The notes under the pieces are model-generated. The model saw only the letters and a list, made by a program, of their open reading frames with translations, had not been told where the DNA came from and ran no database searches. The position numbers were made by a program, and so were the translations under genes. 64,000 nt of DNA from an uncultured Desulfobacteraceae bacterium (GTDB lineage Bacteria > Desulfobacterota > Desulfobacteria > Desulfobacterales > UBA5852): contig CAJXSL010000002.1 of the NCBI GenBank assembly GCA_913060875.1, positions 62,001 to 126,000 of the forward strand. The letters are read 5' to 3'. Below are positions 1 through 64,000 of the stretch, piece by piece. Every line of letters starts with the position of its first letter. Positions within the stretch are counted from its first letter, which is position 1.

Positions 1-2
1 TT

Positions 3-1385
3 GACATGCCGGCCGGCACCCGGATCGGCGCCACCGATCAGGCGGTTCAGCAACTGTCTGCCTGGCTGGCGGACGATGAGACGAATCCGGAAATCACCAG
101 CACCATCGCCTATGTCGGTACCGGGGGGCCCCGCTTCTTTCTGGTATTGTCCCCCGTGGACCCGGATCCCAACGTGGCCTTTCTGGTGGTGAATACCGAA
201 ACCCCCGACCAGGTACCGCCGCTGGTGGGAAAAACGCGCACCTATATCGCCGACCACATTCCCGGCGCGAATGGGCGGGTCAAACGCATGTGGATGGGTT
301 CGGAAGAACCCGGCTTTCTCGAAATTCGCCTGAAAGGCCTGGATCCTGAAACACTATACGCCAAAGGCAACCAGCTGACCGCGGCCGTCAAAGCCCTGCC
401 CGGCAGCTTGGATGTGCGCAGCAACTGGTGGAACAAAGTCTTCAAGGTTCGCATTCTGGTGGACCAGACCCGGGCCCGGCGCGCCGGGGTGACGTCCGAG
501 GACATTGCTTTGTCGTTGCAGGGCCACATGGACGGCCTCAAAGTCACCGAATACCGGGAAGGCGATCTGGCCATCCCGGTAATGGCCCGCTCCATGGCCG
601 AGGAGCGCGAAACCCTAAACGACCTTTGGAATCTCAGCGTCGGCTCCCGGACGACCGGCAATCGTGTGCCCCTCACCCAGATCGCAGACATCCGCGCGGA
701 ATGGGATTTCAACCGCATTGCCCGACGCAATCAGGAGCGCACCCTGACGGTGGAAGCCAAACATGAGACCCTCAAGGCCGAAGAACTGCTGGAGGCCGTC
801 AAGCCCATGATTGCCGCCCTGGATCTGGGCGAGGGCTACCGCTGGAAAGTGGGCGGTGAAATCGAATCCCGTGAAGAGACCATGGGCAAGCTGACCCGTT
901 TTCTGCCGACCTGTATCTTCGGCATCGTTGTGCTGCTGATATGGCAGTTCAATTCGTTCCGGCGCCCGGCCATTATTTTCCTGACCATTCCCCTGGCCTT
1001 CACCGGGGCCTTCTTAGGGCTGGTCATCATGCGCGCCCCCTTTGATTTCTTCGGTATGCTGGGGCTGCTCAGTCTGGCCGGTGTCATCATCAACAACGGC
1101 ATCGTTTTGATCGACAAGATCGATTCGGAACGCAAGTCCGGCGCGGAACCTTACGATGCGATCATGACGGCCGCCATATCCCGGTTCCGGCCGATCCTGA
1201 TGACCACCGTGACCACCGTATTGGGGGTCATGCCTCTGATCATTTCCGTGGATCCGCTCTTTTATGCCATGGCGGTGATCCTGGGCGCCGGTCTGATTTT
1301 TGGTACGCTGTTGACCCTGGGGCTGGTTCCCGCGTTATACGCCGTGTTTTTTCGGGTGCGGCCGTCCGATTCGATGCGTGCATAA
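3..1385 (+). CDS. RND efflux transporter permease, C-terminal part (5' end outside window)
   Basis: The reading frame is open to the left edge, so only the last ~460 residues are present. RND permeases are inner-membrane proton-driven exporters of about 1030 residues that work with a membrane-fusion protein and an outer-membrane channel. The visible part holds the second large periplasmic loop and then the C-terminal membrane block. Around residues 300-455 there are five to six hydrophobic helices, with the family-typical stretches WQFNSFRRPAIIFLTIPLAF and SLAGVIINNGIVLIDKID, then RPILMTTVTTVLGVMPL. These match the AcrB/CzcA superfamily. The substrate cannot be told from this half. Any partner genes lie upstream, outside the window. 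Confidence 0.9.
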   Translation, partial: DMPAGTRIGATDQAVQQLSAWLADDETNPEITSTIAYVGTGGPRFFLVLSPVDPDPNVAFLVVNTETPDQVPPLVGKTRTYIADHIPGANGRVKRMWMGSEEPGFLEIRLKGLDPETLYAKGNQLTAAVKALPGSLDVRSNWWNKVFKVRILVDQTRARRAGVTSEDIALSLQGHMDGLKVTEYREGDLAIPVMARSMAEERETLNDLWNLSVGSRTTGNRVPLTQIADIRAEWDFNRIARRNQERTLTVEAKHETLKAEELLEAVKPMIAALDLGEGYRWKVGGEIESREETMGKLTRFLPTCIFGIVVLLIWQFNSFRRPAIIFLTIPLAFTGAFLGLVIMRAPFDFFGMLGLLSLAGVIINNGIVLIDKIDSERKSGAEPYDAIMTAAISRFRPILMTTVTTVLGVMPLIISVDPLFYAMAVILGAGLIFGTLLTLGLVPALYAVFFRVRPSDSMRA

Positions 1386-1481
1386 AAATGCTTGCTCACG
1401 ACACTCGAGCTTATACGTGCACCCCGGAAGCACGCCGCATTCCCTATAATTTTCTGCAGAATGGCAACTGACCGGTTTGCG

Positions 1482-1535
1482 ATTGGGTCCGTGACGATTA
1501 TCGCGGATGCACGTGCCCTGCAACCGGGACCCAAT
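1482..1535. other. Long-loop inverted repeat in the gap before the VWA-OmpA gene
   Basis: ATTGGGTCC at 1482-1490 is complementary to GGACCCAAT at 1527-1535, giving a 9-bp stem with a 36-base loop. It sits in the 207-base gap between the efflux gene and the VWA-OmpA gene. It has no T-tract, so it could be leader structure or chance. Confidence 0.25.
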
Positions 1536-1592
1536 TCAGTCGGGAAATTGAAACGCATCTTTTAACAACGGAAAGAAGGAAAGGAGCATTCA

Positions 1593-2702
1593 ATGGCATT
1601 ACGCAACAAAACCCTTTACGGCCTTCTGGCGATAATCTTGTTGGCACTGGCAATAGGCACGGCCCAGGCGGTCGAAGTCAAAACCGAAGAGGTTGTCACC
1701 GGGGTCGACATGGTCATCGTGGACAAATACATCCGCACGGCCGACAACTTCATCATCATGTACGATGCCTCCGGCAGCATGGGGCGTCCCTACGGCGACA
1801 CCGGCATGACCATGATCCAGGCCGCCGAAAAGGCCCTGAAGGAAAAAAACACCCTTATGCCGGACCTGGGATTCAATGCCGGCCTGTATCTGTACACCCC
1901 CTGGCAAGTGTTTTATGAAATGCAGCCTTACGACAAAGACAAATTTGGCGCTGCCATCGACAGTTTGCCTGATACGCAAACCGCCGGTTCCTTCAAGGGC
2001 CAGCCGACCCCCCTGGTTGAAGGTCTGGAAAAACTCGACCCCATCCTGGCTAAAGTTTCCGGCCGGACCGTGGTTTTTCTGTTTTCCGACGGCACTTTCA
2101 AGCTGCCGGTTTCCAAAAAACGTCCCCTGGAGGTGGTCAAGGCCCTCTCGGCCAAGTATGACGTTTCCTTCTATGTCATGAGCACGGCCGAACGCGACCA
2201 GAATGTCCAGATGCTGCGGCGCCTGGTGGGCGTCAACCCCCGTTCACGGGTGATCCCCTTCGAATGGCTGCTCGGTCACCCCTACCGTACCACAGGCGCC
2301 CTGTATACGGTCCGATCAGTCGCTTTTGTTACGCCCAAAACAGAAACCCAAGTGACCGAAGTCACGGTCCAGAATATCACGTTTAATTTCGACGAACCCA
2401 ACATCCGCACGGAAGACCGCGAGCGCCTTCAGGCACTGGGGGAACTTTTAAAGGCCAACCCCCAGGCCGATGTCCTGCTGGAGGGATTTACGGATGGGAC
2501 CGGTGCGGAGGACTACAACCTGCATCTGTCCCGCCGTCGGGCCTTTCGGGTGGCGCAATACCTCATGGATGAATTTCAGATTCCGCGCGAACGGATCGTT
2601 ATTCAATGGTACGGCATGATCAACCCGATTGCCGACAATGCCACTCCGGAGGGACGCGCCCAGAACCGGCGGGTGGAAGTTCAAGTGGTCGGCCTCAAAT
2701 AG
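1593..2702 (+). CDS. VWA-like domain and OmpA C-terminal domain protein
   Basis: The 369-residue exported protein has an N-terminal signal peptide (about residues 1-26, ending GTAQA). A von Willebrand A-like domain follows, with the metal-site motif DASGSMG near residue 59. The C-terminal domain (about 255-365) is OmpA/MotB-like. It carries FNFDEPNIR, a GFTDGTG loop and the terminal NRRVEVQV signature, which in the family binds peptidoglycan. Together these predict a periplasmic or outer-membrane protein anchored to the wall and carrying a protein-binding module. The start is supported by the GAAAGGAG Shine-Dalgarno sequence just upstream. The gene is monocistronic and followed by a hairpin terminator. 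The partner of the VWA domain is unknown. Confidence 0.88.
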   Translation: MALRNKTLYGLLAIILLALAIGTAQAVEVKTEEVVTGVDMVIVDKYIRTADNFIIMYDASGSMGRPYGDTGMTMIQAAEKALKEKNTLMPDLGFNAGLYLYTPWQVFYEMQPYDKDKFGAAIDSLPDTQTAGSFKGQPTPLVEGLEKLDPILAKVSGRTVVFLFSDGTFKLPVSKKRPLEVVKALSAKYDVSFYVMSTAERDQNVQMLRRLVGVNPRSRVIPFEWLLGHPYRTTGALYTVRSVAFVTPKTETQVTEVTVQNITFNFDEPNIRTEDRERLQALGELLKANPQADVLLEGFTDGTGAEDYNLHLSRRRAFRVAQYLMDEFQIPRERIVIQWYGMINPIADNATPEGRAQNRRVEVQVVGLK

Positions 2703-2720
2703 CAGCCTCGAGGGGCTCAG

Positions 2721-2747
2721 CCCGAATATTTCATGAAATATTCAGGG
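2721..2747. repeat. Dispersed palindromic repeat, copy a (short form)
   Basis: CCCGAATATTTCATG is followed by a mirrored GAAATATTCAGGG, making a near-perfect palindrome just after the VWA-OmpA stop codon. Related copies lie at 8071, 8175, 9111, 29677, 29931 and 33235. This copy lacks the central CGCGAACGCG found in the longer ones. Confidence 0.7.
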
Positions 2748-2805
2748 TAGAAATTATGGAGGACTGGCGATTCTCCGACAACCAGGCCTGCCTTTAAAGC
2801 CTTTG

Positions 2806-2838
2806 AGCGGGAATCGGTGATCCCGGCCGGTTCCCGCT
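2806..2838. terminator. Hairpin terminator between convergent genes
   Basis: AGCGGGAATCGG at 2806-2817 pairs with CCGGTTCCCGCT at 2827-2838, giving a 12-bp stem with one G-U pair and a 9-base loop. It lies between the plus-strand VWA-OmpA gene and the minus-strand histidine kinase, so it could stop both transcripts. The T-tract is poor. Confidence 0.6.
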
Positions 2839-2868
2839 TGCTTTCCCCAAGTCGCCGGGCACGCAATC

Positions 2869-5115
2869 TTACGTCTCCAGGGCACGCTTAACGACATCCG
2901 CCAGCACGCTCCGCCCGACCGGCTTATAGATGAAGTACGGAATGCCGATTTGTCGCGCCCGTTCCTCATTGATATGCTCATTGAACCCCGTGCAGAGAAT
3001 GATTGGGATATCCGGAACTATTTGGCGCAGAGCCATTGCAAGTTCCTCTCCGGTGAGTTCCGGCATGGTCATATCGGTAATGACCAGATCGAACTGGTGG
3101 GGGCCTTCTTCAAACGCCTGCAGGGCATCACGGCTGCGGGTATGGGCGATCACATGGTAGTCGAAAGACTCCAGCATCAACTTCAGGACATGGGCGATCT
3201 GGGGTTCGTCGTCCACCACCAATATCGTTTCGCGGTTTCCGGTAGTGGCATCGTTGGCGACCCGTTCGGCGGGTTCGATTTCAGCAATTTTTTTAGCCGG
3301 AAAGATAATATTGAAATCCGTGCCCTGACCCGGCGTGCTGTCCACCTGAATATGCCCCCCACAACTCTTGACAATACCATGCACGACGGACAAGCCCATC
3401 CCCGTGCCTTTGCCCTTGCCCTTGGTGGTAAAATAGGGATCAAAAATACGGTCTAACAACGCTTCCTCGATTCCATTGCCGGTATCCCTGACGGTCAGTT
3501 GCAAAAACGGTCCGTCGGCGATTAAGCCGGCCGCTTTCTTCCGGTGCTCTTCGAGTTCAACGTCCTCCAAAGAAATCGTCAAGCTGCCGCCGCCGGGATC
3601 CATAGCATGGGCGGCATTGGTGGCCAAGTTCATGACCACCTGGTGCAGTTGGGTCGGATCGGCCATCACCGTGGCATGGGAATGCAGTTCTTCGTGAATG
3701 GTAATGGTGGTGGGAATAGAAGCGCGGAGCAGTTTGACCGCATCCCGAACGATACTGCTGATCCGGACGGGTTTCGGCGCGACCGCGGCCTGCCGGCTAA
3801 AGGTCAAAATTTGCTGGGTGAGTTCCTTGGCACGATGAGCGGCTTTGAGAATCTCCCCTAAATAACCATTGATAGGGGGCTGGCCGCGATAATCCTCCAT
3901 AGCGATTTCGGCAAAACCTAAAATCGCCGCCAAGATATTGTTGAAGTCATGGGCAATTCCGCCGGCCAAGGTTCCGATGGCTTCCATTTTCTGGGCCTGG
4001 CGCAATTGGGTCTCCAGTTCAAGCTTTTCTTCCTGAATCCGGGTCAGATCCGTTATATCCATTGCGATTTGCAACCGCACCAGGCGTTCGTCGATCCAGT
4101 CGATGGCGCGGTCGAAATGCAAATACCGTCGACCGGTTACCGGATTTTCACCTTCCCACACGTACAACCCGGTCGCTTCTCCGGAAGCGTCGACAATGGC
4201 GGCACTTTGACAGGTTTCACAGGGTCGAAGCCGCCCCTGAAATGCTTCCCAGCACTTCTTGCCCGTGTAGTCACCGCCATAGCTTTCCTGCATATGCCGG
4301 TTCATCAACAACACTTCATGGGTTTCGATATCGGCGACAAAAACGTCGGCATCGATGCTGTCCAAAACCGTCACCAGGATTTCATGGGACCGTTTGATCT
4401 CGGCTTCCGCCCGGCGCCTTTCGGCAAATTCCTGCCTCAAGTTTTCATTGGCGCTCTGCAGCTCATGATGTTTTTCTTCAAGCGAACGCCGGGTTGCTTG
4501 CTGCTGTTTCAGCAAAGATTTGAGACCCCTCAGCAAAACGGCAATGGACAACGTGACCACCGTATCCAGAAGAAGAAAGTTGGCTCCGATCACCCACCAT
4601 TTGTTCACCATGTTGTACGGCAGGGATTGTAGCGTGACCCACTCGGCCATCAGCGCCACACCGAACATGACAACCGTTGTTGCGTTAAGCGCCAAAGCAC
4701 CCACCGCCGGTCCTAACCCAAACAAAAGGCTGGTCATTACGGGAAAGGTAAAAAGCCAGATCGGTCCGGCCGCAAAAGGTCCGAGTTGAATCAGGAGAGC
4801 CAGGCCCAGGATGTAGATAAAGGCTATCAGGCATGCCGCCCGAAGGACAAATGTGATCCGTTTTGAAAAAGCGGCCCAGACAAACCACGCATAGCCGGCC
4901 GTGTTAAAAATAGCCAGCCACCATATCTCCTCGATCACAGACAAATAGACGCTCGGGAGGTAGGCAATTCCGCCCAAAAGGGCCACTGTCCGGTAAATGA
5001 CATCGATAATGCGATCACGCCAATAGGCAACGCTGTCGCCGGTCGTCTGTTCCGTTCGCCCGCTTTCGTTGTAGAGGACGCGCATGCTTTCCCGGAAGGC
5101 CTCCCTGAGATTCAT
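2869..5115 (-). CDS. Membrane-bound hybrid sensor histidine kinase with receiver domain
   Basis: The 748-residue protein has a membrane region of about six helices (residues ~36-200) and a short coiled coil (~205-242). A PAS domain follows (~245-360) with an internal C-x10-C-x2-C pattern ([15 protein letters not shown]). The HisKA domain has the phosphoacceptor H389 in [13 protein letters not shown], and a HATPase domain holds the N and G boxes. The C-terminal receiver (629-748) has DD at its start, phosphoacceptor D681 in ITDMTMPE and a conserved KP near 731. It should autophosphorylate and pass phosphate to its own receiver. The signal and output are unknown. No response-regulator gene is adjacent, so it is an orphan. 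Confidence 0.92.
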
Positions 5116-5163
5116 AGCGGCATCACCTTCGTGATCAGAAAATTTCTGGCAATCGTTTGTCTC

Positions 5164-5191
5164 TTGATTTTGTTATCATAACTGCTAATTT
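5164..5191 (+). promoter_or_regulatory. Candidate sigma-70 promoter for the DUF4124 gene
   Basis: TTGATT (5164-5169), a 16-base spacer and TAATTT (5186-5191) lie in the divergent gap about 55 bases before the DUF4124 start codon. The match is reasonable but not tested. Confidence 0.45.
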
Positions 5192-5245
5192 AGTGGTGTA
5201 CCCTTCAGACACGCATTCCCAACCATCATATGGCGGGAGGTTCCA

Positions 5246-5986
5246 ATGAACACCAAGTGGGTTTATGTCATTGTTGCATTGTCTTTATTCTTGGCGGGGC
5301 AATTGTACGCCGGGTCGGTTTATTTCTGGACGGATGAAAACGGTGTCCGCCATTTTAGCAATACCGGCATCCCCGACAGCGTTCAAGAAGCGGACGTTCG
5401 CCCTGAAGAATCATCCGCCCCCGAACCTTCGGCATCAATTGGTGAATCCGAACCGGATTCCGACCGGAAAAAATCGCCAACCGCCCCCCTGGATAAAGAA
5501 GCCGGGCAAACGGCTCCGGGTTCCGGTGGTGAAGAACAGGTTGACGAACGCTTGGCTGCCAAAGTGGAAATAGAACGCCAACGCCTGGAAGCCGAGATTA
5601 AGCGTATCGAAGGCCGGTCCATGTCGAAAACGTATACCCAAGGTATGAAAGATGCCCAACTCGCGCCGTTGAAGGAGCAGCTGGCGCTGCTCAACGCCGA
5701 TCCCGAGCGCTATTTTCGAATGAAACGTCAAGGTGCCTTCAAATCATCATCCGGGTCCGGATCGGCAACCGGAACAATGCCCACACAGGATCCCCTGGGT
5801 GGTCGGCTTTCCTCCCAAAGCGGCCGATCTTCAGCATCCGGCGGACAAGGCGAGAGAAGTCCTGCTGCCCCGGATGACACACAGGGAGACGCTTCCACGG
5901 AAAAGGCCTCAGGAGACGAAGAGCAATCCCGCAGATCACGTTCCGGCGGATCGGCGGCATCCACACTCTTCCCGGAAAACGACTAG
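5246..5986 (+). CDS. DUF4124 domain-containing exported protein
   Basis: The 246-residue protein has a signal peptide (about 1-22) followed by the DUF4124 signature YFWTDENGVRHFSNTGIPD (about residues 27-45). This short module is found in many proteobacterial periplasmic proteins and has no known activity. The middle (about 95-165) is charged and helical, likely a coiled coil. The C-terminal third is low-complexity, rich in Ser, Gly and charged residues, and probably disordered. The start codon has GGCGGGAGG upstream. It is divergent from the histidine kinase, which could suggest shared control but proves nothing. Confidence 0.82.
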   Translation: MNTKWVYVIVALSLFLAGQLYAGSVYFWTDENGVRHFSNTGIPDSVQEADVRPEESSAPEPSASIGESEPDSDRKKSPTAPLDKEAGQTAPGSGGEEQVDERLAAKVEIERQRLEAEIKRIEGRSMSKTYTQGMKDAQLAPLKEQLALLNADPERYFRMKRQGAFKSSSGSGSATGTMPTQDPLGGRLSSQSGRSSASGGQGERSPAAPDDTQGDASTEKASGDEEQSRRSRSGGSAASTLFPEND

Positions 5987-6272
5987 AAGCGATCTCAAAA
6001 AAGTCTTTTCGCCCGATATCGGCGTTGTGCCCTCGTCTCAAGTCCTCGACATACTTGAGTATGTACCCCAAGGGTACTTCCTTCGGGGCGCCTATGCGGA
6101 TTGCACCCACCGTTGAAGGCTCAATCAGATGGGAAGTCCCGCTTTACGGGAATACCCGCTCCCGCCTTGATCTCGAACGAAAATCCTAATGTTGAGATGG
6201 CTTCTTGAAGTTAACCTCGATGGGATTCTATTTCCAGGCGTGAGGTTAACGTTCCGGACGCCCTGATTTTCT
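5987..6272. other. 286-base gap with a possible dispersed intergenic element
   Basis: The segment at about 5995-6130 contains several short inverted motifs: CGATATCGGCG, CTCAAGT...ACTTGAG and ACCCCAAGGGT. It has the look of a structured, non-coding repeat. An antisense open frame spans it (5739-6110, minus) but has no family resemblance. From memory, very similar stretches occur in many deltaproteobacterial intergenic regions, but I cannot check this, and I see no second copy in the window. Confidence 0.4.
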
Positions 6273-6674
6273 TCAGGGCAGATCCTGAAGGACTTTCTTT
6301 ACGGTATTGCCGTCCGCGCTGCTGCCGAAGTGACGCATGATATCGCCCATGGCCTGCATTTTGTTCTTGTAGCTCTGCAAGTCGATGTTGGCCCGAATCC
6401 ATTCGGCAATCTCGGTTTCCGATGCCATGGCCGGCAGATAAGTTTCCAGAACCTTCATGTAGGGCGAGGCCTCCTGTTGGCCCTGCTGGCGCATGACTTC
6501 TTTTTCGGATTTGATCAATTTTTTCAGAACCTGCAATACGTCCTCATCCGAAAGTTCTTTCGCGGCAAGCCTGCCAAACTCGCCAATGACCACCCGCAAA
6601 GCCTCTTTTTTCGCGGCATCCTGATTTTTCATGGCCGCTTTCAAATCTTCCTTAATCTGCCCCTGAAGTGTCAT
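6273..6674 (-). CDS. GatB/YqeY domain-containing protein
   Basis: The 133-residue protein matches the YqeY family along its length. The N-terminus MTLQGQIKEDLKAAMKNQDA and the pattern VLKKLIKSEKEVMRQQG are typical, as is a C-terminal part resembling the tail domain of GatB and GlnRS (motif YLPAMASETEIAEWI). YqeY proteins are usually about 148 residues; this one is slightly short at the C-terminus. The family is thought to help tRNA-dependent amidation or bind tRNA, but its role is not established. It is a lone gene, divergent from the U32 gene, with a plausible promoter at 6711-6738. Confidence 0.88.
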   Translation of the reverse strand: MTLQGQIKEDLKAAMKNQDAAKKEALRVVIGEFGRLAAKELSDEDVLQVLKKLIKSEKEVMRQQGQQEASPYMKVLETYLPAMASETEIAEWIRANIDLQSYKNKMQAMGDIMRHFGSSADGNTVKKVLQDLP

Positions 6675-6710
6675 TTCGGTTATCCCTCGATTACGATAAT
6701 GGATGACCTT

Positions 6711-6738
6711 ACGATACTGCGTAGGATTTTAAAGTCAA
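6711..6738 (-). promoter_or_regulatory. Candidate sigma-70 promoter for the YqeY gene
   Basis: Read on the minus strand: TTGACT (6738-6733), a 16-base spacer and TATCGT (6716-6711), about 35 bases before the start codon. Confidence 0.45.
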
Positions 6739-6742
6739 GCCG

Positions 6743-6771
6743 TTGCATACCGGCCGGATATAGCTTATATG
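6743..6771 (+). promoter_or_regulatory. Candidate sigma-70 promoter for the U32 gene
   Basis: TTGCAT (6743-6748), a 17-base spacer and TATATG (6766-6771). If this is real, transcription starts near 6778. That excludes the in-frame ATG at 6769 and favours the ATG at 6823 as the start. Confidence 0.5.
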
Positions 6772-6822
6772 GAAACCGCTTTTAAGGTAAACGCCAACAT
6801 TGGAAATGCTGCGAGCCAAATA

Positions 6823-8073
6823 ATGACCGCCTCGATGCACCCCGTCGAATTGCTGGCCCCGGCCGGTAATTTTGAAAAGTTGAAAACCGCCATCCATTTC
6901 GGAGCTGACGCCGTTTATCTTTCCGGTCAGCATTTCAGCCTACGTAATTTCTCCGGGAATTTCAGTATGGATGAACTCGAAGCGGCGGTTTCCCTTGGCC
7001 GTTCCCAAGGTGTAAAAATCTATGTCGCCTGTAATATCTATTCACGCAACCACGAACAGGATGCGTTGCGCCAGTATCTCAAACGACTTGGGAAAATCCG
7101 ACCGGATGCCCTCATCGTTGCGGATCCCGCCATTTTCGTGGCCGCCAGGGAACTAGTCCCGGACATCCCGCTTCACATCAGCACCCAGACCAATACCACC
7201 AATTATGCCACGGCCAATTTCTGGCACCAGTTAGGTGCCGATCGCATCATCGCCGCACGCGAACTGAGCCTGCCGGAGATAAAAGAGATTACGGCCAAAG
7301 GCCGTATTGCCGTCGAAGTGTTCGTTCATGGCGCCATGTGTATGGCCTATTCCGGTCGCTGCCTGCTCAGCAGCTTTCTGGCCGGCCGCGACAGCAACCG
7401 GGGCCGCTGCGCCCACCCCTGCCGCTGGAACTATGCCGTTGTCGAAGAAAAACGACCGGGTCAGTACATGCCTGTCCTTGAAGACGCCCGCGGCACCTAT
7501 ATCTTCAACGCGCGTGACCTCTGCATGATCGACCATATCCCGGCCCTTATCGAAAGCGGAGTGACCGCCCTGAAAATTGAGGGGCGCATGAAGGGCATCC
7601 ACTACGTCGCCTCCACGGTCAAAGCTTATCGGGAAGCCATCGACACCTATTACCGCAACCCGGGCAGCTACGTTGTAAAACAGGACTGGACGGATCTTCT
7701 GGAGAGCGTCAATCAACGCGGCTACTGTACGGGATTCTACATGGGAGACCCCTCCCAGACGGAACCGAACCTGGCGTTGACCCGCAAGGCATATGAACAC
7801 CGCCTGGTGGGCAAAATCGTATCCGTTCCGGCTCCCGGGAAGGTTGTGGTGGATGTTCGCAACCGCCTGGAGTCCGGTGAGAACGTTGAAATATTGTCAC
7901 CGTTCCAGCCAATCCAGCGCCGGGTCATTGCCCCCATGGTGAACCTCGATGGAGAACCGATCGAGGTCGCCCATGCCGGGCATCAGGTTCAAATGGAATT
8001 GCGGGGAGACTGGCAGCCCGATGATGTGATCCGCCGACGCGACGCCCCTTCTCCGGGCTCCCGCCAGCGCTAA
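6823..8073 (+). CDS. Peptidase U32 family protein, TrhP/YegQ-like
   Basis: The protein of about 416 residues has the classic U32 start HPVELLAPAGNFEKLKTAI. The family signature follows, EVFVHGAMCMAYSGRCLLSS, then the Cys-containing RGRCAHPCRW, and later ALKIEGRMKG. These Cys residues match the iron-sulfur ligands inferred in TrhP/RlhA-type enzymes. Those enzymes use prephenate to hydroxylate uridine 34 of tRNA (TrhP) or a 23S rRNA cytidine (RlhA). The length and the C-terminal beta-barrel-like domain fit TrhP better. The start at 6823 is preferred over 6769 because a promoter -10 box overlaps the latter; 6835 is also possible. The TAA stop belongs to a palindromic repeat. It is probably not a peptidase despite the family name. 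Confidence 0.88.
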   Translation: MTASMHPVELLAPAGNFEKLKTAIHFGADAVYLSGQHFSLRNFSGNFSMDELEAAVSLGRSQGVKIYVACNIYSRNHEQDALRQYLKRLGKIRPDALIVADPAIFVAARELVPDIPLHISTQTNTTNYATANFWHQLGADRIIAARELSLPEIKEITAKGRIAVEVFVHGAMCMAYSGRCLLSSFLAGRDSNRGRCAHPCRWNYAVVEEKRPGQYMPVLEDARGTYIFNARDLCMIDHIPALIESGVTALKIEGRMKGIHYVASTVKAYREAIDTYYRNPGSYVVKQDWTDLLESVNQRGYCTGFYMGDPSQTEPNLALTRKAYEHRLVGKIVSVPAPGKVVVDVRNRLESGENVEILSPFQPIQRRVIAPMVNLDGEPIEVAHAGHQVQMELRGDWQPDDVIRRRDAPSPGSRQR

Positions 8074-8103
8074 CCCGAATATTCCCGGAAATTTTTCTAC
8101 CCA
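8071..8103. repeat. Dispersed palindromic repeat, copy b (degenerate), starting at a stop codon
   Basis: TAACCCGAATATTCC at 8071-8085 matches the left arm of the repeat, and its TAA is the stop codon of the U32 gene. The right arm, GGAAATTTTTCTACCC, has diverged. Confidence 0.55.
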
Positions 8104-8174
8104 ATGATTTTTGTGCAACTATTCATAAGGATAAGCGCTATCCACGGTATGATTTTAGTGGGATACAATGAACA

Positions 8175-8199
8175 GCGTGAACGCGTGAAATATTGGGGT
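8175..8199. repeat. Dispersed palindromic repeat, copy c (half)
   Basis: GCGTGAACGCGTGAAATATT followed by GGGGT corresponds to the right half of the repeat (central GAACGCG plus TGAAATATTCGGGTT). It is followed at once by a small GGGGT/ACCCC hairpin in the leader of the methyltransferase gene. Confidence 0.55.
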
Positions 8200-8235
8200 C
8201 TAACCCCCGTCCGCTGACCGGGAGAGCTACCTGCC

Positions 8236-9030
8236 ATGCGACTCATCGCCGATAATTTACAGATAACCCGTCAATCCATTGCCACAGCGATACGGGAGCA
8301 TGACCCTGTCCCGCTCCAGTGCATGGTCCGGGAACTGGAATCCGCCGGTGCCGAAGCCATCGACTTGAATACCGGGCCACTGGGGCGCAACGCCGCCCGG
8401 GATATGGCGTTCTGCATGGAGGCCGTGCAATCCGCAACGGAGTTGCCCATCCTGATCGACACGGCCAACCCTGCCGCCATGCAAGCCGGCCTCGCGGCCA
8501 ATCGCAAAGTTGCCATCATCAACGGCATCTCGCTGGAGCCGCAGAAGCTGGAAGCCATTCTGCCGCTGGCCATCGCCTATGATGTGGAGGTCGTCGGCTA
8601 TCTTCTGGATGAACACAGTCAGATGCCACAGGCCCTGGATGACCGCATGGCCCTCGCCCTGTCCCTTTTTCAACAGGTATCCGCTGCCGGATTACGGCCC
8701 GATCAATTGATTATCGATCCGGTGGTCGCGCCCCTGATCTGGTCGGACGGCCTCCAGCGCAATCGCGATCTTCTGGAAATTGTCCGTCGCCTGCCGGAGT
8801 TGCTTGATTTTCCGGTGCGAACGGTGGCGGGGCTGTCCAATCTGACCACCGGCAAGGGCCCGCCAAAGGCCAAACGCCGGATCGAGCAAACCTTTTTGAT
8901 CATGCTGGCTTCCGCCGGGCTTTCCGGGGTGCTGCTCGATATCCACCACCACGACACCGTCGTTTCGTCCCGAATCGGTCAAAAACTGCTTGAGGAAACC
9001 GTTTTTGCGTGGGAGGCATTCGACGTTTAG
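8236..9030 (+). CDS. Pterin-binding (dihydropteroate synthase-like) methyltransferase
   Basis: The 264-residue TIM-barrel protein resembles methyltetrahydrofolate:corrinoid methyltransferases such as AcsE and the pterin domain of MetH. Seen motifs are EAIDLNTGP near the N-terminus, LPILIDTANP (the barrel Asp that binds the pterin), IINGISLEP and the C-terminal VAGLSNLTTGKG. In this family the enzyme moves a methyl group from methyl-tetrahydrofolate to a corrinoid protein, as in the Wood-Ljungdahl pathway. The length is usual. No corrinoid protein, CODH or acetyl-CoA synthase gene is adjacent, so the partner is unknown. The start has GGGAGAG upstream. Confidence 0.85.
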   Translation: MRLIADNLQITRQSIATAIREHDPVPLQCMVRELESAGAEAIDLNTGPLGRNAARDMAFCMEAVQSATELPILIDTANPAAMQAGLAANRKVAIINGISLEPQKLEAILPLAIAYDVEVVGYLLDEHSQMPQALDDRMALALSLFQQVSAAGLRPDQLIIDPVVAPLIWSDGLQRNRDLLEIVRRLPELLDFPVRTVAGLSNLTTGKGPPKAKRRIEQTFLIMLASAGLSGVLLDIHHHDTVVSSRIGQKLLEETVFAWEAFDV

Positions 9031-9110
9031 GCAACGACCAACCGCCCGATGCAGCCGAAAGGCCCATGGCGATGGCTACCGCTCGTAGGGCCTAGATCGG
9101 TTTTCGTCTG

Positions 9111-9131
9111 ACCCGTGAAATATTCGGGTTA
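9111..9131. repeat. Dispersed palindromic repeat, copy d, containing a stop codon
   Basis: ACCCGTGAAATATTCGGGTT plus A on the plus strand. Read on the minus strand it begins TAACCCGAATATTTCACGGG, and its TAA is the stop codon of the His-rich gene at 9129. Confidence 0.65.
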
Positions 9132-9437
9132 GTCGTTGATCGCATCTGCAGCGGCCGCAAACTCCCTGCTGACCGCCTGGGTCAAATCCGCTGCCGCGCG
9201 CAGGCGTTCGGCCGTAACGGTCAACCCCAGGCTATCGGCTTTCTGTGCCCAATCGGTGTAATTGGCGGCATGATCATCATTGTGCTTGATCCAGTGCTGG
9301 AGAAGCTTGCCTATTTTCTGGGTTTCGGTGAGATTCCCGTCGGCATGGTCGTGGGCCTGCCCATGGTCATGGTGATGGGTGTGCCCATGATCGTGGTGAT
9401 GGTCGTGGTGATGGTCGTGGTCGTGGGGATCGCTCAT
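9129..9437 (-). CDS. His-rich metal-binding small protein (DUF8180-like)
   Basis: The 102-residue cytoplasmic protein has an N-terminal tract (residues 1-33) of repeated HDH/HHDHGH units with about 18 His. A helical domain follows, starting LTETQKIGKLLQHWIKHNDDH. The His tract is like those of nickel or zinc storage proteins and metal-transporter tails. The helical part resembles a small family seen in anaerobes (I recall it as DUF8180) and often contributes more His/Glu ligands. A metal buffering or delivery role is inference. The start has an AAGGAG-type Shine-Dalgarno sequence. No nickel enzyme or transporter is adjacent. The stop codon lies in a palindromic repeat. Confidence 0.75.
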   Translation of the reverse strand: MSDPHDHDHHHDHHHDHGHTHHHDHGQAHDHADGNLTETQKIGKLLQHWIKHNDDHAANYTDWAQKADSLGLTVTAERLRAAADLTQAVSREFAAAADAIND

Positions 9438-9558
9438 GGTGATTCACTCCTTGATTTATTGCACAAGGGAGGACAATACACCCGTGACGGTTCAGCGTCA
9501 AGACAGCGTCTGCCCGGGAAACCGTCCGGTTCGGCGGGGGAATGCCGAACGGCATTCG

Positions 9559-10743
9559 TCAGGAATAAATGATGTTATACGGCAGAGGGGGATACTTCCA
9601 GACCCCGGGTTTGGGCAGAATGTGCTGACCGGTGACCGTCAGCCACGACAAATCGGGTTTGATCTCCCTCAATTTACCGTCGTCGGGGGGACGGGCCTGA
9701 TCGGTCGGCAGATAGGTGGCCTGGAAAATACAGACGCTTTCGCTGCGGGTTCGGAAAACCACATAGTTCTTCGTAAACGTCTGCAGGGAAATATGGTTGG
9801 CGGCCGCCAGGCTTTGCATTTCGTCCCGGGTCAACTGCATCAAAACGGCTTTGGATACCCCGCGTTCGGAAATCCGGATCAGGCCGCGTGTTTCGCTGCT
9901 TCCCGCATATACTGTCGAAATACAGGCCAATTTTCGCAAATACTGAGCGGCGACAATGGCGGCGGTGCGGCGGCCACCCGCCATAAGCGGTAAACCGTAA
10001 AATTCAAAAAATTTTTTTTGCAGATCTTCGGCGTATTTGTCACCGCGTTCAAAAATATCCTTGGAAATATAGCGCAGGTCTCGGGCCAGGCTTTCCGCAG
10101 CTTCGATGATGGGCCAGTCAACCCTGACATGAAAATGCGTCAGACTGTATCGGTTGCGGGCCTTGCTGGCGGGATCGCGCTGAATCAGGAGCGCGTAATC
10201 CACGGGCAAAAGGGTCTTGATGAAAGACGGGAACTGGAGGGATTCCAAATACTTCTGGTTGCGGTCAAATTTATTGGACAGCGGCAGTGTTTTGGAAGTC
10301 AGAAGGTTGGCCTTGGTGGTTTTGTTGAGATCGAAAAACCGGATATATTTCTTGTGCTCCGGTGGTATCGTATCTTCCACAAACATGACCAGGAAGGCAT
10401 TTTGACATTCATATTCCACGTCGGGAATCCTGGCCCGCGGTTTCAATTCTCTTTTTTCGACAAAAGGAAATGGCACCTTGCTGCACTGAAAACGCGTATA
10501 CGAATCAATGAGTGCGTATTGCAGCATCAGCGCATCCACCTCATCACGCAGGAGTTCGTAGTAGGAACGTCTTAACCGATTTTCTCCGCTAAGCTCTTCT
10601 CTGACTTTCCAAAAGGTCAATGGACTCACCCGTCTTGTGGAAGGAGCATCCGGGCCCAAGAAAGAAGGATCCGTTCCGCAATTGTCGTCATGTGATGGAA
10701 AACGTAATGACTGGCAAGGATAACGTACTGCTATCAATACCAT
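9559..10743 (-). CDS. Hypothetical protein, 394 residues, no family recognised
   Basis: I do not recognise this protein. It has no signal peptide and no membrane helix. It is basic and rich in aromatic residues, with a mixed helix/strand look. Regions of note are a helical start (FWKVREELSGENRLRRSYYE), a central FHVRVDWPIIEAAESLARDL and a stretch MAGGRRTAAIVAAQYLRKLA. The start is uncertain: the ATG at 10743 has no Shine-Dalgarno sequence, and a GTG near 10628 is possible. It follows the TVP38 gene by 15 bases on the same strand, so the two are probably co-transcribed. The long frame and its amino-acid make-up support it as real. Confidence 0.6.
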   Translation of the reverse strand: MVLIAVRYPCQSLRFPSHDDNCGTDPSFLGPDAPSTRRVSPLTFWKVREELSGENRLRRSYYELLRDEVDALMLQYALIDSYTRFQCSKVPFPFVEKRELKPRARIPDVEYECQNAFLVMFVEDTIPPEHKKYIRFFDLNKTTKANLLTSKTLPLSNKFDRNQKYLESLQFPSFIKTLLPVDYALLIQRDPASKARNRYSLTHFHVRVDWPIIEAAESLARDLRYISKDIFERGDKYAEDLQKKFFEFYGLPLMAGGRRTAAIVAAQYLRKLACISTVYAGSSETRGLIRISERGVSKAVLMQLTRDEMQSLAAANHISLQTFTKNYVVFRTRSESVCIFQATYLPTDQARPPDDGKLREIKPDLSWLTVTGQHILPKPGVWKYPPLPYNIIYS

Positions 10744-10758
10744 TATTTTGATAGGAGG

Positions 10759-11577
10759 TCAACGGTCGGAGGAGTTGGAAACGTCCATTTTTTCAATCCA
10801 GTGATAAAGTCGTTCCCGATAACGGTAAGCCAGAAGCATACCCAGACCGCAAATGCCAAGAATAATGGCAAACAAACCGTACATGCGTTCGAAAAGCATG
10901 GCACCCTGCAGACTCAACATGAGGGTGCCGGGCATCCTGCCAAACGTCGCCATGATAAGAAAGAGTTTCAGCGGCATGGCGGTAATACCCAGGAACAGGC
11001 ACAAATAGTCTTTGGGAAACCCCGGGAAGACAAAGAGGAGCAAAACCACCAGGACCCCCTGATGCGTGATGGCCCGATCCATTCGCGCACGTTTCTCCAC
11101 CGGTATGATCCGGCGCACCCATCGTTTTCCGAGAAACCGCCCAATCATGAAATTGATCCATGATCCAACGGCTAAACTGAGGCTGGAATAAGCAAAACCC
11201 TGGGCCGCACCGAAAAGATACCCGCCGACAAATCCGGTGGCTTCCCCGGGGATAGGCGCCAGAATAACCTGCAGCAACTGAACGGTCATGAAAACCAAAG
11301 GCGCCCAGTGTCCGGAACGATTGATGAAGGCTTCGGTCTTCTCGCGGTCGATCAGCAGTTGATACCCTTGGCTGAGCCAATTTGTCAGGGAATCCCGAAA
11401 CACGAACACCAGCAATCCCGTAAGCAGCAGGGTGACGATCAAAGCAGTCAAGCGCAAGGCGCGGTAGCGGGCAGAAGTTTGACGATTGGGTGTATCGGTT
11501 GATTGGCGGCCTTGGTGCGGACCTCTCATATCAGAAGCCCTCCGGGATGAGCCCTGCCGTATGCATGGCTCAGCCAT
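10759..11577 (-). CDS. TVP38/TMEM64 family (SNARE-associated/DedA-like) membrane protein
   Basis: The 272-residue inner-membrane protein has a hydrophilic N-terminus (~1-40), a first helix at ~42-62 and four or five further helices. The family core is visible: GEATGFVGGYLFGAAQGFAY, then SWINFMIGRFLG, and the reentrant FPGFPKDYLCLFLGITAMPL. This superfamily includes DedA proteins and eukaryotic TMEM41/VMP1, some of which move phospholipids between leaflets. The bacterial TVP38 role is not settled. The start overlaps the end of the upstream Cys-rich gene by 8 bases. A start about 16 residues later is possible. Confidence 0.85.
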   Translation of the reverse strand: MAEPCIRQGSSRRASDMRGPHQGRQSTDTPNRQTSARYRALRLTALIVTLLLTGLLVFVFRDSLTNWLSQGYQLLIDREKTEAFINRSGHWAPLVFMTVQLLQVILAPIPGEATGFVGGYLFGAAQGFAYSSLSLAVGSWINFMIGRFLGKRWVRRIIPVEKRARMDRAITHQGVLVVLLLFVFPGFPKDYLCLFLGITAMPLKLFLIMATFGRMPGTLMLSLQGAMLFERMYGLFAIILGICGLGMLLAYRYRERLYHWIEKMDVSNSSDR

Positions 11578-11857
11578 CGGTATCGGTGTCAGGATTTGAC
11601 GGTTGCTTTCGTTGGTGATGCAGGGCTTTCTTGCGCGACCACCGTTCCAGAAACCCCATCATACCGGCCGCATAAGCCCGATCGACTTTCTCTTCTTTCA
11701 CCTGAACAGCGTCGTTCGTCTGCATCGCCGCACGCAGACATTCCGTCTTACAGTAGCAAACCATGCATGATTCCGGCGTTTCCCGCAGGCCATCGGGTCC
11801 CATGGGAAAAACACAATCCAGTTTGCCAAAACAATAAGGTCGTTCTTCACGGGTCAT
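11570..11857 (-). CDS. Small Cys-containing hypothetical protein
   Basis: The 95-residue protein of unknown function has Cys in two clusters: YCFGKLDCVFP near the N-terminus and SCMVCYCKTECLR at about residues 30-42. This spacing suggests zinc or iron-sulfur binding. The rest is charged and helical. It overlaps the TVP38 gene by 8 bases and appears to be the first gene of an operon of three (Cys-rich protein, TVP38, 394-residue protein). I recall similar short Cys proteins in sulfate reducers but cannot name a family. Confidence 0.65.
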   Translation of the reverse strand: MTREERPYCFGKLDCVFPMGPDGLRETPESCMVCYCKTECLRAAMQTNDAVQVKEEKVDRAYAAGMMGFLERWSRKKALHHQRKQPSNPDTDTDG

Positions 11858-11956
11858 TCGGCTGCATCCTGTTGACGTTTAATGGCGCCCCTGTTGCATC
11901 GTCCATCACACCCCCCTTAAAACGCCGCCCCCCAGAGGGCTTGCTGTGGTCATGGG

Positions 11957-11996
11957 TCATGCCGTCGTTGCAGGCTTACGGCGGCATGATTTTTTT
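11957..11996 (+). terminator. Rho-independent terminator oriented on the plus strand, with no plus gene upstream
   Basis: TCATGCCGTCG (11957-11967) pairs with CGGCGGCATGA (11979-11989), allowing one G-U pair, and is followed by seven T. This is the textbook plus-strand layout. Both flanking genes are on the minus strand, so it either acts in reverse for radC (without a T-tract) or ends an unannotated plus transcript. Confidence 0.6.
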
Positions 11997-12009
11997 GATC
12001 TTCGGCCGA

Positions 12010-12747
12010 TCAATCGGCATCGACGGACACCTGTTCCGCCACGTTTGTCATGGCGGCTATTTTCCCGCTGTCGGCATAGCTGAAATAGTCTCCCCGGCCC
12101 ACAATAATATGCTCATGCACCGTCAAGTCCACCGTGCGGCAGGCCATGATCAGCTTACGGGTCAATGCCGTGTCCTCCGGAGAGGGTCGGGGGTCGCCGG
12201 AAGGATGGTTATGGGCGAAAATAAGCGCGGCGGCGTGATGGTCAAGCGCCGCACGCACCACCTCTCGCGGATAGACGCTGCTGGAGGTCAATGTGCCCTC
12301 GAAAAGGGTCTTAATGGCAAGCACCCGATTTTTGGCATCCAGGAAAAGCACTTTGAATTGCTCACGCTTTTTGTCCTGCATGCTCTGGTGGAGATAATCG
12401 AACAAGGCCTGTGAATTGTGTACGATCGGCTCTGAGCGAAGACGGTTTTCAAGGAAGCGTTCACAAACCGCGGGGATCAGCTTGATGCCAAAAAGGTTGT
12501 GGGGGCCGATGCCGTCGACTTCGCAAAGTTCCCGCGGGGATGCTTCCAAAACCGCGGCAAGGGTGCCAAAGCGCTCCAGGGCGGCTTTGGCCGCCGGTTT
12601 GCAGTCCTTACGGGGAGTGCCCAGGGTCAGCAGGAGTTCCAGAACCTCGTAGTCATGGAATCCTTTCAGGCCCGCGGTTAAAAATTTTTCCCGCAGACGA
12701 CGCCGATGGCCTTCTGCCGGTTGCCGGGTGGTTTTTTTTTCGGCCAT
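12010..12747 (-). CDS. radC: RadC family JAB-domain protein
   Basis: The 245-residue protein has the RadC layout. The N-terminal helix-hairpin-helix region (about 20-95) includes YEVLELLLTLGTPRKD and CEVDGIGPHNL. A C-terminal JAB metalloprotease-like domain has FAHNHPSGDP and EHIIVGRGDYFSYADSG, which hold the metal-binding His and Asp. The HxH motif is intact. Despite the name, a role in DNA repair is not supported by later work, and the function is unknown. The upstream gene is absent on this strand: gpsA ends beyond its start, and the two run in the same direction with a 36-base gap. Confidence 0.9.
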   Translation of the reverse strand: MAEKKTTRQPAEGHRRRLREKFLTAGLKGFHDYEVLELLLTLGTPRKDCKPAAKAALERFGTLAAVLEASPRELCEVDGIGPHNLFGIKLIPAVCERFLENRLRSEPIVHNSQALFDYLHQSMQDKKREQFKVLFLDAKNRVLAIKTLFEGTLTSSSVYPREVVRAALDHHAAALIFAHNHPSGDPRPSPEDTALTRKLIMACRTVDLTVHEHIIVGRGDYFSYADSGKIAAMTNVAEQVSVDAD

Positions 12748-12783
12748 GGTCCGTCATTATCCATTTGTGCCGAAGACCAGGGA

Positions 12784-13809
12784 TCATTCAAGCTCCTGTT
12801 TCAGATCGCGGGTCATCAACCGGTAAACAGCCTCCTGGGGCGAGGCGTCTTCATACAAAATATGGTACATTTCATGACAGATGGGCATCTCCACATCGAC
12901 CTTGCGGGACAGATTGTAAACCGACTTGGCGGTTTTGACCCCCTCCGCCACCATCCGCATCTCCGCCAGGATTTCCTTGAGATGGAGCCCCTCGCCGATC
13001 TTTTTGCCCACCGTATGGTTGCGGCTGAGATCGCCCGTGCATGTCAAAATCAGGTCGCCGACACCGGCAATGCCGGCCAGGGTCCGCTGGTCCGCGCCCA
13101 GCCGCTTCCCAAGGCGCTGGATTTCCGCCAGCCCGCGGGTAATCAGGGCGGCGCGGGTGTTCAATCCGAGCCCCAGGCCGTCGATAACGCCGGCGGCGAT
13201 GGCGATGACGTTTTTGACCGCTCCGCCGAGTTCCACCCCGATCATGTCCTGATTGGAATAAACCCGGAAATAAGGTGTGGCAAATACATGCTGGACTTTT
13301 TCGGCGGTGGACAGGTTTTGACTGGCGACGGTCACCACCGTGGGGGATTTGCGGGCCACTTCCCGGGCAAAGCTCGGTCCGGATAAAACCGCCAGGTTGT
13401 CGGCCGAAAGCCCCGTAAGCGTCTCACCGATGACACCGGACATGGTCAGGTGTGTTTTGTTTTCAATACCCTTGGAGGCGGAAACCACGATCGTGTCGGC
13501 GCCGATGGCCGCCGCCATCTGACGTGTGGTTTCCCGCATGACATGGGAGGGAACGACCACCAATACAAGATCCTTGTCGCTCACCACCGCTTGCAGGTCA
13601 TTGCTGGGATGCAGATTGGGAGACAGGGTGACGCCCGGCAGGAAAACCTTGTTTTCACGCTGCTTGGCGATCTGCCGGCAGACGTCTTGCTCGAACACCC
13701 ACCAATCCAGCGGATATCCCTTGCAGCCCAGCAGATTGGCCAATGCCGTACCCCAGCTGCCGGCACCGACCACACCGATTTTCAGGTCCTGTTCAACCAC
13801 CGTTTCCAT
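12784..13809 (-). CDS. gpsA: Glycerol-3-phosphate dehydrogenase [NAD(P)+]
   Basis: The 341-residue soluble enzyme reduces dihydroxyacetone phosphate to sn-glycerol-3-phosphate for phospholipid synthesis. The NAD-binding start KIGVVGAGSWGTALANLLG is clear. The substrate-site motifs VSASKGIE, LSGPSFAREV and GGAVKNVIAIAAGVIDGLGL are all present. The start at 13809 is chosen because a GAGGA Shine-Dalgarno sequence precedes it and the conserved N-terminus begins nine residues later; the longer frame would run into gyrA. It starts four bases after the gyrA stop, so the two are translationally close and co-transcribed. Confidence 0.95.
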   Translation of the reverse strand: METVVEQDLKIGVVGAGSWGTALANLLGCKGYPLDWWVFEQDVCRQIAKQRENKVFLPGVTLSPNLHPSNDLQAVVSDKDLVLVVVPSHVMRETTRQMAAAIGADTIVVSASKGIENKTHLTMSGVIGETLTGLSADNLAVLSGPSFAREVARKSPTVVTVASQNLSTAEKVQHVFATPYFRVYSNQDMIGVELGGAVKNVIAIAAGVIDGLGLGLNTRAALITRGLAEIQRLGKRLGADQRTLAGIAGVGDLILTCTGDLSRNHTVGKKIGEGLHLKEILAEMRMVAEGVKTAKSVYNLSRKVDVEMPICHEMYHILYEDASPQEAVYRLMTRDLKQELE

Positions 13810-13813
13810 AGAG

Positions 13814-16243
13814 CTAGTCCTCTTCTTTTTCCTCCAGGCGAGCAGCACCGATGACGCGTTCATCCGATGATATTTCGATCAGTTTAACGCCCTGAGTGTT
13901 GCGTCCGATAACCGAAATGCCGCCGGTGGCCATACGGATCAGTTTGCCGGAGTTGGTGATCAGCATCAAGTCGTCATCTTCACCCACCAGCAGGATATTC
14001 ACCACCTGCCCATTACGGGCGTTGGTCTTGATGGTGATAACCCCTTTGCCGCCACGTTTCTGTACGGGATATTCATCGATGGAGGTACGCTTGCCATAGC
14101 CGTTTTCCGTGACCGAAATCACGGTCTGGCCATGGGAAAGAACTTCCATGCCCACCACCTGATCACCGGCCCCCCGATTGATACCGCGCACACCACGTGC
14201 AATGCGGCCGGCGGGACGAACATCGGTTTCGTGAAAACGAATGGCTTTTCCATTCGCCGTTCCCAGAAAAACGTTAAGCGTGCCATCGGTGATGCGGGTG
14301 CTGATCAATTCGTCGCCCGGCATCAGGTTGAGGGCGATGATCCCCCCAGCTCGCGGACGGCTGTAGGCCATCAGGTCGGTTTTCTTGATAATGCCGTTTT
14401 TGGTGGCCATCAAAATGAAATGTCCCGGCTCAAAACGGGGCACGGCAAGAACGGTTGTCAAGCGCTCATCTTTATCGAAATTCATCAGGTTGACGATGGC
14501 CTTGCCGATGCCGGTCCGGCCGGCCTGAGGAATTTCGTAAACCTTGCGCCAGTAGACCCTGCCGAGATTGGTGAAAAACAAAAACGTATGATGGGTCGAT
14601 GCCACAAAGAGGTGTTTGACAAAATCTTCGCTTTTCGTCCCCATGGCGGTCTTGCCTTTACCGCCGCGCTGCTGGCTGTGATAAAGACTCAGGGGCGCCC
14701 GCTTGATGTATCCCCGCTGGGACACGGTTACCACCATATCCTCCTCGACAATCATGTCTTCGAGGGTGATTTCCCGTGATGTGGCCACGATTTCAGAACG
14801 GCGCGCATCCCCGTAGCCCTCACGAATTTCCATCAACTCGTTCTTGATAATGTCAAGCACCATGCGTTCGCTGGACAGAACCTCGTTGTAGTAAGCAATA
14901 TCTTTGAGGGTATTGTTGTAATCGTCTATAATCTTGTCCCGTTCCATGGCGGTCAATCGTTGCAGCCGGAGGTCCAATATCGCCTGAGCCTGGATAGCGC
15001 TCAGTTCAAAGGCCGTCATCAAACGCTCCTTGGCCTCCGCCGGTGATTTGGATTGGCGGATCATGGCCACGACGGCATCGAGATTGTCCAGGGCGATTTT
15101 GTAGCCCTCCAGGATGTGGGCTTTCTCTTCCGCTTTCCTGAGGTCGTACCGCGTCCGGCGGACCACGATTTCCTTGCGGTGCCGAATGAAATGCTGCAGC
15201 ATGCCCTTGAGGTTCAGCAGTTCGGGGCGGTTGTCCACGATCGCCAGGAAAATGACCCCGAAACTGTTTTCCATGCGGGTGTGCTTGTAGAGTTGATTGA
15301 TGATCACATCGGCAAACTGGTCTTTCTTCAAACCGATGGCAATTCGCATGCCGTCCTTGTCCGATTCGTCCCGCACAAAACGAATACCCTCGATGGTTTT
15401 GTGCCGAACCAGTTCGGCGATCTTTTCCACCAGACGGGCCTTGTTGACCTGGTAGGGCAGTTCCGACACGACAATGGTTTCGGCCCCATCCTGTTTGGTC
15501 GTTTCCACCGCCACCTTGGCCCGTACGCGCATGATGCCACGCCCGGTTTCATAGGCTTCGCGAATACCGTTTAGCCCGTAAATGGTGCCACCGGTCGGAA
15601 AATCCGGTCCCGGGATGATGTCCATCAATTCAGTCACCGAAAGCTCGGGCGTATCGATGAGTGCCACGGCCCCGTCGATGACCTCACACAGGTTATGGGG
15701 CGGGATATTGGTCGCCATACCGACGGCGATACCGGCGGAACCGTTGATCAGCAAGCTGGGAATTTTGGTCGGCAGAACATTGGGTTCCAGCAGGGTTTCA
15801 TCATAGTTGGGAACAAAGTCCACCGTCTCCTTTTCGAGATCATCCATCATATGATGGGCCAACCGCATCATGCGCACTTCCGTATAACGCATGGCGGCCG
15901 GCGGATCCCCGTCGATGGAGCCGAAGTTACCCTGGCCATTGACCAATGGATAACGCATGGAAAAATCCTGCGCCATCCGTACGATGGTATCGTAGACAGC
16001 CGTATCGCCATGGGGGTGGTATTTACCGATCACATCCCCCACCACACGGGCCGATTTTTTATACGGTTTGTTCCAATCGTTCTTCAGATCCCGCATGGCG
16101 AAAAGCACCCGTCGATGGACCGGCTTGAGCCCGTCACGCACGTCCGGGAGAGCACGCCCGATGATAACGCTCATGGCATAGTCGAGGTAGGATTTCTTCA
16201 TCTCATGCTCGATACTGATGCCAGGCAAGTTGTCGCTGCTCAT
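13814..16243 (-). CDS. gyrA: DNA gyrase subunit A
   Basis: The 809-residue subunit forms the breakage-reunion part of gyrase. The N-terminal motifs [20 protein letters not shown] and [19 protein letters not shown] are canonical. The active-site tyrosine is in [10 protein letters not shown] (about residue 121). The C-terminal beta-pinwheel has the GyrA box QQRGGKGK, which separates it from ParC. It lacks a long acidic tail, making it slightly shorter than E. coli GyrA. gyrB is not adjacent. The quinolone-determining loop reads [10 protein letters not shown], with Ala where many species have Ser. Confidence 0.97.
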
Positions 16244-16388
16244 GTTCGTTCCTTGATCACAGTTGGTTCAGATTATTGAAAGGCAACCTTAAGGGGAAGG
16301 CACGGGGAAAGGTTCCGGCCGGCGCACCGCTTCCGGTCGCCGTGGCAACCGCTGCCGACCGACTTTTACGGGCTTATATACCGTGTAA

Positions 16389-16449
16389 CGGCTAAAAAAC
16401 AACCACGCCCGCCTGGTTATAGCCAGAGAGCTCAAACAGGCGGTCGTGG
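16389..16449 (-). terminator. Rho-independent terminator after the 52-aa membrane protein gene
   Basis: CCACGCCCGCCTG (16403-16415) pairs with CAGGCGGTCGTGG (16437-16449) with a single mismatch. On the minus strand the hairpin is followed by TTGTTTTTTAG, a proper T-tract. It lies 42 bases beyond the stop of the small gene at 16491. Confidence 0.8.
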
Positions 16450-16490
16450 CTCATTCATGATGTGTCACGATGATGGCTATATAAACCGGC

Positions 16491-16649
16491 TCACTTGCTG
16501 ATAAACGCGCCGAAAAGAAACAACAGAATCATTTCGTAAATGGCTACCGCCATATACGATCCGCCGCTGAGCGCGTAAACAATACCGCCGCCGACGATGA
16601 CGGGTACACCAGAAAAAACCATGATCCCTAGTTTTCGGGCAATGTCCAT
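16491..16649 (-). CDS. Small membrane protein, 52 residues
   Basis: A short gene starts with ATG at 16649 and stops with TGA at 16491. The product begins MDIARKLGIMVFSGVPVIVG and contains two hydrophobic stretches (about 9-27 and 33-49) with GGG and GSY in the turn, so it should form a helical hairpin in the inner membrane. Support comes from a strong AGGAGA Shine-Dalgarno sequence nine bases upstream and a T-tracted terminator just downstream. It stands alone between gyrA and the thiolase gene. The function is unknown. The compact, Gly-rich hairpin resembles other small membrane proteins conserved in sulfate reducers, by recollection only. Confidence 0.75.
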   Translation of the reverse strand: MDIARKLGIMVFSGVPVIVGGGIVYALSGGSYMAVAIYEMILLFLFGAFISK

Positions 16650-16758
16650 TCCGGCCAGTCTCCTTGGATTGCGTGTCTTTTATTTAGGGTCGCAACAGCA
16701 ATTGGTGCGGTTGCCTGATGGCGCATCCTGAAGCGTTGCTGCCTGCCCCTTGTTTACG

Positions 16759-16773
16759 ATCGTTTGAAACGAT
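16759..16773. promoter_or_regulatory. Perfect 7+1+7 palindrome upstream of the small membrane protein gene
   Basis: ATCGTTTGAAACGAT is a perfect inverted repeat in the 254-base gap between the thiolase gene and the 52-aa protein gene, about 110 bases before the latter's start. It looks like a repressor operator. The regulator is unknown. Confidence 0.35.
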
Positions 16774-16903
16774 AAATTTTTAGCAGAATAGCCCTCAAAA
16801 GTAAAGTGAAAAAAGCGATCCGAAGCCGCGCTTCTTTCGATCATGACACCCTGTTTTTATTATATTTTCAACCCATCGACACCCACGTTCAGGCACCGGT
16901 CCA

Positions 16904-18190
16904 TCAACGCCCGATCAGCATGGCCATCCCCATCCCGCCGCCAATACACATGCTGATCAGACCGGAGGCATACTGCTTGCGTTGCATCTGGTGAATGGCA
17001 GTGACCATCTGGCGCGCCCCGGTGCATCCGATAGGGTGGCCGATGGAAATACCACTGCCAAGCTCATTGGGACGCTCTTCGGGCAGGTTCAGTTCGCGGC
17101 AGCAGGCAATGGCCTGGGACGCAAAAGCCTCATTGAGTTCGATCATATCGATATCGCTTATGGCCATTCCGGTCTGTTGCAGCACCTTGCGCACGGCCGG
17201 AACAGGCCCCAACCCCATATAGGCCGGATCCAAGCCACCGGAGGCAAAGGCCTTGATTTCCGCCAGGGGCTCCAGTCCAAGCGCTACGGCTTTTTTGCGG
17301 CTCATGAGCAATACCGCAGCGGCGGCGTCATTGATGCCGGACGCGTTGCCGGCCGTGACCGTGCCATCCTTCTTGAACACCGGCCGGAGCCGTGCCATCT
17401 TTTCCACGGTCGTATCCATGGGGCGTTCGTCGATATTGAAAACGACATCGCCTTTCCGCGTTTTCGTTACAATCGGCAGGATTTCCGCTTCAAAAAGTCC
17501 CGCTTCGATGGCCTTCCGGGCCCGGGAATGGCTCATCGCCCCCAGAGTATCCTGTTCCTCGCGGGAAATGCCGTAGCGGGCCGCAATATTTTCGGCGGTC
17601 ATGCCCATGTGGTAGCCATAGAAAATCTCGTAAAGACCGTCGAAAACCATGAGATCCGTTACCTCTCCGACACCGCTGACCTCCATGCGGTGCCCCCAGC
17701 GCGCCTTGGGCAAAGCCATGGGGACCTGGCTCATGTTTTCCATCCCGCCGGCAACGATTACCTCAGCCTGCCCGGTGGCGATACTGGCCGCTCCTACCGC
17801 AATCGCCTTCAATCCCGATCCGCAAACCTTGTTGATGGTAAAAGCAGGGGTTTCTTTGGGCAGTCCGGCCCGAATCATGGCCTGACGGGTGGTATTCTGC
17901 CCCTGACCCGCCTGGAGAACATTTCCCATGACCACCTCATCCACCGTGATGGCGCGGGCTTCTGTGGCCCAGTCCTGGTAGCGTTTCTCCAGTTCGATAA
18001 GCCCATCGTCCTGCAGTTTATCCGGTGCCAGTGCGCCCATTGCGGAGCTGACCACCGGTTTGAGGCCCTGCCGCTGCAATACCGCCTTGATAACGGCCGC
18101 CCCGAGATCCACCACGGGCGTGTCCTTGAGTGCGCCGCCAAAATTTCCCACGGCCGTCCTGACACCGCTAACAATCACAACATCTTGCAT
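16904..18190 (-). CDS. Acetyl-CoA C-acetyltransferase (thiolase)
   Basis: The 428-residue thiolase condenses or cleaves acetoacetyl-CoA in fatty-acid or butanoate metabolism. The active-site Cys is in INKVCGSGLKAIA. The catalytic His is in GISIGHPIGCTGARQ and the second Cys in SMCIGGGMGMAML, so it should be active. It is about 35 residues longer than the usual ~393. The extra part lies between the first beta-strand region and the GQGQNTTRQ motif: residues about 47-80 are charged and contain DDGLIELEKRYQDWATEARA. Such an insert may be a lineage trait. The gene stands alone, with no CoA-transferase or dehydrogenase next to it. Confidence 0.93.
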   Translation of the reverse strand: MQDVVIVSGVRTAVGNFGGALKDTPVVDLGAAVIKAVLQRQGLKPVVSSAMGALAPDKLQDDGLIELEKRYQDWATEARAITVDEVVMGNVLQAGQGQNTTRQAMIRAGLPKETPAFTINKVCGSGLKAIAVGAASIATGQAEVIVAGGMENMSQVPMALPKARWGHRMEVSGVGEVTDLMVFDGLYEIFYGYHMGMTAENIAARYGISREEQDTLGAMSHSRARKAIEAGLFEAEILPIVTKTRKGDVVFNIDERPMDTTVEKMARLRPVFKKDGTVTAGNASGINDAAAAVLLMSRKKAVALGLEPLAEIKAFASGGLDPAYMGLGPVPAVRKVLQQTGMAISDIDMIELNEAFASQAIACCRELNLPEERPNELGSGISIGHPIGCTGARQMVTAIHQMQRKQYASGLISMCIGGGMGMAMLIGR

Positions 18191-18295
18191 GAATTGCCTC
18201 CTTGCTTGAATTATCCATCCGTTTGCCGTACTTTTGAGCCTGAAGAGTCACTTCAAATACCACTCCTCCAGAATGCGGGTCAACGGAAAGTCATC

Positions 18296-19072
18296 ATGTG
18301 CCTTATTGTTTTCGCCTATCGCGTCCATCCGGATTTTCCCATCATCATCGCTGCCAACCGGGATGAATTCTATGCCCGTCCGACCCGCCCCCTGTCTGCA
18401 TGGACGGACGGATCGGACATCGTGGCCGGACGCGACCTCAAAGGCGGGGGCACATGGATGGGGATCACCCGGCGTGGCCGCCTGGCGGCTTTGACCAACT
18501 ATCGCGAACCGGGCCTCCAGGTGGCGGAAGCCCCCTCACGTGGGCACTTGGTGAAGGATTTTTTGACGGGTTCGGAAAGCTTAAACGATTACATTAAAAA
18601 AATGACCCGAACAGGTCAACGATACAATGGATTCAATATGATTCTATCGGCGGGCAATCAGTGGATTTACTATTCCAACCGGAATAAGGGTACCCAGACG
18701 CTGCCGCCCGGGGTTCATGGGTTGAGCAATCACCTGCTCAATACGCCCTGGCCTAAAGTGGTGCGCAGCTGCCGGGCCGTGGAAACGCTTCTGGCCCGGA
18801 AGGGGCCACCGGATGTGGAAAACTTGATGCAAATTCTCCAGGACCGCACCATTCCCCCGGATGGGGACCTGCCCGACACCGGCATTGGCATGGAATGGGA
18901 GCGCCGATTGGGATCCATCTTCATTCAGAGCGAGATTTACGGCACCCGCTCGTCCACGGTGCTGCTTGCCGCCGCAGACGGCAGCGTCCGGATCCGCGAA
19001 CGCACTTTTGAGCCCGACGGATCCACTGGGGACGTCGAATGGAAGCTCCGCATCCCGATCAACCCGGCGTAG
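18296..19072 (+). CDS. NRDE family protein (TANGO2-like)
   Basis: The 258-residue protein begins MCLIVFAYR and has the family name motif AANRDEFYARPT at about residues 19-30. GGGTWMGITRRGRLAALTNY follows, and near the C-terminus IYGTRSSTVLL, all typical of NRDE/TANGO2 proteins. These resemble Ntn-hydrolase folds with Cys2 as the possible nucleophile, but no activity is proven; TANGO2 is linked to haem or lipid handling in animals. The start at 18296 is set by the invariant MCLIV. A longer frame reaches back across the thiolase gene antisense and is not coding. Confidence 0.88.
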   Translation: MCLIVFAYRVHPDFPIIIAANRDEFYARPTRPLSAWTDGSDIVAGRDLKGGGTWMGITRRGRLAALTNYREPGLQVAEAPSRGHLVKDFLTGSESLNDYIKKMTRTGQRYNGFNMILSAGNQWIYYSNRNKGTQTLPPGVHGLSNHLLNTPWPKVVRSCRAVETLLARKGPPDVENLMQILQDRTIPPDGDLPDTGIGMEWERRLGSIFIQSEIYGTRSSTVLLAAADGSVRIRERTFEPDGSTGDVEWKLRIPINPA

Positions 19073-19085
19073 TCATTTCAGACGA

Positions 19086-19532
19086 TTAGGCATCGTCCTC
19101 GCGGACAATCATCACCGAACAGGCGGCCTTCTGGGAGACCCTTTTGGTCACACTGCCGAAAAGCACCAGCCCCATTCCAGACAGGCCATAGGACCCCATG
19201 ACCACCAAATCGACCCCCCGTTCTTCGAGAAAGGCCAGTATCTCCGTGGACACATGCCCGTCGAGCACCACAAACTGCGGCGTGACATTGGGCGTGGTGT
19301 TTCCGTAACGCTCACGCATACGTTCCTGAAGCTGCATCAGGATGGTTTCGCGGGGTGCTTCTTCCGGAGGAATCCATTCCGCTTCGGTCAATACCGGGTT
19401 AACCACCGGGGGCAGCACATGAAGGATGAAAAGGGTTGCCCCGAAACGATTGGCCAAATCCCCTGCGGCCGCCACGGCCTTGTCGGCATTGTCGGAAAAA
19501 TCCGTGCAGCATGCAATGGTTCGAATCGTCAT
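19086..19532 (-). CDS. Universal stress protein (UspA family)
   Basis: The 148-residue single-domain Usp has TIACCTDFSDNADKAV at the N-terminus and the ATP-binding loop MGSYGLSGMGLVLFGSVTKR, fitting G-2x-G-9x-G-S. The C-terminal strand is CSVMIV. It therefore probably binds ATP. It is the last gene of a minus-strand cluster der-rarA-CBS-usp and follows the CBS gene by 24 bases. Usp and CBS proteins often occur together and both sense adenine nucleotides. Confidence 0.9.
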   Translation of the reverse strand: MTIRTIACCTDFSDNADKAVAAAGDLANRFGATLFILHVLPPVVNPVLTEAEWIPPEEAPRETILMQLQERMRERYGNTTPNVTPQFVVLDGHVSTEILAFLEERGVDLVVMGSYGLSGMGLVLFGSVTKRVSQKAACSVMIVREDDA

Positions 19533-19556
19533 ACCCCCTCCTTGTACAAGTGTCGG

Positions 19557-20021
19557 TCAGGCCTCTGACGGCCCGGACATAAGGGTGCGCAGCATGTCTT
19601 CCTTGCCGATAATTCCCACCAGCTTTTTTTGATCCACCACCGGCAGGGTATGCAGTTTCTTTTCCACCATCAGGGAGGCAATTTCTTCGAGCGGGGTGTC
19701 GGGCCCCACCGTGACCGGACCGACCGACATGGCCTGCTCGACGCGCGTCGCCGCTATTTTCTGGACTTCCTTTTCGAACTGTTTGGCCGAAGTCAGGGAA
19801 ATGTAGCCATCCAACAGCGTAAACAGCGATGGCAGGGGAATCCGCTTCTGCTGGGCGATCATGTCGCTCTGGCAGACAATCCCCACCAGTTTCTGCTGGT
19901 CATCCACCACCGGCAGGCCGTTGATACGATGTTCCAGCAGGATCCGGGTGGCATGGGTGATGTCCGTGTCCGGGGTGACGGTAATGACGTCGCGGGTCAT
20001 GATGTCTTGGGCGGTTCGCAT
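19557..20021 (-). CDS. Two-CBS-domain protein
   Basis: The 154-residue protein is a tandem of CBS domains (about 8-60 and 95-150). Both have the GLPVVD/TLPVVD and LVGIV/LVGIIGKEDML motifs that form the nucleotide-binding cleft. A loop of about 30 residues with FTLLDGYISL separates them. Such free-standing Bateman modules bind AMP, ADP, ATP or S-adenosylmethionine and regulate a partner. The start at 20021 has GAGGTCGAC upstream and opens with MRTAQDIMTRDVITV, the usual opening. The upstream extension in frame lacks support. Confidence 0.9.
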   Translation of the reverse strand: MRTAQDIMTRDVITVTPDTDITHATRILLEHRINGLPVVDDQQKLVGIVCQSDMIAQQKRIPLPSLFTLLDGYISLTSAKQFEKEVQKIAATRVEQAMSVGPVTVGPDTPLEEIASLMVEKKLHTLPVVDQKKLVGIIGKEDMLRTLMSGPSEA

Positions 20022-20131
20022 GTCGACCTCTTTCGCTGGAAGGGTGGTTGGAAACGTAACGGTCCCGGTTGTGACATCCGGAACAAACAATTTAATGCTC
20101 ACTAAAAAAATAGGGCCGCATTCCCCTTCTG

Positions 20132-21514
20132 TCAAGACGTTTCGGCACCCCGCCGCCCTTCGGGACGTCGTTTCTTTTTGGTCAGCCGCCGCCAGCGGTC
20201 CAAACGCTGCTTGACCGCTTTTTCGTAGCCGCGTTCCGACGGACGGTAATAGAGATGGCTCTCGATTTCCGGGGGCAGATAGGACTGGGCCACGAAAGCA
20301 TCTTCGTAGTCGTGGGCATAGCGATAGTCGGCACCATATCCCAAGTCTTTCATCAGTCCGGTGGGCGCGTTGCGGATGTGCAGGGGAACCGCCAGACTGC
20401 CATGGCGACGCGCGGCTTCCCGGGCCCCCTTGTAGGCGGTGTAGACGGCATTGCTTTTCGGGGCGGTGGCCAGATGGACCGCCACCTGGGCCAGCGCCAG
20501 TTCACCTTCGGGGGGCCCTAAAAACCGAAAGGCCTCGACGCCGTTGAGGGCCACGCTAAGGGCCTGGGGATCGGCCAGCCCAATGTCCTCGGAGGCAAAG
20601 CGCACCATGCGGCGGGCAATGTAGAGGGGATCCTCGCCGGCGGCCAGCATGCGCGCCAGCCAATAAAGGGCGGCATCGGGGTCACTGCCCCGGAGGCTCT
20701 TGTGCAGGGCGGAAATCAGGTTGAAGTGCTCTTCCCCGGATTTATCGTAGCGCAGGGCTTTTTTTTGCAGAACCGTTTCCAGGTCGGCCAGGCGAATCAC
20801 CGGTGCATCGTTCTCCGCCCCCTGCGTTTCCCGGCGCATGCACAGGGCCACGGCCATTTCCAGGTTATTGAGGGCGCTGCGGGCGTCCCCGTCGGCAACC
20901 CGCACCAGAAAATCAAGGGCCTGGGGGTCGATGCGGCAGTTCATGCGGCCCACCCCCCTCTCCTCATCGGCAAGCGCCTGACGGATAATGGCGGTGAGAG
21001 ATTCCGGATTATGAGGCTGTAGGACCACCACACGGCAGCGGGACATGAGGGCCGGGATGACTTCAAAGGACGGGTTTTCAGTGGTGGCGCCAATCAGGGT
21101 AATCAGGCCGGTTTCCACGTGGTGTAAAAAGGCGTCCTGCTGGGCCTTGTTGAAGCGGTGGATTTCATCGACGAAAAGAAGAGTCCGCCGGTGATGATGG
21201 TCGCGCAGCTGCCGGGCCTCCTGGATCACCTGGCGGATGTCCTTGACCCCGCTCAAGACCGCTGAAAATTCAACAAAACGGGCCTCGGAAGCCCGGGCGA
21301 TCAGCCGGGCGAGCGTTGTCTTGCCGCACCCCGGCGGCCCCCAGAGAATCATGGAAAACAGCCTTCGGGCCGCTATGGCCTGCCGGATCAGGCTCCCCTC
21401 ACCCGCTGCTTCGCTCTGCCCGATAAAATCGTCCAAGGTCCGGGGGCGCATGCGATCGGCGAGGGGGGCTTCAACCGCCATCTTGGTTTTGGCATTGTAT
21501 TCAAAAAGGTCCAC
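20132..21514 (-). CDS. rarA: Replication-associated recombination protein A (MgsA/RarA)
   Basis: The 460-residue AAA+ ATPase acts at stalled replication forks. It carries the N-terminal [18 protein letters not shown], Walker [16 protein letters not shown], Walker [21 protein letters not shown], sensor 1 [11 protein letters not shown] and the C-terminal tetramer domain motif [20 protein letters not shown]. All functional elements are intact. It lies 61 bases after der on the same strand. Confidence 0.95.
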
Positions 21515-21575
21515 GGTCGATTCCCTTGCCGGTTGCGTGAAGCGGTCGCTGCGGGACCATGACGTGAGCGGCGCC

Positions 21576-22964
21576 CTACCTGCGTTTGGAGGATGACCGC
21601 CGTTTGCGCCCTATGCGTTTTTTCTCCCGCTTGGCCGGTCGATCTTTGAATTCCATACGGCCGGAGCGCTGACGCAGCAACAGCCGTATCGGTGCCTTAT
21701 CCAGGCCGGTGGAACGGCGAATCTGGTTGAGAAGGTAGCGGCGGTAGGAAAAATGAACGGCTTCCGGATAATTGACAAAAAGGACGAACGTGGGCGGCTG
21801 GGATGACGCCTGGGTGGCATAGTAAAATTTGATGCGCCGGCCGCGATGCAGCGAAGGTTCGTTTTCGACCATAGCCTTTTCGAGAATCCTGTTGAGCCGC
21901 CCGGTGGGAACACGTGCCGTGTATTGGTCGTAAACCTCTTTCACCATTTCAAAAATCCGCTGCACCCGCTGGCCCGTGAGAGCGGAAATGGTCATGACCG
22001 GTGCGAAGGCCAGAAATTTGGCTTCCTGGTGCAGCCGTTCATTGTAGATCTTGACCGTACGATGGTCTTTAGCGACAAGATCCCACTTGTTGAGCAGAAA
22101 AATACACCCGCAGCCCCGATCATGGGCGTATCCGGCCACGCTGATATCCTGGTCGGTAATCCCTTCCGACGCGTCGATCAGAATCAGGGCGACATCGCAG
22201 CGCTCCAGACTGCGCAAGGCTTTCAGGACGGAAAACTTTTCAAGCTTCTCGGAAACCCGTCCTTTACGCCGGATACCGGCCGTATCGATAAGGCGGTACT
22301 GTTTGCCATAATAAGTGATGACCGAATCGACGGCATCCCGGGTGGTCCCGGGGGTGTCGCTCACCAGGTGACGCTGCTTGCCGGTCAGCCGGTTGATCAG
22401 GGAGGATTTGCCCACATTGGGTCGCCCCACCACGGCGAGTTTGATCTCGTCCCGAGGTGATTCGGTGGATGGTTTGAAGGTCGCCACCAGGGCGTCCAGC
22501 AAATCGATCAGACCATGCCGGTGCTCGGCGGAAAGGGGGTAAAGCGTTTCGAGCCCCAGCCGGTAAAAATCCACCAGGGCGTTTTCCTGTTCCGGGGCAT
22601 CGATTTTGTTGACCGTGTAGAAGACGGGTTTTTCGGCGTTGCGCAGGTGATCGACGATGTCCCGGTCGTAGGGGGACAGACCGTGCTTGCCGTCCATCAT
22701 CATGATCACCGCATCGGCGTCTTCGATGGCCTGGAACACCTGCCCGCGGATGGCGTCGGCAAACTGATCATCCACCTGCCCGGAAAACCCGCCCGTATCG
22801 ACAACGGTAAAAAGCCGGCCTTCCCATTCGGCATCCCCGTAATTGCGGTCACGGGTGACCCCCGGCAAATCATCCACCAGAGCGTCACGACTGCGGGTCA
22901 GGCGATTGAAAAGCGTGGACTTGCCCACATTGGGGCGTCCCACCAGAGCGACGATGGGTTTCAT
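21576..22964 (-). CDS. der: Ribosome-assembly GTPase Der (EngA)
   Basis: The 462-residue protein has two tandem GTPase domains, each with its own G1 loop: [15 protein letters not shown] near residue 8 and [15 protein letters not shown] near 183. G3 motifs DTGG and DTAG and NKxD motifs VNKID and LNKWD are present, followed by the KH-like C-terminal domain. It helps mature the 50S subunit. The start at 22964 is the conserved MKPIVALVG. The ORF extends further upstream but the extra 59 residues are unlike the family. The C-terminus ends in a basic tail. Confidence 0.95.
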
Positions 22965-23118
22965 GATGGTTATAGCCTGTCCTGGGTTGAATTTCTTGGC
23001 ATTGCACGGGGGCCAAACAGCTTCAGGGGTGTGGGTATATCCCAGACCGGCCGATATTGTCAATTGGATGAAGACCTTGTCGGTCAATGGTTGGGGCGGG
23101 TGAGCCCCGCATTCCCGT

Positions 23119-23147
23119 TTGACAATGCCCCCCATCTTCATTAAAAT
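23119..23147 (+). promoter_or_regulatory. Strong sigma-70 promoter for the Rrf2 regulator gene
   Basis: TTGACA (23119-23124), a 17-base spacer and TAAAAT (23142-23147), 60 bases before the Rrf2 start codon. TTAA occurs at both ends of a 20-base stretch overlapping the -10 box (23141-23160). This could be an operator for autoregulation. Confidence 0.7.
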
Positions 23148-23206
23148 TGTGGGGAATTAACAAGGACACTACCCGAAGCGAACAGGACCCGAAGGTCCGG
23201 AACGTC

Positions 23207-23671
23207 ATGCTGATAACGCAAAAACATAAATACGCCCTGCGGGCGATTTACGAACTGGGCAAACGCCAGGACACCGGCCCGGTCAAACTGGCCTTGATTG
23301 CCAAAGCCCAGGCGATCCCCCTGCGTTTCCTGGAAGTGATCATGGCCGAACTCAAGCCTTCCGGCATGGTGGCCTCCAAGCGGGGCTATTACGGCGGCTA
23401 CACCCTCCTGCAGTCGCCCCGGGACATCTCCGTTGGTGATATCTTCCGTTTTCTGGATGATGCCCAGTCCCAGGACCGTTGCAACGCCTGTGACGCCAAG
23501 GAGAACTGCCCCCTGCACGGCGAATGCGCCTTCATGCCCATGTGGAACCGGGTCCAGGACGCGATCTACGATGTCTACAATCAGACCACCATCCAGGATC
23601 TTCTCAACAACGAAAACGATCTCCAAATGATCACGGCGTCGACACCGCAACAGTCCGCGATCGGCACTTGA
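23207..23671 (+). CDS. Rrf2 family transcriptional regulator with Cys cluster
   Basis: The 154-residue winged-helix regulator opens with LITQKHKYALRAIYELGKR. The recognition part is GYYGGYTLLQSPRDISVGDI. The effector loop RCNACDAKENCPLHGEC (about 89-105) has four Cys and one His, a pattern like the [2Fe-2S] or NO/redox-sensing sites of IscR, NsrR and RsrR. The start at 23207 is the typical Rrf2 start; the longer frame adds 20 unlike residues. The stop is two bases before the next start, so it is coupled to the Cys-rich protein gene that follows, which is a likely regulated target. Confidence 0.9.
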   Translation: MLITQKHKYALRAIYELGKRQDTGPVKLALIAKAQAIPLRFLEVIMAELKPSGMVASKRGYYGGYTLLQSPRDISVGDIFRFLDDAQSQDRCNACDAKENCPLHGECAFMPMWNRVQDAIYDVYNQTTIQDLLNNENDLQMITASTPQQSAIGT

Positions 23672-23673
23672 AC

Positions 23674-24552
23674 ATGACCACACCGTCTTCACCCGCAACC
23701 TCCGCCACCTCGAACGGGGAATCGTTGGACACCGCCGCTGACCAGGAAGGCTATCTCTGCCAGGTTAACACCCATGTTTCCTGCGGGGCCTGCTGCGGGC
23801 TCTATAATGTTCGGGTGGCGTCCCGCGACGCTCTGGTGTCCATCCTCAGGGCACGCACCGAACAGTTCCGGAAAATCCCGCGTACGGTGGACGCCATTTT
23901 CGACTTCAAGAAAAACGTCGAAACGCGTGAAGGCCTGGAACGCCCCATGCCGGAGTTTCACCATTGCCCCTTCCTGGGTCTTATCGGTCCGGAACACGCT
24001 ACGGTGGGGTGCCTGCTGCATCCTCAGGGAGAGGGCAACAACGGCATGGATTTCAGGAGCGTCAGCTATTACGGGGGCATGACCTGCCATATCTACTACT
24101 GTCCTTCAACCCGACTGCTCCCGTTGCGCTACCGCCAAATCATTCGCAGTGTGATGGACGACTGGTACCTTTACGGCTTGATCGTAACGGAAACCAAACT
24201 GCTCCAGGCGTTTTTCGAAGAGCTGGAAGACCGGATGAACCGTCCGCTTTATGCCCAGGATTTCACCACCTGCCATGCCAGCCGGGAAGCCCTGAAACAC
24301 CTTTTCCTGCTGCGGGTCAGTTGGCCGTTTCGATCCCCCGACAACCATCGTGTGGCCAACTATTTTTTTAACGACCATCTCTATACCCGGCCGTCCCTCG
24401 CCGTCCATTGGAAAGGCCGGGGAATATCCCGTTACCGCCTGATTCTTGAGGAATTGGAAACCGACCCGGTTTGCGAACACGCCCTGCGTCAGGCCGAACT
24501 GTATCTTGACGACCGGTTCAAACAAGTCCAGCATGCCCTGGAAACGGCATGA
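23674..24552 (+). CDS. Cys-rich protein of unknown function (CGACC family), paralogue 1
   Basis: The 292-residue protein has conserved Cys motifs: LCQVNTHVSCGACCGLYNV (about 31-50), HHCPFLGLIG (about 106-115), VGCLLHPQ (about 122-130) and CHIYYCPST (about 147-155). The CGACC core recalls the zinc or iron-chelating YkgJ/UPF0153 motif, but the rest is unlike it. The C-terminal half is helical. A second copy lies at 40611-41453 on the minus strand. It follows the Rrf2 gene by two bases, suggesting redox or iron-sulfur control. The start at 23674 is set by this coupling. The function is unknown; metal or cluster binding is inference. Confidence 0.8.
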   Translation: MTTPSSPATSATSNGESLDTAADQEGYLCQVNTHVSCGACCGLYNVRVASRDALVSILRARTEQFRKIPRTVDAIFDFKKNVETREGLERPMPEFHHCPFLGLIGPEHATVGCLLHPQGEGNNGMDFRSVSYYGGMTCHIYYCPSTRLLPLRYRQIIRSVMDDWYLYGLIVTETKLLQAFFEELEDRMNRPLYAQDFTTCHASREALKHLFLLRVSWPFRSPDNHRVANYFFNDHLYTRPSLAVHWKGRGISRYRLILEELETDPVCEHALRQAELYLDDRFKQVQHALETA

Positions 24553-24580
24553 TCCCCCCAGCAACCGAAAGCTTTGCGCC

Positions 24581-25054
24581 ATGACACCCCATCCTAAAAA
24601 AATCGCTGCCGTTGGACCCAATCAGCGGTTGTTCTGCTATGGCACCCTGCAAATCCCCGCCGTGCTCGAGGCGGTTATCGGGCGGCCATTGCACGGGGTT
24701 CGCGCCTACCTGCCCGGATACGCCCCGTTTCAAGTCCGTCAGGCGGAATATCCCGGTCTCGTCCGGTCTCCCGGCCACGTCACCCCCGGAAGACTTTATC
24801 GCGATACCACCGCCGCCGAAATCGCCATACTCGATCGTTTTGAAGGCCGCCTGTACCGGCGCCGGGATCAAGTCGTCGTGATGGAAAACGGGTTGCGAAC
24901 CCAGGCGTGGGTCTACATGGTGGCCGCCGGACGGGACAAACAGGTTACGGCGACCCCGTGGCGGCTGGAACATTTCCTGCGCACCGTATACCCCCGGTTC
25001 ATGAAACGCTTCGTGGAGGATCGTCGCGAACAGTTTGAGCCGGAACCGTCATGA
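24581..25054 (+). CDS. Gamma-glutamylcyclotransferase-like (AIG2/GGCT) protein
   Basis: The 157-residue protein carries the family motif LFCYGTLQIPAVLEAVIGR. GVRAYLPGYAPFQVR, YPGLVRSPGHVTPGRLY and EIAILDRFEG follow. These match GGCT-like folds, where YGTL binds gamma-glutamyl substrates and a Glu acts as base; the Glu in DRFEG may play that role. Members release 5-oxoproline from gamma-glutamyl amino acids or amines. The substrate is not known here. It lies 28 bases after the Cys-rich gene, so it is probably in the same operon. The Shine-Dalgarno sequence is weak. Confidence 0.85.
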   Translation: MTPHPKKIAAVGPNQRLFCYGTLQIPAVLEAVIGRPLHGVRAYLPGYAPFQVRQAEYPGLVRSPGHVTPGRLYRDTTAAEIAILDRFEGRLYRRRDQVVVMENGLRTQAWVYMVAAGRDKQVTATPWRLEHFLRTVYPRFMKRFVEDRREQFEPEPS

Positions 25055-25436
25055 CGATCTGCGATTGAAACGCACCCGAAGTTGCCGTCATCACCCGTCC
25101 GGGAGCGCCCGGCAGCGCGGCGAAGAACAAACCATTGCATCCGTTTTGTCCGCTTACCGCCCCCTGAAGGCGATCGCGCCACCAAACGCACGGGATGGCG
25201 CATTGGCCTGCCTTTCCATCCGCCTATAGCCGTTAATCGACAGACGCCGATCTTGCTTTTCACCTGAACGATCTTAGGTTAGACCCAATTCAATCGTGGT
25301 TTCCAATTGTAGTCCCGTGAATAGCGAGAAGAATCCGGCCGCTCCGGCTCGGCGGGCACAATGGAAGTTGTCGGTCCCTGACAATCACCAATTGTTCCAC
25401 CGAAAAAATTCAACTCGTACGAAAGGAGTTTCAGCC
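25055..25436. other. 382-base non-coding gap
   Basis: Both strands hold only short frames with no family resemblance. I see no convincing terminator. Near the 3' end a GAAAGGAG ribosome-binding site serves the next gene. The rest is unexplained. Confidence 0.4.
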
Positions 25437-25859
25437 ATGAAAGAAAAACGCAATTTACACCTTAAAGTACAGGAATTGTGCGACTGCTATACAACCACCG
25501 ACCCCCTGCAGGAAATGTCACGCCTGCCGGATGACCAAGACAAGGAAGAGAGCGCCCTGAAGTGGCTGGCCCTGACGGCCCTCCATGGCATCAACAACAA
25601 TGCCAGTAAAATTACGATGCGCCGGTCCCCGGAAGGAAGCGTAACCGTCACGGCGGAGTATCGACGGTCCGAGCTGCCGTCACCGGGCACTGAAGTGGGT
25701 GACCATATTTTCAAGGCCGTGCGCGAAATTACCCATATCGATGCGGCCAAGGGCAAAACCCAACTGGCGCTGGGCGTACGGGACAGCAGTGTCGATCTTC
25801 GGGTCAAGTTGAAATCCAAGGACGGGCAGGAGAAAATTTCAATCAAGTTTCCGGAATAA
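25437..25859 (+). CDS. Hypothetical protein, 140 residues
   Basis: I do not recognise a named family. The product is a small soluble protein with a charged helical first half (motifs VQELCDCYTTTDPLQEM and DKEESALKWLALTALHGI). A beta-rich second half follows, with alternating charged and hydrophobic residues (SVTVTAEYRRSELP, ending GQEKISIKFPE). The start at 25437 has an excellent GAAAGGAG Shine-Dalgarno sequence. I recall similar proteins in Desulfobacterota, always with this layout. The gene is alone between two non-coding gaps. Confidence 0.75.
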   Translation: MKEKRNLHLKVQELCDCYTTTDPLQEMSRLPDDQDKEESALKWLALTALHGINNNASKITMRRSPEGSVTVTAEYRRSELPSPGTEVGDHIFKAVREITHIDAAKGKTQLALGVRDSSVDLRVKLKSKDGQEKISIKFPE

Positions 25860-25970
25860 TGTCTCCTGTATCGCCATACGAAAAATTCGCAGCAGGTTTT
25901 AGGGATTCCTTCACGTCATACCGGATGGTATCCTCCGGAATGGATCAAAGCACAAGCGACAGGAGGCATT

Positions 25971-26591
25971 ATGCGGCCTGACAGCCATTGGGCATCCGTT
26001 ATCATTCCTTTGAGTCTGGTTCTTTTTCTGGTGACCGGATGTGCGACATCACCGACGCATGACGGTTTCGTGCAACCACCGCAGCCTTCACAGTCTTTGG
26101 ATACGTCATTCCTCAAGCCGGGGTTGGCGGTCCTGTACTTCAAACATGCTTTTGTCCGGGATCTGGACAATCTGCCCCAGGGCGAAAAGGCGCGTGAAAA
26201 GGGATGGTCGGGAGATCCCATCCCTTACCTGAACCACCAGTTCGGCCGCAGTTTCATATTCGACAGCGGCACCAACCGCGGCATCGCCATGGAAATGAGC
26301 GGTTTCATCCGCCTCGACAAACCCGGCACCTATGGTTTCCAGGCCAACACCAACGATGGCTTCCGGCTTTACATCGATGGCCGCCGTCTGATCGATGATC
26401 CGAGCTGGCATTCCGACCGACTCTCTCCCGTGGCCCAACTTGTCATCGCTAAACCGGGCTGGTATTCGCTGCGTCTGCGTTATTTTCAACGTAAAGGAAC
26501 GGCATCCCTTCAACTGTACTGGTCGCCCCCCGGCCAGGACACCTTTGCCATTGTCCCCGCCGAAGTGCTTGCACATCAGCAGGCCTATTGA
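25971..26591 (+). CDS. PA14-domain lipoprotein
   Basis: The 206-residue protein starts with a lipoprotein signal (lipobox LVTGC, lipidated Cys at ~25). The PA14 domain covers about 45-200. It holds ALDxL-type and turn motifs: GLAVLYFKHAF, GFIRLDKPGTYGFQANTNDG, FRLYIDGRRLIDDPSWH, YSLRLRYFQRKGTASLQLYW. PA14 domains bind carbohydrates in glycosidases, adhesins and toxins. The strand order matches the sugar-binding form, including the DG loop. It has no catalytic partner, so a sugar-binding or envelope role is inferred. The start is supported by ACAGGAGGC. Confidence 0.85.
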   Translation: MRPDSHWASVIIPLSLVLFLVTGCATSPTHDGFVQPPQPSQSLDTSFLKPGLAVLYFKHAFVRDLDNLPQGEKAREKGWSGDPIPYLNHQFGRSFIFDSGTNRGIAMEMSGFIRLDKPGTYGFQANTNDGFRLYIDGRRLIDDPSWHSDRLSPVAQLVIAKPGWYSLRLRYFQRKGTASLQLYWSPPGQDTFAIVPAEVLAHQQAY

Positions 26592-26629
26592 TATAGCTGC
26601 TGACCGTCTTAAAACGCAAACCGGGGATT

Positions 26630-27715
26630 ATGATGCATCGCTACCGACTTATCTTCGACGGCCACATTCAGCCCCAGGCGTCCCCTGGGGACGTCCGTCA
26701 GCAACTTGCCGACCTGTTTAAGGTCGAAGCGGCACAAATCGAAGCGCTTTTTTCCAAGCCTCCGGTGGTGCTCAAGGAAAATCTGACATACGAGGCGGCG
26801 CTCAAGGATAAATCCGAATTTGAAGCGACCGGCGCTCTCTGCCGTCTCGAGCCCCAATCCCCGCCTGCCGCTGCTTCCGCATGGGAGCGCCTATCCCGAT
26901 CCACCCGGCAGGCCGCAGGAGAGAAGACAGGGACAGGTTCCGCCGAACGCCGATTCGGCCTCTTGCATCCCTATGGTCTGGCTTTTTTTTCACGCCCGTT
27001 CTATGCGGACGTCATCGCCCACTGGCGTGGGGTGGCGTTCGTCCACCTGCTGGTTGTTCTCCTGTTTTCCTCCGTCGCTTATATGGTCCATTTCCAGAGG
27101 CTGATCACGGTCCTCATCACGGAGGAGGCGCCGGCCCTTATCGACCAGATTCCCGATATCGTCATCCAGGACGGCCGTGTCCGGGTGAATGTGGATGAGC
27201 CCTACACCATCCGTCGGCCGGGCGGCGGGGAGGTCTTTGCGATCATTGACACCACCGGTGAAATCACCTCCCTCCGTCAGACCGAGGCGATGCTTCTGCT
27301 GACCGAATCCCGTCTGGCTGCCCGGATGAGCGCCCGGGATATCCGGGTACTGGATTTGCGTCAGATCGAATCGCTCCAGATCAACCGGGAAGATGTCACC
27401 CAGTGGCTGCAGGAAGCCCGGAAGTGGTCGCCCTTTGTTCTCTTCCCGATAGCGCTGGGTTTTTCTTTTGTCCTGCGAAGCATCCAGGCGTTGTTTTATG
27501 GCGGACTTGGACTGGTCGTGGCTTCCATGCATCAGGTTCGGCTCTCCTACAGCGCCACCGTCAGTGTCGCCATCATGGCCATGACCCCGTTTCTTCTCCT
27601 GGATGCCCTGTTGGTCCTGATGGATCTGTACCCTCCGCTGTGGAGCATCGTCGGTTTTTTCCTGACCATGGGATATCTTGTTTTCGGTATACGGTCCGCT
27701 GTAAGGAATCAATAA
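26630..27715 (+). CDS. DUF1189-domain membrane protein with an N-terminal repeat-family domain
   Basis: The 361-residue protein starts with a cytoplasmic module of about 70 residues: YRLIFDGHIQPQASPGDV, LADLFKVEAAQIEALFSKPP and VVLKENLTYEAALKDKSEFE. The same module occurs at the start of many deltaproteobacterial proteins. The rest is DUF1189: one helix (~126-148), an extracytoplasmic domain (about 150-265) and four helices (about 270-358). DUF1189 is of unknown function. It follows the PA14 lipoprotein by 38 bases and is probably co-transcribed. Confidence 0.82.
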   Translation: MMHRYRLIFDGHIQPQASPGDVRQQLADLFKVEAAQIEALFSKPPVVLKENLTYEAALKDKSEFEATGALCRLEPQSPPAAASAWERLSRSTRQAAGEKTGTGSAERRFGLLHPYGLAFFSRPFYADVIAHWRGVAFVHLLVVLLFSSVAYMVHFQRLITVLITEEAPALIDQIPDIVIQDGRVRVNVDEPYTIRRPGGGEVFAIIDTTGEITSLRQTEAMLLLTESRLAARMSARDIRVLDLRQIESLQINREDVTQWLQEARKWSPFVLFPIALGFSFVLRSIQALFYGGLGLVVASMHQVRLSYSATVSVAIMAMTPFLLLDALLVLMDLYPPLWSIVGFFLTMGYLVFGIRSAVRNQ

Positions 27716-27804
27716 AACGTCCCGGGCCACCCTACGGGATCAGTGGATCGCATTAGGGCCTATTGGCCTTGGGACGTAAACACCGGCCGGGAGTCGTTCG
27801 CATC

Positions 27805-28419
27805 GTGGATCACTACCGTCATTTCAGCCAACTTCGCCAGCATGAGACGGAAGGTTGCGACTATATCATCCTGCACCGGACCGGAATTTCAGGTATTCTG
27901 GTAATGGCGCCGCACGGCGGCGGCATCGAACCCGGCACCGGTGATATCGCGGATGCCGTCGCCGGTCAGCACCACGCTTTTTATTGTTTCAAGGGTATCA
28001 AAAAGGCCGGCAACCGCATTCTCCATATCACCAGCAACCGCTTCGACGAACCCCTGGCGGCGGCCATGGCCCGGGAAGCTTCCTGGGTGTTGACCCTGCA
28101 CGGCTGCCGGGACACGTCCCCTGTCATTTGGGTGGGAGGCCGCGCCCTATCCCAGGGCGACCACATCATCGACAGCCTGCAGCAAGCCGGATTCCCGGCC
28201 CACCGTTGTGATCGCCCCGGATTGCGGGGCCTGCACCCGGACAATATCTGCAATCGCGGCCGCCGCGAAGCCGGCGTCCAACTGGAAATCAGCGCCGGTC
28301 TGCGGAACATGTTGTTTGCCGACCTCTATAAACGCCGCATAAGGGGACGTACGCCGCTGTTCCATCGTTTCGTGGATACCCTGGCAAAAACGCTGCCGGA
28401 ATGTGGCACCCCGAATTGA
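27805..28419 (+). CDS. Poly-gamma-glutamate hydrolase family protein
   Basis: The 204-residue protein matches the phage-type PghP/DUF867 family, zinc-dependent carboxypeptidase-like enzymes that cut poly-gamma-glutamate. Seen motifs are HETEGCDYIILHR, VMAPHGGGIEPGT with the zinc-type HGGG, FKGIKKAGNRILHITSNRFD, LTLHGCRD, and the C-terminal GVQLEIS with Glu as a likely base. The start is a GTG at 27805 with GGGAG upstream; a TTG at 27763 is also possible. A chromosomal gene in a Gram-negative with no prophage nearby is unusual. The substrate in this organism is unknown. Confidence 0.8.
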   Translation: MDHYRHFSQLRQHETEGCDYIILHRTGISGILVMAPHGGGIEPGTGDIADAVAGQHHAFYCFKGIKKAGNRILHITSNRFDEPLAAAMAREASWVLTLHGCRDTSPVIWVGGRALSQGDHIIDSLQQAGFPAHRCDRPGLRGLHPDNICNRGRREAGVQLEISAGLRNMLFADLYKRRIRGRTPLFHRFVDTLAKTLPECGTPN

Positions 28420-28594
28420 CAAAACCTCTCCGGCTCGCCCAGGTGCCGACCTCCTTGGATTGCAATTTAATCCCGGGGCGGCGTCGAAATAGGGTTGACC
28501 AACCCGTCCGGCTACGATAGCGCTGTAGATCAGCACCAACCGCACAAAACCAAATCGTCTTCATCGCACACCATCCACAGACAGGAGCACGCCC

Positions 28595-29089
28595 ATGCCC
28601 AATGAATTGGATAGCCGTATGAAGATGGCCATGGCGGCCGAATCCGCTTCGGCCGCCCGCAACCGCCTCTATGCCGCCAAAGCCAAAAAAGACGGGCAGG
28701 GTCAACTGGCCAAGCTCATGACCGCCATGGCAACGGGGGAGCAGATCAGCGCCCGGCGGGCCCTGATATACCTGCGGGGCAAAATCGGCCAGTCAGACCG
28801 CCACCTGGAATTCCTGCGTCAGCAAAAACAGGCTGCCGCCGCCCGGGAATACCCCGCCGCTCGTGAGGCCGCCGCCTCTGCCGGCGACCGCTCCGCTGGG
28901 GCCGCATTCGAACAATTCGAAAAAGTAAGTTACAATCATGCTTCGGTATTGGAAGATCCCGATATCGCCGGCGCCGAACACGAATTCTACGTCTGCCAGG
29001 TCTGCGGCTTCATCGCCGTGGATGTGGTCCCCGAAAAATGCCCGATTTGCGGCGCGGTTACGGGACGCTTCAAACAGGCCGCCCTTTAG
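28595..29089 (+). CDS. Rubrerythrin-like protein with C-terminal rubredoxin domain
   Basis: The 164-residue protein has a ferritin-like helical part (about 1-125) and a rubredoxin-type domain (about 133-158) with two CxxC pairs, CQVCG and CPICG. Rubrerythrins reduce peroxide in anaerobes with electrons from rubredoxin. Helix 1 keeps the AAESASAARNRLY pattern with its Glu. Helix 2 reads GEQISARRALIYLR and lacks the usual ExxH pair. The last helix still has a Glu and NHASVLE. The diiron site may be incomplete, so the activity is uncertain. The gene stands between PGA hydrolase and thioesterase genes. Confidence 0.78.
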   Translation: MPNELDSRMKMAMAAESASAARNRLYAAKAKKDGQGQLAKLMTAMATGEQISARRALIYLRGKIGQSDRHLEFLRQQKQAAAAREYPAAREAAASAGDRSAGAAFEQFEKVSYNHASVLEDPDIAGAEHEFYVCQVCGFIAVDVVPEKCPICGAVTGRFKQAAL

Positions 29090-29180
29090 AACCACGCGGC
29101 CCGACGTATCGGTGCGAAAGCCCCCCGCGATGACCCGGGCCGCCCTTGGATTCAACCCTATCCCCAGAGATGAGGACCCC

Positions 29181-29579
29181 ATGGACATTCGAACCCATCA
29201 TTTGATCGATCCGGAACTGTGCGGCCACCCGGTCGAACTGCGGCCGGGCTTCTGCCGGGTAAGCTTTACCGCCACAGAACGCATGGCCGCCGATGACAAA
29301 GGGTTGGTGCATGGCGGTTTTATCTTCGGCCTGGCGGACTACGCCGCCATGCTGGCGGTGAATGACCCCCATGTCGTTCTTGGGGCTGCCGAAGTGAAGT
29401 TTCTAAAACCGGTCGGCATCGGTGAAATCCTTTCCGCCTGTGCCACGGTCACTGCGGGGGCCGGAAAAAAACAAACCGTAGAGGTGGCCGTCGATCGTGA
29501 AGGACGCGCTGTTTTCGAGGGGACCTTCACGTGCTTTGTTCTGGATCGACATATCATGTCAAAGCAGGAACCGGCGTGA
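29181..29579 (+). CDS. Hotdog-fold thioesterase family protein
   Basis: The 132-residue protein belongs to the PaaI/4HBT superfamily. The signature VHGGFIFGLADYAAMLAV (about 42-59) carries the HGG and the helix residue Asp of the active site. AEVKFLKPVGIGEILSACATV follows, and then a beta strand. It likely hydrolyses acyl-CoA thioesters as a tetramer or hexamer. The start at 29181 is supported by GAGGA. A gap of 91 bases separates it from the rubrerythrin-like gene. Confidence 0.85.
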   Translation: MDIRTHHLIDPELCGHPVELRPGFCRVSFTATERMAADDKGLVHGGFIFGLADYAAMLAVNDPHVVLGAAEVKFLKPVGIGEILSACATVTAGAGKKQTVEVAVDREGRAVFEGTFTCFVLDRHIMSKQEPA

Positions 29580-29620
29580 CGCCGGCTCCGCTAAACCCAT
29601 TGGCCGCATCGTCTTTACCA

Positions 29621-29653
29621 GGGGCTTGCGGTACAGGCGTACCGCAGCGCCCC
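29621..29653 (+). terminator. Hairpin after the thioesterase gene
   Basis: GGGGC + TGCGGTAC (29621-29634) pairs with GTACCGCA + GCCCC (29639-29653) around a small internal loop, with a 4-base loop AGGC. It has no T-tract, so it may act as a Rho-aided terminator or 3' stabiliser. Confidence 0.45.
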
Positions 29654-29676
29654 TATGCCTTGCCAATGAACGTCTC

Positions 29677-29700
29677 GAACGCGTGAAATATCCGGGCTAT
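29677..29700. repeat. Dispersed palindromic repeat, copy e (half)
   Basis: CGAACGCGTGAAATATCCGG followed by GCTA is the right half of the repeat, including the GAACGCG centre. Confidence 0.6.
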
Positions 29701-29930
29701 AAACGCTTCCACAGCAGCGTTTGGATGGCCACGGCTTTTAACTTTTGAACGCGCGTCATTGCGTCTCATCCCTCCCGCTAACGCCAGCGGGCCTTTCCAC
29801 AATCGTGTACATGACTCCGTGCGGCCTATTTTTCGGGTCAACAACAACCCCGCAGTGAGGTTCTTCCCAGAAGGGCAGGCCTCGGGTCCTCCTCTCTTTA
29901 AGGGCGTTGATATCCCGTTTTGAGCTTTAG

Positions 29931-29969
29931 CCCGAATATTTCATCGCGAACGCGTGAGATATCCGGGTC
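29931..29969. repeat. Dispersed palindromic repeat, copy f (full length)
   Basis: The left arm CCCGAATATTTCATCGCG and the right arm AACGCGTGAGATATCCGGG form an imperfect palindrome of about 37 bases. This is the best full-length copy and defines the centre CGCGAACGCG. Confidence 0.75.
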
Positions 29970-30285
29970 AGGTTCCCTGGTCCCGCTCCGGGTACTGGCG
30001 GGTATGGACGGCATGAATCGCATCGTACGGGAAAGCCGGCCATGGGTCTTCACCAGGGGTGAATTGTTGGGCCAATGTTGAAATTAGATTAAAGATTAAC
30101 GCGTATTGGTCGATAACTCAAAACAGCAAGGCCGGCAAATACTCAAAATGAAAAGGGCGTCGCGAAATAAAGACACCTTAATATCAAAACAATTTTCTAT
30201 CACAAAAGTCACACCGATCGCGATGTAAAAAGCTGTGTATCTTTGGATAAAACTTCCAGACAGGGCCATTGTTGCGGAGGGTGAT

Positions 30286-30774
30286 ATGATCGACAGACAA
30301 AGGGGATGGCGCATGACCAGCGCCGCTGCCGTCGGCGCAGTCATCATTGCCACCATCATTGGCGGACCCCAGTTGGGTTCGGCCGAAGTCAGGACCTATG
30401 TGGGTGTTGAGGCCTGCATGGAATGTCACGAAGAAGAATATCAAAGCTACATATCCTATTCTAAAAAAGCACACTCCTACGACAGCGTCGACGTAATGCG
30501 CAAGGGGTTGTCCGAGAAGGAATACCTCGAATGCCTCCAATGCCACGCCACCGGATATGGCCAGCCCGGTGGTTTCGTCTCGGTGGCGGAAACCCCGCAT
30601 CTTCAGAACTTGGGCTGTGAGTCATGTCATGGACCCGGCAGTGATCATATCGACTCCGGGGACCCCGATGACATTATCGCCAACCTTTCGGTGGCTGACT
30701 GCGAGCGCTGCCACAACTCGGAACGGGTGGCCAATTTCAAATTCAAGCCGCTACTTTTCGGCGGGGCCCACTAA
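30286..30774 (+). CDS. Tetrahaem c-type cytochrome
   Basis: The 162-residue exported protein has a signal or anchor helix (about 11-34). It has four CxxCH haem-binding motifs at residues 44-48 (CMECH), 83-87 (CLQCH), 111-115 (CESCH) and 139-143 (CERCH). The spacing and the CESCHGPGSDH pattern resemble the cytochrome c554/NapC-type multihaem family. It should carry electrons in the periplasm. The start at 30286 has GCGGAGG upstream. A longer frame from 30235 lacks a Shine-Dalgarno sequence. It is 15 bases before the chemoreceptor gene that also has a haem motif. Confidence 0.88.
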   Translation: MIDRQRGWRMTSAAAVGAVIIATIIGGPQLGSAEVRTYVGVEACMECHEEEYQSYISYSKKAHSYDSVDVMRKGLSEKEYLECLQCHATGYGQPGGFVSVAETPHLQNLGCESCHGPGSDHIDSGDPDDIIANLSVADCERCHNSERVANFKFKPLLFGGAH

Positions 30775-30789
30775 AAACGACTGGAGGCC

Positions 30790-32265
30790 ATGATGAAGAC
30801 CCTTCTCCAAGCGATCCGACACCACCTGTGGGCCAAGGTCATGCTGGCGCTATTGCCGTTCGTCCTGTTGGTGGTTGGTTTTATGATTTACAGCAATATC
30901 CAGGCCCAAAACGAAATGCTCGACGATCAGACCGCGGCCAATGCCAACCTGACGGCCACGGCCATCGAAGGCGGCATGTTCGACGCCCTGGCCATCGGCA
31001 ATAACGACACCGTCCGCGCCCAGTTCGCTCGCCTGAATGAAAAGGTGCCCGATCTGGAAGTCCATATCTTTGATTTCAACGGCGACATCGCCTTCGCCAC
31101 CCGGGCCGAACGGGCCGGCGAAAACATCGCGGTGCATACTTTCAGTGAAAAGAGCCCCCCGGCCCTCGCAGCTCTGCTTGGAAAAGGCAGGATACCGGAA
31201 CAGGCCTTTACCGAAACCATCGACGGCAAGCCCTACCTGAGCATCTACCGCCCGATTTTAAACGAAGCCCGCTGCTATCACTGCCATGGTCAGTCGCGCA
31301 AGGTGCTGGGGGGTATCCACGTGCGCACCAGCACTGAAGATACGCATCTGGTCGCCGGTAGCATGCGCAACCGCAGCATTCTGATTGGCGCCGCGTCCGC
31401 TGCCCTGATGACCGTGCTGATCTACTTTCTGTTTCACCGTCTGGTCAATCGTCCGATTCGCCAAGTGCTGGCAGTGGCCGGCAGCATGCGCCAAGGCGAT
31501 CTGACCCATCGCATCGAGGTGAGGGGCCTCGATGAAATCAGCCACATGAGCGCCCGCATGAACCTGGTCAATGACAACCTGCGGGAGATGATCGGCGAAA
31601 TCGCCCTCGCTTCCCAGAGCGTGGCCGCATCCGCTTCCCAGCAGGCTGCCGCCCTCCAGGAAACCAGCGCCTCGCTGGAGGAACTTACGGCCATGGCCAG
31701 TCAAAACAGCGCGCACGCCAACCAGGCGAACCAGCTCATGACCGCGGCCATCGGCCAGGCCCAAAATGCCGGACGCTCCATGGACCGGCTTTCACAGGCC
31801 ATACAGCGCATTACCGACGCCAGCAGCAAAATCGCCAACATTGTCGGTACCATCGACGAAATCGCCTTCCAAACCAATCTGCTGGCCCTGAACGCGGCCG
31901 TCGAAGCCGCCCGCGCCGGAGAAGCCGGGGCCGGCTTTGCCGTGGTGGCCGACGAAGTCCGCAGCCTGGCCATACGGGCAGCGGAGGCCGCCCGCGAAAC
32001 CGCCGATCTTGTCGATGGCACCGTCAAAACCATCCAGGACGGCAACGCACTGGTCGGCAACACGGCCCAGGCTTTCAGCGAAGTGGTCGCCAATGCCAAC
32101 AAAGTGGCCGCCTTCATGAATGAAATCGCCAGCGCGTCCCAGGAGCAAACCGACGGTATCCGTCAGATCAACGTGTCAGTCACCGAAATGGACCGGGGCA
32201 CTCAGCAAAATGCCGCCACGGCGCAGCAGCTAACCGCCTCCACCGGGAGCTTCAAAGTGCACTGA
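30790..32265 (+). CDS. Methyl-accepting chemotaxis protein with periplasmic CxxCH haem motif
   Basis: The 491-residue transmembrane receptor has TM1 at about 15-36 and a periplasmic domain (37-196) with a c-type haem motif CYHCH at 162-166. TM2 follows (about 197-216), then HAMP (about 217-268) and the signalling domain. The last has the conserved tip EIAFQTNLLALNAAVEAARA. The layout is like the Geobacter GSU0582/GSU0935 haem-sensor chemoreceptors. It should bind haem c in the periplasm and report redox state or a gas to CheA. The adjacent tetrahaem cytochrome, 15 bases upstream, may donate electrons to it. No che genes are in the window. Confidence 0.92.
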   Translation: MMKTLLQAIRHHLWAKVMLALLPFVLLVVGFMIYSNIQAQNEMLDDQTAANANLTATAIEGGMFDALAIGNNDTVRAQFARLNEKVPDLEVHIFDFNGDIAFATRAERAGENIAVHTFSEKSPPALAALLGKGRIPEQAFTETIDGKPYLSIYRPILNEARCYHCHGQSRKVLGGIHVRTSTEDTHLVAGSMRNRSILIGAASAALMTVLIYFLFHRLVNRPIRQVLAVAGSMRQGDLTHRIEVRGLDEISHMSARMNLVNDNLREMIGEIALASQSVAASASQQAAALQETSASLEELTAMASQNSAHANQANQLMTAAIGQAQNAGRSMDRLSQAIQRITDASSKIANIVGTIDEIAFQTNLLALNAAVEAARAGEAGAGFAVVADEVRSLAIRAAEAARETADLVDGTVKTIQDGNALVGNTAQAFSEVVANANKVAAFMNEIASASQEQTDGIRQINVSVTEMDRGTQQNAATAQQLTASTGSFKVH

Positions 32266-32300
32266 GCCCTGATGCGGGCACCCCATCCGTGCCGTCGTGA

Positions 32301-32333
32301 TGCGGCCTCTGCCCCGGAAGGGGCAAGGCCGCA
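32301..32333 (+). terminator. Hairpin terminator after the chemoreceptor gene
   Basis: TGCGGCCT + TGCCCC pairs with GGGGCA + AGGCCGCA, a 14-bp stem with one bulged base and a GGAA tetraloop. It sits 36 bases after the stop. There is no T-tract. Confidence 0.6.
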
Positions 32334-32452
32334 ACGCGTTTAGCCGAAGGCATCGGGAAACCGCTTGCTTCGGCCCGGCCATCCTGCCCGACCCCGCGCT
32401 TGTCATACCCGCCCAGACGCATTAGCATTAATCCTTAAGGAGAAACCGCATC

Positions 32453-33238
32453 TTGAAACAACTTCCCGCTGTATTTATCTCGCATGGCATGCCCTCGATG
32501 GCGCTCGCGCCCGGCCCGACCGGACGCTTTCTGGCTTCCCTGCCCAAGCACATGGCCCGCCCCCGGGCCATCCTCTGCATCTCGGCCCACCTGGAAGGCA
32601 CCCGTGCCCTGCTGACCGCGGACAGCCAGCCGGAAACCCTGCACGACTACGGCGGTTTCGGCACGGCGCTGCATGCCATGCGCTACCCGGCACCCGGCCA
32701 TCCCAAGCTGGCCGAGCGCATCGTGACGCTCCTGCGGACGTCCGGAATCCCGGCCGATCCCCTGCCGGATCGCGGATTCGACCACGGCGCCTGGGTCCCG
32801 CTTTCGCTCATGTATCCGGAAGCCGACATTCCGGTGATCCAGCTTTCAATCCAGACCGGCGAACCCCCTTCCTATCATGTTGCATTAGGTCGCGCATTGG
32901 CCCCTTTGCGGGCGGAAGGCCTTTTGATTCTGGCCAGTGGCGGCGCGACTCACGATCTATCCGCCATGCCCGATCATCCGCGCACAGCCCCTCCGGAACC
33001 CTATGCCGAAGCTTTCGACGATTGGCTGGAAAACGTCATTACGGCCGGAGATGTCGACATCTTGCAGCATTACCGCCAGTCCGCGCCCCATGCCGAACGA
33101 AATCATCCTTACCCCCACGAGCATTTCCTGCCGCTTCTGATCGCTGCCGGCGCAGCCGCCCCGTCCACCGCAGGCCGCCGATTGCACCGGCATTTCGAAT
33201 ACGGCGTCCTTTCCCTGGCAGCCTACCGCTGGGATTAA
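32453..33238 (+). CDS. LigB-type extradiol dioxygenase (4,5-DOPA dioxygenase family)
   Basis: The 261-residue protein matches the class III ring-opening dioxygenases (YgiD/DODA). Metal ligand candidates are His in SHGMPS, SAHLEG, DHGAWVPL and GGATHDL. These enzymes use Fe(II) or Zn(II); bacterial YgiD cleaves DOPA or related catechols with O2. In an anaerobe the real substrate is unclear. The start is TTG at 32453, supported by AAGGAG ten bases upstream; no ATG gives the conserved N-terminus KQLPAVFISHGMPS. The stop codon lies inside repeat copy g. Confidence 0.88.
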   Translation: MKQLPAVFISHGMPSMALAPGPTGRFLASLPKHMARPRAILCISAHLEGTRALLTADSQPETLHDYGGFGTALHAMRYPAPGHPKLAERIVTLLRTSGIPADPLPDRGFDHGAWVPLSLMYPEADIPVIQLSIQTGEPPSYHVALGRALAPLRAEGLLILASGGATHDLSAMPDHPRTAPPEPYAEAFDDWLENVITAGDVDILQHYRQSAPHAERNHPYPHEHFLPLLIAAGAAAPSTAGRRLHRHFEYGVLSLAAYRWD

Positions 33239-33274
33239 CCCGAACATCGCGAACGCGTGACATATTCGGATTAA
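33235..33274. repeat. Dispersed palindromic repeat, copy g, containing a stop codon
   Basis: TTAACCCGAACATCGCGAAC followed by GCGTGACATATTCGGATTAA. The TAA at 33236-33238 is the stop codon of the dioxygenase gene. Both ends carry TTAA, so the palindrome is about 40 bases. Confidence 0.7.
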
Positions 33275-33450
33275 AGCCGTTGACCGTGGCATTCGCTTCT
33301 CTGGTTCCGGTTGGCCTTGTGGCTAAAGTCTGGTATTATGGCATTTGCCTCGCATTGGAAGTCATCGCCCTCTATTTCCTCATTTCCAGTGTCTGGTTCT
33401 GGATGATGTCAACACGGTCGGATGATCATTCGAAGGAGTGTAAAAGGTCT

Positions 33451-34014
33451 ATGAAAATTTACACCGGGGGTGGGGACCGCGGCCGGACCAGCCTGTTCAG
33501 CGGCGAGCGTATTGCCAAAGACGACGCACGGGTGGAAGCTTACGGCGATGTGGATGAGTTGAATTCTCTCCTGGGTGCTCTCATCGCCGCGCTGCCCGAA
33601 GACTGCGACGACAGGATCCGGGAACTCCAGCAGATCCAGGGGGATCTTTTCCGTGTGGGCGCCTGCCTGGCCACCTCCGGAGACGATCCCTCCTTTGAAA
33701 CCACCCGGGATCTGCCCCTGGAAAGCGCGCGTTTCCTGGAAGAAGCCATCGATCGAATGGACGACCAACTGCCCCGGCTGAACCGTTTCATCCTGCCGGG
33801 AGGGCATCCGGCCGCCTGCTGGAGCCATGTGGCGCGTTGCGTCTGCCGGCGCGCCGAACGCCATGCCGTCCGGATCGTCCGTCAATCCGCCGCCGACAGC
33901 CAGCCGTATACCGGAACCCTGACCTATCTGAACCGGCTTTCCGATTATCTCTTCGTGCTGGCCCGTTTTTGCAATCAGGCCACCCACACATCCGATATCT
34001 CCTGGACCCCCTGA
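33451..34014 (+). CDS. ATP:cob(I)alamin adenosyltransferase, PduO type
   Basis: The 187-residue PduO-type enzyme adds the adenosyl group of ATP to cob(I)alamin to make coenzyme B12. Family motifs are MKIYTGGGDRGRTSLFSG (ATP loop), VEAYGDVDELNSLLG, RFILPGGHPAACWSHVARCV and YLNRLSDYLFVLAR. A Shine-Dalgarno sequence AAAGG precedes the ATG. It ends with TGATG, overlapping the flavin reductase start by one base. In frame upstream (about 33285-33450) a hydrophobic stretch can be read, but the family starts at MKIYTGGG. It provides adenosylcobalamin for users such as a CarH-like regulator. Confidence 0.92.
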   Translation: MKIYTGGGDRGRTSLFSGERIAKDDARVEAYGDVDELNSLLGALIAALPEDCDDRIRELQQIQGDLFRVGACLATSGDDPSFETTRDLPLESARFLEEAIDRMDDQLPRLNRFILPGGHPAACWSHVARCVCRRAERHAVRIVRQSAADSQPYTGTLTYLNRLSDYLFVLARFCNQATHTSDISWTP

Positions 34015-34691
34015 TGACCAACGTTCATGCTTCTCCAGCCGGCCGTGTGCATACCAGCCGGATAACGCGGCGGGCCTGGCTTACCGAGGACACCTTCATC
34101 CTGGGGCTCGAACGACCTCACCCATTCGAATTCCAGGCCGGTCAGCACATATGCCTATTCCATGGCCAGACGACGCGGGACTACTCCCTCATCCCCGGGC
34201 GGCGCCACAACGAACTGACTCTTCTGATTCGTCGGGTGTCGGAAGGCCTTGTCTCGAATCAACTGAGCCGCTCCCCAGAAGACAGTCCAATTCAGTTTTC
34301 AGGCCCTCATGGATATTTTACTTTTCGTCCCTCCCCACGCCATCCGGTCCTGGTGGCTACGGGCACAGGGATTGCCCCTTTTGCCGCCATGTGCTTTTCA
34401 GGCCTGACCGGATTCACCCTTCTCCACGGCGTACGGCATCCCGGGGAGCTCTATTTCCGGAACCGCCTGGCACCGGCGGCGCGGCTTTACATGCCTTGCC
34501 TGACCTGCCATGGGGAAGACCTGCCCCAGGGAACCTTTCCGGGGCGTGTCACCGCTTATCTGGCAGATAAAATGGCGGTCGGCGAATATGATTTCTACCT
34601 GTCCGGTCGGCGGGAGATGATTGCCGAGGCCATCGCGATTATAGACCGTCGGTTTCCATCCTCTCGAATTTATTCAGAAACTTTTTTCTGA
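34014..34691 (+). CDS. FAD-dependent ferredoxin/flavodoxin reductase-like oxidoreductase
   Basis: The 225-residue protein belongs to the ferredoxin-NADP+ reductase superfamily. The FAD-binding barrel has FEFQAGQHICLF and RDYSLIPG. The NAD(P) domain has HPVLVATGTGIAPFAAM, with the GTGIAP loop. The C-terminal EYDFYLSGRREM binds nucleotide, and it ends with SETFF, typical of the family. No iron-sulfur domain is attached. It is translationally coupled to pduO (one-base overlap), which suggests it may supply electrons to reduce cobalamin to cob(I)alamin before adenosylation. That role is inference from context. Confidence 0.85.
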   Translation: MTNVHASPAGRVHTSRITRRAWLTEDTFILGLERPHPFEFQAGQHICLFHGQTTRDYSLIPGRRHNELTLLIRRVSEGLVSNQLSRSPEDSPIQFSGPHGYFTFRPSPRHPVLVATGTGIAPFAAMCFSGLTGFTLLHGVRHPGELYFRNRLAPAARLYMPCLTCHGEDLPQGTFPGRVTAYLADKMAVGEYDFYLSGRREMIAEAIAIIDRRFPSSRIYSETFF

Positions 34692-34790
34692 CAACCAAAT
34701 GAACCTTGACAAATACCCATGGTCCTTTTAAGACCTCGGGACGTCGTTGAAGGCTTTTTCTACCGCATTACCCAAGAAGGAGAGGCGCGC

Positions 34791-36170
34791 ATGAAGCACC
34801 GACAAATCACCTTGCCGGCCGATGAAATGCCCCGCCAATGGTACAACATTCTGGCGGACATCCAGATGAATCCTCCCCTGGGACCGGACGGCAATCCCAT
34901 TGCCCCGGACGACCTGGCACCGGTTTTTCCCATGAATCTGATCGAGCAGGAAGTCAGTACGGAACGCTGGATCGATATACCGGAACCCGTCATGGACGTC
35001 CTCAGCATCTGGCGGCCCTCTCCTCTGATGCGCGCCTATGGTTTTGAAAAAGCGCTTGGTACACCGGCCAAAATCTACTACAAAAACGAGGGTGTCAGTC
35101 CCCCGGGCAGTCACAAACCCAACACGGCCATTCCGCAGGCCTACTACAACAAAATTTTCGGCATCGAACGCATGACCACGGAAACCGGGGCCGGCCAGTG
35201 GGGCAGCGCCCTGTCCTTTGCCTGCTCGCAATTCGGACTGGAATGCCGGGTCTATATGGTGCGCATCAGCTTCGACCAGAAACCTTACCGTAAAGCCATG
35301 ATGGAAGCCTGGGGCGGCCGGTGCGTGCCGAGCCCCAGCACGGAAACCAAGGCCGGCCGGGATGCCCTGGCCATCGATCCGGATACACCCGGCAGCCTCG
35401 GCATTGCCATCAGCGAAGCCATCGAAGCGGCCGTGGCCGATACCAGCGGCAAGACCCGCTATTCTTTAGGCAGCGTTCTGAACCATGTCATGCTGCACCA
35501 GACCGTCATCGGCCTGGAGGCCAAGAAACAATTCAACCTGATCGGTGATTATCCGGATATCGTCATCGGCTGCGCCGGCGGCGGGAGCAATTTCGCCGGT
35601 CTGGCCTTCCCTTTCGTGTACGACAAGATCCATGGCCGCGACGTGGCCATCTACCCGGTGGAACCCATGGCCTGTCCCACCATGACGCGGGCGCCCTTTG
35701 TCTATGATCACGGTGACACGGCCGGCTACACCCCGCTTCTGCCCATGCACAGCCTGGGGCATGCCTTCGTGCCGCCGCCGATCCACGCCGGCGGACTGCG
35801 CTACCACGGTATGGCCCCCACCGTCAGCCAGTTGATCTCGGAAGGCCTGTGCGCGCCAAGAGCGGTGACCCAGACCGAAGCCTACGAAGCCGGCGTATTG
35901 TGGGCCCGTACCGAAGGGTTTATCCCGGCCCCGGAAACCACCAACGCCCTGGCCCAGGTGGTCAAGGAAGCCCGCCAGGCCAAAGAAGAAGGCCAGGCGA
36001 AAACCATTGTGGTCAGCTGGAGTGGCCACGGGTTGCTGGATTTGGGGGCTTACGACCGTTTTTTGGCCGGCGAGTTGAACGACGTTGCCATGCCGGACGA
36101 GGACTTGCGGCGTTCCCAGGAAGTTTTTGCCGATTTCCCCAAACCCAGCGAATTGAAGAGCACGCCCTAA
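34791..36170 (+). CDS. TrpB-like PLP-dependent enzyme (TrpB2)
   Basis: The 459-residue protein is a tryptophan synthase beta chain of the TrpB2 type, longer at the N-terminus than TrpB1. The PLP lysine is in [16 protein letters not shown]. The phosphate-binding loop [16 protein letters not shown] and [15 protein letters not shown] are clear. TrpB2 enzymes make tryptophan from indole and serine and usually act without TrpA; no trpA gene is adjacent. The start at 34791 has AAGAAGGAGAGG. A longer frame from 34719 is not supported. It lies 99 bases after the flavin reductase gene. Confidence 0.93.
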
Positions 36171-36252
36171 CCCTGATGTATGCTAACGGGGCCGGTGAGA
36201 AGCCAATCTGTTTCCGCACCGGCCTCCATCCACGCCCGAGGAAAGGCCGCCA

Positions 36253-36564
36253 TTGGACGCCCCAAAACACCCCCCAGAGCCGCAAACCGGGACACTCCAG
36301 GGCAAAGAAATCCGCTGCCCCCGACTGGGGGGACCGGTTGCCTTCCGTTATTGTGAACGGTCGGGACCCGAAGGAAAACCCTGCTTCAAGATCGCGGACT
36401 GCTGGTGGCAGCACTTCGACGTGATCGGGTATCTGCGGAAGCGGCTGACCACCGAAGAACTCCGTCAGGTTCTGGTGCAACGCCCCCGGCCGAAAGTAAC
36501 CAGCCTTGTCGAAATGATCGCCCGGGCCCGACAGAATCTGTCTGCGGATCACAATGAGGGATAG
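36253..36564 (+). CDS. Small Cys-containing hypothetical protein
   Basis: The 103-residue protein has Cys in CPRLGG, RYCER, KPCFK and ADCWWQ, a possible zinc site, and then a helical C-terminus with VTSLVEMIARARQ. I recall close relatives in other Desulfobacterota but no name. The start is a TTG at 36253 with GAGGAAAGG upstream. It follows TrpB2 by 82 bases. The function is unknown; a nucleic-acid or protein-binding zinc ribbon is possible. Confidence 0.7.
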   Translation: MDAPKHPPEPQTGTLQGKEIRCPRLGGPVAFRYCERSGPEGKPCFKIADCWWQHFDVIGYLRKRLTTEELRQVLVQRPRPKVTSLVEMIARARQNLSADHNEG

Positions 36565-36601
36565 GCCTCAGCAAACCGAATCGTCACTTGATTTTAGCCG
36601 T

Positions 36602-36630
36602 TTGCAAACGACCACGTTTTCATGTAGGGT
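36602..36630 (+). promoter_or_regulatory. Candidate sigma-70 promoter with a palindrome at -35 for the DUF2860 gene
   Basis: TTGCAA (36602-36607), a 17-base spacer and TAGGGT (36625-36630), 48 bases before the start codon. The -35 box lies inside a perfect 12-base palindrome CGTTTGCAAACG (36599-36610), a possible operator. Confidence 0.45.
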
Positions 36631-36677
36631 AACATCATCCCACCAGCAGGATTCCCCATAACATAAGGAGGCCCGTT

Positions 36678-37715
36678 ATGCGTCTATCCCGAAAGGTTTT
36701 GGCCCTTACCCTGATGATGCTGATTGTTTTTCTGGGACCAGCCTATGGCATCGAGCCCATTCCCACGGAATCGGGGTTCAGCGGTTTTCTTTCCATCGGC
36801 GGGGGATACAGCAATGTCAAAAGCAATATGATCTCGGGCAACGCCTTTGGCGACGTGGGGGACCGCACCATCGACTCCCTGACGGACAGCCCGGATTCCA
36901 ACAGCTCCGGATCGATGCAGTTCAACTACGACCTGCGCTACACCTTTGCCAGCACCCGCACCCAGGTCTTCCTGGGGAACTCGCTGGAAGATACCCTGCG
37001 GTACGATTTTGCCACCCAGTTGGGTGTTTCCCAGGAACTGCCCGGCAAAAACCTGGTGGCCCTGAGCTTTCTTTTCTCCTCCATTCCCACCGAGGTCTGG
37101 GAAGACCCCTACGTCACCAACTTGCGGCGCTCCCGCACCGATCGCGACTCCAAAGGCTTCCGGCTGGCCTGGGACCGCATCTTCGGCTCCGAACTCCAGA
37201 TCCAGTACTCCTACCGCGAAATCGAGCTCGACGACGAATTGAGCGGCATCTTTCTGGGATTGCCTGCTGCCCAGCGCAACCTGCTGGATCGCGAGGGTGA
37301 CCACCACAAGGCCGAAGTGCTGTACCGCTTCTTCTTCGACGGGAAAAAACACGCCATCATCCCGGCCATTACCTATTTCAACTACGACCTGGATGGCGAT
37401 GCCATGGCCAATGACGGGGTGGATTTCCAGATTTCCTATGGCTACAACGGAGAGCGATTCTCGGCGGTGGTGAACGCCTTTATCGGTTACGCCGACTATG
37501 ACAAGCGCAACCCCATTTACGGCAAGACGCAGGACGAAGACCGTTACGGTGCCGGTCTGATCGGCTTTTACCACGAGCCCTTTGGCTGGAGCGTGCCGTT
37601 TTTCAAAAAGACCAGTCTCTACATCAAGACAGACTATTTCGAAAGCGATGCCAACATCGATTTCTACGACACGGAGATATTTACGGCAGGGGCCGGGTTC
37701 TTTTTCCGGTTTTAA
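36678..37715 (+). CDS. DUF2860 family outer-membrane beta-barrel protein
   Basis: The 345-residue protein has a signal peptide (about 1-24). The mature start is PIPTESGFSGFLSIGGGYSN, which is the DUF2860 opening. The rest is alternating polar and hydrophobic residues with strands ending in aromatic residues, and the last residue is Phe (GAGFFFRF), as in outer-membrane barrels. The substrate and function are unknown. A very strong hairpin terminator follows. The start has AAGGAGG upstream. Confidence 0.88.
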   Translation: MRLSRKVLALTLMMLIVFLGPAYGIEPIPTESGFSGFLSIGGGYSNVKSNMISGNAFGDVGDRTIDSLTDSPDSNSSGSMQFNYDLRYTFASTRTQVFLGNSLEDTLRYDFATQLGVSQELPGKNLVALSFLFSSIPTEVWEDPYVTNLRRSRTDRDSKGFRLAWDRIFGSELQIQYSYREIELDDELSGIFLGLPAAQRNLLDREGDHHKAEVLYRFFFDGKKHAIIPAITYFNYDLDGDAMANDGVDFQISYGYNGERFSAVVNAFIGYADYDKRNPIYGKTQDEDRYGAGLIGFYHEPFGWSVPFFKKTSLYIKTDYFESDANIDFYDTEIFTAGAGFFFRF

Positions 37716-37736
37716 GCCACCGGTATCTTAAGCTGA

Positions 37737-37782
37737 CCCACAATAAAGAGGCGGCCCATGCAGGCCGCCTCTTTATTGTGGG
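37737..37782. terminator. Perfect 20-bp stem terminator
   Basis: CCCACAATAAAGAGGCGGCC (37737-37756) and GGCCGCCTCTTTATTGTGGG (37763-37782) are perfect complements with a six-base loop CATGCA. It lies between the plus-strand DUF2860 gene and the minus-strand zinc-ribbon gene. The AT-rich foot gives T-tracts on both strands, so it probably works both ways. Confidence 0.85.
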
Positions 37783-37878
37783 CAAATTATTCTGGAAGCC
37801 CCCTGGTCGTCTCAGTGGCAGTGGTGGGCCCCCTGTATCACCGGAATGCCGGTTTTGTTTTCGATAATGGCCGCCATT

Positions 37879-38292
37879 TCAAAATAAACCGGACACATCC
37901 TGACTGCGGAAGAGGTTCAAAGCGTCCTGGCTGTCTTCGAACTCGAGGGAATGATGCTTGCATCCATTGCGGGTGCATACCTTGATGATCCCGCCGACTT
38001 TCAAATCCAGACCGATAACGGCAGCTTGGCAGTTCCCACAGGCCTGATGAACCGGAAACGGGCGATAGCAAAGCGGACAGGAGCATTCCACGACCGCGTC
38101 GGGGATATCGTCGACGTTTTCAAAAATTTTTGTATAACTGCCGTAAATCTGACTGAGGTAAAGATGCCCGATGCGATTGCCGATTTTCACCAGAAACTGA
38201 ATCGAATCCAGATTGTCGACCTTGGGATGGGATGTCATCAACGACATGTGGCAATGGGGACACTGGACATGAATCTGAATACCGTGGGCCAT
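37879..38292 (-). CDS. Zinc-ribbon protein of unknown function
   Basis: The 137-residue protein has three or four CxxC-type pairs: CPHCH near residue 10, CSCPLC at about 69-74, CGNC at about 85-88 and CTRNGCKHH near 107. These are likely zinc ribbons. The rest is mixed. It has no membrane part. The start at 38292 has AGAAGGAGG, an excellent Shine-Dalgarno sequence. A longer frame from 38421 lacks support. The function is unknown. Confidence 0.78.
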   Translation of the reverse strand: MAHGIQIHVQCPHCHMSLMTSHPKVDNLDSIQFLVKIGNRIGHLYLSQIYGSYTKIFENVDDIPDAVVECSCPLCYRPFPVHQACGNCQAAVIGLDLKVGGIIKVCTRNGCKHHSLEFEDSQDALNLFRSQDVSGLF

Positions 38293-38386
38293 AGCGGTCG
38301 CCTCCTTCTCAGCGCATAGGTTTGTTGGCGTTTCACATCGCGTGCCGAACCTCTCCGGGACCTCTCCTACGGGTGGAGGGTTTGGA

Positions 38387-38695
38387 TCAAAACGTACCCA
38401 CCTCCTGGAGTCCCAGGGCATAAGGTTCGATCCGCTCCGAACCGGTCATGATCTTTTCCAGTTCCACCGTAAATTCGCTGCGTTGACTGCTAGTGTACCA
38501 TCGGTTCCATGCTTCCGGGGACTGCCACATGGACACCACCGTAATGTTGTTGGGATCGTGGAGATCACGCCAGGTTTCCGAGGCAATGTAGCCGTCCATC
38601 TTCATGGCTTCATACCGTGCACGGATCAGGATCTTGGATACCTGATCAAGGTGCTCCGGTTTGAATTGCCGTTTAATCAATACTTTGATCGCCAT
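38387..38695 (-). CDS. Antibiotic biosynthesis monooxygenase (ABM) domain protein
   Basis: The 102-residue protein has the small dimeric ferredoxin-like ABM fold: IKVLIKRQFKPEHLDQV, then a helix, then VVSMWQSPEAWNRWYTSSQR. This family includes quinol monooxygenases and haem-degrading enzymes (IsdG-like). Assigning a reaction from sequence is not possible; no haem His is obvious. A good GGAGG Shine-Dalgarno sequence precedes the start. It lies 94 bases upstream of the zinc-ribbon gene on the same strand. Confidence 0.8.
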   Translation of the reverse strand: MAIKVLIKRQFKPEHLDQVSKILIRARYEAMKMDGYIASETWRDLHDPNNITVVSMWQSPEAWNRWYTSSQRSEFTVELEKIMTGSERIEPYALGLQEVGTF

Positions 38696-39075
38696 GTTTG
38701 CCTCCTTTCCTCAAGCAGCCCTTTGCAAGGGCCACCAGCACGGCGGGGCCCGTTCCGCATGACAGGGAAATGGGTTACCCGGGGAACAGGCCTCCCGACC
38801 GATCATGATTTCTGGTCAAACCATATCGTCGATGGTGTAACCACAACGGCGATACGCAATCGACGGAACCGGGAAAATAGCAACCTTGGAATCTGAGGTG
38901 AAAGGGAATGGAAGCCCTACGGAAACGCAGTCATACGGCGTGAGAACTGGCCCGCTGCAAGTGTCGACTGAAGACGAAACATAAGATGATATCAAAAATT
39001 AAGGCGTTAACAGGGATCTGTCAAAACCGGCGATGTTGTCCAGATAAGGCCGTTTGGGGTTGGTCCGAAGACCGT
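38696..39075. other. 380-base non-coding gap
   Basis: The DUF401 gene on the minus strand ends at 39076 and the ABM gene begins at 38695. I see no repeat, terminator or gene here beyond the ribosome-binding site of the ABM gene. Confidence 0.4.
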
Positions 39076-40365
39076 TCAGGCCAGATAAAAACGCAGCAGA
39101 ATGAAATAGAGGCAACCACCGCCCAACAAAATCACCAAAGGCACCGCCATACGGCGGTAGACCGGCATGAGGGAAGTCTGGAAATAGGCATTGGACAAGA
39201 GCAGACACAGGTGGAGCGGCGACAGCAGGACGCCCGTAAAACCGCTGACCAGCGCCAGGGCAAGATAAGGCAATAACAGCGGGCTCTCTCCCAACGCGTG
39301 GATAAGGGTAATCAGGATGGGAAAGGTGGTACCCACAAAGGCGATGGTAATACCCCCGACAACACCCACGATAAAAGGCAGAACCACGGCAATGGCCATC
39401 AGGGGAATCTGCCAGTGCATGATTTCCCGGCTGAGTTCCGCAACCGCCCCGCTGTCTTCCAACATGCCCTTGAAAATGAGGATGGCGGTCACCATGTAGA
39501 TCATCTTCAGCATAGCGGGCTGGACCAGGATTCCCCAGCGGGCCTTCGCCGGCATCCGGTTCATTTGCCAGACCCACCCGATGCCGATACAAAGGGCGGC
39601 AATCAGGCCGGCTTCCTTGGTGAGGGCACGGGATTCCAGCGGCAAAAGAGCGAACAGGCCTTGCCCCATTCCCAGGCCTCCCACGATGACAATGAGGATA
39701 GGGGTCAGTTCCCTGACAAACTGTCCCACACGTCTCTCCCCGCTGTTGTCGGCAGCGCCTATCCGCCCCCTCAGCGGCCAATACCCCGCAAGGATCGCCA
39801 CCAACGTGAGCGGCAGGGTGACCAAGACCAGCTGCCAAATGTCGATGCCTGCCAGGGCCGTGGTCAGGAGGATCCCCGGATACAATGGCCACCAGTACTC
39901 CCAGATGTGCCGATACCAGTAGTTGATAAAACTCAAGGTAGCGCCAGGCAGGTGATGGGATTTTCCCAGGGTCTTGACCATGGGGGCTGAAAAAATGGCC
40001 CCGCCCGGCATGGGCAGCAGGCCGATCAGCGCCGGAAAGACCACCAGGTTCAATTTCGGCCAGCGGACCATGCCCTTGTAGGCATCCAGCAGGCGGCTCA
40101 TCTGCCCTGTTTTCTCCAGGCTGTGGCTGAGGGCCAGAATCAGGCTGACGATGATGGTCAGGCAGAGGGTTCGGGGATCCAGCGTGGCGGCCAGGACCGA
40201 CCTGGCCATGGGACCGGGCGTCATGCCGAACACGAGACCCAGGCTTACGGCTCCCAGGATAAATGCGTGGCCCAGCGCCCACTTGCGTTTGATCACCAGC
40301 AGGATCAGGGCAAAGACCAGAAGAATGCGCAACATGGCCGGCATGGTTTCAACCAGGGGAATCAT
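39076..40365 (-). CDS. DUF401 family membrane protein (permease-like)
   Basis: The 429-residue protein has about ten hydrophobic helices. The DUF401 motifs GLLPMPGGAIFSAPMVKTLG and FINYWYRHIWEYWWPLYPG are present, and near the end ISIAFVGT-like re-entrant parts. The family is distantly like anion and organic-acid transporters (ion transporter superfamily). The substrate is unknown. The start is uncertain: ATG at 40365 or 40344, both with weak Shine-Dalgarno sequences; a longer frame from 40497 is not likely. It is alone between two non-coding gaps. Confidence 0.82.
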   Translation of the reverse strand: MIPLVETMPAMLRILLVFALILLVIKRKWALGHAFILGAVSLGLVFGMTPGPMARSVLAATLDPRTLCLTIIVSLILALSHSLEKTGQMSRLLDAYKGMVRWPKLNLVVFPALIGLLPMPGGAIFSAPMVKTLGKSHHLPGATLSFINYWYRHIWEYWWPLYPGILLTTALAGIDIWQLVLVTLPLTLVAILAGYWPLRGRIGAADNSGERRVGQFVRELTPILIVIVGGLGMGQGLFALLPLESRALTKEAGLIAALCIGIGWVWQMNRMPAKARWGILVQPAMLKMIYMVTAILIFKGMLEDSGAVAELSREIMHWQIPLMAIAVVLPFIVGVVGGITIAFVGTTFPILITLIHALGESPLLLPYLALALVSGFTGVLLSPLHLCLLLSNAYFQTSLMPVYRRMAVPLVILLGGGCLYFILLRFYLA

Positions 40366-40610
40366 CGGGATAGCGGCGGTCCTTTTCGCAATGGGTATGA
40401 ATGGTTGACGGACATGGCCGTTCAGGCATGCTGCCCATAGCACCTCGGGCGGACCGGAGGCAAACCCTTTTCGGTCCGTGATGCATCGATCACGCACTTA
40501 ACGCATGACCGCCAATGCCGCAACCGTCGCGCCCCTGCCCCGATCGATGCCCCTGCCAAGACGGCCTCCGGCATAGCGCCGCCCGTTCTCTGCACCATTG
40601 GTCTTATAGA

Positions 40611-41453
40611 TCAGGCCGTGGATCGGCGAAAGGACGCCAGGTGATCGGCAATCCGGTCCACATGGTCATCCAGCAGCTTTTCCGCCCGGTGCAGCTCTTC
40701 CTCTGAACGGAACCCCGATTCCAGTTCTCTGAAAATGATCTGATAGGACTGACGCGGCCGGTAGGCTCCGGGCCAACTTACCGGAGGCCTGGAATAAAGC
40801 CCGTTTTCGAAAGGAAAATGGCACAGGCCCGAAGCGTTCGCACGACGGTAAGGCCAGGATCGCTTGACGTCGAGCAGTTCCAGCAGGCAGGCCGACGCTT
40901 CCCGATCGGGACGGAAATCTTCGGGCCCGATCATTCGACCGACCTTTTCTTCCAAAACTTCGAAAATGGCCCTAACCAGTTGGTGCTCGGTAATGATGAG
41001 ACCATAAAAATACCAATCCTCCAGGATGGTCTGAAGGATTTGTCCAAAGCGCACCGGCAGTGCCCCAGTGGAAGGACAAAAATAGGACCGGCAGGCTTGG
41101 GCGCCGTAATAGCTCAGGTAGCGTAAATCATGCCCTCCGTTGCCGGGCGCATCCGGATGAAGCAGACAGCCCACGCGCGTGTGGCCGGAACCGATCAGCC
41201 CCAGGAAAGGACAATGGTGGAACTGGGGAAAGGGTCGATCCTCCGGCGTCCACCCTTCGATCGCCTGACGGAACGCCTCGATCCCGTCTTCCGTCCGGGG
41301 TGTTTTGGCAAAACGCGCCGTTCTGCGGGCCAGGCGTTCCAGAAGGGCGCTCCGGCTGGGATCGGCAACGTTATATAGCCCGCAGCAGGCCCCGCATGAG
41401 ACCGTTTCGTTTACCTGGCAGAGGTAGAGTTTGGGGGGGCTGTGATTGTCCAT
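40611..41453 (-). CDS. Cys-rich protein of unknown function (CGACC family), paralogue 2
   Basis: The 280-residue protein is homologous along its full length to the one at 23674. It has LCQVNETVSCGACCGLYNV, HHCPFLGLIGSGH, VGCLLHPD, CRSYFCPST, and the same helical C-terminal half, including LEDWYFYGLIITE against MDDWYLYGLIVTE. The conserved Cys positions are the same. This copy has no Rrf2 gene next to it. Function is unknown; zinc or iron binding is inferred from the Cys pattern. Confidence 0.8.
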   Translation of the reverse strand: MDNHSPPKLYLCQVNETVSCGACCGLYNVADPSRSALLERLARRTARFAKTPRTEDGIEAFRQAIEGWTPEDRPFPQFHHCPFLGLIGSGHTRVGCLLHPDAPGNGGHDLRYLSYYGAQACRSYFCPSTGALPVRFGQILQTILEDWYFYGLIITEHQLVRAIFEVLEEKVGRMIGPEDFRPDREASACLLELLDVKRSWPYRRANASGLCHFPFENGLYSRPPVSWPGAYRPRQSYQIIFRELESGFRSEEELHRAEKLLDDHVDRIADHLASFRRSTA

Positions 41454-41480
41454 TGGGATCGAGGTGTTATAATTTCAAAT

Positions 41481-41616
41481 CAGAAGTCAGGAGACAGAAG
41501 TCAGAATTCAGGAGAAAAGCATTAAAGCGACAAGCTCAAAGCTGAAAGCAACAGCAACCCCACCGACCTCTAACCGCCAACGAACCGTGCAACGCTCCTG
41601 CTTTCAGCTTGAGGGA
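41481..41616. repeat. Low-complexity repeat block, left arm of an inverted pair
   Basis: CAGAAGTCAGGAGACAGAAG begins a block of degenerate TCAGGAG units (41481-41514). CAAGCTCAAAGCTGAAAGC follows at 41531-41549, and CTGCTTTCAGCTTGAG later. The reverse complements of the same units are found at 43926-44023. The block lies in the 294-base gap after the K+ channel gene end. Confidence 0.65.
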
Positions 41617-41747
41617 ATTTCCTTTAAGATCCAGTTATAGCGAAGGCAACCCTTGCCCCCGGATGCGCTTAATCCAACATCTCCTTCACCAACGCTTCCC
41701 ATTCCGCTTTCAGGGAGATATCCGGCCGCATTCCATATGCGGGCAGC

Positions 41748-42752
41748 TTATACGGGCGCCAGCAGTTTTTCCAGGGATAGAATATTGGCGGCCCGTCCCA
41801 CGACAACCACGGTATCATTGGCGTCCAGGATGGTTCCGGCATCGGGATTGAATACCATGCGGCCATCTTCCTTTTTTATGGAAATGATCATCACATCGAA
41901 TTTCGCCCGGATCTCGGACTCGTAAAGTGTCCGGCGCACCACTTTGGAATTGGGCCGAATGGAGAGTTCTTCCACTTCCACATCCACGTTCTCGTCGGCA
42001 AAGGCCATCTCCAGGAATTCAATCACCGTGGGACGCAAAATGGCATGGGCCATACGGCGGGCGCCGAGGTCGTAGGGCGACACCACCCGGTTGGCGCCGG
42101 CTGCGGTCAGGGTCCGTTTGGCTGAATTCTGGATCGACCGGGCCACGATGAAAATATCCGGATTCATCTGGCGGGCCAGAAGCACCAGGAAAACATTGTC
42201 GGCATCGTTGCCCACCACCGTGATCAGTCCACGGGCCCTTTCGATGCCGGCGCGCATCAGCAGCGACTCATCCGTGGCCGATCCCAGCAGATAGAGGATG
42301 CCGTCTTCCTCCATTATCGAGGTGCGGGCTTCTTTCTGTTCGATCACCACCACATCCAGATAGCGTTGGATCAGAAACCGGGCCAGAGCCCGCCCCATAC
42401 GCCCATAGCCGCAGATGATATAATGCTCTTTGAGCTTATTGATTTGCCGATCCAATTTGCGTCTCCCCAGGACATGACGGATACGTCCTTCAACCAGGAA
42501 TTGGATAAAATTGCCCACGACATAGAGAAAATAGCCGACCCCCAGGAAAATGAGGACCAAGGTGAACATGCGGCCGACCTGGCTTACGATGTGAACTTCA
42601 CCGTAGCCGACCGTCGCAATGGTGATAACCGTCATATACAGGGCGTCGAAAAAATTCCACCCCTCGATGGCCATGTAGCCACCGGATCCCAGAGCCAGAA
42701 GGGCAATGAAAAGAACGACCGATATGAGGGTCTTGTACCCGTGATCCACCAT
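41748..42752 (-). CDS. Potassium channel with TrkA-N and TrkA-C domains
   Basis: The 334-residue protein is a two-helix K+ channel. The selectivity filter is in MTVITIATVGYGEVH between helices at ~10-30 and ~60-85. The RCK domain has IICGYGRMGRALARFL, a dinucleotide-binding motif. A C-terminal TrkA-C domain ends the protein. It should form a tetramer gated by nucleotides or ions. The start at 42752 is taken because GAGG precedes it; a TTG at 42815 is possible but lacks a Shine-Dalgarno sequence. It lies between two repeat blocks. Confidence 0.9.
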   Translation of the reverse strand: MVDHGYKTLISVVLFIALLALGSGGYMAIEGWNFFDALYMTVITIATVGYGEVHIVSQVGRMFTLVLIFLGVGYFLYVVGNFIQFLVEGRIRHVLGRRKLDRQINKLKEHYIICGYGRMGRALARFLIQRYLDVVVIEQKEARTSIMEEDGILYLLGSATDESLLMRAGIERARGLITVVGNDADNVFLVLLARQMNPDIFIVARSIQNSAKRTLTAAGANRVVSPYDLGARRMAHAILRPTVIEFLEMAFADENVDVEVEELSIRPNSKVVRRTLYESEIRAKFDVMIISIKKEDGRMVFNPDAGTILDANDTVVVVGRAANILSLEKLLAPV

Positions 42753-42844
42753 CGACCTCAGTGTTCCCGATTGGGCGATTGAGCGCGTGGGTGCGGCCCG
42801 CCCTTGGCTGTTCAACCATTATGAAATACATAGCGTATAAACAG

Positions 42845-42873
42845 ATTATATCTATCATGTTTTCCCTCAAAAA
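42845..42873 (-). promoter_or_regulatory. Candidate promoter for the potassium channel gene
   Basis: On the minus strand: a perfect TATAAT -10 box (42850-42845), a 17-base spacer and a poor -35 TTTTTG (42873-42868). It gives a leader of about 85 bases to the ATG at 42752. Confidence 0.4.
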
Positions 42874-43034
42874 AACAGAATGGGGAAACGATCGTGTCCG
42901 AATACCCCGCGGGACGGATGAAGTTCGCCCTAACACCGTGCCGACAGGCGTTGATTATTGAACGGCAGCGCGTTAAAGACAAATGACCTTACCAGGGCGG
43001 AGAGGGATGGGTTGCCGCAGACAGGGAGACAGAC

Positions 43035-43220
43035 ATGCCGAACCTTCCGGAACTTCAAAAACGCCTCGAGAAACTTGAGGCGGAAATCGCCGAAGCCAAA
43101 CAGCGTCTTCCGGCACACTCCGTCAAACCGGCGGTCATGCACATGCTGCTGGATCTGGAAGATGAATACGACGCCATCCTGCAGCAGATCGCGCGATTGA
43201 AAAAAGCCGGGCAACCATGA
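43035..43220 (+). CDS. Small coiled-coil hypothetical protein, 61 residues
   Basis: The protein is almost wholly helical, with heptads in LPELQKRLEKLEAEIAEAKQ and ILQQIARLKKAG. The middle is VKPAVMHMLLDLEDEYD. GGGAGACAG precedes the ATG. It lies 32 bases before DUF3786 and is probably in the same operon. It has no known function and may be a dimerisation or scaffolding peptide. Confidence 0.7.
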   Translation: MPNLPELQKRLEKLEAEIAEAKQRLPAHSVKPAVMHMLLDLEDEYDAILQQIARLKKAGQP

Positions 43221-43252
43221 CCCCGTCATAAGCGGTAGAAAGAAAAAATGCC

Positions 43253-43870
43253 ATGTCAGCAAAAGCGGCTGTATTTGAAACGACCTACCGGCATTACCTG
43301 GATCGGATCGCGGGCATTGATTATCTGGAACGGGCCGATCGGCTCGGCGCCGAAGTGGTGGACGGTGCCCTGGAAATCAAGCTTTTCGGACGGGCCTACC
43401 GCATTTCCCGGGAGGGCGTCAGCGGCCCCGACGACAAGCCGGTCAGTTTTGGCGTACGGGTGGTGCTGTGCTGCTATATTCTCCAGTGTCCGGAATCTGT
43501 TCCGCCGAGCGGCGACTGGATGACCTACCGGGAATTTCGCGACGCCGGCCCCCTGGTGGGCTATTTCCAGGCCAATACCCACAAAATCATCGAAACCGCT
43601 TTTGCCGGCAATTCAGACGGTCTTATCAGGGCCTGCCAACGGCTGGGGGGAAAACCATTTGATGACGGGGGGGCTTATGATGCCTCCCTGACCTTTCCCT
43701 TTCTGCCACGTATCCCGGTCCTCCTGCGCTTCAACGACCGGGACGAAGAGTTTCCGGCGCAATGCGCCGTCATGTTTCCCCGGTCCGCCGAGGCGTTTCT
43801 CGATATGGAATGCATGGCCATCGGCGGCACCCTCCTGGCCGGAACCCTGGTAGGTTCCCTTCAGGACTGA
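43253..43870 (+). CDS. DUF3786 domain protein
   Basis: The 205-residue protein matches DUF3786, which is common in sulfate reducers, methanogens and acetogens. The N-terminal helix FETTYRHYLDRIAGIDYLERA is followed by a beta-rich part with FGRAYRISREGVSG and VLCCYILQC. Then come MTYREFRDAGPLVGYF and a C-terminal FPFLPRIPVLLRFNDRDEEF. The family is often linked to corrinoid or CODH clusters, but no such genes are here. Function is unknown. Confidence 0.82.
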   Translation: MSAKAAVFETTYRHYLDRIAGIDYLERADRLGAEVVDGALEIKLFGRAYRISREGVSGPDDKPVSFGVRVVLCCYILQCPESVPPSGDWMTYREFRDAGPLVGYFQANTHKIIETAFAGNSDGLIRACQRLGGKPFDDGGAYDASLTFPFLPRIPVLLRFNDRDEEFPAQCAVMFPRSAEAFLDMECMAIGGTLLAGTLVGSLQD

Positions 43871-43925
43871 CAGCAGGCGCGTGTTGTGCTCCGTTGGAGG
43901 CTATATGGAAGGGCTGCCGTTCCTT

Positions 43926-44023
43926 CCAGCTTTGAGCTTGGCGCTTTCAGCTTCCATTACCGACGGCTGTCTCCTGACTTCTGACTCCTGACTCCTTTCT
44001 CTTGGCTCCTGACGACTGTCTCC
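43926..44023. repeat. Low-complexity repeat block, right arm of an inverted pair
   Basis: CCAGCTTTGAGCTTGG and GCTTTCAGCTTCC (from 43926) and CTGTCTCCTGACTTCTGACT (from 43967) are reverse complements of units in the block at 41481. The unit (C)TCCTGAC(T) recurs four times here. The pair brackets about 2.5 kb with the K+ channel, the coiled-coil gene and DUF3786. Confidence 0.65.
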
Positions 44024-44027
44024 CCCT

Positions 44028-45458
44028 TCACGCCTCGGATACCACCCGCGCAAACAGCTTGTCGGCTTTCCGGACCCAGCGCCGGAAGGCCTGAGGGTCC
44101 CATTTTTCAGGGTATTGACTGTAGTGGCAAAAAATCTTGCGGCCCATGGTGGTCGCCCGGTTAAGTTTCAGGAGCAATCCCGGCCGCGAGATTCCCCGGA
44201 TCAACGTCATCAGGGTCGCCTTGAGGTCCGGTGTTTCAAACAGTCCGTTGATGGACGGCGTCAGCATCTCACCGCTGAGAATGTCCTTGCGCATCAGGAA
44301 GGCCAATTCCCCATGGCTCAGGTCCTGAAGAATCTCCTTGAGGGCCGCCAGGGCCGCAAAATGACGGCCCCGGCCGGGACCACCAAACCACATGCGGTTG
44401 TATGGCCAGAGACCGTCAATATGTGTGTTGCCCGCCTCCAGCGCGTTGGCAATGGTGCGGGCGGCCAGCATGCCCCCCACCAGAGCCCCGCCCACACCGC
44501 ACCCGGTGGTGGGAATGACCTGTCCGGCGGCATCGCCCACGGCCAGGAAACCGGAAGCCGCAAGGCTGTAGGGCGACCGGCCCACCAGAACCGTTCCGCC
44601 GCCGCCGCGCAATGTTTCCGCCCGGATGGAGGGTCGCTGCCGAATCATCTCCTCCACGATGGCGCGCGGATCGACGCGGCCCGGCGCATCCTTGACGCCG
44701 CCCCCCACATCGATCACGTCCGCATGGTGTCGATGGGTCCAGAAATAACCGCGGTAGGCACCGTAGCGGTAATGATCCGTTAAATCGTCTTCATCAGCCC
44801 GGTCCATATCCAGACGCCTGACCGTCCGATGGACCACAGCCAGGTCGCCCTTGGAAAAGGGGCGATTGATGGGCGACGCGCCCTGGAGACCGGTGCGCAG
44901 CGCCGCGCGGTATCCGGTGGCATCCACGGTCACATCGGCACCGACATCAAACGTCTGCTCGCTCTGCCCTTCGGTTACCCGCATCCCTTCGACGACCACA
45001 TCGCCCAGGGCCGCACCGGTGTTCCCAAGGAGTCCGTCAACCCGGTGGCCATATACGATGCGTGCGCCGGCATCGACGGCCTGCTGCCGCAGCAGGCGGT
45101 TCAGAACCACACGATCGGTGGTAATATAGCGAAAATCCACATCGTTGCGGGTCCGGCCGGAAAGATCCGGCGCCCTGATCTGCAATTGTTTCATGACGTG
45201 AGGCTCGAACAGGTTGGCATCCAACTCGTCTTTTTTAACCAGAGGCCCTTCATAGCCGTCCGGCCCCATGGTGGGCAGATCAAATCCGGCGGCTTCCAAA
45301 GCATTTTTTTCAACCGCGTCCGACCAGTTGTGGCACGCCTCGGTTTCGTCCCCGTTTTCAAATACAACGACCCCGACACCGGCCCGCGCCAAATCGCGGG
45401 CCAGAACAGTGCCACCCGGCCCACCTCCGGCCACCACCACCTGATATCGATCCACCAA
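44028..45458 (-). CDS. FAD-dependent oxidoreductase, geranylgeranyl reductase-like
   Basis: The 476-residue flavoprotein has the FAD motif YQVVVAGGGPGGTVLARDLA at the N-terminus. GFLAVGDAAGQVIPTTGCG is the second FAD motif, preceded by RSPYSLAA. These are typical of geranylgeranyl reductase-like or lycopene cyclase-like enzymes that act on isoprenoids or lipids. The substrate is unknown. The C-terminal ~120 residues are helical. The start is TTG at 45458 or GTG at 45455; both follow GAGGGGG. It is 45 bases downstream of the YugP gene on the same strand. Confidence 0.85.
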   Translation of the reverse strand: MVDRYQVVVAGGGPGGTVLARDLARAGVGVVVFENGDETEACHNWSDAVEKNALEAAGFDLPTMGPDGYEGPLVKKDELDANLFEPHVMKQLQIRAPDLSGRTRNDVDFRYITTDRVVLNRLLRQQAVDAGARIVYGHRVDGLLGNTGAALGDVVVEGMRVTEGQSEQTFDVGADVTVDATGYRAALRTGLQGASPINRPFSKGDLAVVHRTVRRLDMDRADEDDLTDHYRYGAYRGYFWTHRHHADVIDVGGGVKDAPGRVDPRAIVEEMIRQRPSIRAETLRGGGGTVLVGRSPYSLAASGFLAVGDAAGQVIPTTGCGVGGALVGGMLAARTIANALEAGNTHIDGLWPYNRMWFGGPGRGRHFAALAALKEILQDLSHGELAFLMRKDILSGEMLTPSINGLFETPDLKATLMTLIRGISRPGLLLKLNRATTMGRKIFCHYSQYPEKWDPQAFRRWVRKADKLFARVVSEA

Positions 45459-45503
45459 CGAATCCCCCTCTCGCCTTCTGCTACCTTATTTGGTTTTCCA
45501 ACG

Positions 45504-46187
45504 TCATCGTCTCAACAACCGGATCCAGCGCCAAACGTTCAGCAGGCCCACAAGTGCGCCGGCAACATAGGTCAGGGCACAGGCCAGCAGGATTTTGCGG
45601 GCCGCCGGTATGTCTTCGGGCGGAATATAACGTCCCTCCTCAAGAAGGGGCAATGCCCGCCGAAAACTGGCGTCAAGCTCGGTCGGCAGGGTCAGCAGGT
45701 GAATCCCCAGGGGAATGCACAAGGTCCCCAGCCCCCCGAGGAAGATTAGCACACCCGTGGCCGGAACCCTCGTTATCAGTGCCATCAGGGGGACGGCCAT
45801 CATGACAAATGCGCCGAGTCGCTCCAGGCGTGCGGCCAGCCCCACCAAACGCGTGCGGGTTCGCAGGGGCGGGTAGCCCTGCTGGTCCTGAATGGCATGA
45901 CCGACCTCGTGCGCGGCCACCACAGCGGCGGTAAGCGTTCGCCGTCCGCACCGGGCGCGGGTGAGACCGACCCTTTTTCTTTCCGGATCGTAATGGTCTC
46001 CGACCGGCGTTTCGGTCACAGGCACCGCACCGAGATCATGTCGATCCAGGATCAGCCGGGCCAGATCGAAGCCGTTACCGGAAAAGTATTCCTCCCGGTC
46101 GTAGCGGTTTAAAACCCACCGGGCCCACCCGTAGGGACCGTAGAGTACGACAAGAACCACAATGACAAGAATGATGACCATAACCAT
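45504..46187 (-). CDS. Zinc metallopeptidase, YugP family
   Basis: The 227-residue membrane protein has a TM helix at 1-20 and the zinc motif HEVGHAIQD (about 92-100) in a short cytoplasmic or periplasmic loop. Two helices follow (about 130-175), and a last helix (about 205-223). YugP-like M48-type peptidases are zinc-dependent and of unknown substrate. The gene leads a minus-strand pair with the FAD oxidoreductase. ATG at 46187 or 46181 is possible. Confidence 0.88.
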   Translation of the reverse strand: MVMVIILVIVVLVVLYGPYGWARWVLNRYDREEYFSGNGFDLARLILDRHDLGAVPVTETPVGDHYDPERKRVGLTRARCGRRTLTAAVVAAHEVGHAIQDQQGYPPLRTRTRLVGLAARLERLGAFVMMAVPLMALITRVPATGVLIFLGGLGTLCIPLGIHLLTLPTELDASFRRALPLLEEGRYIPPEDIPAARKILLACALTYVAGALVGLLNVWRWIRLLRR

Positions 46188-46348
46188 CTGCGCTCACAAG
46201 AAATAACCATCATCATGCGTTGCGCCCGGACGCCTGACAGGTCAGGATTGTTTTGACTTGTCTATACCATAGGCGATAGCTTTGGGCGAATTGAAATGCC
46301 GGGCGATGGCATGATCATTTCGGCCGCCCCGCAACAGGAGAATGTCAC

Positions 46349-47179
46349 ATGCTGGAAATCGGACGCTACAATACCCTCGTGGTGCAAAGAGAAGTGGATT
46401 TTGGTCTTTACCTCAACCCCAAGGCGGAAGAAGTTCTGCTGCCATCCAAATACGTGCCCCGTAACGTGCGCCCCGGCGACACCCTGCGGGTTTTCGTGTA
46501 CACGGATTCCGAGGATCGCCCCGTGGCCACCACCCTCACGCCCAAGGCGGTGGTCGGTGAGGTCGCCTATCTCAGGGTCAAGGACATTTCACCGATCGGC
46601 TGTTTCATGGACTGGGGCCTGGAAAAGGATCTTCTGGTCCCCAAAAACGAGCAGCAGGGCAAAATGCAGGTCGGACGACGCTATGTCGTCAAAGTCCTGT
46701 TGGATCCGAAAACCAACCGCGTCTACGGTTCCACCCGTATCGCCCGCCATTGCGCTAAAGCCGACCAGGAGCTTCGCACGGGCCAGCAGGTCAGTCTGAT
46801 GATCATCCAGTTTTCCAAGCTCGGCACACTGGCCGTGGTGGATAATCAGTATCTGGGGATGATCTACCACAGCGATACGTATGAAGTCCTCAAAATCGGC
46901 AGTCGGCGGCCTGGCTATATCCGCAAAATCCGCAGCGACGGTAAAATCGATCTTACCCTGAAAAAACCCGGGCCCGTTTCGCTTTCCGATTCCGGCCGGC
47001 GCATCATGGAAGCCCTGGAGAAGGCCGGCGGCTTTCTCCCCTTACATGACAAAAGCAGCCCCGGGGAAATCACCGAACACTTCCAGATGAGCAAAAAAGA
47101 GTTCAAACGGGCCATTGGCGGCCTCTATAAAAAAAGGCTGATCGAAATTACAAACCAAGGCATCCGTCTTGTTAAGTGA
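46349..47179 (+). CDS. S1 RNA-binding protein, CvfB family
   Basis: The 276-residue protein is made of S1-like domains. It has GRYNTLVVQREVDFGLYLNP at the start and then EEVLLPSKYVPRNVRPGD. The second S1 has VAYLRVKDISPIGCFMDWGL, and a third YRKIRSDGKIDLTLKKPG region follows. A C-terminal winged-helix completes it (FQMSKKEFKRAIGGLYKKRL). CvfB binds RNA and regulates virulence or RNA turnover in Firmicutes. Its role here is unknown. It stands alone in a divergent position from YugP. Confidence 0.9.
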   Translation: MLEIGRYNTLVVQREVDFGLYLNPKAEEVLLPSKYVPRNVRPGDTLRVFVYTDSEDRPVATTLTPKAVVGEVAYLRVKDISPIGCFMDWGLEKDLLVPKNEQQGKMQVGRRYVVKVLLDPKTNRVYGSTRIARHCAKADQELRTGQQVSLMIIQFSKLGTLAVVDNQYLGMIYHSDTYEVLKIGSRRPGYIRKIRSDGKIDLTLKKPGPVSLSDSGRRIMEALEKAGGFLPLHDKSSPGEITEHFQMSKKEFKRAIGGLYKKRLIEITNQGIRLVK

Positions 47180-47213
47180 GTCCCTTCCCCCTAAAGGAGG
47201 CCTCAGATCGATA

Positions 47214-47792
47214 CTAATCGCCCGCCAGAAGCACCGCCCGTCCACCCTTGTCGGATGGGCTTCCGACCCTTTTCAGCCCTGCATCGACGGCTTTTGCAAC
47301 CATGGCGCGGAAAGACGATCGGCTGACATGCAGCTTGGGTTCGACCACCAGGAGTTTGCCGCCCGGCGCCAACATGGACTGGATCTCCGTGAAAAAGAAT
47401 TGCGGGTCGGGCGTTTCGTGGACCATATAAAAGGCCAGGATGAAATTGGCCTGACATTCCAGGCCGATCCCGTTCGCACGGCACTGGTGATACACGATTC
47501 GATCGGCAACGCCATGACGATGGGCTTTTTTCCGAACACGCCCCAGCATGTCGGCCTGCAGGTCGACGGCAATGACCTGTCCGGAAGCCCCGACCAGTTT
47601 AGCCATATCGATGGTGAAAAATCCCGGACCGCACCCCACGTCCACCGCCGTATCTCCCGGCTGAATATAGTCACCAACCAGCTTGGTCGGATTCTGGAGC
47701 CAACGTCGAACCCAATTATCAAGCATGAAGGCCATTTGATAAGGGCAAACCCGCCCCCCTTGATGGGGGTCACCAATCAAGTTTGACGCCAT
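47214..47792 (-). CDS. Class I SAM-dependent methyltransferase
   Basis: The 192-residue protein has the SAM motif AVDVGCGPGFFTIDMA (motif I) and VIAVDLQADML (motif II). ILAFYMVHETPD is motif IV, and LLVVEPKLHVS is motif VI. A substrate cannot be inferred. It is 47 bases downstream of the MarR regulator gene and is probably its operon partner. Confidence 0.85.
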   Translation of the reverse strand: MASNLIGDPHQGGRVCPYQMAFMLDNWVRRWLQNPTKLVGDYIQPGDTAVDVGCGPGFFTIDMAKLVGASGQVIAVDLQADMLGRVRKKAHRHGVADRIVYHQCRANGIGLECQANFILAFYMVHETPDPQFFFTEIQSMLAPGGKLLVVEPKLHVSRSSFRAMVAKAVDAGLKRVGSPSDKGGRAVLLAGD

Positions 47793-47839
47793 TTCATCCC
47801 CCTAAGGTGTTTAGATAATATACACTAATAATAAATTTT

Positions 47840-48298
47840 TTAGTCGAGCGTTTTTTTGAGAAACGCTTCCAGTTTTTCCAGGAATTCGATAAGGAAATCG
47901 ATACGCTTTTTATCCAGATTCATGAAATATGCTTTGAATCCGCCATCCATGGTTTCATGCCAATGCCTATGGGCATAGTAAGCGGTTTTCCCCTTGCTGG
48001 TCAGTTTGACGATGGCCCGCGAGCTGTTCTGCGGATCGGTAATTTTTGCTGTAAGTCCTTTTTTTTCCATCCTTTTCAGATTCTGTGAGATGGCCCCTTT
48101 GGTCACCCCAAGAAGCTTTGACAAATCCGTCACACTGGCGGCTTCATCTTGATCGCCCACAATTTCGACCAAATGAATTTCCGTGCTTGTGAGGTATTCG
48201 TCCGTACCGAAACGGCGTGGCACCTGCTCCAATTTCACGGCCAGCGCCACCACCGCCTGGAACCGTTCATGCAGGGCATGGATTGATCTTGGATTCAT
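47840..48298 (-). CDS. MarR family transcriptional regulator
   Basis: The 152-residue winged-helix protein has the MarR layout with an N-terminal dimer helix. The recognition helix is TDLSKLLGVTKGAISQNLKRMEKKG (about 60-84), then the wing KITDPQNSSRAIVKLTSKGK. It probably controls its own gene and the methyltransferase that follows. A near-palindrome TTAAG-N10-CTTAA lies within the promoter region just upstream. Confidence 0.88.
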   Translation of the reverse strand: MNPRSIHALHERFQAVVALAVKLEQVPRRFGTDEYLTSTEIHLVEIVGDQDEAASVTDLSKLLGVTKGAISQNLKRMEKKGLTAKITDPQNSSRAIVKLTSKGKTAYYAHRHWHETMDGGFKAYFMNLDKKRIDFLIEFLEKLEAFLKKTLD

Positions 48299-48301
48299 GC
48301 C

Positions 48302-48333
48302 TTAAGCGTATATCTACTTAACACCATTGTCAA
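48302..48333 (-). promoter_or_regulatory. Candidate promoter and MarR operator
   Basis: On the minus strand TTGACA (48333-48328) is followed by TATACG (48312-48307), with a 15-base spacer. A near-palindrome TTAAG (48302-48306), 10 bases, CTTAA (48317-48321) overlaps the -10 box. The short spacer is not ideal. Confidence 0.4.
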
Positions 48334-48339
48334 CCTGCG

Positions 48340-48534
48340 CTAGGGCCAAAGGACCTTCAGATCCCGCAGCATTCGGCTGACCACCATACCGTGTTCGGCC
48401 AAAAAAATGGTCAGTTCCTCCAGGGCCTCCTCTTCGATGCTGACGCCGCCCGATAGAATAAGCTCGGCCAGGCTGGCGGCTGCGTCCAGCATACGATCAT
48501 AGGCGTCGGCGTCTTTTTTGAGCATCGGGGACAT
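48340..48534 (-). CDS. Short YebG-like protein, N-terminally truncated paralogue
   Basis: The 64-residue protein matches the central and C-terminal part of YebG. LKKDADAYDRMLDAAASLAE compares with VKKEAEAYDKMLDAAENLAG in the neighbouring full-length gene at 48698. It lacks about 20 residues of the N-terminal beta-hairpin. An in-frame TGA lies 13 codons upstream of the ATG, so it is not just a wrong start, and AAGGA precedes the ATG. It may be a functional short form or a decaying duplicate. Confidence 0.65.
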   Translation of the reverse strand: MSPMLKKDADAYDRMLDAAASLAELILSGGVSIEEEALEELTIFLAEHGMVVSRMLRDLKVLWP

Positions 48535-48697
48535 TATCGATCCTTCGGCAGCATTATGTCCTTTGCCGCATCACGGACGGTGTTTCACCGTCGACGGCGC
48601 GGACGGGGCAGACACGATGTCCGGAAATTCGTTACGCCGGACCAAACATCCCGACCACAGGGCGTTCGGGGTCGGCCGGCTCTCTCACGGGCGTTCC

Positions 48698-49033
48698 TTA
48701 TTTGGACTGCCGCTTGGCCTTGCCGGTTTTGGCCGCTTTCGTTTCAGTGGTTGGGGAGGATTTCTCAGGCACGGTTTCCGAGGGCGACATGATCGGCTTG
48801 ATGCCTTTGAGGATTTTGACCACCTCGGGACCGTTTTTGGCCAGATGGATCGCAATGGCATCGACGGTCGCGTCTTCGATCACCACGTCAAGTTCGCTGG
48901 ATTTGATGAACCCCGCCAGGTTCTCAGCGGCATCGAGCATTTTATCATAGGCTTCCGCCTCTTTTTTAACGTCAAATACCTTGTCGAGTTCAACACCGTT
49001 GCGTACCACGACATATCGTGTAATCACCGCCAT
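48698..49033 (-). CDS. yebG: YebG family protein
   Basis: The 111-residue protein matches E. coli YebG, a DNA damage-inducible protein of the SOS regulon. The opening MAVITRYVVVRNGVELDKVF and the motif KKEAEAYDKMLDAA are very close to the E. coli protein. The C-terminus here is a Ser/Thr/Lys-rich tail. The role of YebG is unknown. AAGGAG precedes the start. I found no clear LexA site within the 49 bases upstream. The gene lies just after the penicillin-acylase gene, in the same direction. Confidence 0.85.
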   Translation of the reverse strand: MAVITRYVVVRNGVELDKVFDVKKEAEAYDKMLDAAENLAGFIKSSELDVVIEDATVDAIAIHLAKNGPEVVKILKGIKPIMSPSETVPEKSSPTTETKAAKTGKAKRQSK

Positions 49034-49082
49034 ATAGAGGTTCTCCTTCTGCTTGGGGTTGTGCGTTTGACTTGCTCCGTTC

Positions 49083-51473
49083 TCAGGGCGCCAGTACCAT
49101 CCCGGATTGGGCATGGGATCGAATGGCGCTGTCGCTGAACCACCAGTACTGCTTTGCTCCGTTGATAAAGGGTTCGATCTGGTCCCCGGCATGGGGATGA
49201 AACACACGCCCGCTGACACCGCCGGGGATGACGGCCACCACTTTGTCCGTGTCACCGAGGTCTGCTACCATGCGCAGGGACGCGGAAAAAGAAACCGCAA
49301 AGGTGTCGTTGAAGTCGTATAGCCCGCGGCGCAGCGTTTCCCCGGATCCGCTGACGCCGTGCTTGCCACCGCCCAAAAACCCTTTCCCGAAACCGTTCCG
49401 GCGAATCGGACTGACGAACTCGATGGTGTGGGCCTTGCGCCATTGCCACTGGCCCATGTCCGTGCCAAATCGGGCAACAAGATCAGCAAATGCCTCGCGC
49501 GCCGCTACGTACAGGTTATCGTCCAGGGTTTCCTGCCTGTCCGATGTGGCGATATCGTCAAACCACGACGACTGCCCCTTTGCCACCATGTTCTGGAAGC
49601 GCTCCTGCCAGAAGTACCAGGTGGCCAGCATGTGGCGGGTCAGGGACTCACCCAACTCGTCCTGAAATACCGTTATGGCCCAGTGGTTATAAATGGTGTG
49701 GAAGATGGTGGGCGCCACCAGGTCGGCATCATCTTCAAATTCCCATTGTGCCAGGATAATTCCCATGTCCCGGGTATCCTCGTGGGCCTTCAACACCGGG
49801 ACCATAATGGGCACGAGTGCTTCCGCGAGAAGGTTGCGGGTGTCGCGCTGGAACTGCCAATGGTCGTCTGCGGAGATGGAGGGGGTGGCTTCCAGCAAGG
49901 CTTTTAATCGCCGGTATCGGTAGGAAGACGCAAAATAGGAGGAATAATAGTAGGGATAGTCCGCCCCTACGGTTTTATGATTGCAGGTGCCCACCCACCC
50001 CTTTTCCGGGTTGCTGGCCTGGGGCATGTCGTCGAAAGGAATCCAGTCGGACCAGTTGTCCCGGCCTGCACCGACGCGGTAAGGCACCGTTCCGTCGCCA
50101 CGGATTCGCCGGGGCAGTGTTCCCGAAACATGCCAGCCGATGTTGCCCTGGCGGTCGGCGAAAACAAAATTGAGCTGAATCGTGTTCCAGTTGCGCAGGG
50201 CCTTGCGGAACCCTTCCGCAGAGGTCGCCTGCATGGTCCGTACAAATTGGATGTCGGGTGCCATGACTTCGGCCATGGCCCATCGCAGGGACAGGACCTT
50301 GTCGGTTTCCAATTGAGGGAAGACATCCGATATGACCGGTCCCCGCCTGGTGAGGCGAATCGTGAATTTCTCTTCGCCGAAGCCCCGCGGATCGGCATCA
50401 TCTTTAAACCGCAAGGTCTCCTCGATAACTTCGAAGGGAATTGATCGGTCGCCCTCCAGGTACCGCCCGGTATCCGATGGGTCCAGGGTTTCCACATAGA
50501 GGTCCTGAACATCACCATAGGCGTTGGTAATACCGGCAGCCACATGATCGTTGCGAAAGATGGGCATGCTGGGCAAGCCGGGAATATGAACCCCCACGAC
50601 CCTAAGCTCCGGCGTTATCAGGCCACAGGGGTACCAGGGCCCGGGCAGGATACGCGCATCCAGGTGGGGATCGTTGGCCAGGATGGGTTTGTCGTTCGGT
50701 GACAGCCCCGGACCGGCAGCCCAATTATTGCTGCCCATGGTCATGGGCTGGTCTTCCAGGTAGGCCAGAAGATCCTGCTGGGCCGCAAGACCGAGGCGGA
50801 TTCCCGAAGCGGGCGGTGGAGGGTTCGATACAAGCCCCCCCTCGTCTTCATCGGGATTGATGTTCAGGGGAAACAGCTCGACGGCTTTCTCCGGCCCCAG
50901 CTTGTCAATCAGCATCTGGGCAATGATTTCGGTCTTGATATTGGCCGACGTGCTCCAGCTCATGTAGTACATGATGGCCAGTGCATCGCTCAGTGACCAG
51001 GGCGCGGGTTGAAGTCCGGCCAGATCGAATTCCAGATGATGATCTTCCGGACAGGTTTGGATAAACGCATTGATCCCTTCGATGTACGCATTCAACAGTC
51101 CGGTAACGTCATTTTGCAGCAGGCGTGCATGGCGTTCGGCCAGGCGCCGGACGCCGATGGTTCGCATGCGCCGGTCCAGGGGCAGCGCCTTGGCGCCCAC
51201 CAGTTCGGATATGCGGCCGGATGCCACCATGCGGGTGAGTTCCATCTGGAACAAACGATCCTGGGCCGTGACAAATCCCATGGCCCGGAAAGCATCCGGC
51301 AGGTTGTCCGCGTAGATGTAGGGCATGCCCTTTTCATCACGCAGCACCTCGACCGGTTGCCGTAACCCTGTCATCACAAGGGTTCCCGAATCCTGATAAG
51401 AATTTAATGAAGCGCATCCATAAAGGAGCCCGGTCATCATGAGAACGATCAGCACAGGACGGAACAATGGCAT
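49083..51473 (-). CDS. Penicillin acylase family lipoprotein
   Basis: The 796-residue protein has a lipobox LLYGC (Cys about residue 20). It has the A chain (to about 245), then the autocleavage site MGSNNWAAGPG with Ser as N-terminal nucleophile. The B chain follows, with NDPHLDARILPGPWYPCGL and NDHVAAGITNAYGDVQDLYV. These match Ntn-hydrolases of the penicillin G acylase/AHL acylase family. It should be processed in the periplasm and cleave amides such as acyl-homoserine lactones or beta-lactams. The lipid anchor is a variation. The substrate is unknown. It precedes the yebG pair. Confidence 0.92.
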   Translation of the reverse strand: MPLFRPVLIVLMMTGLLYGCASLNSYQDSGTLVMTGLRQPVEVLRDEKGMPYIYADNLPDAFRAMGFVTAQDRLFQMELTRMVASGRISELVGAKALPLDRRMRTIGVRRLAERHARLLQNDVTGLLNAYIEGINAFIQTCPEDHHLEFDLAGLQPAPWSLSDALAIMYYMSWSTSANIKTEIIAQMLIDKLGPEKAVELFPLNINPDEDEGGLVSNPPPPASGIRLGLAAQQDLLAYLEDQPMTMGSNNWAAGPGLSPNDKPILANDPHLDARILPGPWYPCGLITPELRVVGVHIPGLPSMPIFRNDHVAAGITNAYGDVQDLYVETLDPSDTGRYLEGDRSIPFEVIEETLRFKDDADPRGFGEEKFTIRLTRRGPVISDVFPQLETDKVLSLRWAMAEVMAPDIQFVRTMQATSAEGFRKALRNWNTIQLNFVFADRQGNIGWHVSGTLPRRIRGDGTVPYRVGAGRDNWSDWIPFDDMPQASNPEKGWVGTCNHKTVGADYPYYYSSYFASSYRYRRLKALLEATPSISADDHWQFQRDTRNLLAEALVPIMVPVLKAHEDTRDMGIILAQWEFEDDADLVAPTIFHTIYNHWAITVFQDELGESLTRHMLATWYFWQERFQNMVAKGQSSWFDDIATSDRQETLDDNLYVAAREAFADLVARFGTDMGQWQWRKAHTIEFVSPIRRNGFGKGFLGGGKHGVSGSGETLRRGLYDFNDTFAVSFSASLRMVADLGDTDKVVAVIPGGVSGRVFHPHAGDQIEPFINGAKQYWWFSDSAIRSHAQSGMVLAP

Positions 51474-51543
51474 GGTGTTTTCCCTTTAGCGTCAATCACA
51501 TGCTGTAGCACACTTGGGGTGAGGGTTGTTTGATGAAGGAACG

Positions 51544-51969
51544 TCAGTCATCCTGCTTCGAAGAATCGGAGGTGTCGGCTTTGCCGGCATCGCTCGGGTC
51601 TGTATCCTTCTTGAAAAAACGCCCCGATGCCGGTACGGCAAGATAGTAGAAGGCGGCTGCAAAGCAAACCATATTGGCAATGGAAAGCCACATGGCGGAA
51701 GCATTTTTACCGGCAAATAGAAACGCGAAAAAACCACCGTAGAGCACAATAAAAATACTGGAAAGCATGGCCATGACCCGGGCCCAGCGTCTGCCCTTGT
51801 AAAGAAACGTGCAGACGATCCCCCCGGCAATGGCAAACTTGATGAAAGAATTGGGATCGTAATAGGCGTAGGTCGTAAAAAGAAAACAGCACCACCCGGC
51901 AAACGTCAGCAGCACCGCACGTTGGACGGGTTGGGGCATCAACTCCAGTTCCGGAAGGGGTATCAGCAT
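51544..51969 (-). CDS. Hypothetical membrane protein
   Basis: The 141-residue protein has four hydrophobic helices (roughly 15-34, 40-58, 66-86 and 92-111) and an acidic, Ser/Asp-rich tail (ending DTSDSSKQDD). No family is recognised. The start at 51969 has AAAGGAA. It lies 70 bases upstream of the acylase gene on the same minus strand. Confidence 0.7.
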   Translation of the reverse strand: MLIPLPELELMPQPVQRAVLLTFAGWCCFLFTTYAYYDPNSFIKFAIAGGIVCTFLYKGRRWARVMAMLSSIFIVLYGGFFAFLFAGKNASAMWLSIANMVCFAAAFYYLAVPASGRFFKKDTDPSDAGKADTSDSSKQDD

Positions 51970-52144
51970 GGGCAATTCCTTTCGGATCGACAAATGGGGT
52001 TAGCAATCTTCGATTTATATCGTGTGCAGTATACACGGATTGCCGAAGTGCCGCCAGACGAAAATCCCCGGGAGGCATCCGTCAGGCAGAGCGCCTATCG
52101 GATCCGTCTCCGCAAACCGACGCGATTTTGCCAAGATGCCGATC

Positions 52145-52897
52145 TCAGATATAACGCCGTGCGCCGGCATAACGGCTTTTAAAATAGCCGTTCGACAACG
52201 ATGCCATGCGGATGGTTTTGCCACGCCCGGGAGCATGAATAAACTGTCCATTGCCGCTGTAAAGCCCCACATGGGAAACACGTGAGCGGCTTCCAGTGGC
52301 AAAAAAAACCAGATCCCCCGGTTGCAGGGCGCTGCGGGACACCGGCCGACCGGTCTGGAATTGGGCCCGGGAGTTGCGTGGCAATTCCATCCCGTTGAGG
52401 CGATAGACCGTCATGGTCAGCCCGCTGCAGTCGAATCCGTAGCGGGCTGAAGTCCCCCCCCAGCGGTAGGGGGTTCCGATAAAACGGTGCGCGGTATGGA
52501 CGAGGTCTTCCCGGAGGTGTGACCGCGCACTCTGGGCGCGGCCGGGCCGAACCACGTAAAAGTCATCGATAACCCCGCGCGCCTGCAATTCGACAGCCCG
52601 CTCGCGCGCCCTGCTTTTGGTATCGAACCTGTCGAACCGCACCTTACAGAGGCCGTCCAAATCAATAAAATAATAGGTATCGAGTCCATGAGCGGCCAGA
52701 CGATCGGCATACATGGCCGCCCGTTCGGTAGTGGAAAACGCCCCCACCTGAATGGTGAAGGCGATGGAAGGCAGCAACGATTCAACAGGCGGCGGATACG
52801 GAACGGGAGTTGTCGCTTGTGGCGGCATGCCCACCGATGAACGGCATCCCGCCAGAAGAAGGATCAGCAGCAAGGCGTATCGGTGGGCACCGATCAA
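52145..52897 (-). CDS. NlpC/P60 (C40) peptidase lipoprotein with SPOR domain
   Basis: The 250-residue protein starts with a lipobox LLLAGC (Cys about 18). A SPOR domain (about 46-118: FTIQVGAFSTTERAAMYADR) follows, which in the family binds denuded peptidoglycan. The C40 domain (about 130-245) has the catalytic Cys in YGFDCSGLTMTVY, the His in RVSHVGLYSG and a third polar residue in FIHAPGRG. It should cleave cell-wall peptides at division sites. The start is TTG at 52897 and overlaps the preceding gene's stop. Confidence 0.92.
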   Translation of the reverse strand: MIGAHRYALLLILLLAGCRSSVGMPPQATTPVPYPPPVESLLPSIAFTIQVGAFSTTERAAMYADRLAAHGLDTYYFIDLDGLCKVRFDRFDTKSRARERAVELQARGVIDDFYVVRPGRAQSARSHLREDLVHTAHRFIGTPYRWGGTSARYGFDCSGLTMTVYRLNGMELPRNSRAQFQTGRPVSRSALQPGDLVFFATGSRSRVSHVGLYSGNGQFIHAPGRGKTIRMASLSNGYFKSRYAGARRYI

Positions 52898-53238
52898 GGC
52901 CGGCCCTCCACGAACGGATCGATCAGGGGATCGCCGAGGCCCAAGAATCCATCGGCCGCCACGAGACGCGCCAGCTCCGGCCCCATGGCGGCCACCCCGC
53001 CGGCATCCGGTGGCGGAACAGGCAAAGGCCGGCGCAGGAAAAAGCGGCGGGGCACAAATTTCTGCAACATGGTGACGAAGTGCTGATAGTCCTCGAAATC
53101 TTCTTTGGGGTAGCTTTTGATTTCCACGTACCGCTTCCGGGACAATAGAAAGTAGGTATAACGTTCAACGTCGGCCAGACAGCCGAAAATGCCCCGCCGG
53201 TATGCCTTGTAGCCAATGAGGTGCATGCCATGCCTCAT
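52894..53238 (-). CDS. Hypothetical protein, 114 residues
   Basis: The protein is basic and aromatic in the first half (HLIGYKAYRRGIFGCLADVER, YFLLSRKRYVEIKSYPKEDF) and Pro/Gly-rich later (LPVPPPDAGGVAAMGPELAR). No family is recognised. It overlaps the NlpC/P60 gene by four bases, so they are translationally coupled. A role in the same envelope process is inference. Confidence 0.65.
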   Translation of the reverse strand: MRHGMHLIGYKAYRRGIFGCLADVERYTYFLLSRKRYVEIKSYPKEDFEDYQHFVTMLQKFVPRRFFLRRPLPVPPPDAGGVAAMGPELARLVAADGFLGLGDPLIDPFVEGRP

Positions 53239-53276
53239 AACTAAAAAAAGTTAGCAACCTCCCGAATCCCGGGCTC

Positions 53277-53510
53277 CTATTGGGCATCGTCCAATTGCTT
53301 GAGGCGATCCGCCTGCTGGGTCTGAATCTGTTTAAGATCTTCTTTCATCGCCTTCATCTGGTCGACATGCTTCTTTCCGGCCAGTTCTTCAACCGTATCG
53401 TCCACCTGGCTTCTTGTTTCGGTGCCCTCGCACCCCGTGGTCATAAGAAAGGCCGAAAACAGGATCCCAGTAAAAACGAATGCCCCTATACCATGGCGCC
53501 ATCTCTTCAT
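53277..53510 (-). CDS. Small lipoprotein, 77 residues
   Basis: The protein has a signal peptide with lipobox LMTTGC (Cys about residue 27). It is followed by an acidic region and a coiled coil (KKHVDQMKAMKEDLKQIQTQ). The start at 53510 has GAGGG upstream. The size and heptads recall Lpp- or TraN-like small lipoproteins that bind the wall, but homology is not clear. It lies 38 bases upstream of the 114-aa gene on the same strand. Confidence 0.72.
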   Translation of the reverse strand: MKRWRHGIGAFVFTGILFSAFLMTTGCEGTETRSQVDDTVEELAGKKHVDQMKAMKEDLKQIQTQQADRLKQLDDAQ

Positions 53511-53647
53511 AGTACCCTCTTGGAGGTTCCTCCCGCAGAGCGGGAAGCCCCAGGCAGCCCCTCGGAAGGGACTTGAAAATGGTTTTAGGCTTTGGTTTTG
53601 GTTTTCCCATTGTCCCGCGCCGAGCATCGGCGGGGCGGACGGGAAAA

Positions 53648-53708
53648 AGCGCGCGGACTGTCTGAGCCCGCCTTAGCCAAAGCGAAGGCGGGTGAGTTTC
53701 CGCGCGCT
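53648..53708. repeat. Nested inverted repeat
   Basis: AGCGCGCGGA (53648-53657) pairs with TCCGCGCGCT (53699-53708), and inside it CCCGCCTT (53667-53674) pairs with AAGGCGGG (53685-53692). A folded RNA or cruciform is possible. Confidence 0.65.
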
Positions 53709-53766
53709 CCGGCCGCACCGACGACGCGCAGGGTTAAGCGGGACACGGGCGTCTTCTTTTGCTTCG

Positions 53767-53788
53767 TTTTCTTCCACGTGGAAGAAAA
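53767..53788. repeat. Perfect 22-base palindrome
   Basis: TTTTCTTCCAC is followed at once by its reverse complement GTGGAAGAAAA. It is a perfect two-fold site with CACGTG at the centre. It may be an operator or the end of a mobile-like element. Confidence 0.6.
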
Positions 53789-53917
53789 TGAAGAAACAAT
53801 TTCAAAATAGCACACCAGATCGGTTGAGACTTTCGGGGTCCTTTACCAGAGGTGTAGGGTTTAAATCGAAAAAGTTATTTTATTCCTCTGCCAACGTACA
53901 AGAAAGGTCGGCTCCGG

Positions 53918-54139
53918 TCAATCCGGATGCGGCCAGGGGCTGTCATCGCTTGCTTCGGCAAAATAGCAAAAACGGTTCCATTCGAATTCGCGTTTTGAAA
54001 TGGGGCAACGCAGTTTGACCTTGCGATCGCTTACCCCGATGACTTCCCAGTCCCCATGGCGGGGCCCCGCCTCGATGTAGATCTTCTGCCCGACCTCAAA
54101 CGGATAAGGGCGAAAAATGACGATGGTCTCTTTTCCCAT
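53918..54139 (-). CDS. Hypothetical protein, 73 residues
   Basis: The small soluble protein is probably a beta-barrel: GKETIVIFRPYPFEVGQKIY, then AGPRHGDWEVIGVSDRKVKL. CPISKREFEWNRFCYF has two Cys. The start at 54139 has AAGGAGG at ideal spacing; a start further upstream is less likely. Function is unknown. Confidence 0.68.
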   Translation of the reverse strand: MGKETIVIFRPYPFEVGQKIYIEAGPRHGDWEVIGVSDRKVKLRCPISKREFEWNRFCYFAEASDDSPWPHPD

Positions 54140-54190
54140 GATGCCTCCTTGATGGCGCATTGTCCGATGCAACCGGTATAGGGCAAATGA

Positions 54191-55192
54191 TTATACCAGC
54201 TCCGGTGGGGGTTCGTACAGACCTGTCACCCATCGATCGGGAAAGGCTTGGATGCCTCCATCAGCGCCAAAAAAGGCGCCCAGCAAGGCCCCCCGATGCG
54301 CATTGTCCCCGCCCAAATGGGCATTGGCGATCATACCCGTTGCGGGGTCGTGCGCATATTTCCAGGCCAGGTATATCACGGCCGGCAAGGCATCTTCGAC
54401 ATAGCAGGCGGGGCTTAAGTGACGGCCGATCACGATGGCGTCCGGAAACTTTTGCCATTGCCGAAACGGGTGACCGTAGTAGGGGCTACGCTGGGATATC
54501 ATTCCCTCTTCCAGCACATCGCGCAGGGCTTGTCCGCCTATCACCCTTAGGAGGATTTCAATAACCACAGCGGCGGCCGAAGACATGCGCTCGCCGCGGT
54601 GGGTCAGGTTCAAATGCACCTGAGCCTGGGTCGATGCCAGGGATAAATCCTCGCGGTAGAAGGCAACCAAGGGTACAATTCCAACCAGCCCACCGATGTG
54701 TTTTTCCGGGACCCCGCAGCGATGCGGCGGCAGCCCCCCGGCCAACCGGGTGAAAAAATGGCGGTGATACTCCTCGACATAGGTATCGCGGTGGTTTCCC
54801 GGTGTTGTCATGAACGCGATGTAGCGCGCCAGGAAGTCTTCGGCATCGTATCCATTACCATGCCGCAAAGAGTTGATTAACAATCGCGCACACTGGAGAT
54901 TGAGCGTGTTTTCACCAGCGGCCAGAAATTGATGGTAGTGGATGCCCCGCTGCCCCCAGAAAGGTCGCTGGTCGTGCAGGATATCATAGCCGGCTCCCGG
55001 GGAAATGAATTGAGATCGCCAGAGGATGCTATCCGGGTGGGGATTGTGTGGTGCCAGATAGTCGCGGATTGTTCCGTAGTCCCGCTGCAGGGCATTACGA
55101 TCGTAGTACCAATGGACCGGCATGGATAGGGCGTCCCCGATAAAAAGCCCCCACAGCGCCCCGTGCGCGCGAATGTCAGGGGAGCCATTCAT
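54191..55192 (-). CDS. ADP-ribosylglycohydrolase family protein
   Basis: The 333-residue helical protein matches the ARH/DraG family that removes ADP-ribose from proteins or related substrates. The N-terminal part is GALWGLFIGDALSMPVHWYY, with GDAL at the first metal site. The C-terminal GGDNAHRGALLGAFFGA has the second acidic site, with Asp and Asn as Mg2+ ligands. The region between is unusual in having SRSP-like loops. It overlaps the CarH-like regulator gene by four bases (ATGA), so the two are translationally coupled. A role in reversing ADP-ribosylation under that regulator is inference. Confidence 0.88.
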   Translation of the reverse strand: MNGSPDIRAHGALWGLFIGDALSMPVHWYYDRNALQRDYGTIRDYLAPHNPHPDSILWRSQFISPGAGYDILHDQRPFWGQRGIHYHQFLAAGENTLNLQCARLLINSLRHGNGYDAEDFLARYIAFMTTPGNHRDTYVEEYHRHFFTRLAGGLPPHRCGVPEKHIGGLVGIVPLVAFYREDLSLASTQAQVHLNLTHRGERMSSAAAVVIEILLRVIGGQALRDVLEEGMISQRSPYYGHPFRQWQKFPDAIVIGRHLSPACYVEDALPAVIYLAWKYAHDPATGMIANAHLGGDNAHRGALLGAFFGADGGIQAFPDRWVTGLYEPPPELV

Positions 55193-56139
55193 GTTTCCTG
55201 CTCCGGCCGCATCGGTATTTCACCGACCAGGGCCACGTGAAAGGTCTCGAGGGTTTCACACCAGTGCAACCCCATCTCGCTTAAAGCAAAACGCAGTTCA
55301 GGCGGTGCCTGGCCACCGGCATAGAGGGACAGGTCTGCGGATAGAAGGCGTCTCAAATTTAGGCATTCCCTCCTCAGCTGTTCGCCGTTGGTGGTGCCAA
55401 CCAGACTGATGGCCACGGCCCGGGCACAATTGTACACAGCAGCCGCCGCGATTTCTTCGGCCGGTAAATTCGATCCGAGGTAGAGCGGCTGCCATCCGGC
55501 ATCGGAGGCGGTCAGGGCCACAGCAAGAGCGCCCAGGTCATGACGCTGGCCACTGGGGGTCGCAATGATGGCGGTGTCGCCGGCTTCCCGATTTTCGGCA
55601 TCGCGCAGTAATCCGCCCAGAAATGTCTGGATAACGGCACTGGCCATATGTTCATGGGCAATTCGAAGTGTGCCGGTTACCCAGGCGTCACCGACTTTAC
55701 CCAACAAAGGCACAATGATGCCTTCGATCACACGACGGCGGGAAAAATGCACCAGAGACTGCTGTAAGGTGCGTTCGAGCAGTCTGGTATCGAACCCGGT
55801 GATGGCATGGAATCCCAAGCGGACATAATCCTCCTCGTCAATTGCGTCCAGGCCGGATGCCCGGGATGGGCGGGGAGATACCGCCAAACGCTGGGGATCG
55901 GCAAGTTCGACCAAATCCTCGAGAGACAGGCGGGCGACCTTGGCGATGCGATGCCCGCTTTCGACCGCCCGGCGAAGAAGCTGCAAGCGCTGGATATCCA
56001 GATCGGAAAAGATCCGCCGGCGGCTCGTCGTACGCGCCGGCATTACCGCCATGTAACGTCGTTCCCAGGCGCGAATCCGATGCGGACTCAATCCGGTGCA
56101 CCGGGAGACGTATTGGATTTCATGGGTTTTAGTTTCCAT
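55189..56139 (-). CDS. MerR-type regulator with cobalamin-binding domain (CarH/LitR-like)
   Basis: The 316-residue protein has an N-terminal MerR helix-turn-helix (about 8-75: YVSRCTGLSPHRIRAWERRY). A helical bundle and a B12-binding Rossmann domain (about 185-300) follow. It keeps the CarH signature W-x9-E-H exactly (W153, E163, H164). H200 in SGQRHDLGA matches the lower axial His ligand, and the loop LYLGSNLPAEEI is typical. CarH binds adenosylcobalamin, represses in the dark and lets go in light. The protein is therefore a candidate B12 photoreceptor or B12 sensor. It is divergent from cydAB and coupled to an ADP-ribosylglycohydrolase. Confidence 0.9.
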   Translation of the reverse strand: METKTHEIQYVSRCTGLSPHRIRAWERRYMAVMPARTTSRRRIFSDLDIQRLQLLRRAVESGHRIAKVARLSLEDLVELADPQRLAVSPRPSRASGLDAIDEEDYVRLGFHAITGFDTRLLERTLQQSLVHFSRRRVIEGIIVPLLGKVGDAWVTGTLRIAHEHMASAVIQTFLGGLLRDAENREAGDTAIIATPSGQRHDLGALAVALTASDAGWQPLYLGSNLPAEEIAAAAVYNCARAVAISLVGTTNGEQLRRECLNLRRLLSADLSLYAGGQAPPELRFALSEMGLHWCETLETFHVALVGEIPMRPEQET

Positions 56140-56161
56140 TCTGAAATGATGGCACGCTGTC

Positions 56162-56192
56162 TTGACATTGTCAAATGTTTGTATAGCATTTG
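56162..56192. promoter_or_regulatory. Candidate CarH-type operator in the regulator/cyd gap
   Basis: TTGACATTGTCAA (56162-56174) is a perfect 6+1+6 palindrome, and CAAATG (56172-56177) with CATTTG (56187-56192) forms a second one. It lies 23 bases before the regulator start. The TTGACA and ACAAA units resemble the operators of CarH/LitR proteins. Overlap with promoter elements for the regulator fits autorepression. Confidence 0.5.
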
Positions 56193-56433
56193 TCTAATTC
56201 TAAGACCAGCCAACGCACACGGACGACGGCGATGACAAACGACAACAACATATCGGGACAGGGCGGCATGCGAAATATTCTAAGAACGACTGCCCGCTGG
56301 GAACAACAAACCGTTGGCCAGCTGCAGGCAGCATACTGGTAGACTGGGTTGCCATCCGGACGGCCGGCATACCCAAACAGGCTTTCCGATCCAGAAAATA
56401 CACCTGCTGCCGATAACACGATGAGGCGATACC

Positions 56434-57837
56434 ATGTTCGATACACTCGATCCAATTCTTATGGCCCGCATCCAGTTTGCTTTCACCATATCTTTCCATA
56501 TTATTTTTCCGGCCTTCACCATTGGTCTGGCCAGCTGGCTGGCCGTTCTGGAATGGCGCTGGCTCAAAACCGGCAATGCGATCTACGCCGAAATCTACCG
56601 CATGTGGGTCAAGATCTTTGCGGTGGCTTTCGGAATGGGTGTGGTGTCCGGGGTTGTCATGTCCTTCCAGTTCGGCACGAACTGGTCGGTTTTTTCCGAT
56701 AAAGCCGGCAACGTCATGGGACCACTCCTGGGCTATGAGGTGCTGACGGCCTTCTTCCTGGAGGCGTCCTTTTTGGGCGTTATGCTGTTCGGCTGGAACC
56801 GCGTCAGCCCCAGGATGCATTTTGCCTCGACGGTAATTGTTGCCCTGGGAACCATCATCTCCGCGTTCTGGATCCTTTCGGCCAACAGCTGGATGCAGAC
56901 CCCCCAGGGTTTTCGCGTGGGCGCCGATGGCCTGCTCTACCCCACCGACTGGCTGGCGATCGTATTCAACCCTTCCTTCCCGTTTCGTTTTACGCACATG
57001 ATTATCGCCGCCTATTTGACCACGGCCTTTGTGGTGGCAGGGATCGGCGCTTTTTACCTTTTCCGTCGGCGCCACGTCCGCCATGCCCGCGTCATGGTGG
57101 GCATGGCCATGATCATGGCTGTTTTTGTGGCACCGACCCAATTGCTCGTGGGCGACCTGCACGGCCTCAATACCCTGGAACACCAACCGGCCAAGGTGGC
57201 GGCCATGGAGGGGCTGTGGGAAACACAGCGCGGCGCACCGCTGGTCCTTTTCGGCTGGCCCGACCAGGAGCGCCAGGAAACGCGCTTTGCCCTGGAGATC
57301 CCCAAGCTCTCCAGCCTGATTCTGACCCACGATCTCGACGGCGAGGTCAAAGGCCTCAAGGAATGGCCCCGGGACGAGCAGCCCCCCGTGGCCTGGGTGT
57401 TCTGGTCGTTTCGGATCATGGTGGGCATCGGCATGCTGATGATCCTGACCGGCCTGATGGCCGCCGTGCTGTTTCTTCGCAAGCGCCTATTCGACACACG
57501 CTGGTTCCAGTATTGGTGCATGGCCCTCACCCCTTCCGGTTTCGTGGCCGTCCTGGCCGGCTGGTTCGTGACCGAAATCGGCCGACAACCCTGGATCATT
57601 TACAACGTGATGCGAACAGCCGAAGCCGCTTCGCCGGTCGGGGCGCAGCCCATCGCATTGTCCCTGGCGGCGTTTGTGGTCACCTACGCCGTGGTGTTCG
57701 GCGCCGGAATCTACTATATCGGACGCCTGATCGCCAAAGGACCCGGCGACCTTGAAGAAGCCTACGGCGCGCACGGTGTCAAGCGGCCGCCGCTGGTTGC
57801 ACCCCAGGTCGCCGACGAAGGAGGATCACATGTTTAG
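56434..57837 (+). CDS. cydA: Cytochrome bd-type ubiquinol oxidase subunit I
   Basis: The 467-residue membrane protein has about nine helices. The haem ligands can be placed: His in FAFTISFHIIFPAFTIG, the GEFMGLL-equivalent region EVLTAFFLEASFLGVMLFGW, and the Met/His region in the fifth to seventh helices. The quinol loop is short, as in the cyanide-insensitive CioA subgroup. It reduces O2 to water with quinol at high affinity. The stop overlaps cydB by eight bases. In an anaerobe it would serve oxygen defence or microaerobic respiration. Confidence 0.95.
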   Translation: MFDTLDPILMARIQFAFTISFHIIFPAFTIGLASWLAVLEWRWLKTGNAIYAEIYRMWVKIFAVAFGMGVVSGVVMSFQFGTNWSVFSDKAGNVMGPLLGYEVLTAFFLEASFLGVMLFGWNRVSPRMHFASTVIVALGTIISAFWILSANSWMQTPQGFRVGADGLLYPTDWLAIVFNPSFPFRFTHMIIAAYLTTAFVVAGIGAFYLFRRRHVRHARVMVGMAMIMAVFVAPTQLLVGDLHGLNTLEHQPAKVAAMEGLWETQRGAPLVLFGWPDQERQETRFALEIPKLSSLILTHDLDGEVKGLKEWPRDEQPPVAWVFWSFRIMVGIGMLMILTGLMAAVLFLRKRLFDTRWFQYWCMALTPSGFVAVLAGWFVTEIGRQPWIIYNVMRTAEAASPVGAQPIALSLAAFVVTYAVVFGAGIYYIGRLIAKGPGDLEEAYGAHGVKRPPLVAPQVADEGGSHV

Positions 57838-58846
57838 CCTGGAAGCCTTTATCGATCTGCCCATGATCTGGTACGGCCTGATCATCACGGCCGTCATGCT
57901 CTATGTGATTCTCGACGGTTTCGACCTCGGTGTGGGCATTCTCTTTCCCTTCGCCCCCTCGGAAAAGTGCCGGGACCGAATGATGAATTCCATCGCGCCT
58001 TTCTGGGACGGCAACGAAACCTGGCTGGTGCTGGGCGGCGGCGGCCTGTTTGCGGCCTTTCCGCTGGCTTATGCCATCCTGATGCCGGCCCTCTATATCC
58101 CGGTCACACTCATGCTGCTGGGATTGATCTTCAGGGGCGTCGCCTTCGAGTTTCGCTTCAAGGCCCGGAAGTCCCGCCGGATTTGGGACTACAGCTTTCA
58201 CGGTGGCTCTCTCCTGGCCACGGTAATGCAAGGCATGATCCTGGGCGCATTGGTGCAAGGCGTAACCGTTTCAGGACGCAGTTTTGCCGGCGGGACGTTC
58301 GATTGGATCAATGCCTACAGCGTGATGACGGGTGTGGCCCTGGTGTTCGGCTATGCCCTGCTGGGCAGTACCTGGCTGGTGATGAAAACCGATGGGATTA
58401 CCCAGTCCTGGGCGCGCCGGAGCGCTTCTTATGTCCTGGGTTACGTGGGCTTGTTCATTGCGGTCGTGAGCATCAGCATGCCCCTGATGAAAGATACGAT
58501 ACGAGGCTTGTGGTTTAGCCTGCCGAATTTCTTCTACCTGTTGCCGGTGCCGTTGATGACGGCATTGCTTTTCATCCTGATCTGGCGGGATCTCCACATC
58601 GGCCGCGAATACCGGCCGTTCTTCATGAGTATCGGCATTTTTCTGTTGGGCTACCTCGGTCTGGGGATCAGCCTGTGGCCCTGGATCGTGCCCCACGCCG
58701 TCAGTTTTCGCCAGGCGGCCGCGGCGCCGGAGTCCCAGTCGCTGCTGCTGGTGGGCACAGCGGTAATGCTGCCGGTGGTGCTCGCCTACACCGCCTATTG
58801 CTACTACGTCTTCCGGGGGAAAGCGTCGCATGAATCGGGTTACTGA
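57830..58846 (+). CDS. cydB: Cytochrome bd-type ubiquinol oxidase subunit II
   Basis: The 338-residue membrane protein has eight to nine helices. VILDGFDLGVGILFPF and FWDGNETWLVLGGGGLFAAF are the canonical CydB motifs, followed by LIFRGVAFEFRFKA. It pairs with CydA. The start at 57830 follows GAAGGAGG and overlaps cydA by eight bases. The DUF2474 gene starts 17 bases before its end, so the three are co-translated. Confidence 0.95.
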   Translation: MFSLEAFIDLPMIWYGLIITAVMLYVILDGFDLGVGILFPFAPSEKCRDRMMNSIAPFWDGNETWLVLGGGGLFAAFPLAYAILMPALYIPVTLMLLGLIFRGVAFEFRFKARKSRRIWDYSFHGGSLLATVMQGMILGALVQGVTVSGRSFAGGTFDWINAYSVMTGVALVFGYALLGSTWLVMKTDGITQSWARRSASYVLGYVGLFIAVVSISMPLMKDTIRGLWFSLPNFFYLLPVPLMTALLFILIWRDLHIGREYRPFFMSIGIFLLGYLGLGISLWPWIVPHAVSFRQAAAAPESQSLLLVGTAVMLPVVLAYTAYCYYVFRGKASHESGY

Positions 58847-58949
58847 AAAAAAACGTCAATGGCTGTGGTTCGCGGCGCTGTGGTGCGGCGGACTGGCCGC
58901 TACCGCAATCGTGTCCTATGTCTTTCGCTGGATTGTGTTCAACATGTAA
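58830..58949 (+). CDS. DUF2474-type small subunit of cytochrome bd (CydX-like)
   Basis: The 39-residue single-helix protein starts MNRVTEKKRQWLWFAALWCG and ends FRWIVFNM. It has a basic N-terminus and one membrane helix (about 11-35). DUF2474 peptides are known next to CIO-type cydAB genes, in the place of CydX. It begins 17 bases inside cydB. It was found by reading the sequence after cydB. Confidence 0.82.
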   Translation: MNRVTEKKRQWLWFAALWCGGLAATAIVSYVFRWIVFNM

Positions 58950-58992
58950 CCAGGGTCGCGCTCCGTGCGGGCCTTGTTGAAAGGAGTCGGAT

Positions 58993-59160
58993 ATGAGTGA
59001 CGATAAAGAAAAAACACTTTGCGCCTTGCAGGAAGAGGGTTTTATTGAATCCAACCCCGAGGTCTTCGTCAAACTGATCCAGCCCGCGCGTTTCTATTGC
59101 GGAAACTGCGGACGATCGGCTGTGGCGGAGAAAAATCTATGTAATCCGCAACCGCTATAA
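58993..59160 (+). CDS. Small zinc-ribbon-like protein, 55 residues
   Basis: The 55-residue soluble protein has a helical acidic start (MSDDKEKTLCALQEEGFIES) and a Cys cluster CGNCGRSAVAEKNLC near residues 36-50. AAGGAGTCGG precedes the start. It is 43 bases after the DUF2474 gene, so it is probably co-transcribed. The CxxC-x9-C pattern looks like a zinc or iron site. I recall similar short proteins in Desulfobacterota, without a name or function. Confidence 0.72.
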   Translation: MSDDKEKTLCALQEEGFIESNPEVFVKLIQPARFYCGNCGRSAVAEKNLCNPQPL

Positions 59161-59169
59161 CCACCATTC

Positions 59170-59195
59170 GGGATGGGGTTACCCAACCCCATCCC
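59170..59195. terminator. Hairpin terminator 1 between cyd operon and carB
   Basis: GGGATGGGGTT (59170-59180) and AACCCCATCCC (59185-59195) form a perfect 11-bp stem with a four-base loop ACCC, ten bases after the zinc-ribbon gene stop. Confidence 0.7.
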
Positions 59196-59204
59196 ATCGC
59201 AAAT

Positions 59205-59241
59205 AAGCGAGGCCGGCACCCCATGGTTGCCGGCCTCGCTT
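59205..59241. terminator. Hairpin terminator 2 between cyd operon and carB
   Basis: AAGCGAGGCCGGCA (59205-59218) and TGCCGGCCTCGCTT (59228-59241) form a perfect 14-bp stem with a nine-base loop. With hairpin 1 it makes a tandem terminator that could act from both sides, since carB converges on it. Confidence 0.75.
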
Positions 59242-59274
59242 GGTTGACGACTCTGAGTTACACCACCTGGAGCA

Positions 59275-62200
59275 TCATACAATCGCTTCGTGATACGCTT
59301 GCAGCGATTTGACCTGCGGCGCCCCTTCCCGGCGCGCGGCAATGCCCTTGGCCGCCGCGATGGCGGCCGCCGTGGTGGTGATGTAGGGAATTTTGTATCG
59401 AATGGCGGCCTTGCGCACCTCGGAGTTGTCTTCCGCGCTGCGTTTGCCGCTGGGGGTATTCACCAGCAGTTGGACTTCACCGCTCTTGATGGCATCCACC
59501 AGGTTGGGCCGACCAAACCCCAGTTTGCGCACCGGAACGGTGTCGATACCGTTTTCCTTGAGGAATCGATAGGTCCCCTGGGTGGTCATGATGCGGAAGC
59601 CCATCTCCCGGAACAAGCGTACCGGTTCCAGAGCCGCGGACTTGTCCCGGTCGGCGATGGTAAACAGGACGGTGCCCTCGAAAGGCAGCGCGGTCTGGGT
59701 GGCCTCCTGGGATTTGAAGTAGGCGCGGCCGTAGGAATCCGAAAGGCCCAGGACTTCGCCCGTGGACCGCATCTCGGGTCCCAGGATGGGATCCACCTCA
59801 TGAAACATGTTGAAGGGAAACACCGCCTCCTTGACACCCCAGTGGGAAATGCCCCGCTGGCGGATTTCCAGGTCAGCCAGGCGCTTTCCGAGCATGATGT
59901 CGGTGGCCAGTTTGGCCATGGCCACATTGCAGACCTTGGACACCAGCGGCACGGTGCGCGATGCGCGGGGATTGGCCTCCAGGACATAGACGGTGTTGTC
60001 GTAGATGGCGTACTGGATATTCATCAATCCCACGACCTTCAGGGCCACAGCAATCTTGCGGGTATATTCGCTGATGGTTTCGATGTGTTTGGGGGCGATA
60101 CTGACCGGCGGGATGACGCAGGCGGAATCCCCGGAATGAATGCCGGCCAGCTCGATGTGCTCCATGACCGCCGGCACGAAGGCATCCGTTCCGTCGGCAA
60201 TGGCATCGGCTTCGGCCTCGATGGCATTGTCGAGAAATTTGTCGATCAAAATCGGTCGCTCGGGCGACAGGGCCACAGCGGCTTCGACATAGCGCGCCAG
60301 CATTTGGTCATCCCGGATGATCTCCATGCCGCGACCACCCAGCACATAGGAAGGCCGCACCATGAGGGGATAGCCGATCTCGGCGGCGATCTGACGCGCC
60401 TCGGCCAGGCTGCTGGCCATTCCCGAAGCCGGCTGGGGAATGCCCAACTCGCGCATGATCACCCGAAAGCGGTCCCGATCCTCCGCCAGATCAATGGTGT
60501 CCGGCAACGTCCCCAGGATATTCACACCCGCCCGGGCCAGCTCGGCGGCAATATTGAGGGGCGTCTGTCCGCCGAACTGGACCACGACGCCCTCGGGCTT
60601 TTCCTTGCCATAAATGCTCAGGACATCTTCAACCGTCAGGGGCTCGAAATAGAGCTTGTCGGAGGTGTCGTAGTCCGTCGAAACGGTTTCCGGGTTGCAG
60701 TTGACCATGATGGATTCGAAACCGGCTTCCCGGATGGCCATGGCCGCATGGACGCAGCAGTAATCGAACTCGATACCCTGCCCGATGCGGTTAGGCCCGC
60801 CCCCCAGCACCATGATCTTCCGGCGGCTGCTCACCGGCACCCGGTCCGGGGCGTTGTAGGTGGAGTAATAATAGGCGGCGTCATCGACACCGCTGACCGG
60901 CACCGGTTCCCAGGCCTCCTCGATACCGAGCCGTTGTCGTTGCGTGCGGATGTCAGATTCGGCAATGTTCAGCAAGCCGGCCAGATACCGATCGGCAAAG
61001 CCGTCCTGTTTGGCGCGGGCCAGCAGCTCGTCCGTAAGCTCCCCGCCACGGCAGGCCAGCACTTCTTCTTCCAGCTTCACCAGTTCCTGCATCTGCTCGA
61101 TAAACCAGGCTTTGATCCTGGTCAAATCGTGAAGCGTCTGAATATCAGCCCCTTTGCGCAAGGCCTCGTACATCTGGAACTGCCGCTCGCTGTTGGGGGT
61201 CCGGATCATGCGCAGCAGGTTTTCCAGGGACTGTTGGTTAAAATCCCGTGCAAATCCAAGCCCGTAGCGACCAATTTCCAGGCTCCGGATGGCTTTCTGG
61301 AAGGCCTCTTTGTAGTTGCGGCCCAAGCTCATGACCTCCCCCACGGCCCGCATCTGGGTGCCGAGCTCATCGCTGACCCCTTCAAATTTCTCGAAGGCCC
61401 ATCGGGCGAACTTGACCACCACGTATTCCCCGGACGGCGTATATTTCTCCAGGGTACCGTCCCGCCAGTAAGGGATCTCGTCCAGGGTCAGCCCACCGGC
61501 CAGCAGGGCCGATATGCGGGCGATGGGAAAGCCCGTGGCCTTGGAGGCCAGGGCCGAAGATCGCGAGGTGCGCGGGTTGATTTCGATGACCACCACACGG
61601 CCGGTGGCCGGATCGTGGGCAAACTGGATATTGGTGCCCCCGATGACTTCGATCGCCTCCACGATGGCGTAAGAATAGCGCTGGAGACGCTCCTGGAGTT
61701 CGGGGGCGATGGTCAGCATGGGCGCCGTGCAATAGCTGTCGCCCGTATGGACCCCCATGGGATCCACGTTTTCAATGAAGCAGACCGTGATGATCTGGTT
61801 TTTGGCATCCCGCACCACCTCGAGTTCCAGTTCTTCCCAGCCGAGAACGGATTCTTCCACCAGCACCTGGTTGACCCGGCTGGCCGCCAGCCCGCGGGCC
61901 GTGACCGTACGCAGCTCTTCGAGGTTGTACACCAGGCCGCCTCCGGTGCCGCCCATGGTGTAGGCCGGCCGGATCACCACCGGAAAGCCCAATTCTTCTG
62001 CCACACGCTCGGCATCCGCCACGGTGGTGACAATTTCGCTGGCCGCCATCTCGATCCCCAGACGATCCATGGTTTCTTTGAAAACCAGACGATCTTCCCC
62101 CCGCTCGATGGTGTCCACGTTGACGCCGATGAGGCTTACCCCATACTGGTCGAGCACCCCGAGCTGATGCAGTTCCGAGGACAGATTCAATCCGCTCTGC

Positions 62201-62475
62201 CCGCCCAGATTCGGCAACAGGGCATCCGGCCGCTCTTTGGCAATGATTTCGGTCAGCACTTTGGCATTGAGCGGCTCGATATAGGTCGCATCCGCTGTTC
62301 CCGGGTCCGTCATGATGGTGGCCGGATTGGAGTTGACCAGAACAACCTCGTAACCCAGGGATCGCAAGGCCTTGCAGGCCTGGGTCCCGGAATAGTCGAA
62401 TTCGCAGGCCTGGCCGATGACAATGGGGCCGGATCCGATGATGAGTACCTTGTGAATGTCGTCACGTCTGGGCAT
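59275..62475 (-). CDS. carB: Carbamoyl-phosphate synthase large subunit
   Basis: The 1066-residue enzyme makes carbamoyl phosphate for pyrimidine and arginine synthesis, with ammonia from CarA. The two homologous ATP-grasp halves are seen: [20 protein letters not shown] and [18 protein letters not shown] in the first, [20 protein letters not shown] and [16 protein letters not shown] in the second. An allosteric MGS-type domain ends it (from ~930: [20 protein letters not shown]). The start at 62475 follows GGAGGAG. carA is not next to it. The length is normal. Confidence 0.96.
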   Translation of the reverse strand: [1066 protein letters not shown]

Positions 62476-62796
62476 GCGTGCTCCTCCATATGGGCTTGGG
62501 TGGGTGTGGTCGGCCAAAGGCCGCATGAGGGTATTCGAAATTGAGGGATATTAGACCCACTTAAAAAAAATGTAAATAGGGCCGTGTGCCCGTGGTGATT
62601 TCTCGATATTGAGCGATTCCCGTCCTTAAAAACGAACGGCTGTTGACATGCTGATTCCGGGCTGGTTGAATAAACGGCCTGTCGCACCAATGGAAGTGGT
62701 CCGTCCTGCCGGGAAGCATTAAGCCGAACTAATTCGGACGGCAAGTTGGTCGGGCCATCTTGAACCGCATCGGCATCCATCGGAGAGGGGAATCTT
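62476..62796. other. 321-base divergent gap between carB and the PurF-like gene
   Basis: It holds a strong minus-strand promoter for carB (62548-62576) and a weaker plus-strand candidate, TTGACA at 62643-62648 with TTGAAT 17 bases downstream, for the PurF-like gene. An AT-rich run lies at 62561-62570. I see no gene. Confidence 0.55.
62548..62576 (-). promoter_or_regulatory. Sigma-70 promoter for carB
   Basis: On the minus strand TTTACA (62576-62571), a 17-base spacer and TAATAT (62553-62548). Transcription would begin near 62541, giving a 65-base leader to carB. Confidence 0.7.
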
Positions 62797-64000
62797 ATGG
62801 GCGGGGTATTCGGAACGGTTTCGCGAAACGACTGCGTCAAGGACCTGTTTTACGGCATTGACTATCATTTCCACCTGGGAACCAAACGCGGCGGCATGGC
62901 CGTTTGGAACGGCAATCAGTTCGTCCGGACCATCCACAGCATCGAAAGCGATTACTTCCGCTCCAAGTTCGAGCCCGATCTCGAAAAATTCCAGGGCAGG
63001 TTGGGCATCGGGGTCATCAGCGACAACGATTCCCAACCCCTGGTGATCGGCAGCCATCTGGGTACTTTTGCCATTGTCACCGTGGCCCGCATCACCAATA
63101 TGGCGGATCTGACCCGACGCGCTTATGGCCGACACCAGCAGTTTTCCGAATCCACCAGCGGCGCCATCAACCCCACGGAACTGGTGGCGGCCCTGATCAA
63201 CCAGGCGGATACCTTTGAAGACGGCATCCGGCAGGCCCAGGAACAAATCCAGGGTTCCTGCACCCTGCTGCTCCTGACCGCAGATGGCATTTATGCGGCC
63301 CGGGATCGGCGCGGGCGCACCCCCCTTACCATCGGACAAAAAGCGGACGGATTCGCCGTGGCCTCGGAATCCTGTGCCTTTCCCAACCTGGATTTTGAAG
63401 CCAGGCAGGAAGTCGGTCCCGGCGAGATCGTGTTCATGGCGCCGGACGGCATCGAACAACGGCTACCGCCGCTGGATAACCAGCAGGTGTGCAGTTTTCT
63501 ATGGATCTATTACGGGTATCCCGCCTCCAGCTACGAAGGCATCAATGTCGAAACGGTGCGCTATCGCTGCGGTTGCGCACTGGCCCACAACGATGATGTC
63601 ACGCCGGATTACGTAGCCGGCATTCCGGATTCGGGCATCGGACATGCCCTGGGATATGCCCACTGCAAACAGATTCCCTACAAACGCCCCTATGTCAAAT
63701 ACACGCCTACCTGGCCACGCAGTTTCATGCCCCAAAATCAGAAAATGCGGGACCTGGTGGCCAATATGAAGTTGATCCCGCTTAAAAGCCTCATCAAGGA
63801 TCAGCGCATTCTCTTTTGTGATGACAGCATCGTGCGCGGCACCCAACTCAAAGACAATGTGGAAGACCTTTTTGCCGGCGGCGCAGCCGAAGTCCACATG
63901 CGCATTGCCTGTCCGACCCTGATCTTTCCCTGCGATTTTCTCAATTTTTCGACATCCCGTTCCACCCTCGATCTCGCCGGCCGGCGGGCCATCACCGCCC
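62797..64000 (+). CDS. Amidophosphoribosyltransferase-like protein lacking the glutaminase Cys (3' end outside window)
   Basis: The frame is open from ATG at 62797 to the window edge (401 residues seen). The PRPP-binding site is intact: RILFCDDSIVRGTQLKDN at about residues 335-352. The N-terminal Ntn domain is changed. Position 2, normally the Cys nucleophile of (M)CG(I/V)xGI, is Gly (MGGVFGTVS). The HxRYST motif is missing; the equivalent region reads RLGIGVISDNDSQPL. It should therefore not use glutamine in the usual way. GGAGAGGGG precedes the start. It may be an ammonia-dependent or non-catalytic PurF homologue. I recall such MGG(F/V)FG forms in anaerobes such as Bacteroides. Confidence 0.8.
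   Translation, partial: MGGVFGTVSRNDCVKDLFYGIDYHFHLGTKRGGMAVWNGNQFVRTIHSIESDYFRSKFEPDLEKFQGRLGIGVISDNDSQPLVIGSHLGTFAIVTVARITNMADLTRRAYGRHQQFSESTSGAINPTELVAALINQADTFEDGIRQAQEQIQGSCTLLLLTADGIYAARDRRGRTPLTIGQKADGFAVASESCAFPNLDFEARQEVGPGEIVFMAPDGIEQRLPPLDNQQVCSFLWIYYGYPASSYEGINVETVRYRCGCALAHNDDVTPDYVAGIPDSGIGHALGYAHCKQIPYKRPYVKYTPTWPRSFMPQNQKMRDLVANMKLIPLKSLIKDQRILFCDDSIVRGTQLKDNVEDLFAGGAAEVHMRIACPTLIFPCDFLNFSTSRSTLDLAGRRAITA

Follow-up and report, generated by a model that had tools for sequence, protein, structure and literature searches.

A relative of the vitamin B12 light sensor CarH and its predicted operator stand divergent to cytochrome bd oxidase genes in an uncultured Desulfobacteraceae bacterium

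Results

We found that a MerR-type regulator related to the vitamin B12 light sensor CarH is encoded back to back with a cytochrome bd oxidase, with a predicted CarH-type operator in between, in the window (the whole 64,000-nucleotide stretch of DNA that was analyzed; Table 1). The computation establishes the protein family, the four light motifs, the CarH-type operator and the conservation of its position, and a gene order shared by three genomes. The reading that we favor, at a probability of roughly 60%, is that of an adenosylcobalamin (AdoCbl)-binding, CarH-like repressor that would hold the regulator, the adjoining ADP-ribosylglycohydrolase-family gene (ADPRG), and cydAB low in the dark, and would release them upon green light or loss of AdoCbl.

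Table 1. Positions of genes and regulatory elements in the window
Feature	Position	Strand	Details
ADP-ribosylglycohydrolase-family protein (ADPRG), GGDN subfamily	54191..55192	-	Second gene of regulator operon; PF03747, 168 bits
MerR-type regulator with cobalamin-binding domain (CarH/LitR class-I-like)	55189..56139	-	316 aa; PF13411, PF02607, PF02310
Regulator-ADPRG promoter (predicted)	56146..56174	-	TTGACA (56174-56169), 17 nt, CATCAT (56151-56146), 6 nt to ATG
Operator pseudo-repeat dr4 TGTCAAGACAG	56157..56167	-	ACA retained, T not
Palindrome TTGACA-N-TGTCAA (TTGACATTGTCAA)	56162..56174	.	Regulator -35 overlapping opposite -35
Promoter-like site towards cydA	56162..56189	+	TTGACA (56162-56167), 16 nt, TAGCAT (56184-56189); 10/12 matches
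Operator repeat DR3 ACATTTGACAA	56168..56178	-	Includes regulator promoter -35 TTGACA
Operator repeat DR2 ATGCTATACAA	56179..56189	-	11-bp direct repeat
Operator repeat DR1 GAATTAGACAA	56190..56200	-	Fits nnnnTnnACAn (available part of PMC9304148)
cydA, cytochrome bd oxidase subunit I	56434..57837	+	PF01654, 578 bits
cydB, cytochrome bd oxidase subunit II	57830..58846	+	PF02322, 318 bits; TIGR00203 above cut-off
39-aa DUF2474-like membrane peptide	58830..58949	+	PF10617 E 0.01, 16.3 bits, below cut-off 26.6

The regulator comprises a MerR helix-turn-helix domain followed by B12-binding_2 and B12-binding domains, all three above the Pfam cut-offs. Judged by its sequence, it is a relative of CarH and not a CarH equivalog, as it scored 104 bits against NF052513 (cut-off 400), for which the CarH of Thermus HB27 gave 510 bits as a positive control. 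CarH/LitR of Thermus were the closest solved structures in a sequence search (E 1e-22), and CarH and related photoreceptors were the nearest folds to the AlphaFold model (pLDDT 86; Z 23.2 to 5c8d and 22.2 to CtMerR of Chloracidobacterium thermophilum, 8jbs). The published light-response signature of GxxW, EH, GxxH, and GxxxP (PMC11796333) is complete in G150/W153, E163/H164, G197/H200, and G222/P226. The original prediction had given W153, E163, H164, and H200 as a CarH-like signature; all four are where it placed them, and its CarH-type assignment is upheld by the motifs and the fold together. Thermus thermophilus CarH/LitR (5c8d, 3whp) shares this domain order and all four motifs, although the regulator is only ~29% identical to it over the aligned parts, while CtMerR shares the light motifs at 24% identity.

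A further difference from Thermus CarH is that Val154 replaces His132, so that the Thermus-type bis-His arrangement is absent; a His at this position was found in Thermus CarH alone among the 43 other rows of our tree. In the accessible portions of the literature, His132 of Thermus CarH is described as required for the light-driven break-up of the tetramer, yet CtMerR, which also has no equivalent of it, is described as going from tetramer to monomer in light. The missing His132 equivalent is one of the points that would favor a regulator sensing the AdoCbl level or the cobalamin/oxygen redox state, with the light sensitivity of AdoCbl being incidental in a host that may live in the dark. Such sensing would also suit the presence of dsrA in the host genome, which makes an at least partly anaerobic way of life probable, and a description, in the available text of PMC10442372, of O2 altering the fate of photolyzed CarH. 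We nevertheless think this rather unlikely, as the light signature is intact, a photolyase-family protein is encoded in the genome, and the genes beside related regulators are stress-like (Lon, FtsH, M50 protease, flavin amine oxidase, and universal stress protein). From the sequence we infer that the regulator binds AdoCbl and that light is its input signal. The adenosyltransferase PduO, which had been pointed out as a possible source of the cofactor, is indeed encoded in the window (33457-33969), though ~22 kb from the regulator, and is the sole PF01923 match in the genome.

The predicted operator consists of four tandem 11-bp direct repeats (DR-DR-DR-dr, minus strand 56200-56157) and, by sequence, is of the CarH type, i.e., tandem copies of nnnnTnnACAn over a promoter element. 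This consensus is given in the part of PMC9304148 available to us, where the operators of Bacillus megaterium and myxobacterial CarH are likewise described as four tandem repeats over the -35 or -10 (three DRs and one pseudo-repeat in B. megaterium), with, unlike here, carotenogenesis genes as the described targets. The array pattern also detects the Thermus HB27 carH operator, in which, as in the window, the -35 lies inside the repeats and a -10-like box stands 6 nt before the ATG. Exact triple arrays occur at two places in the 5.88-Mb genome, namely the promoters of the regulator and of its sole close paralogue, with none for the reversed-pattern control; over 20 genomes, there were 22 matches versus 7 for this control. 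When the 150 bases before the regulator gene were shuffled 20,000 times with dinucleotides preserved, an exact triple repeat appeared in a single shuffle. Within 150 bases upstream, 9 of 31 regulator genes had a triple array versus 0 of 332 other genes of the same loci, with gap-sharing neighbors (Lon, CydA, FtsH, etc.) counted apart, and shuffling the 31 upstream regions gave a mean of 0.005 with an array. As triples with two mismatches are not rare in the window (2 matches versus 1.9 expected), the array claim depends on exact repeats. When one mismatch was allowed, the genome gave 18 matches. The two regulator promoters account for 3 of these, and the other 15 are to be set against 7 for the reversed control. 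An HMG-CoA-reductase fusion gene (isoprenoid, L133) was considered as a target and dropped, because the array, ~150 bases away and past the gene's 3' end, stands before an EF-hand gene instead. The L104 gene has a CMAS-type domain only. A search of 53500-59300 against Rfam at gathering scores gave no match.

At least two tandem repeats were present for 20 of 23 regulators with the axial His versus 3 of 13 without it, a link that may reflect ancestry alone because 10 of these 13 form one branch of the tree. Ancestry or chance could similarly account for the array and gene order in the window if the regulator had lost cobalamin binding and become CarA-like and B12-independent. Two relatives that lack the W, EH, and H residues and still have tandem repeats (L038 and L160) fit such a loss, but the window protein retains all cobalamin-contact motifs named in PMC11796333, and we regard the loss as improbable.

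The placement of the promoter suggests that the regulator-ADPRG mRNA is leaderless. The same layout was found in 20 of the 21 regulator promoters bearing a sense-strand array, and TTGACA stood at leaderless distance from an in-frame ATG for 24 of 36 regulators versus 1 of 355 other genes. On the opposite strand, the promoter-like site directed to cydA lies entirely within the operator; its counterpart in relatives is TTGACA/TAATAT in L039 and weaker in L023. The palindrome before the regulator gene and a CAAATG/CATTTG pair had been proposed as operator elements. Both are present, but they are pieces of the larger repeat array, and we rejected the palindrome, which has no second exact copy in the window, as the main feature because it is formed at the junction of DR3 and dr4. 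All three cyd-linked promoters preserve its arms, so that a second role as the opposite -35 is possible, while the center of the palindrome (minus strand) varies from A in the window to G in L039 and C in L023; it is exact in 2 of 18 other array promoters, both Lon-linked (L027 and L030).

The gap between the divergent starts of the regulator and cydA spans 294 bases in the window (56140-56433), as originally stated. The predicted coupling of the regulator to cydAB gained from the neighborhood check, in which the order proved not to be unique: a congener keeps regulator-ADPRG/cydAB and a genome of another family keeps regulator/cydAB. The divergence is thus present in three genomes, G000, G524 (gap 111 bp), and G033 (gap 105 bp), whose regulators form one clade (support 100/96), with three full repeats before cydA in G000 and G524 and two in G033. 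It may still be that the regulator governs its own operon alone, cydAB being a neighbor with an independent promoter. In the window, 233 of the 294 bases lie beyond the array and leave room for another cydA promoter, G033 has a poor cydA-side -10 and no exact triple array, and other genes are divergent in most relatives, with 33 of 36 loci not cyd-linked; the full order is found in two genomes of one genus. However, the gaps of only 111 and 105 bases require any in-gap cydA promoter of G524 and G033 to sit at or over the array, and in these relatives CydA is 88% and 78% identical to that of the window while the regulators are one clade, so we consider control of the own operon alone the less probable situation. 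Direct control of cydAB by the regulator is what we infer, from operator position and gene order. The window CydA is 38% and 31% identical to the two other CydA of its own genome, which has three cytochrome bd oxidases. Of the cydA-cydB-DUF2474 order first described, both oxidase genes were confirmed, whereas DUF2474 was a weak match, with a similar frame readable after cydB in L039 and L023.

Lon or FtsH protease genes adjoin the regulator, with the same array, in 14 of the 36 loci. The Lon/FtsH-linked regulators of the same order are 34-43% identical to the window regulator and mostly have the same leaderless layout, but Lon and/or FtsH is divergent instead of cydAB and they occupy separate branches of the tree.

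The proposed coupling of the regulator to the ADPRG gene held, with start and stop overlapping by 4 bases (55189-55192). Regulator and ADPRG occur together in 8 of 146 genomes of the order (13 with the regulator, 14 with ADPRG; hypergeometric P 8e-7) or, by genus, in 6 shared among 8 and 11 of 103 (P 8e-6), P values that are uncorrected for kinship of the genomes. Because none of 16 regions directly upstream of ADPRG genes carried a CarH-type array, ADPRG would be controlled solely as an operon member. TDDT and GGD(T/A)D are the acidic metal-ligand motifs of DraG/ARH-type ADP-ribosylhydrolases. The window protein matches the whole DraG/ARH domain PF03747 far above its cut-off of 26.2 bits, but scored 37.8 bits against the DraG equivalog TIGR02662 (cut-off 337) and has TLNL for TDDT, GGDN(A/V) for GGD(T/A)D, and His27 where Glu is usual. 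T96-L97-N98 and GGDN are invariant across 12 aligned members, which thus depart from the catalytic DraG/ARH motifs. With most metal-ligand motifs replaced in the subfamily, ADP-ribose removal, the output first suggested, is doubtful, and another activity is possible. A structure model from two sequences had a pLDDT of 46.5 and was not used.

Discussion

We propose that, in the dark, the AdoCbl-bound regulator would oligomerize on the four repeats and cover both its own -35 and the opposing cydA-directed site, so that little of the regulator, the GGDN-type ADPRG, and the cytochrome bd oxidase would be made. Once green light or the loss of AdoCbl broke the Co-C bond, the oligomer would come off the DNA, and the leaderless regulator-ADPRG mRNA and cydAB would be made together. 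With a CarH-type site over the starts of its own operon and of the divergent cydAB, light, perhaps together with oxygen, is the probable trigger for making an oxidase that removes oxygen in this presumed anaerobe. A more tentative extension is that a sulfate-reducing lineage living in microbial mats or photic sediments uses light as an early warning of oxygen. The B12 photoreceptor would derepress a dedicated bd oxidase that burns off the oxygen that neighboring phototrophs are about to release, and the paralogue would derepress FtsH for damage repair; the photoproduct may itself need O2 to finish the switch.

The CarH literature covered here is chiefly concerned with carotenoid control, and in Thermus the neighbors of carH are carotenoid genes and a photolyase, unlike the ADPRG and cydAB found here. 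In the window, a sensor and operator of the CarH design appear to stand over a terminal oxidase, and in relatives over Lon/FtsH proteases, in a lineage that carries dsrA and is presumably anaerobic. Should this hold, B12 light sensing would reach respiration and protein quality control, an anaerobe would gain a means to anticipate oxygen, and the exact operator sites predicted here would be at hand; the non-canonical ADPRG subfamily is, by its co-occurrence with the regulator, a candidate for taking part in this response. Searches of the literature, mostly outside subscription journals, returned nothing linking CarH with cydA or with ADP-ribosylglycohydrolase, or CarH and LitR with cytochrome bd, and, judged by title, nothing related on CarH with leaderless mRNA. 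In the portions available, a tetrapyrrole review mentions CarH alongside "sulfate-reducing", and another review mentions "B12-dependent", "photoreceptor", and "Lon protease".

A CarH-type regulator with its own predicted operator

The regulator gene overlaps a downstream ADP-ribosylglycohydrolase-family gene (ADPRG) by four bases and lies, across a 294-base gap from its start, opposite cydA-cydB-DUF2474, all as described in the original prediction, with the DUF2474 match falling below cut-off. The protein carries MerR_1, B12-binding_2 and B12-binding domains (Pfam), and its closest solved structures by sequence are Thermus LitR/CarH (E 8e-23 and 1e-22). Its AlphaFold model (pLDDT 86.4, built from 15 sequences) matches CarH chains at Z about 23 across some 200 residues, with photocobilins tying and CtMerR at Z 22.2, while a Foldseek search with this predicted structure ranked full-length CarH first. 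The regulator belongs to the wider CarH/LitR kind and is not a CarH equivalog.

Features of the regulator region and the adenosyltransferase gene (window positions)
Feature	Position	Strand	Remark
PduO-type adenosyltransferase gene	33457-33969
ADP-ribosylglycohydrolase-family gene	54191-55192	minus
Regulator gene	55189-56139	minus	316 aa
Repeat array	56200 -> 56157	minus
cydA	56434-57837	plus	divergent from regulator
cydB	57830-58846	plus
DUF2474-like gene	58830-58949	plus	39 aa; Pfam E 0.01
Zinc-ribbon-like ORF	58993-59160	plus	55 aa; 3' of cyd genes

Part of one account (PMC9304148) describes a CarH site as tandem 11-bp repeats, nnnnTnnACAn, overlapping the -35 or -10, with three repeats in Thermus and four, or three and a pseudo-repeat, in Bacillus. 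The regulator promoter contains three full repeats, GAATTAGACAA ATGCTATACAA ACATTTGACAA, followed by one pseudo-repeat, TGTCAAGACAG. An exact pattern of three repeats in a row (a triple) gave 22 matches across 20 genomes against 7 for its reversed control, and also recovered the Thermus HB27 carH operator in the plasmid pTT27 sequence. In the window's own genome (G000), it occurs at two sites, the regulator promoter and 5' of the only close paralogue on contig 14, with zero matches for the reversed pattern genome-wide. At loci around relatives, triples lay within 150 bases upstream of 9/31 regulator genes versus 0/332 other genes, and two tandem repeats upstream of 19/31 versus 5/332; the gap-sharing neighbours, tallied separately from the 332, had triples at 6/9 Lon, 1/3 CydA and 1/6 FtsH genes. 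Shuffled versions of the 31 regulator upstream regions held a triple in 0.005 on average. Overall, the computed evidence for a CarH-type regulator with its own predicted operator is strong.

Within the last full repeat lies TTGACA, followed by 17 bases, CATCAT, 6 bases and the start codon. At least two sense-strand tandem repeats were found in 21 of the 36 regulator loci, and 20 of these 21 had an exact TTGACA in the last repeat and a best -10 ending 5-7 bases before an ATG; since the spacer (16-18) was picked for the best -10, the latter is the weaker evidence. In a control free of spacer choice, 24/36 regulators versus 1/355 other genes had a TTGACA correctly spaced ahead of an in-frame ATG. 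This layout and its control predict a leaderless regulator mRNA, as the Thermus carH sequence likewise suggests.

Predicted control of cydAB

Inside the array, a promoter-like TTGACA-16-TAGCAT is directed at cydA; the equivalent site reads TTGACA-16-TAATAT in the congener G524 and TTGACA with a poor -10 in G033, a genome of another family. The palindrome previously proposed as operator is present in sequence, but it consists of two overlapping opposed -35 boxes, and the predicted operator is instead the direct-repeat array. Its arms are constant in the three cyd-linked promoters, with A, G and C as centre base.

Such a regulator occurs in 24/389 genomes of the order (36 matches, E 1e-20), in 13/146 of an earlier draw and, at the stricter limit of 1e-40, in 2/395 genomes of a phylum draw, G000 being one of the two. 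In the family, 5/6 genomes have a regulator, the close type being confined to G000 and G524. The three-gene order singled out earlier for comparison is complete in G524, which shares the four-base overlap as well as three flanking genes, whereas G033 keeps regulator and cydAB but has no ADPRG nearby. Among the 36 loci, cyd genes adjoin in only 3, Lon and/or FtsH in 14 and ADPRG in 6 (within about 2.3 kb). The regulators of G000, G524 and G033 form one clade (support 100/96, 44-row tree), and the window CydA is 88% (G524) and 78% (G033) identical. Because the array overlaps the cydA-ward site and the gene order recurs in three genomes, the regulator likely controls cydAB. The novelty lies in the output: in a sulfate-reducer lineage, an oxidase (proteases in relatives) takes the place of carotenoid genes. 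Among the papers searched, none linked CarH with cydA, with ADP-ribosylglycohydrolase or, together with LitR, with cytochrome bd.

The host is probably a sulfate or sulfite reducer equipped to produce AdoCbl and to cope with both oxygen and light, given a dsrA above cut-off, a single PduO-type adenosyltransferase (in the window, as first noted), three cydA genes and one photolyase-family protein. The ORF 3' of the cyd genes, with a CxNCGRSA...NLCNP zinc-ribbon-like motif, gave no match in a Pfam scan and is also readable at the G524 locus (L039).

Light-signature residues

W153, E163, H164 and H200 stand where the original prediction placed them, and all four motifs of the fuller published light signature, GxxW, EH, GxxH and GxxxP (PMC11796333, in part), were found. 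This signature and the neighbouring genes suggest that light would be the signal. Thermus CarH His132 is replaced by Val154. As far as the part of PMC10442372 covering this residue goes, the final bis-His state and tetramer break-up in Thermus need O2 and His132, with an earlier report on H132A disagreeing. CtMerR has Arg at this position, yet light still converts its tetramer into monomers (PMC11796333, in part), so that a light response is compatible with the missing His132; the photochemistry may nonetheless be unlike that of Thermus CarH.

Several relatives depart from the signature. Ten regulators of the window's order (L032, L033, L036, L037, L096, L098, L161, L165, L167, L169) carry Cys where the axial cobalamin His would stand; they form a single tree branch (support 93/87), 0/10 have CarH-type arrays at their gene starts, and they are possibly a thiolate-ligated or B12-free variant. 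Those of L038 and L160 have lost W, EH and axial His and kept upstream tandem repeats, recalling the B12-independent CarA. Nineteen Gammaproteobacteria-type loci, many titled Litoricola (L042-L049, L051-L056, L058-L060, L063, L064), hold related regulators in one conserved cluster, with a small gene immediately 3' in 18/19; in the two placed in the tree, the signature Trp is Thr.

The ADP-ribosylglycohydrolase gene

ADPRG is a clear PF03747 member that scores far under the DraG and Tri1 cut-offs. An alignment of 12 relatives shows no variation at His27, T96-L97-N98 or G295-D296-N297, the positions at which solved members have Glu, TDDT and GGD(T/A)D as metal ligands. These replacements make the usual hydrolase mechanism doubtful and weaken the proposed role in ADP-ribose removal. 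Regulator and ADPRG co-occurred in 8 genomes (13 and 14 of 146; P 8e-7) and 6 genera (8 and 11 of 103; P 8e-6), both uncorrected for kinship, the 14 being a hand count at E 1e-40 or better from 18 at 1e-20. At L104 and L105, whose genomes gave no regulator at E 1e-20, a GGDN-type ADPRG gene adjoins genes for a cyclopropane-synthase-type C-terminal domain and DUF2878 (domains scanned in L104 alone).

Other candidate array targets

The G000 paralogue is divergent from FtsH, and a double repeat precedes the convergent EF-hand gene downstream. Extra triples lie 5' of EF-hand genes in G125, G088 and G145, with a sigma-70-family gene following in G125 and G088, and also 5' of genes for a universal stress protein (G088) and, divergently, an M50 protease (G145). 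By sequence, a calcium-binding (EF-hand) protein may be a common target. Non-regulator triples in G001, G110 and G525 looked like chance matches. A small EF-hand gene with upstream tandem CarH-type repeats recurs at L021, L097, L133, L136, L137 and the G000 paralogue. At L135 (around 591-740; G145), an APS-reductase beta-subunit gene starts about 80-120 bases away from an exact triple; this proximity may be fortuitous or may point to a connection with sulfate reduction.
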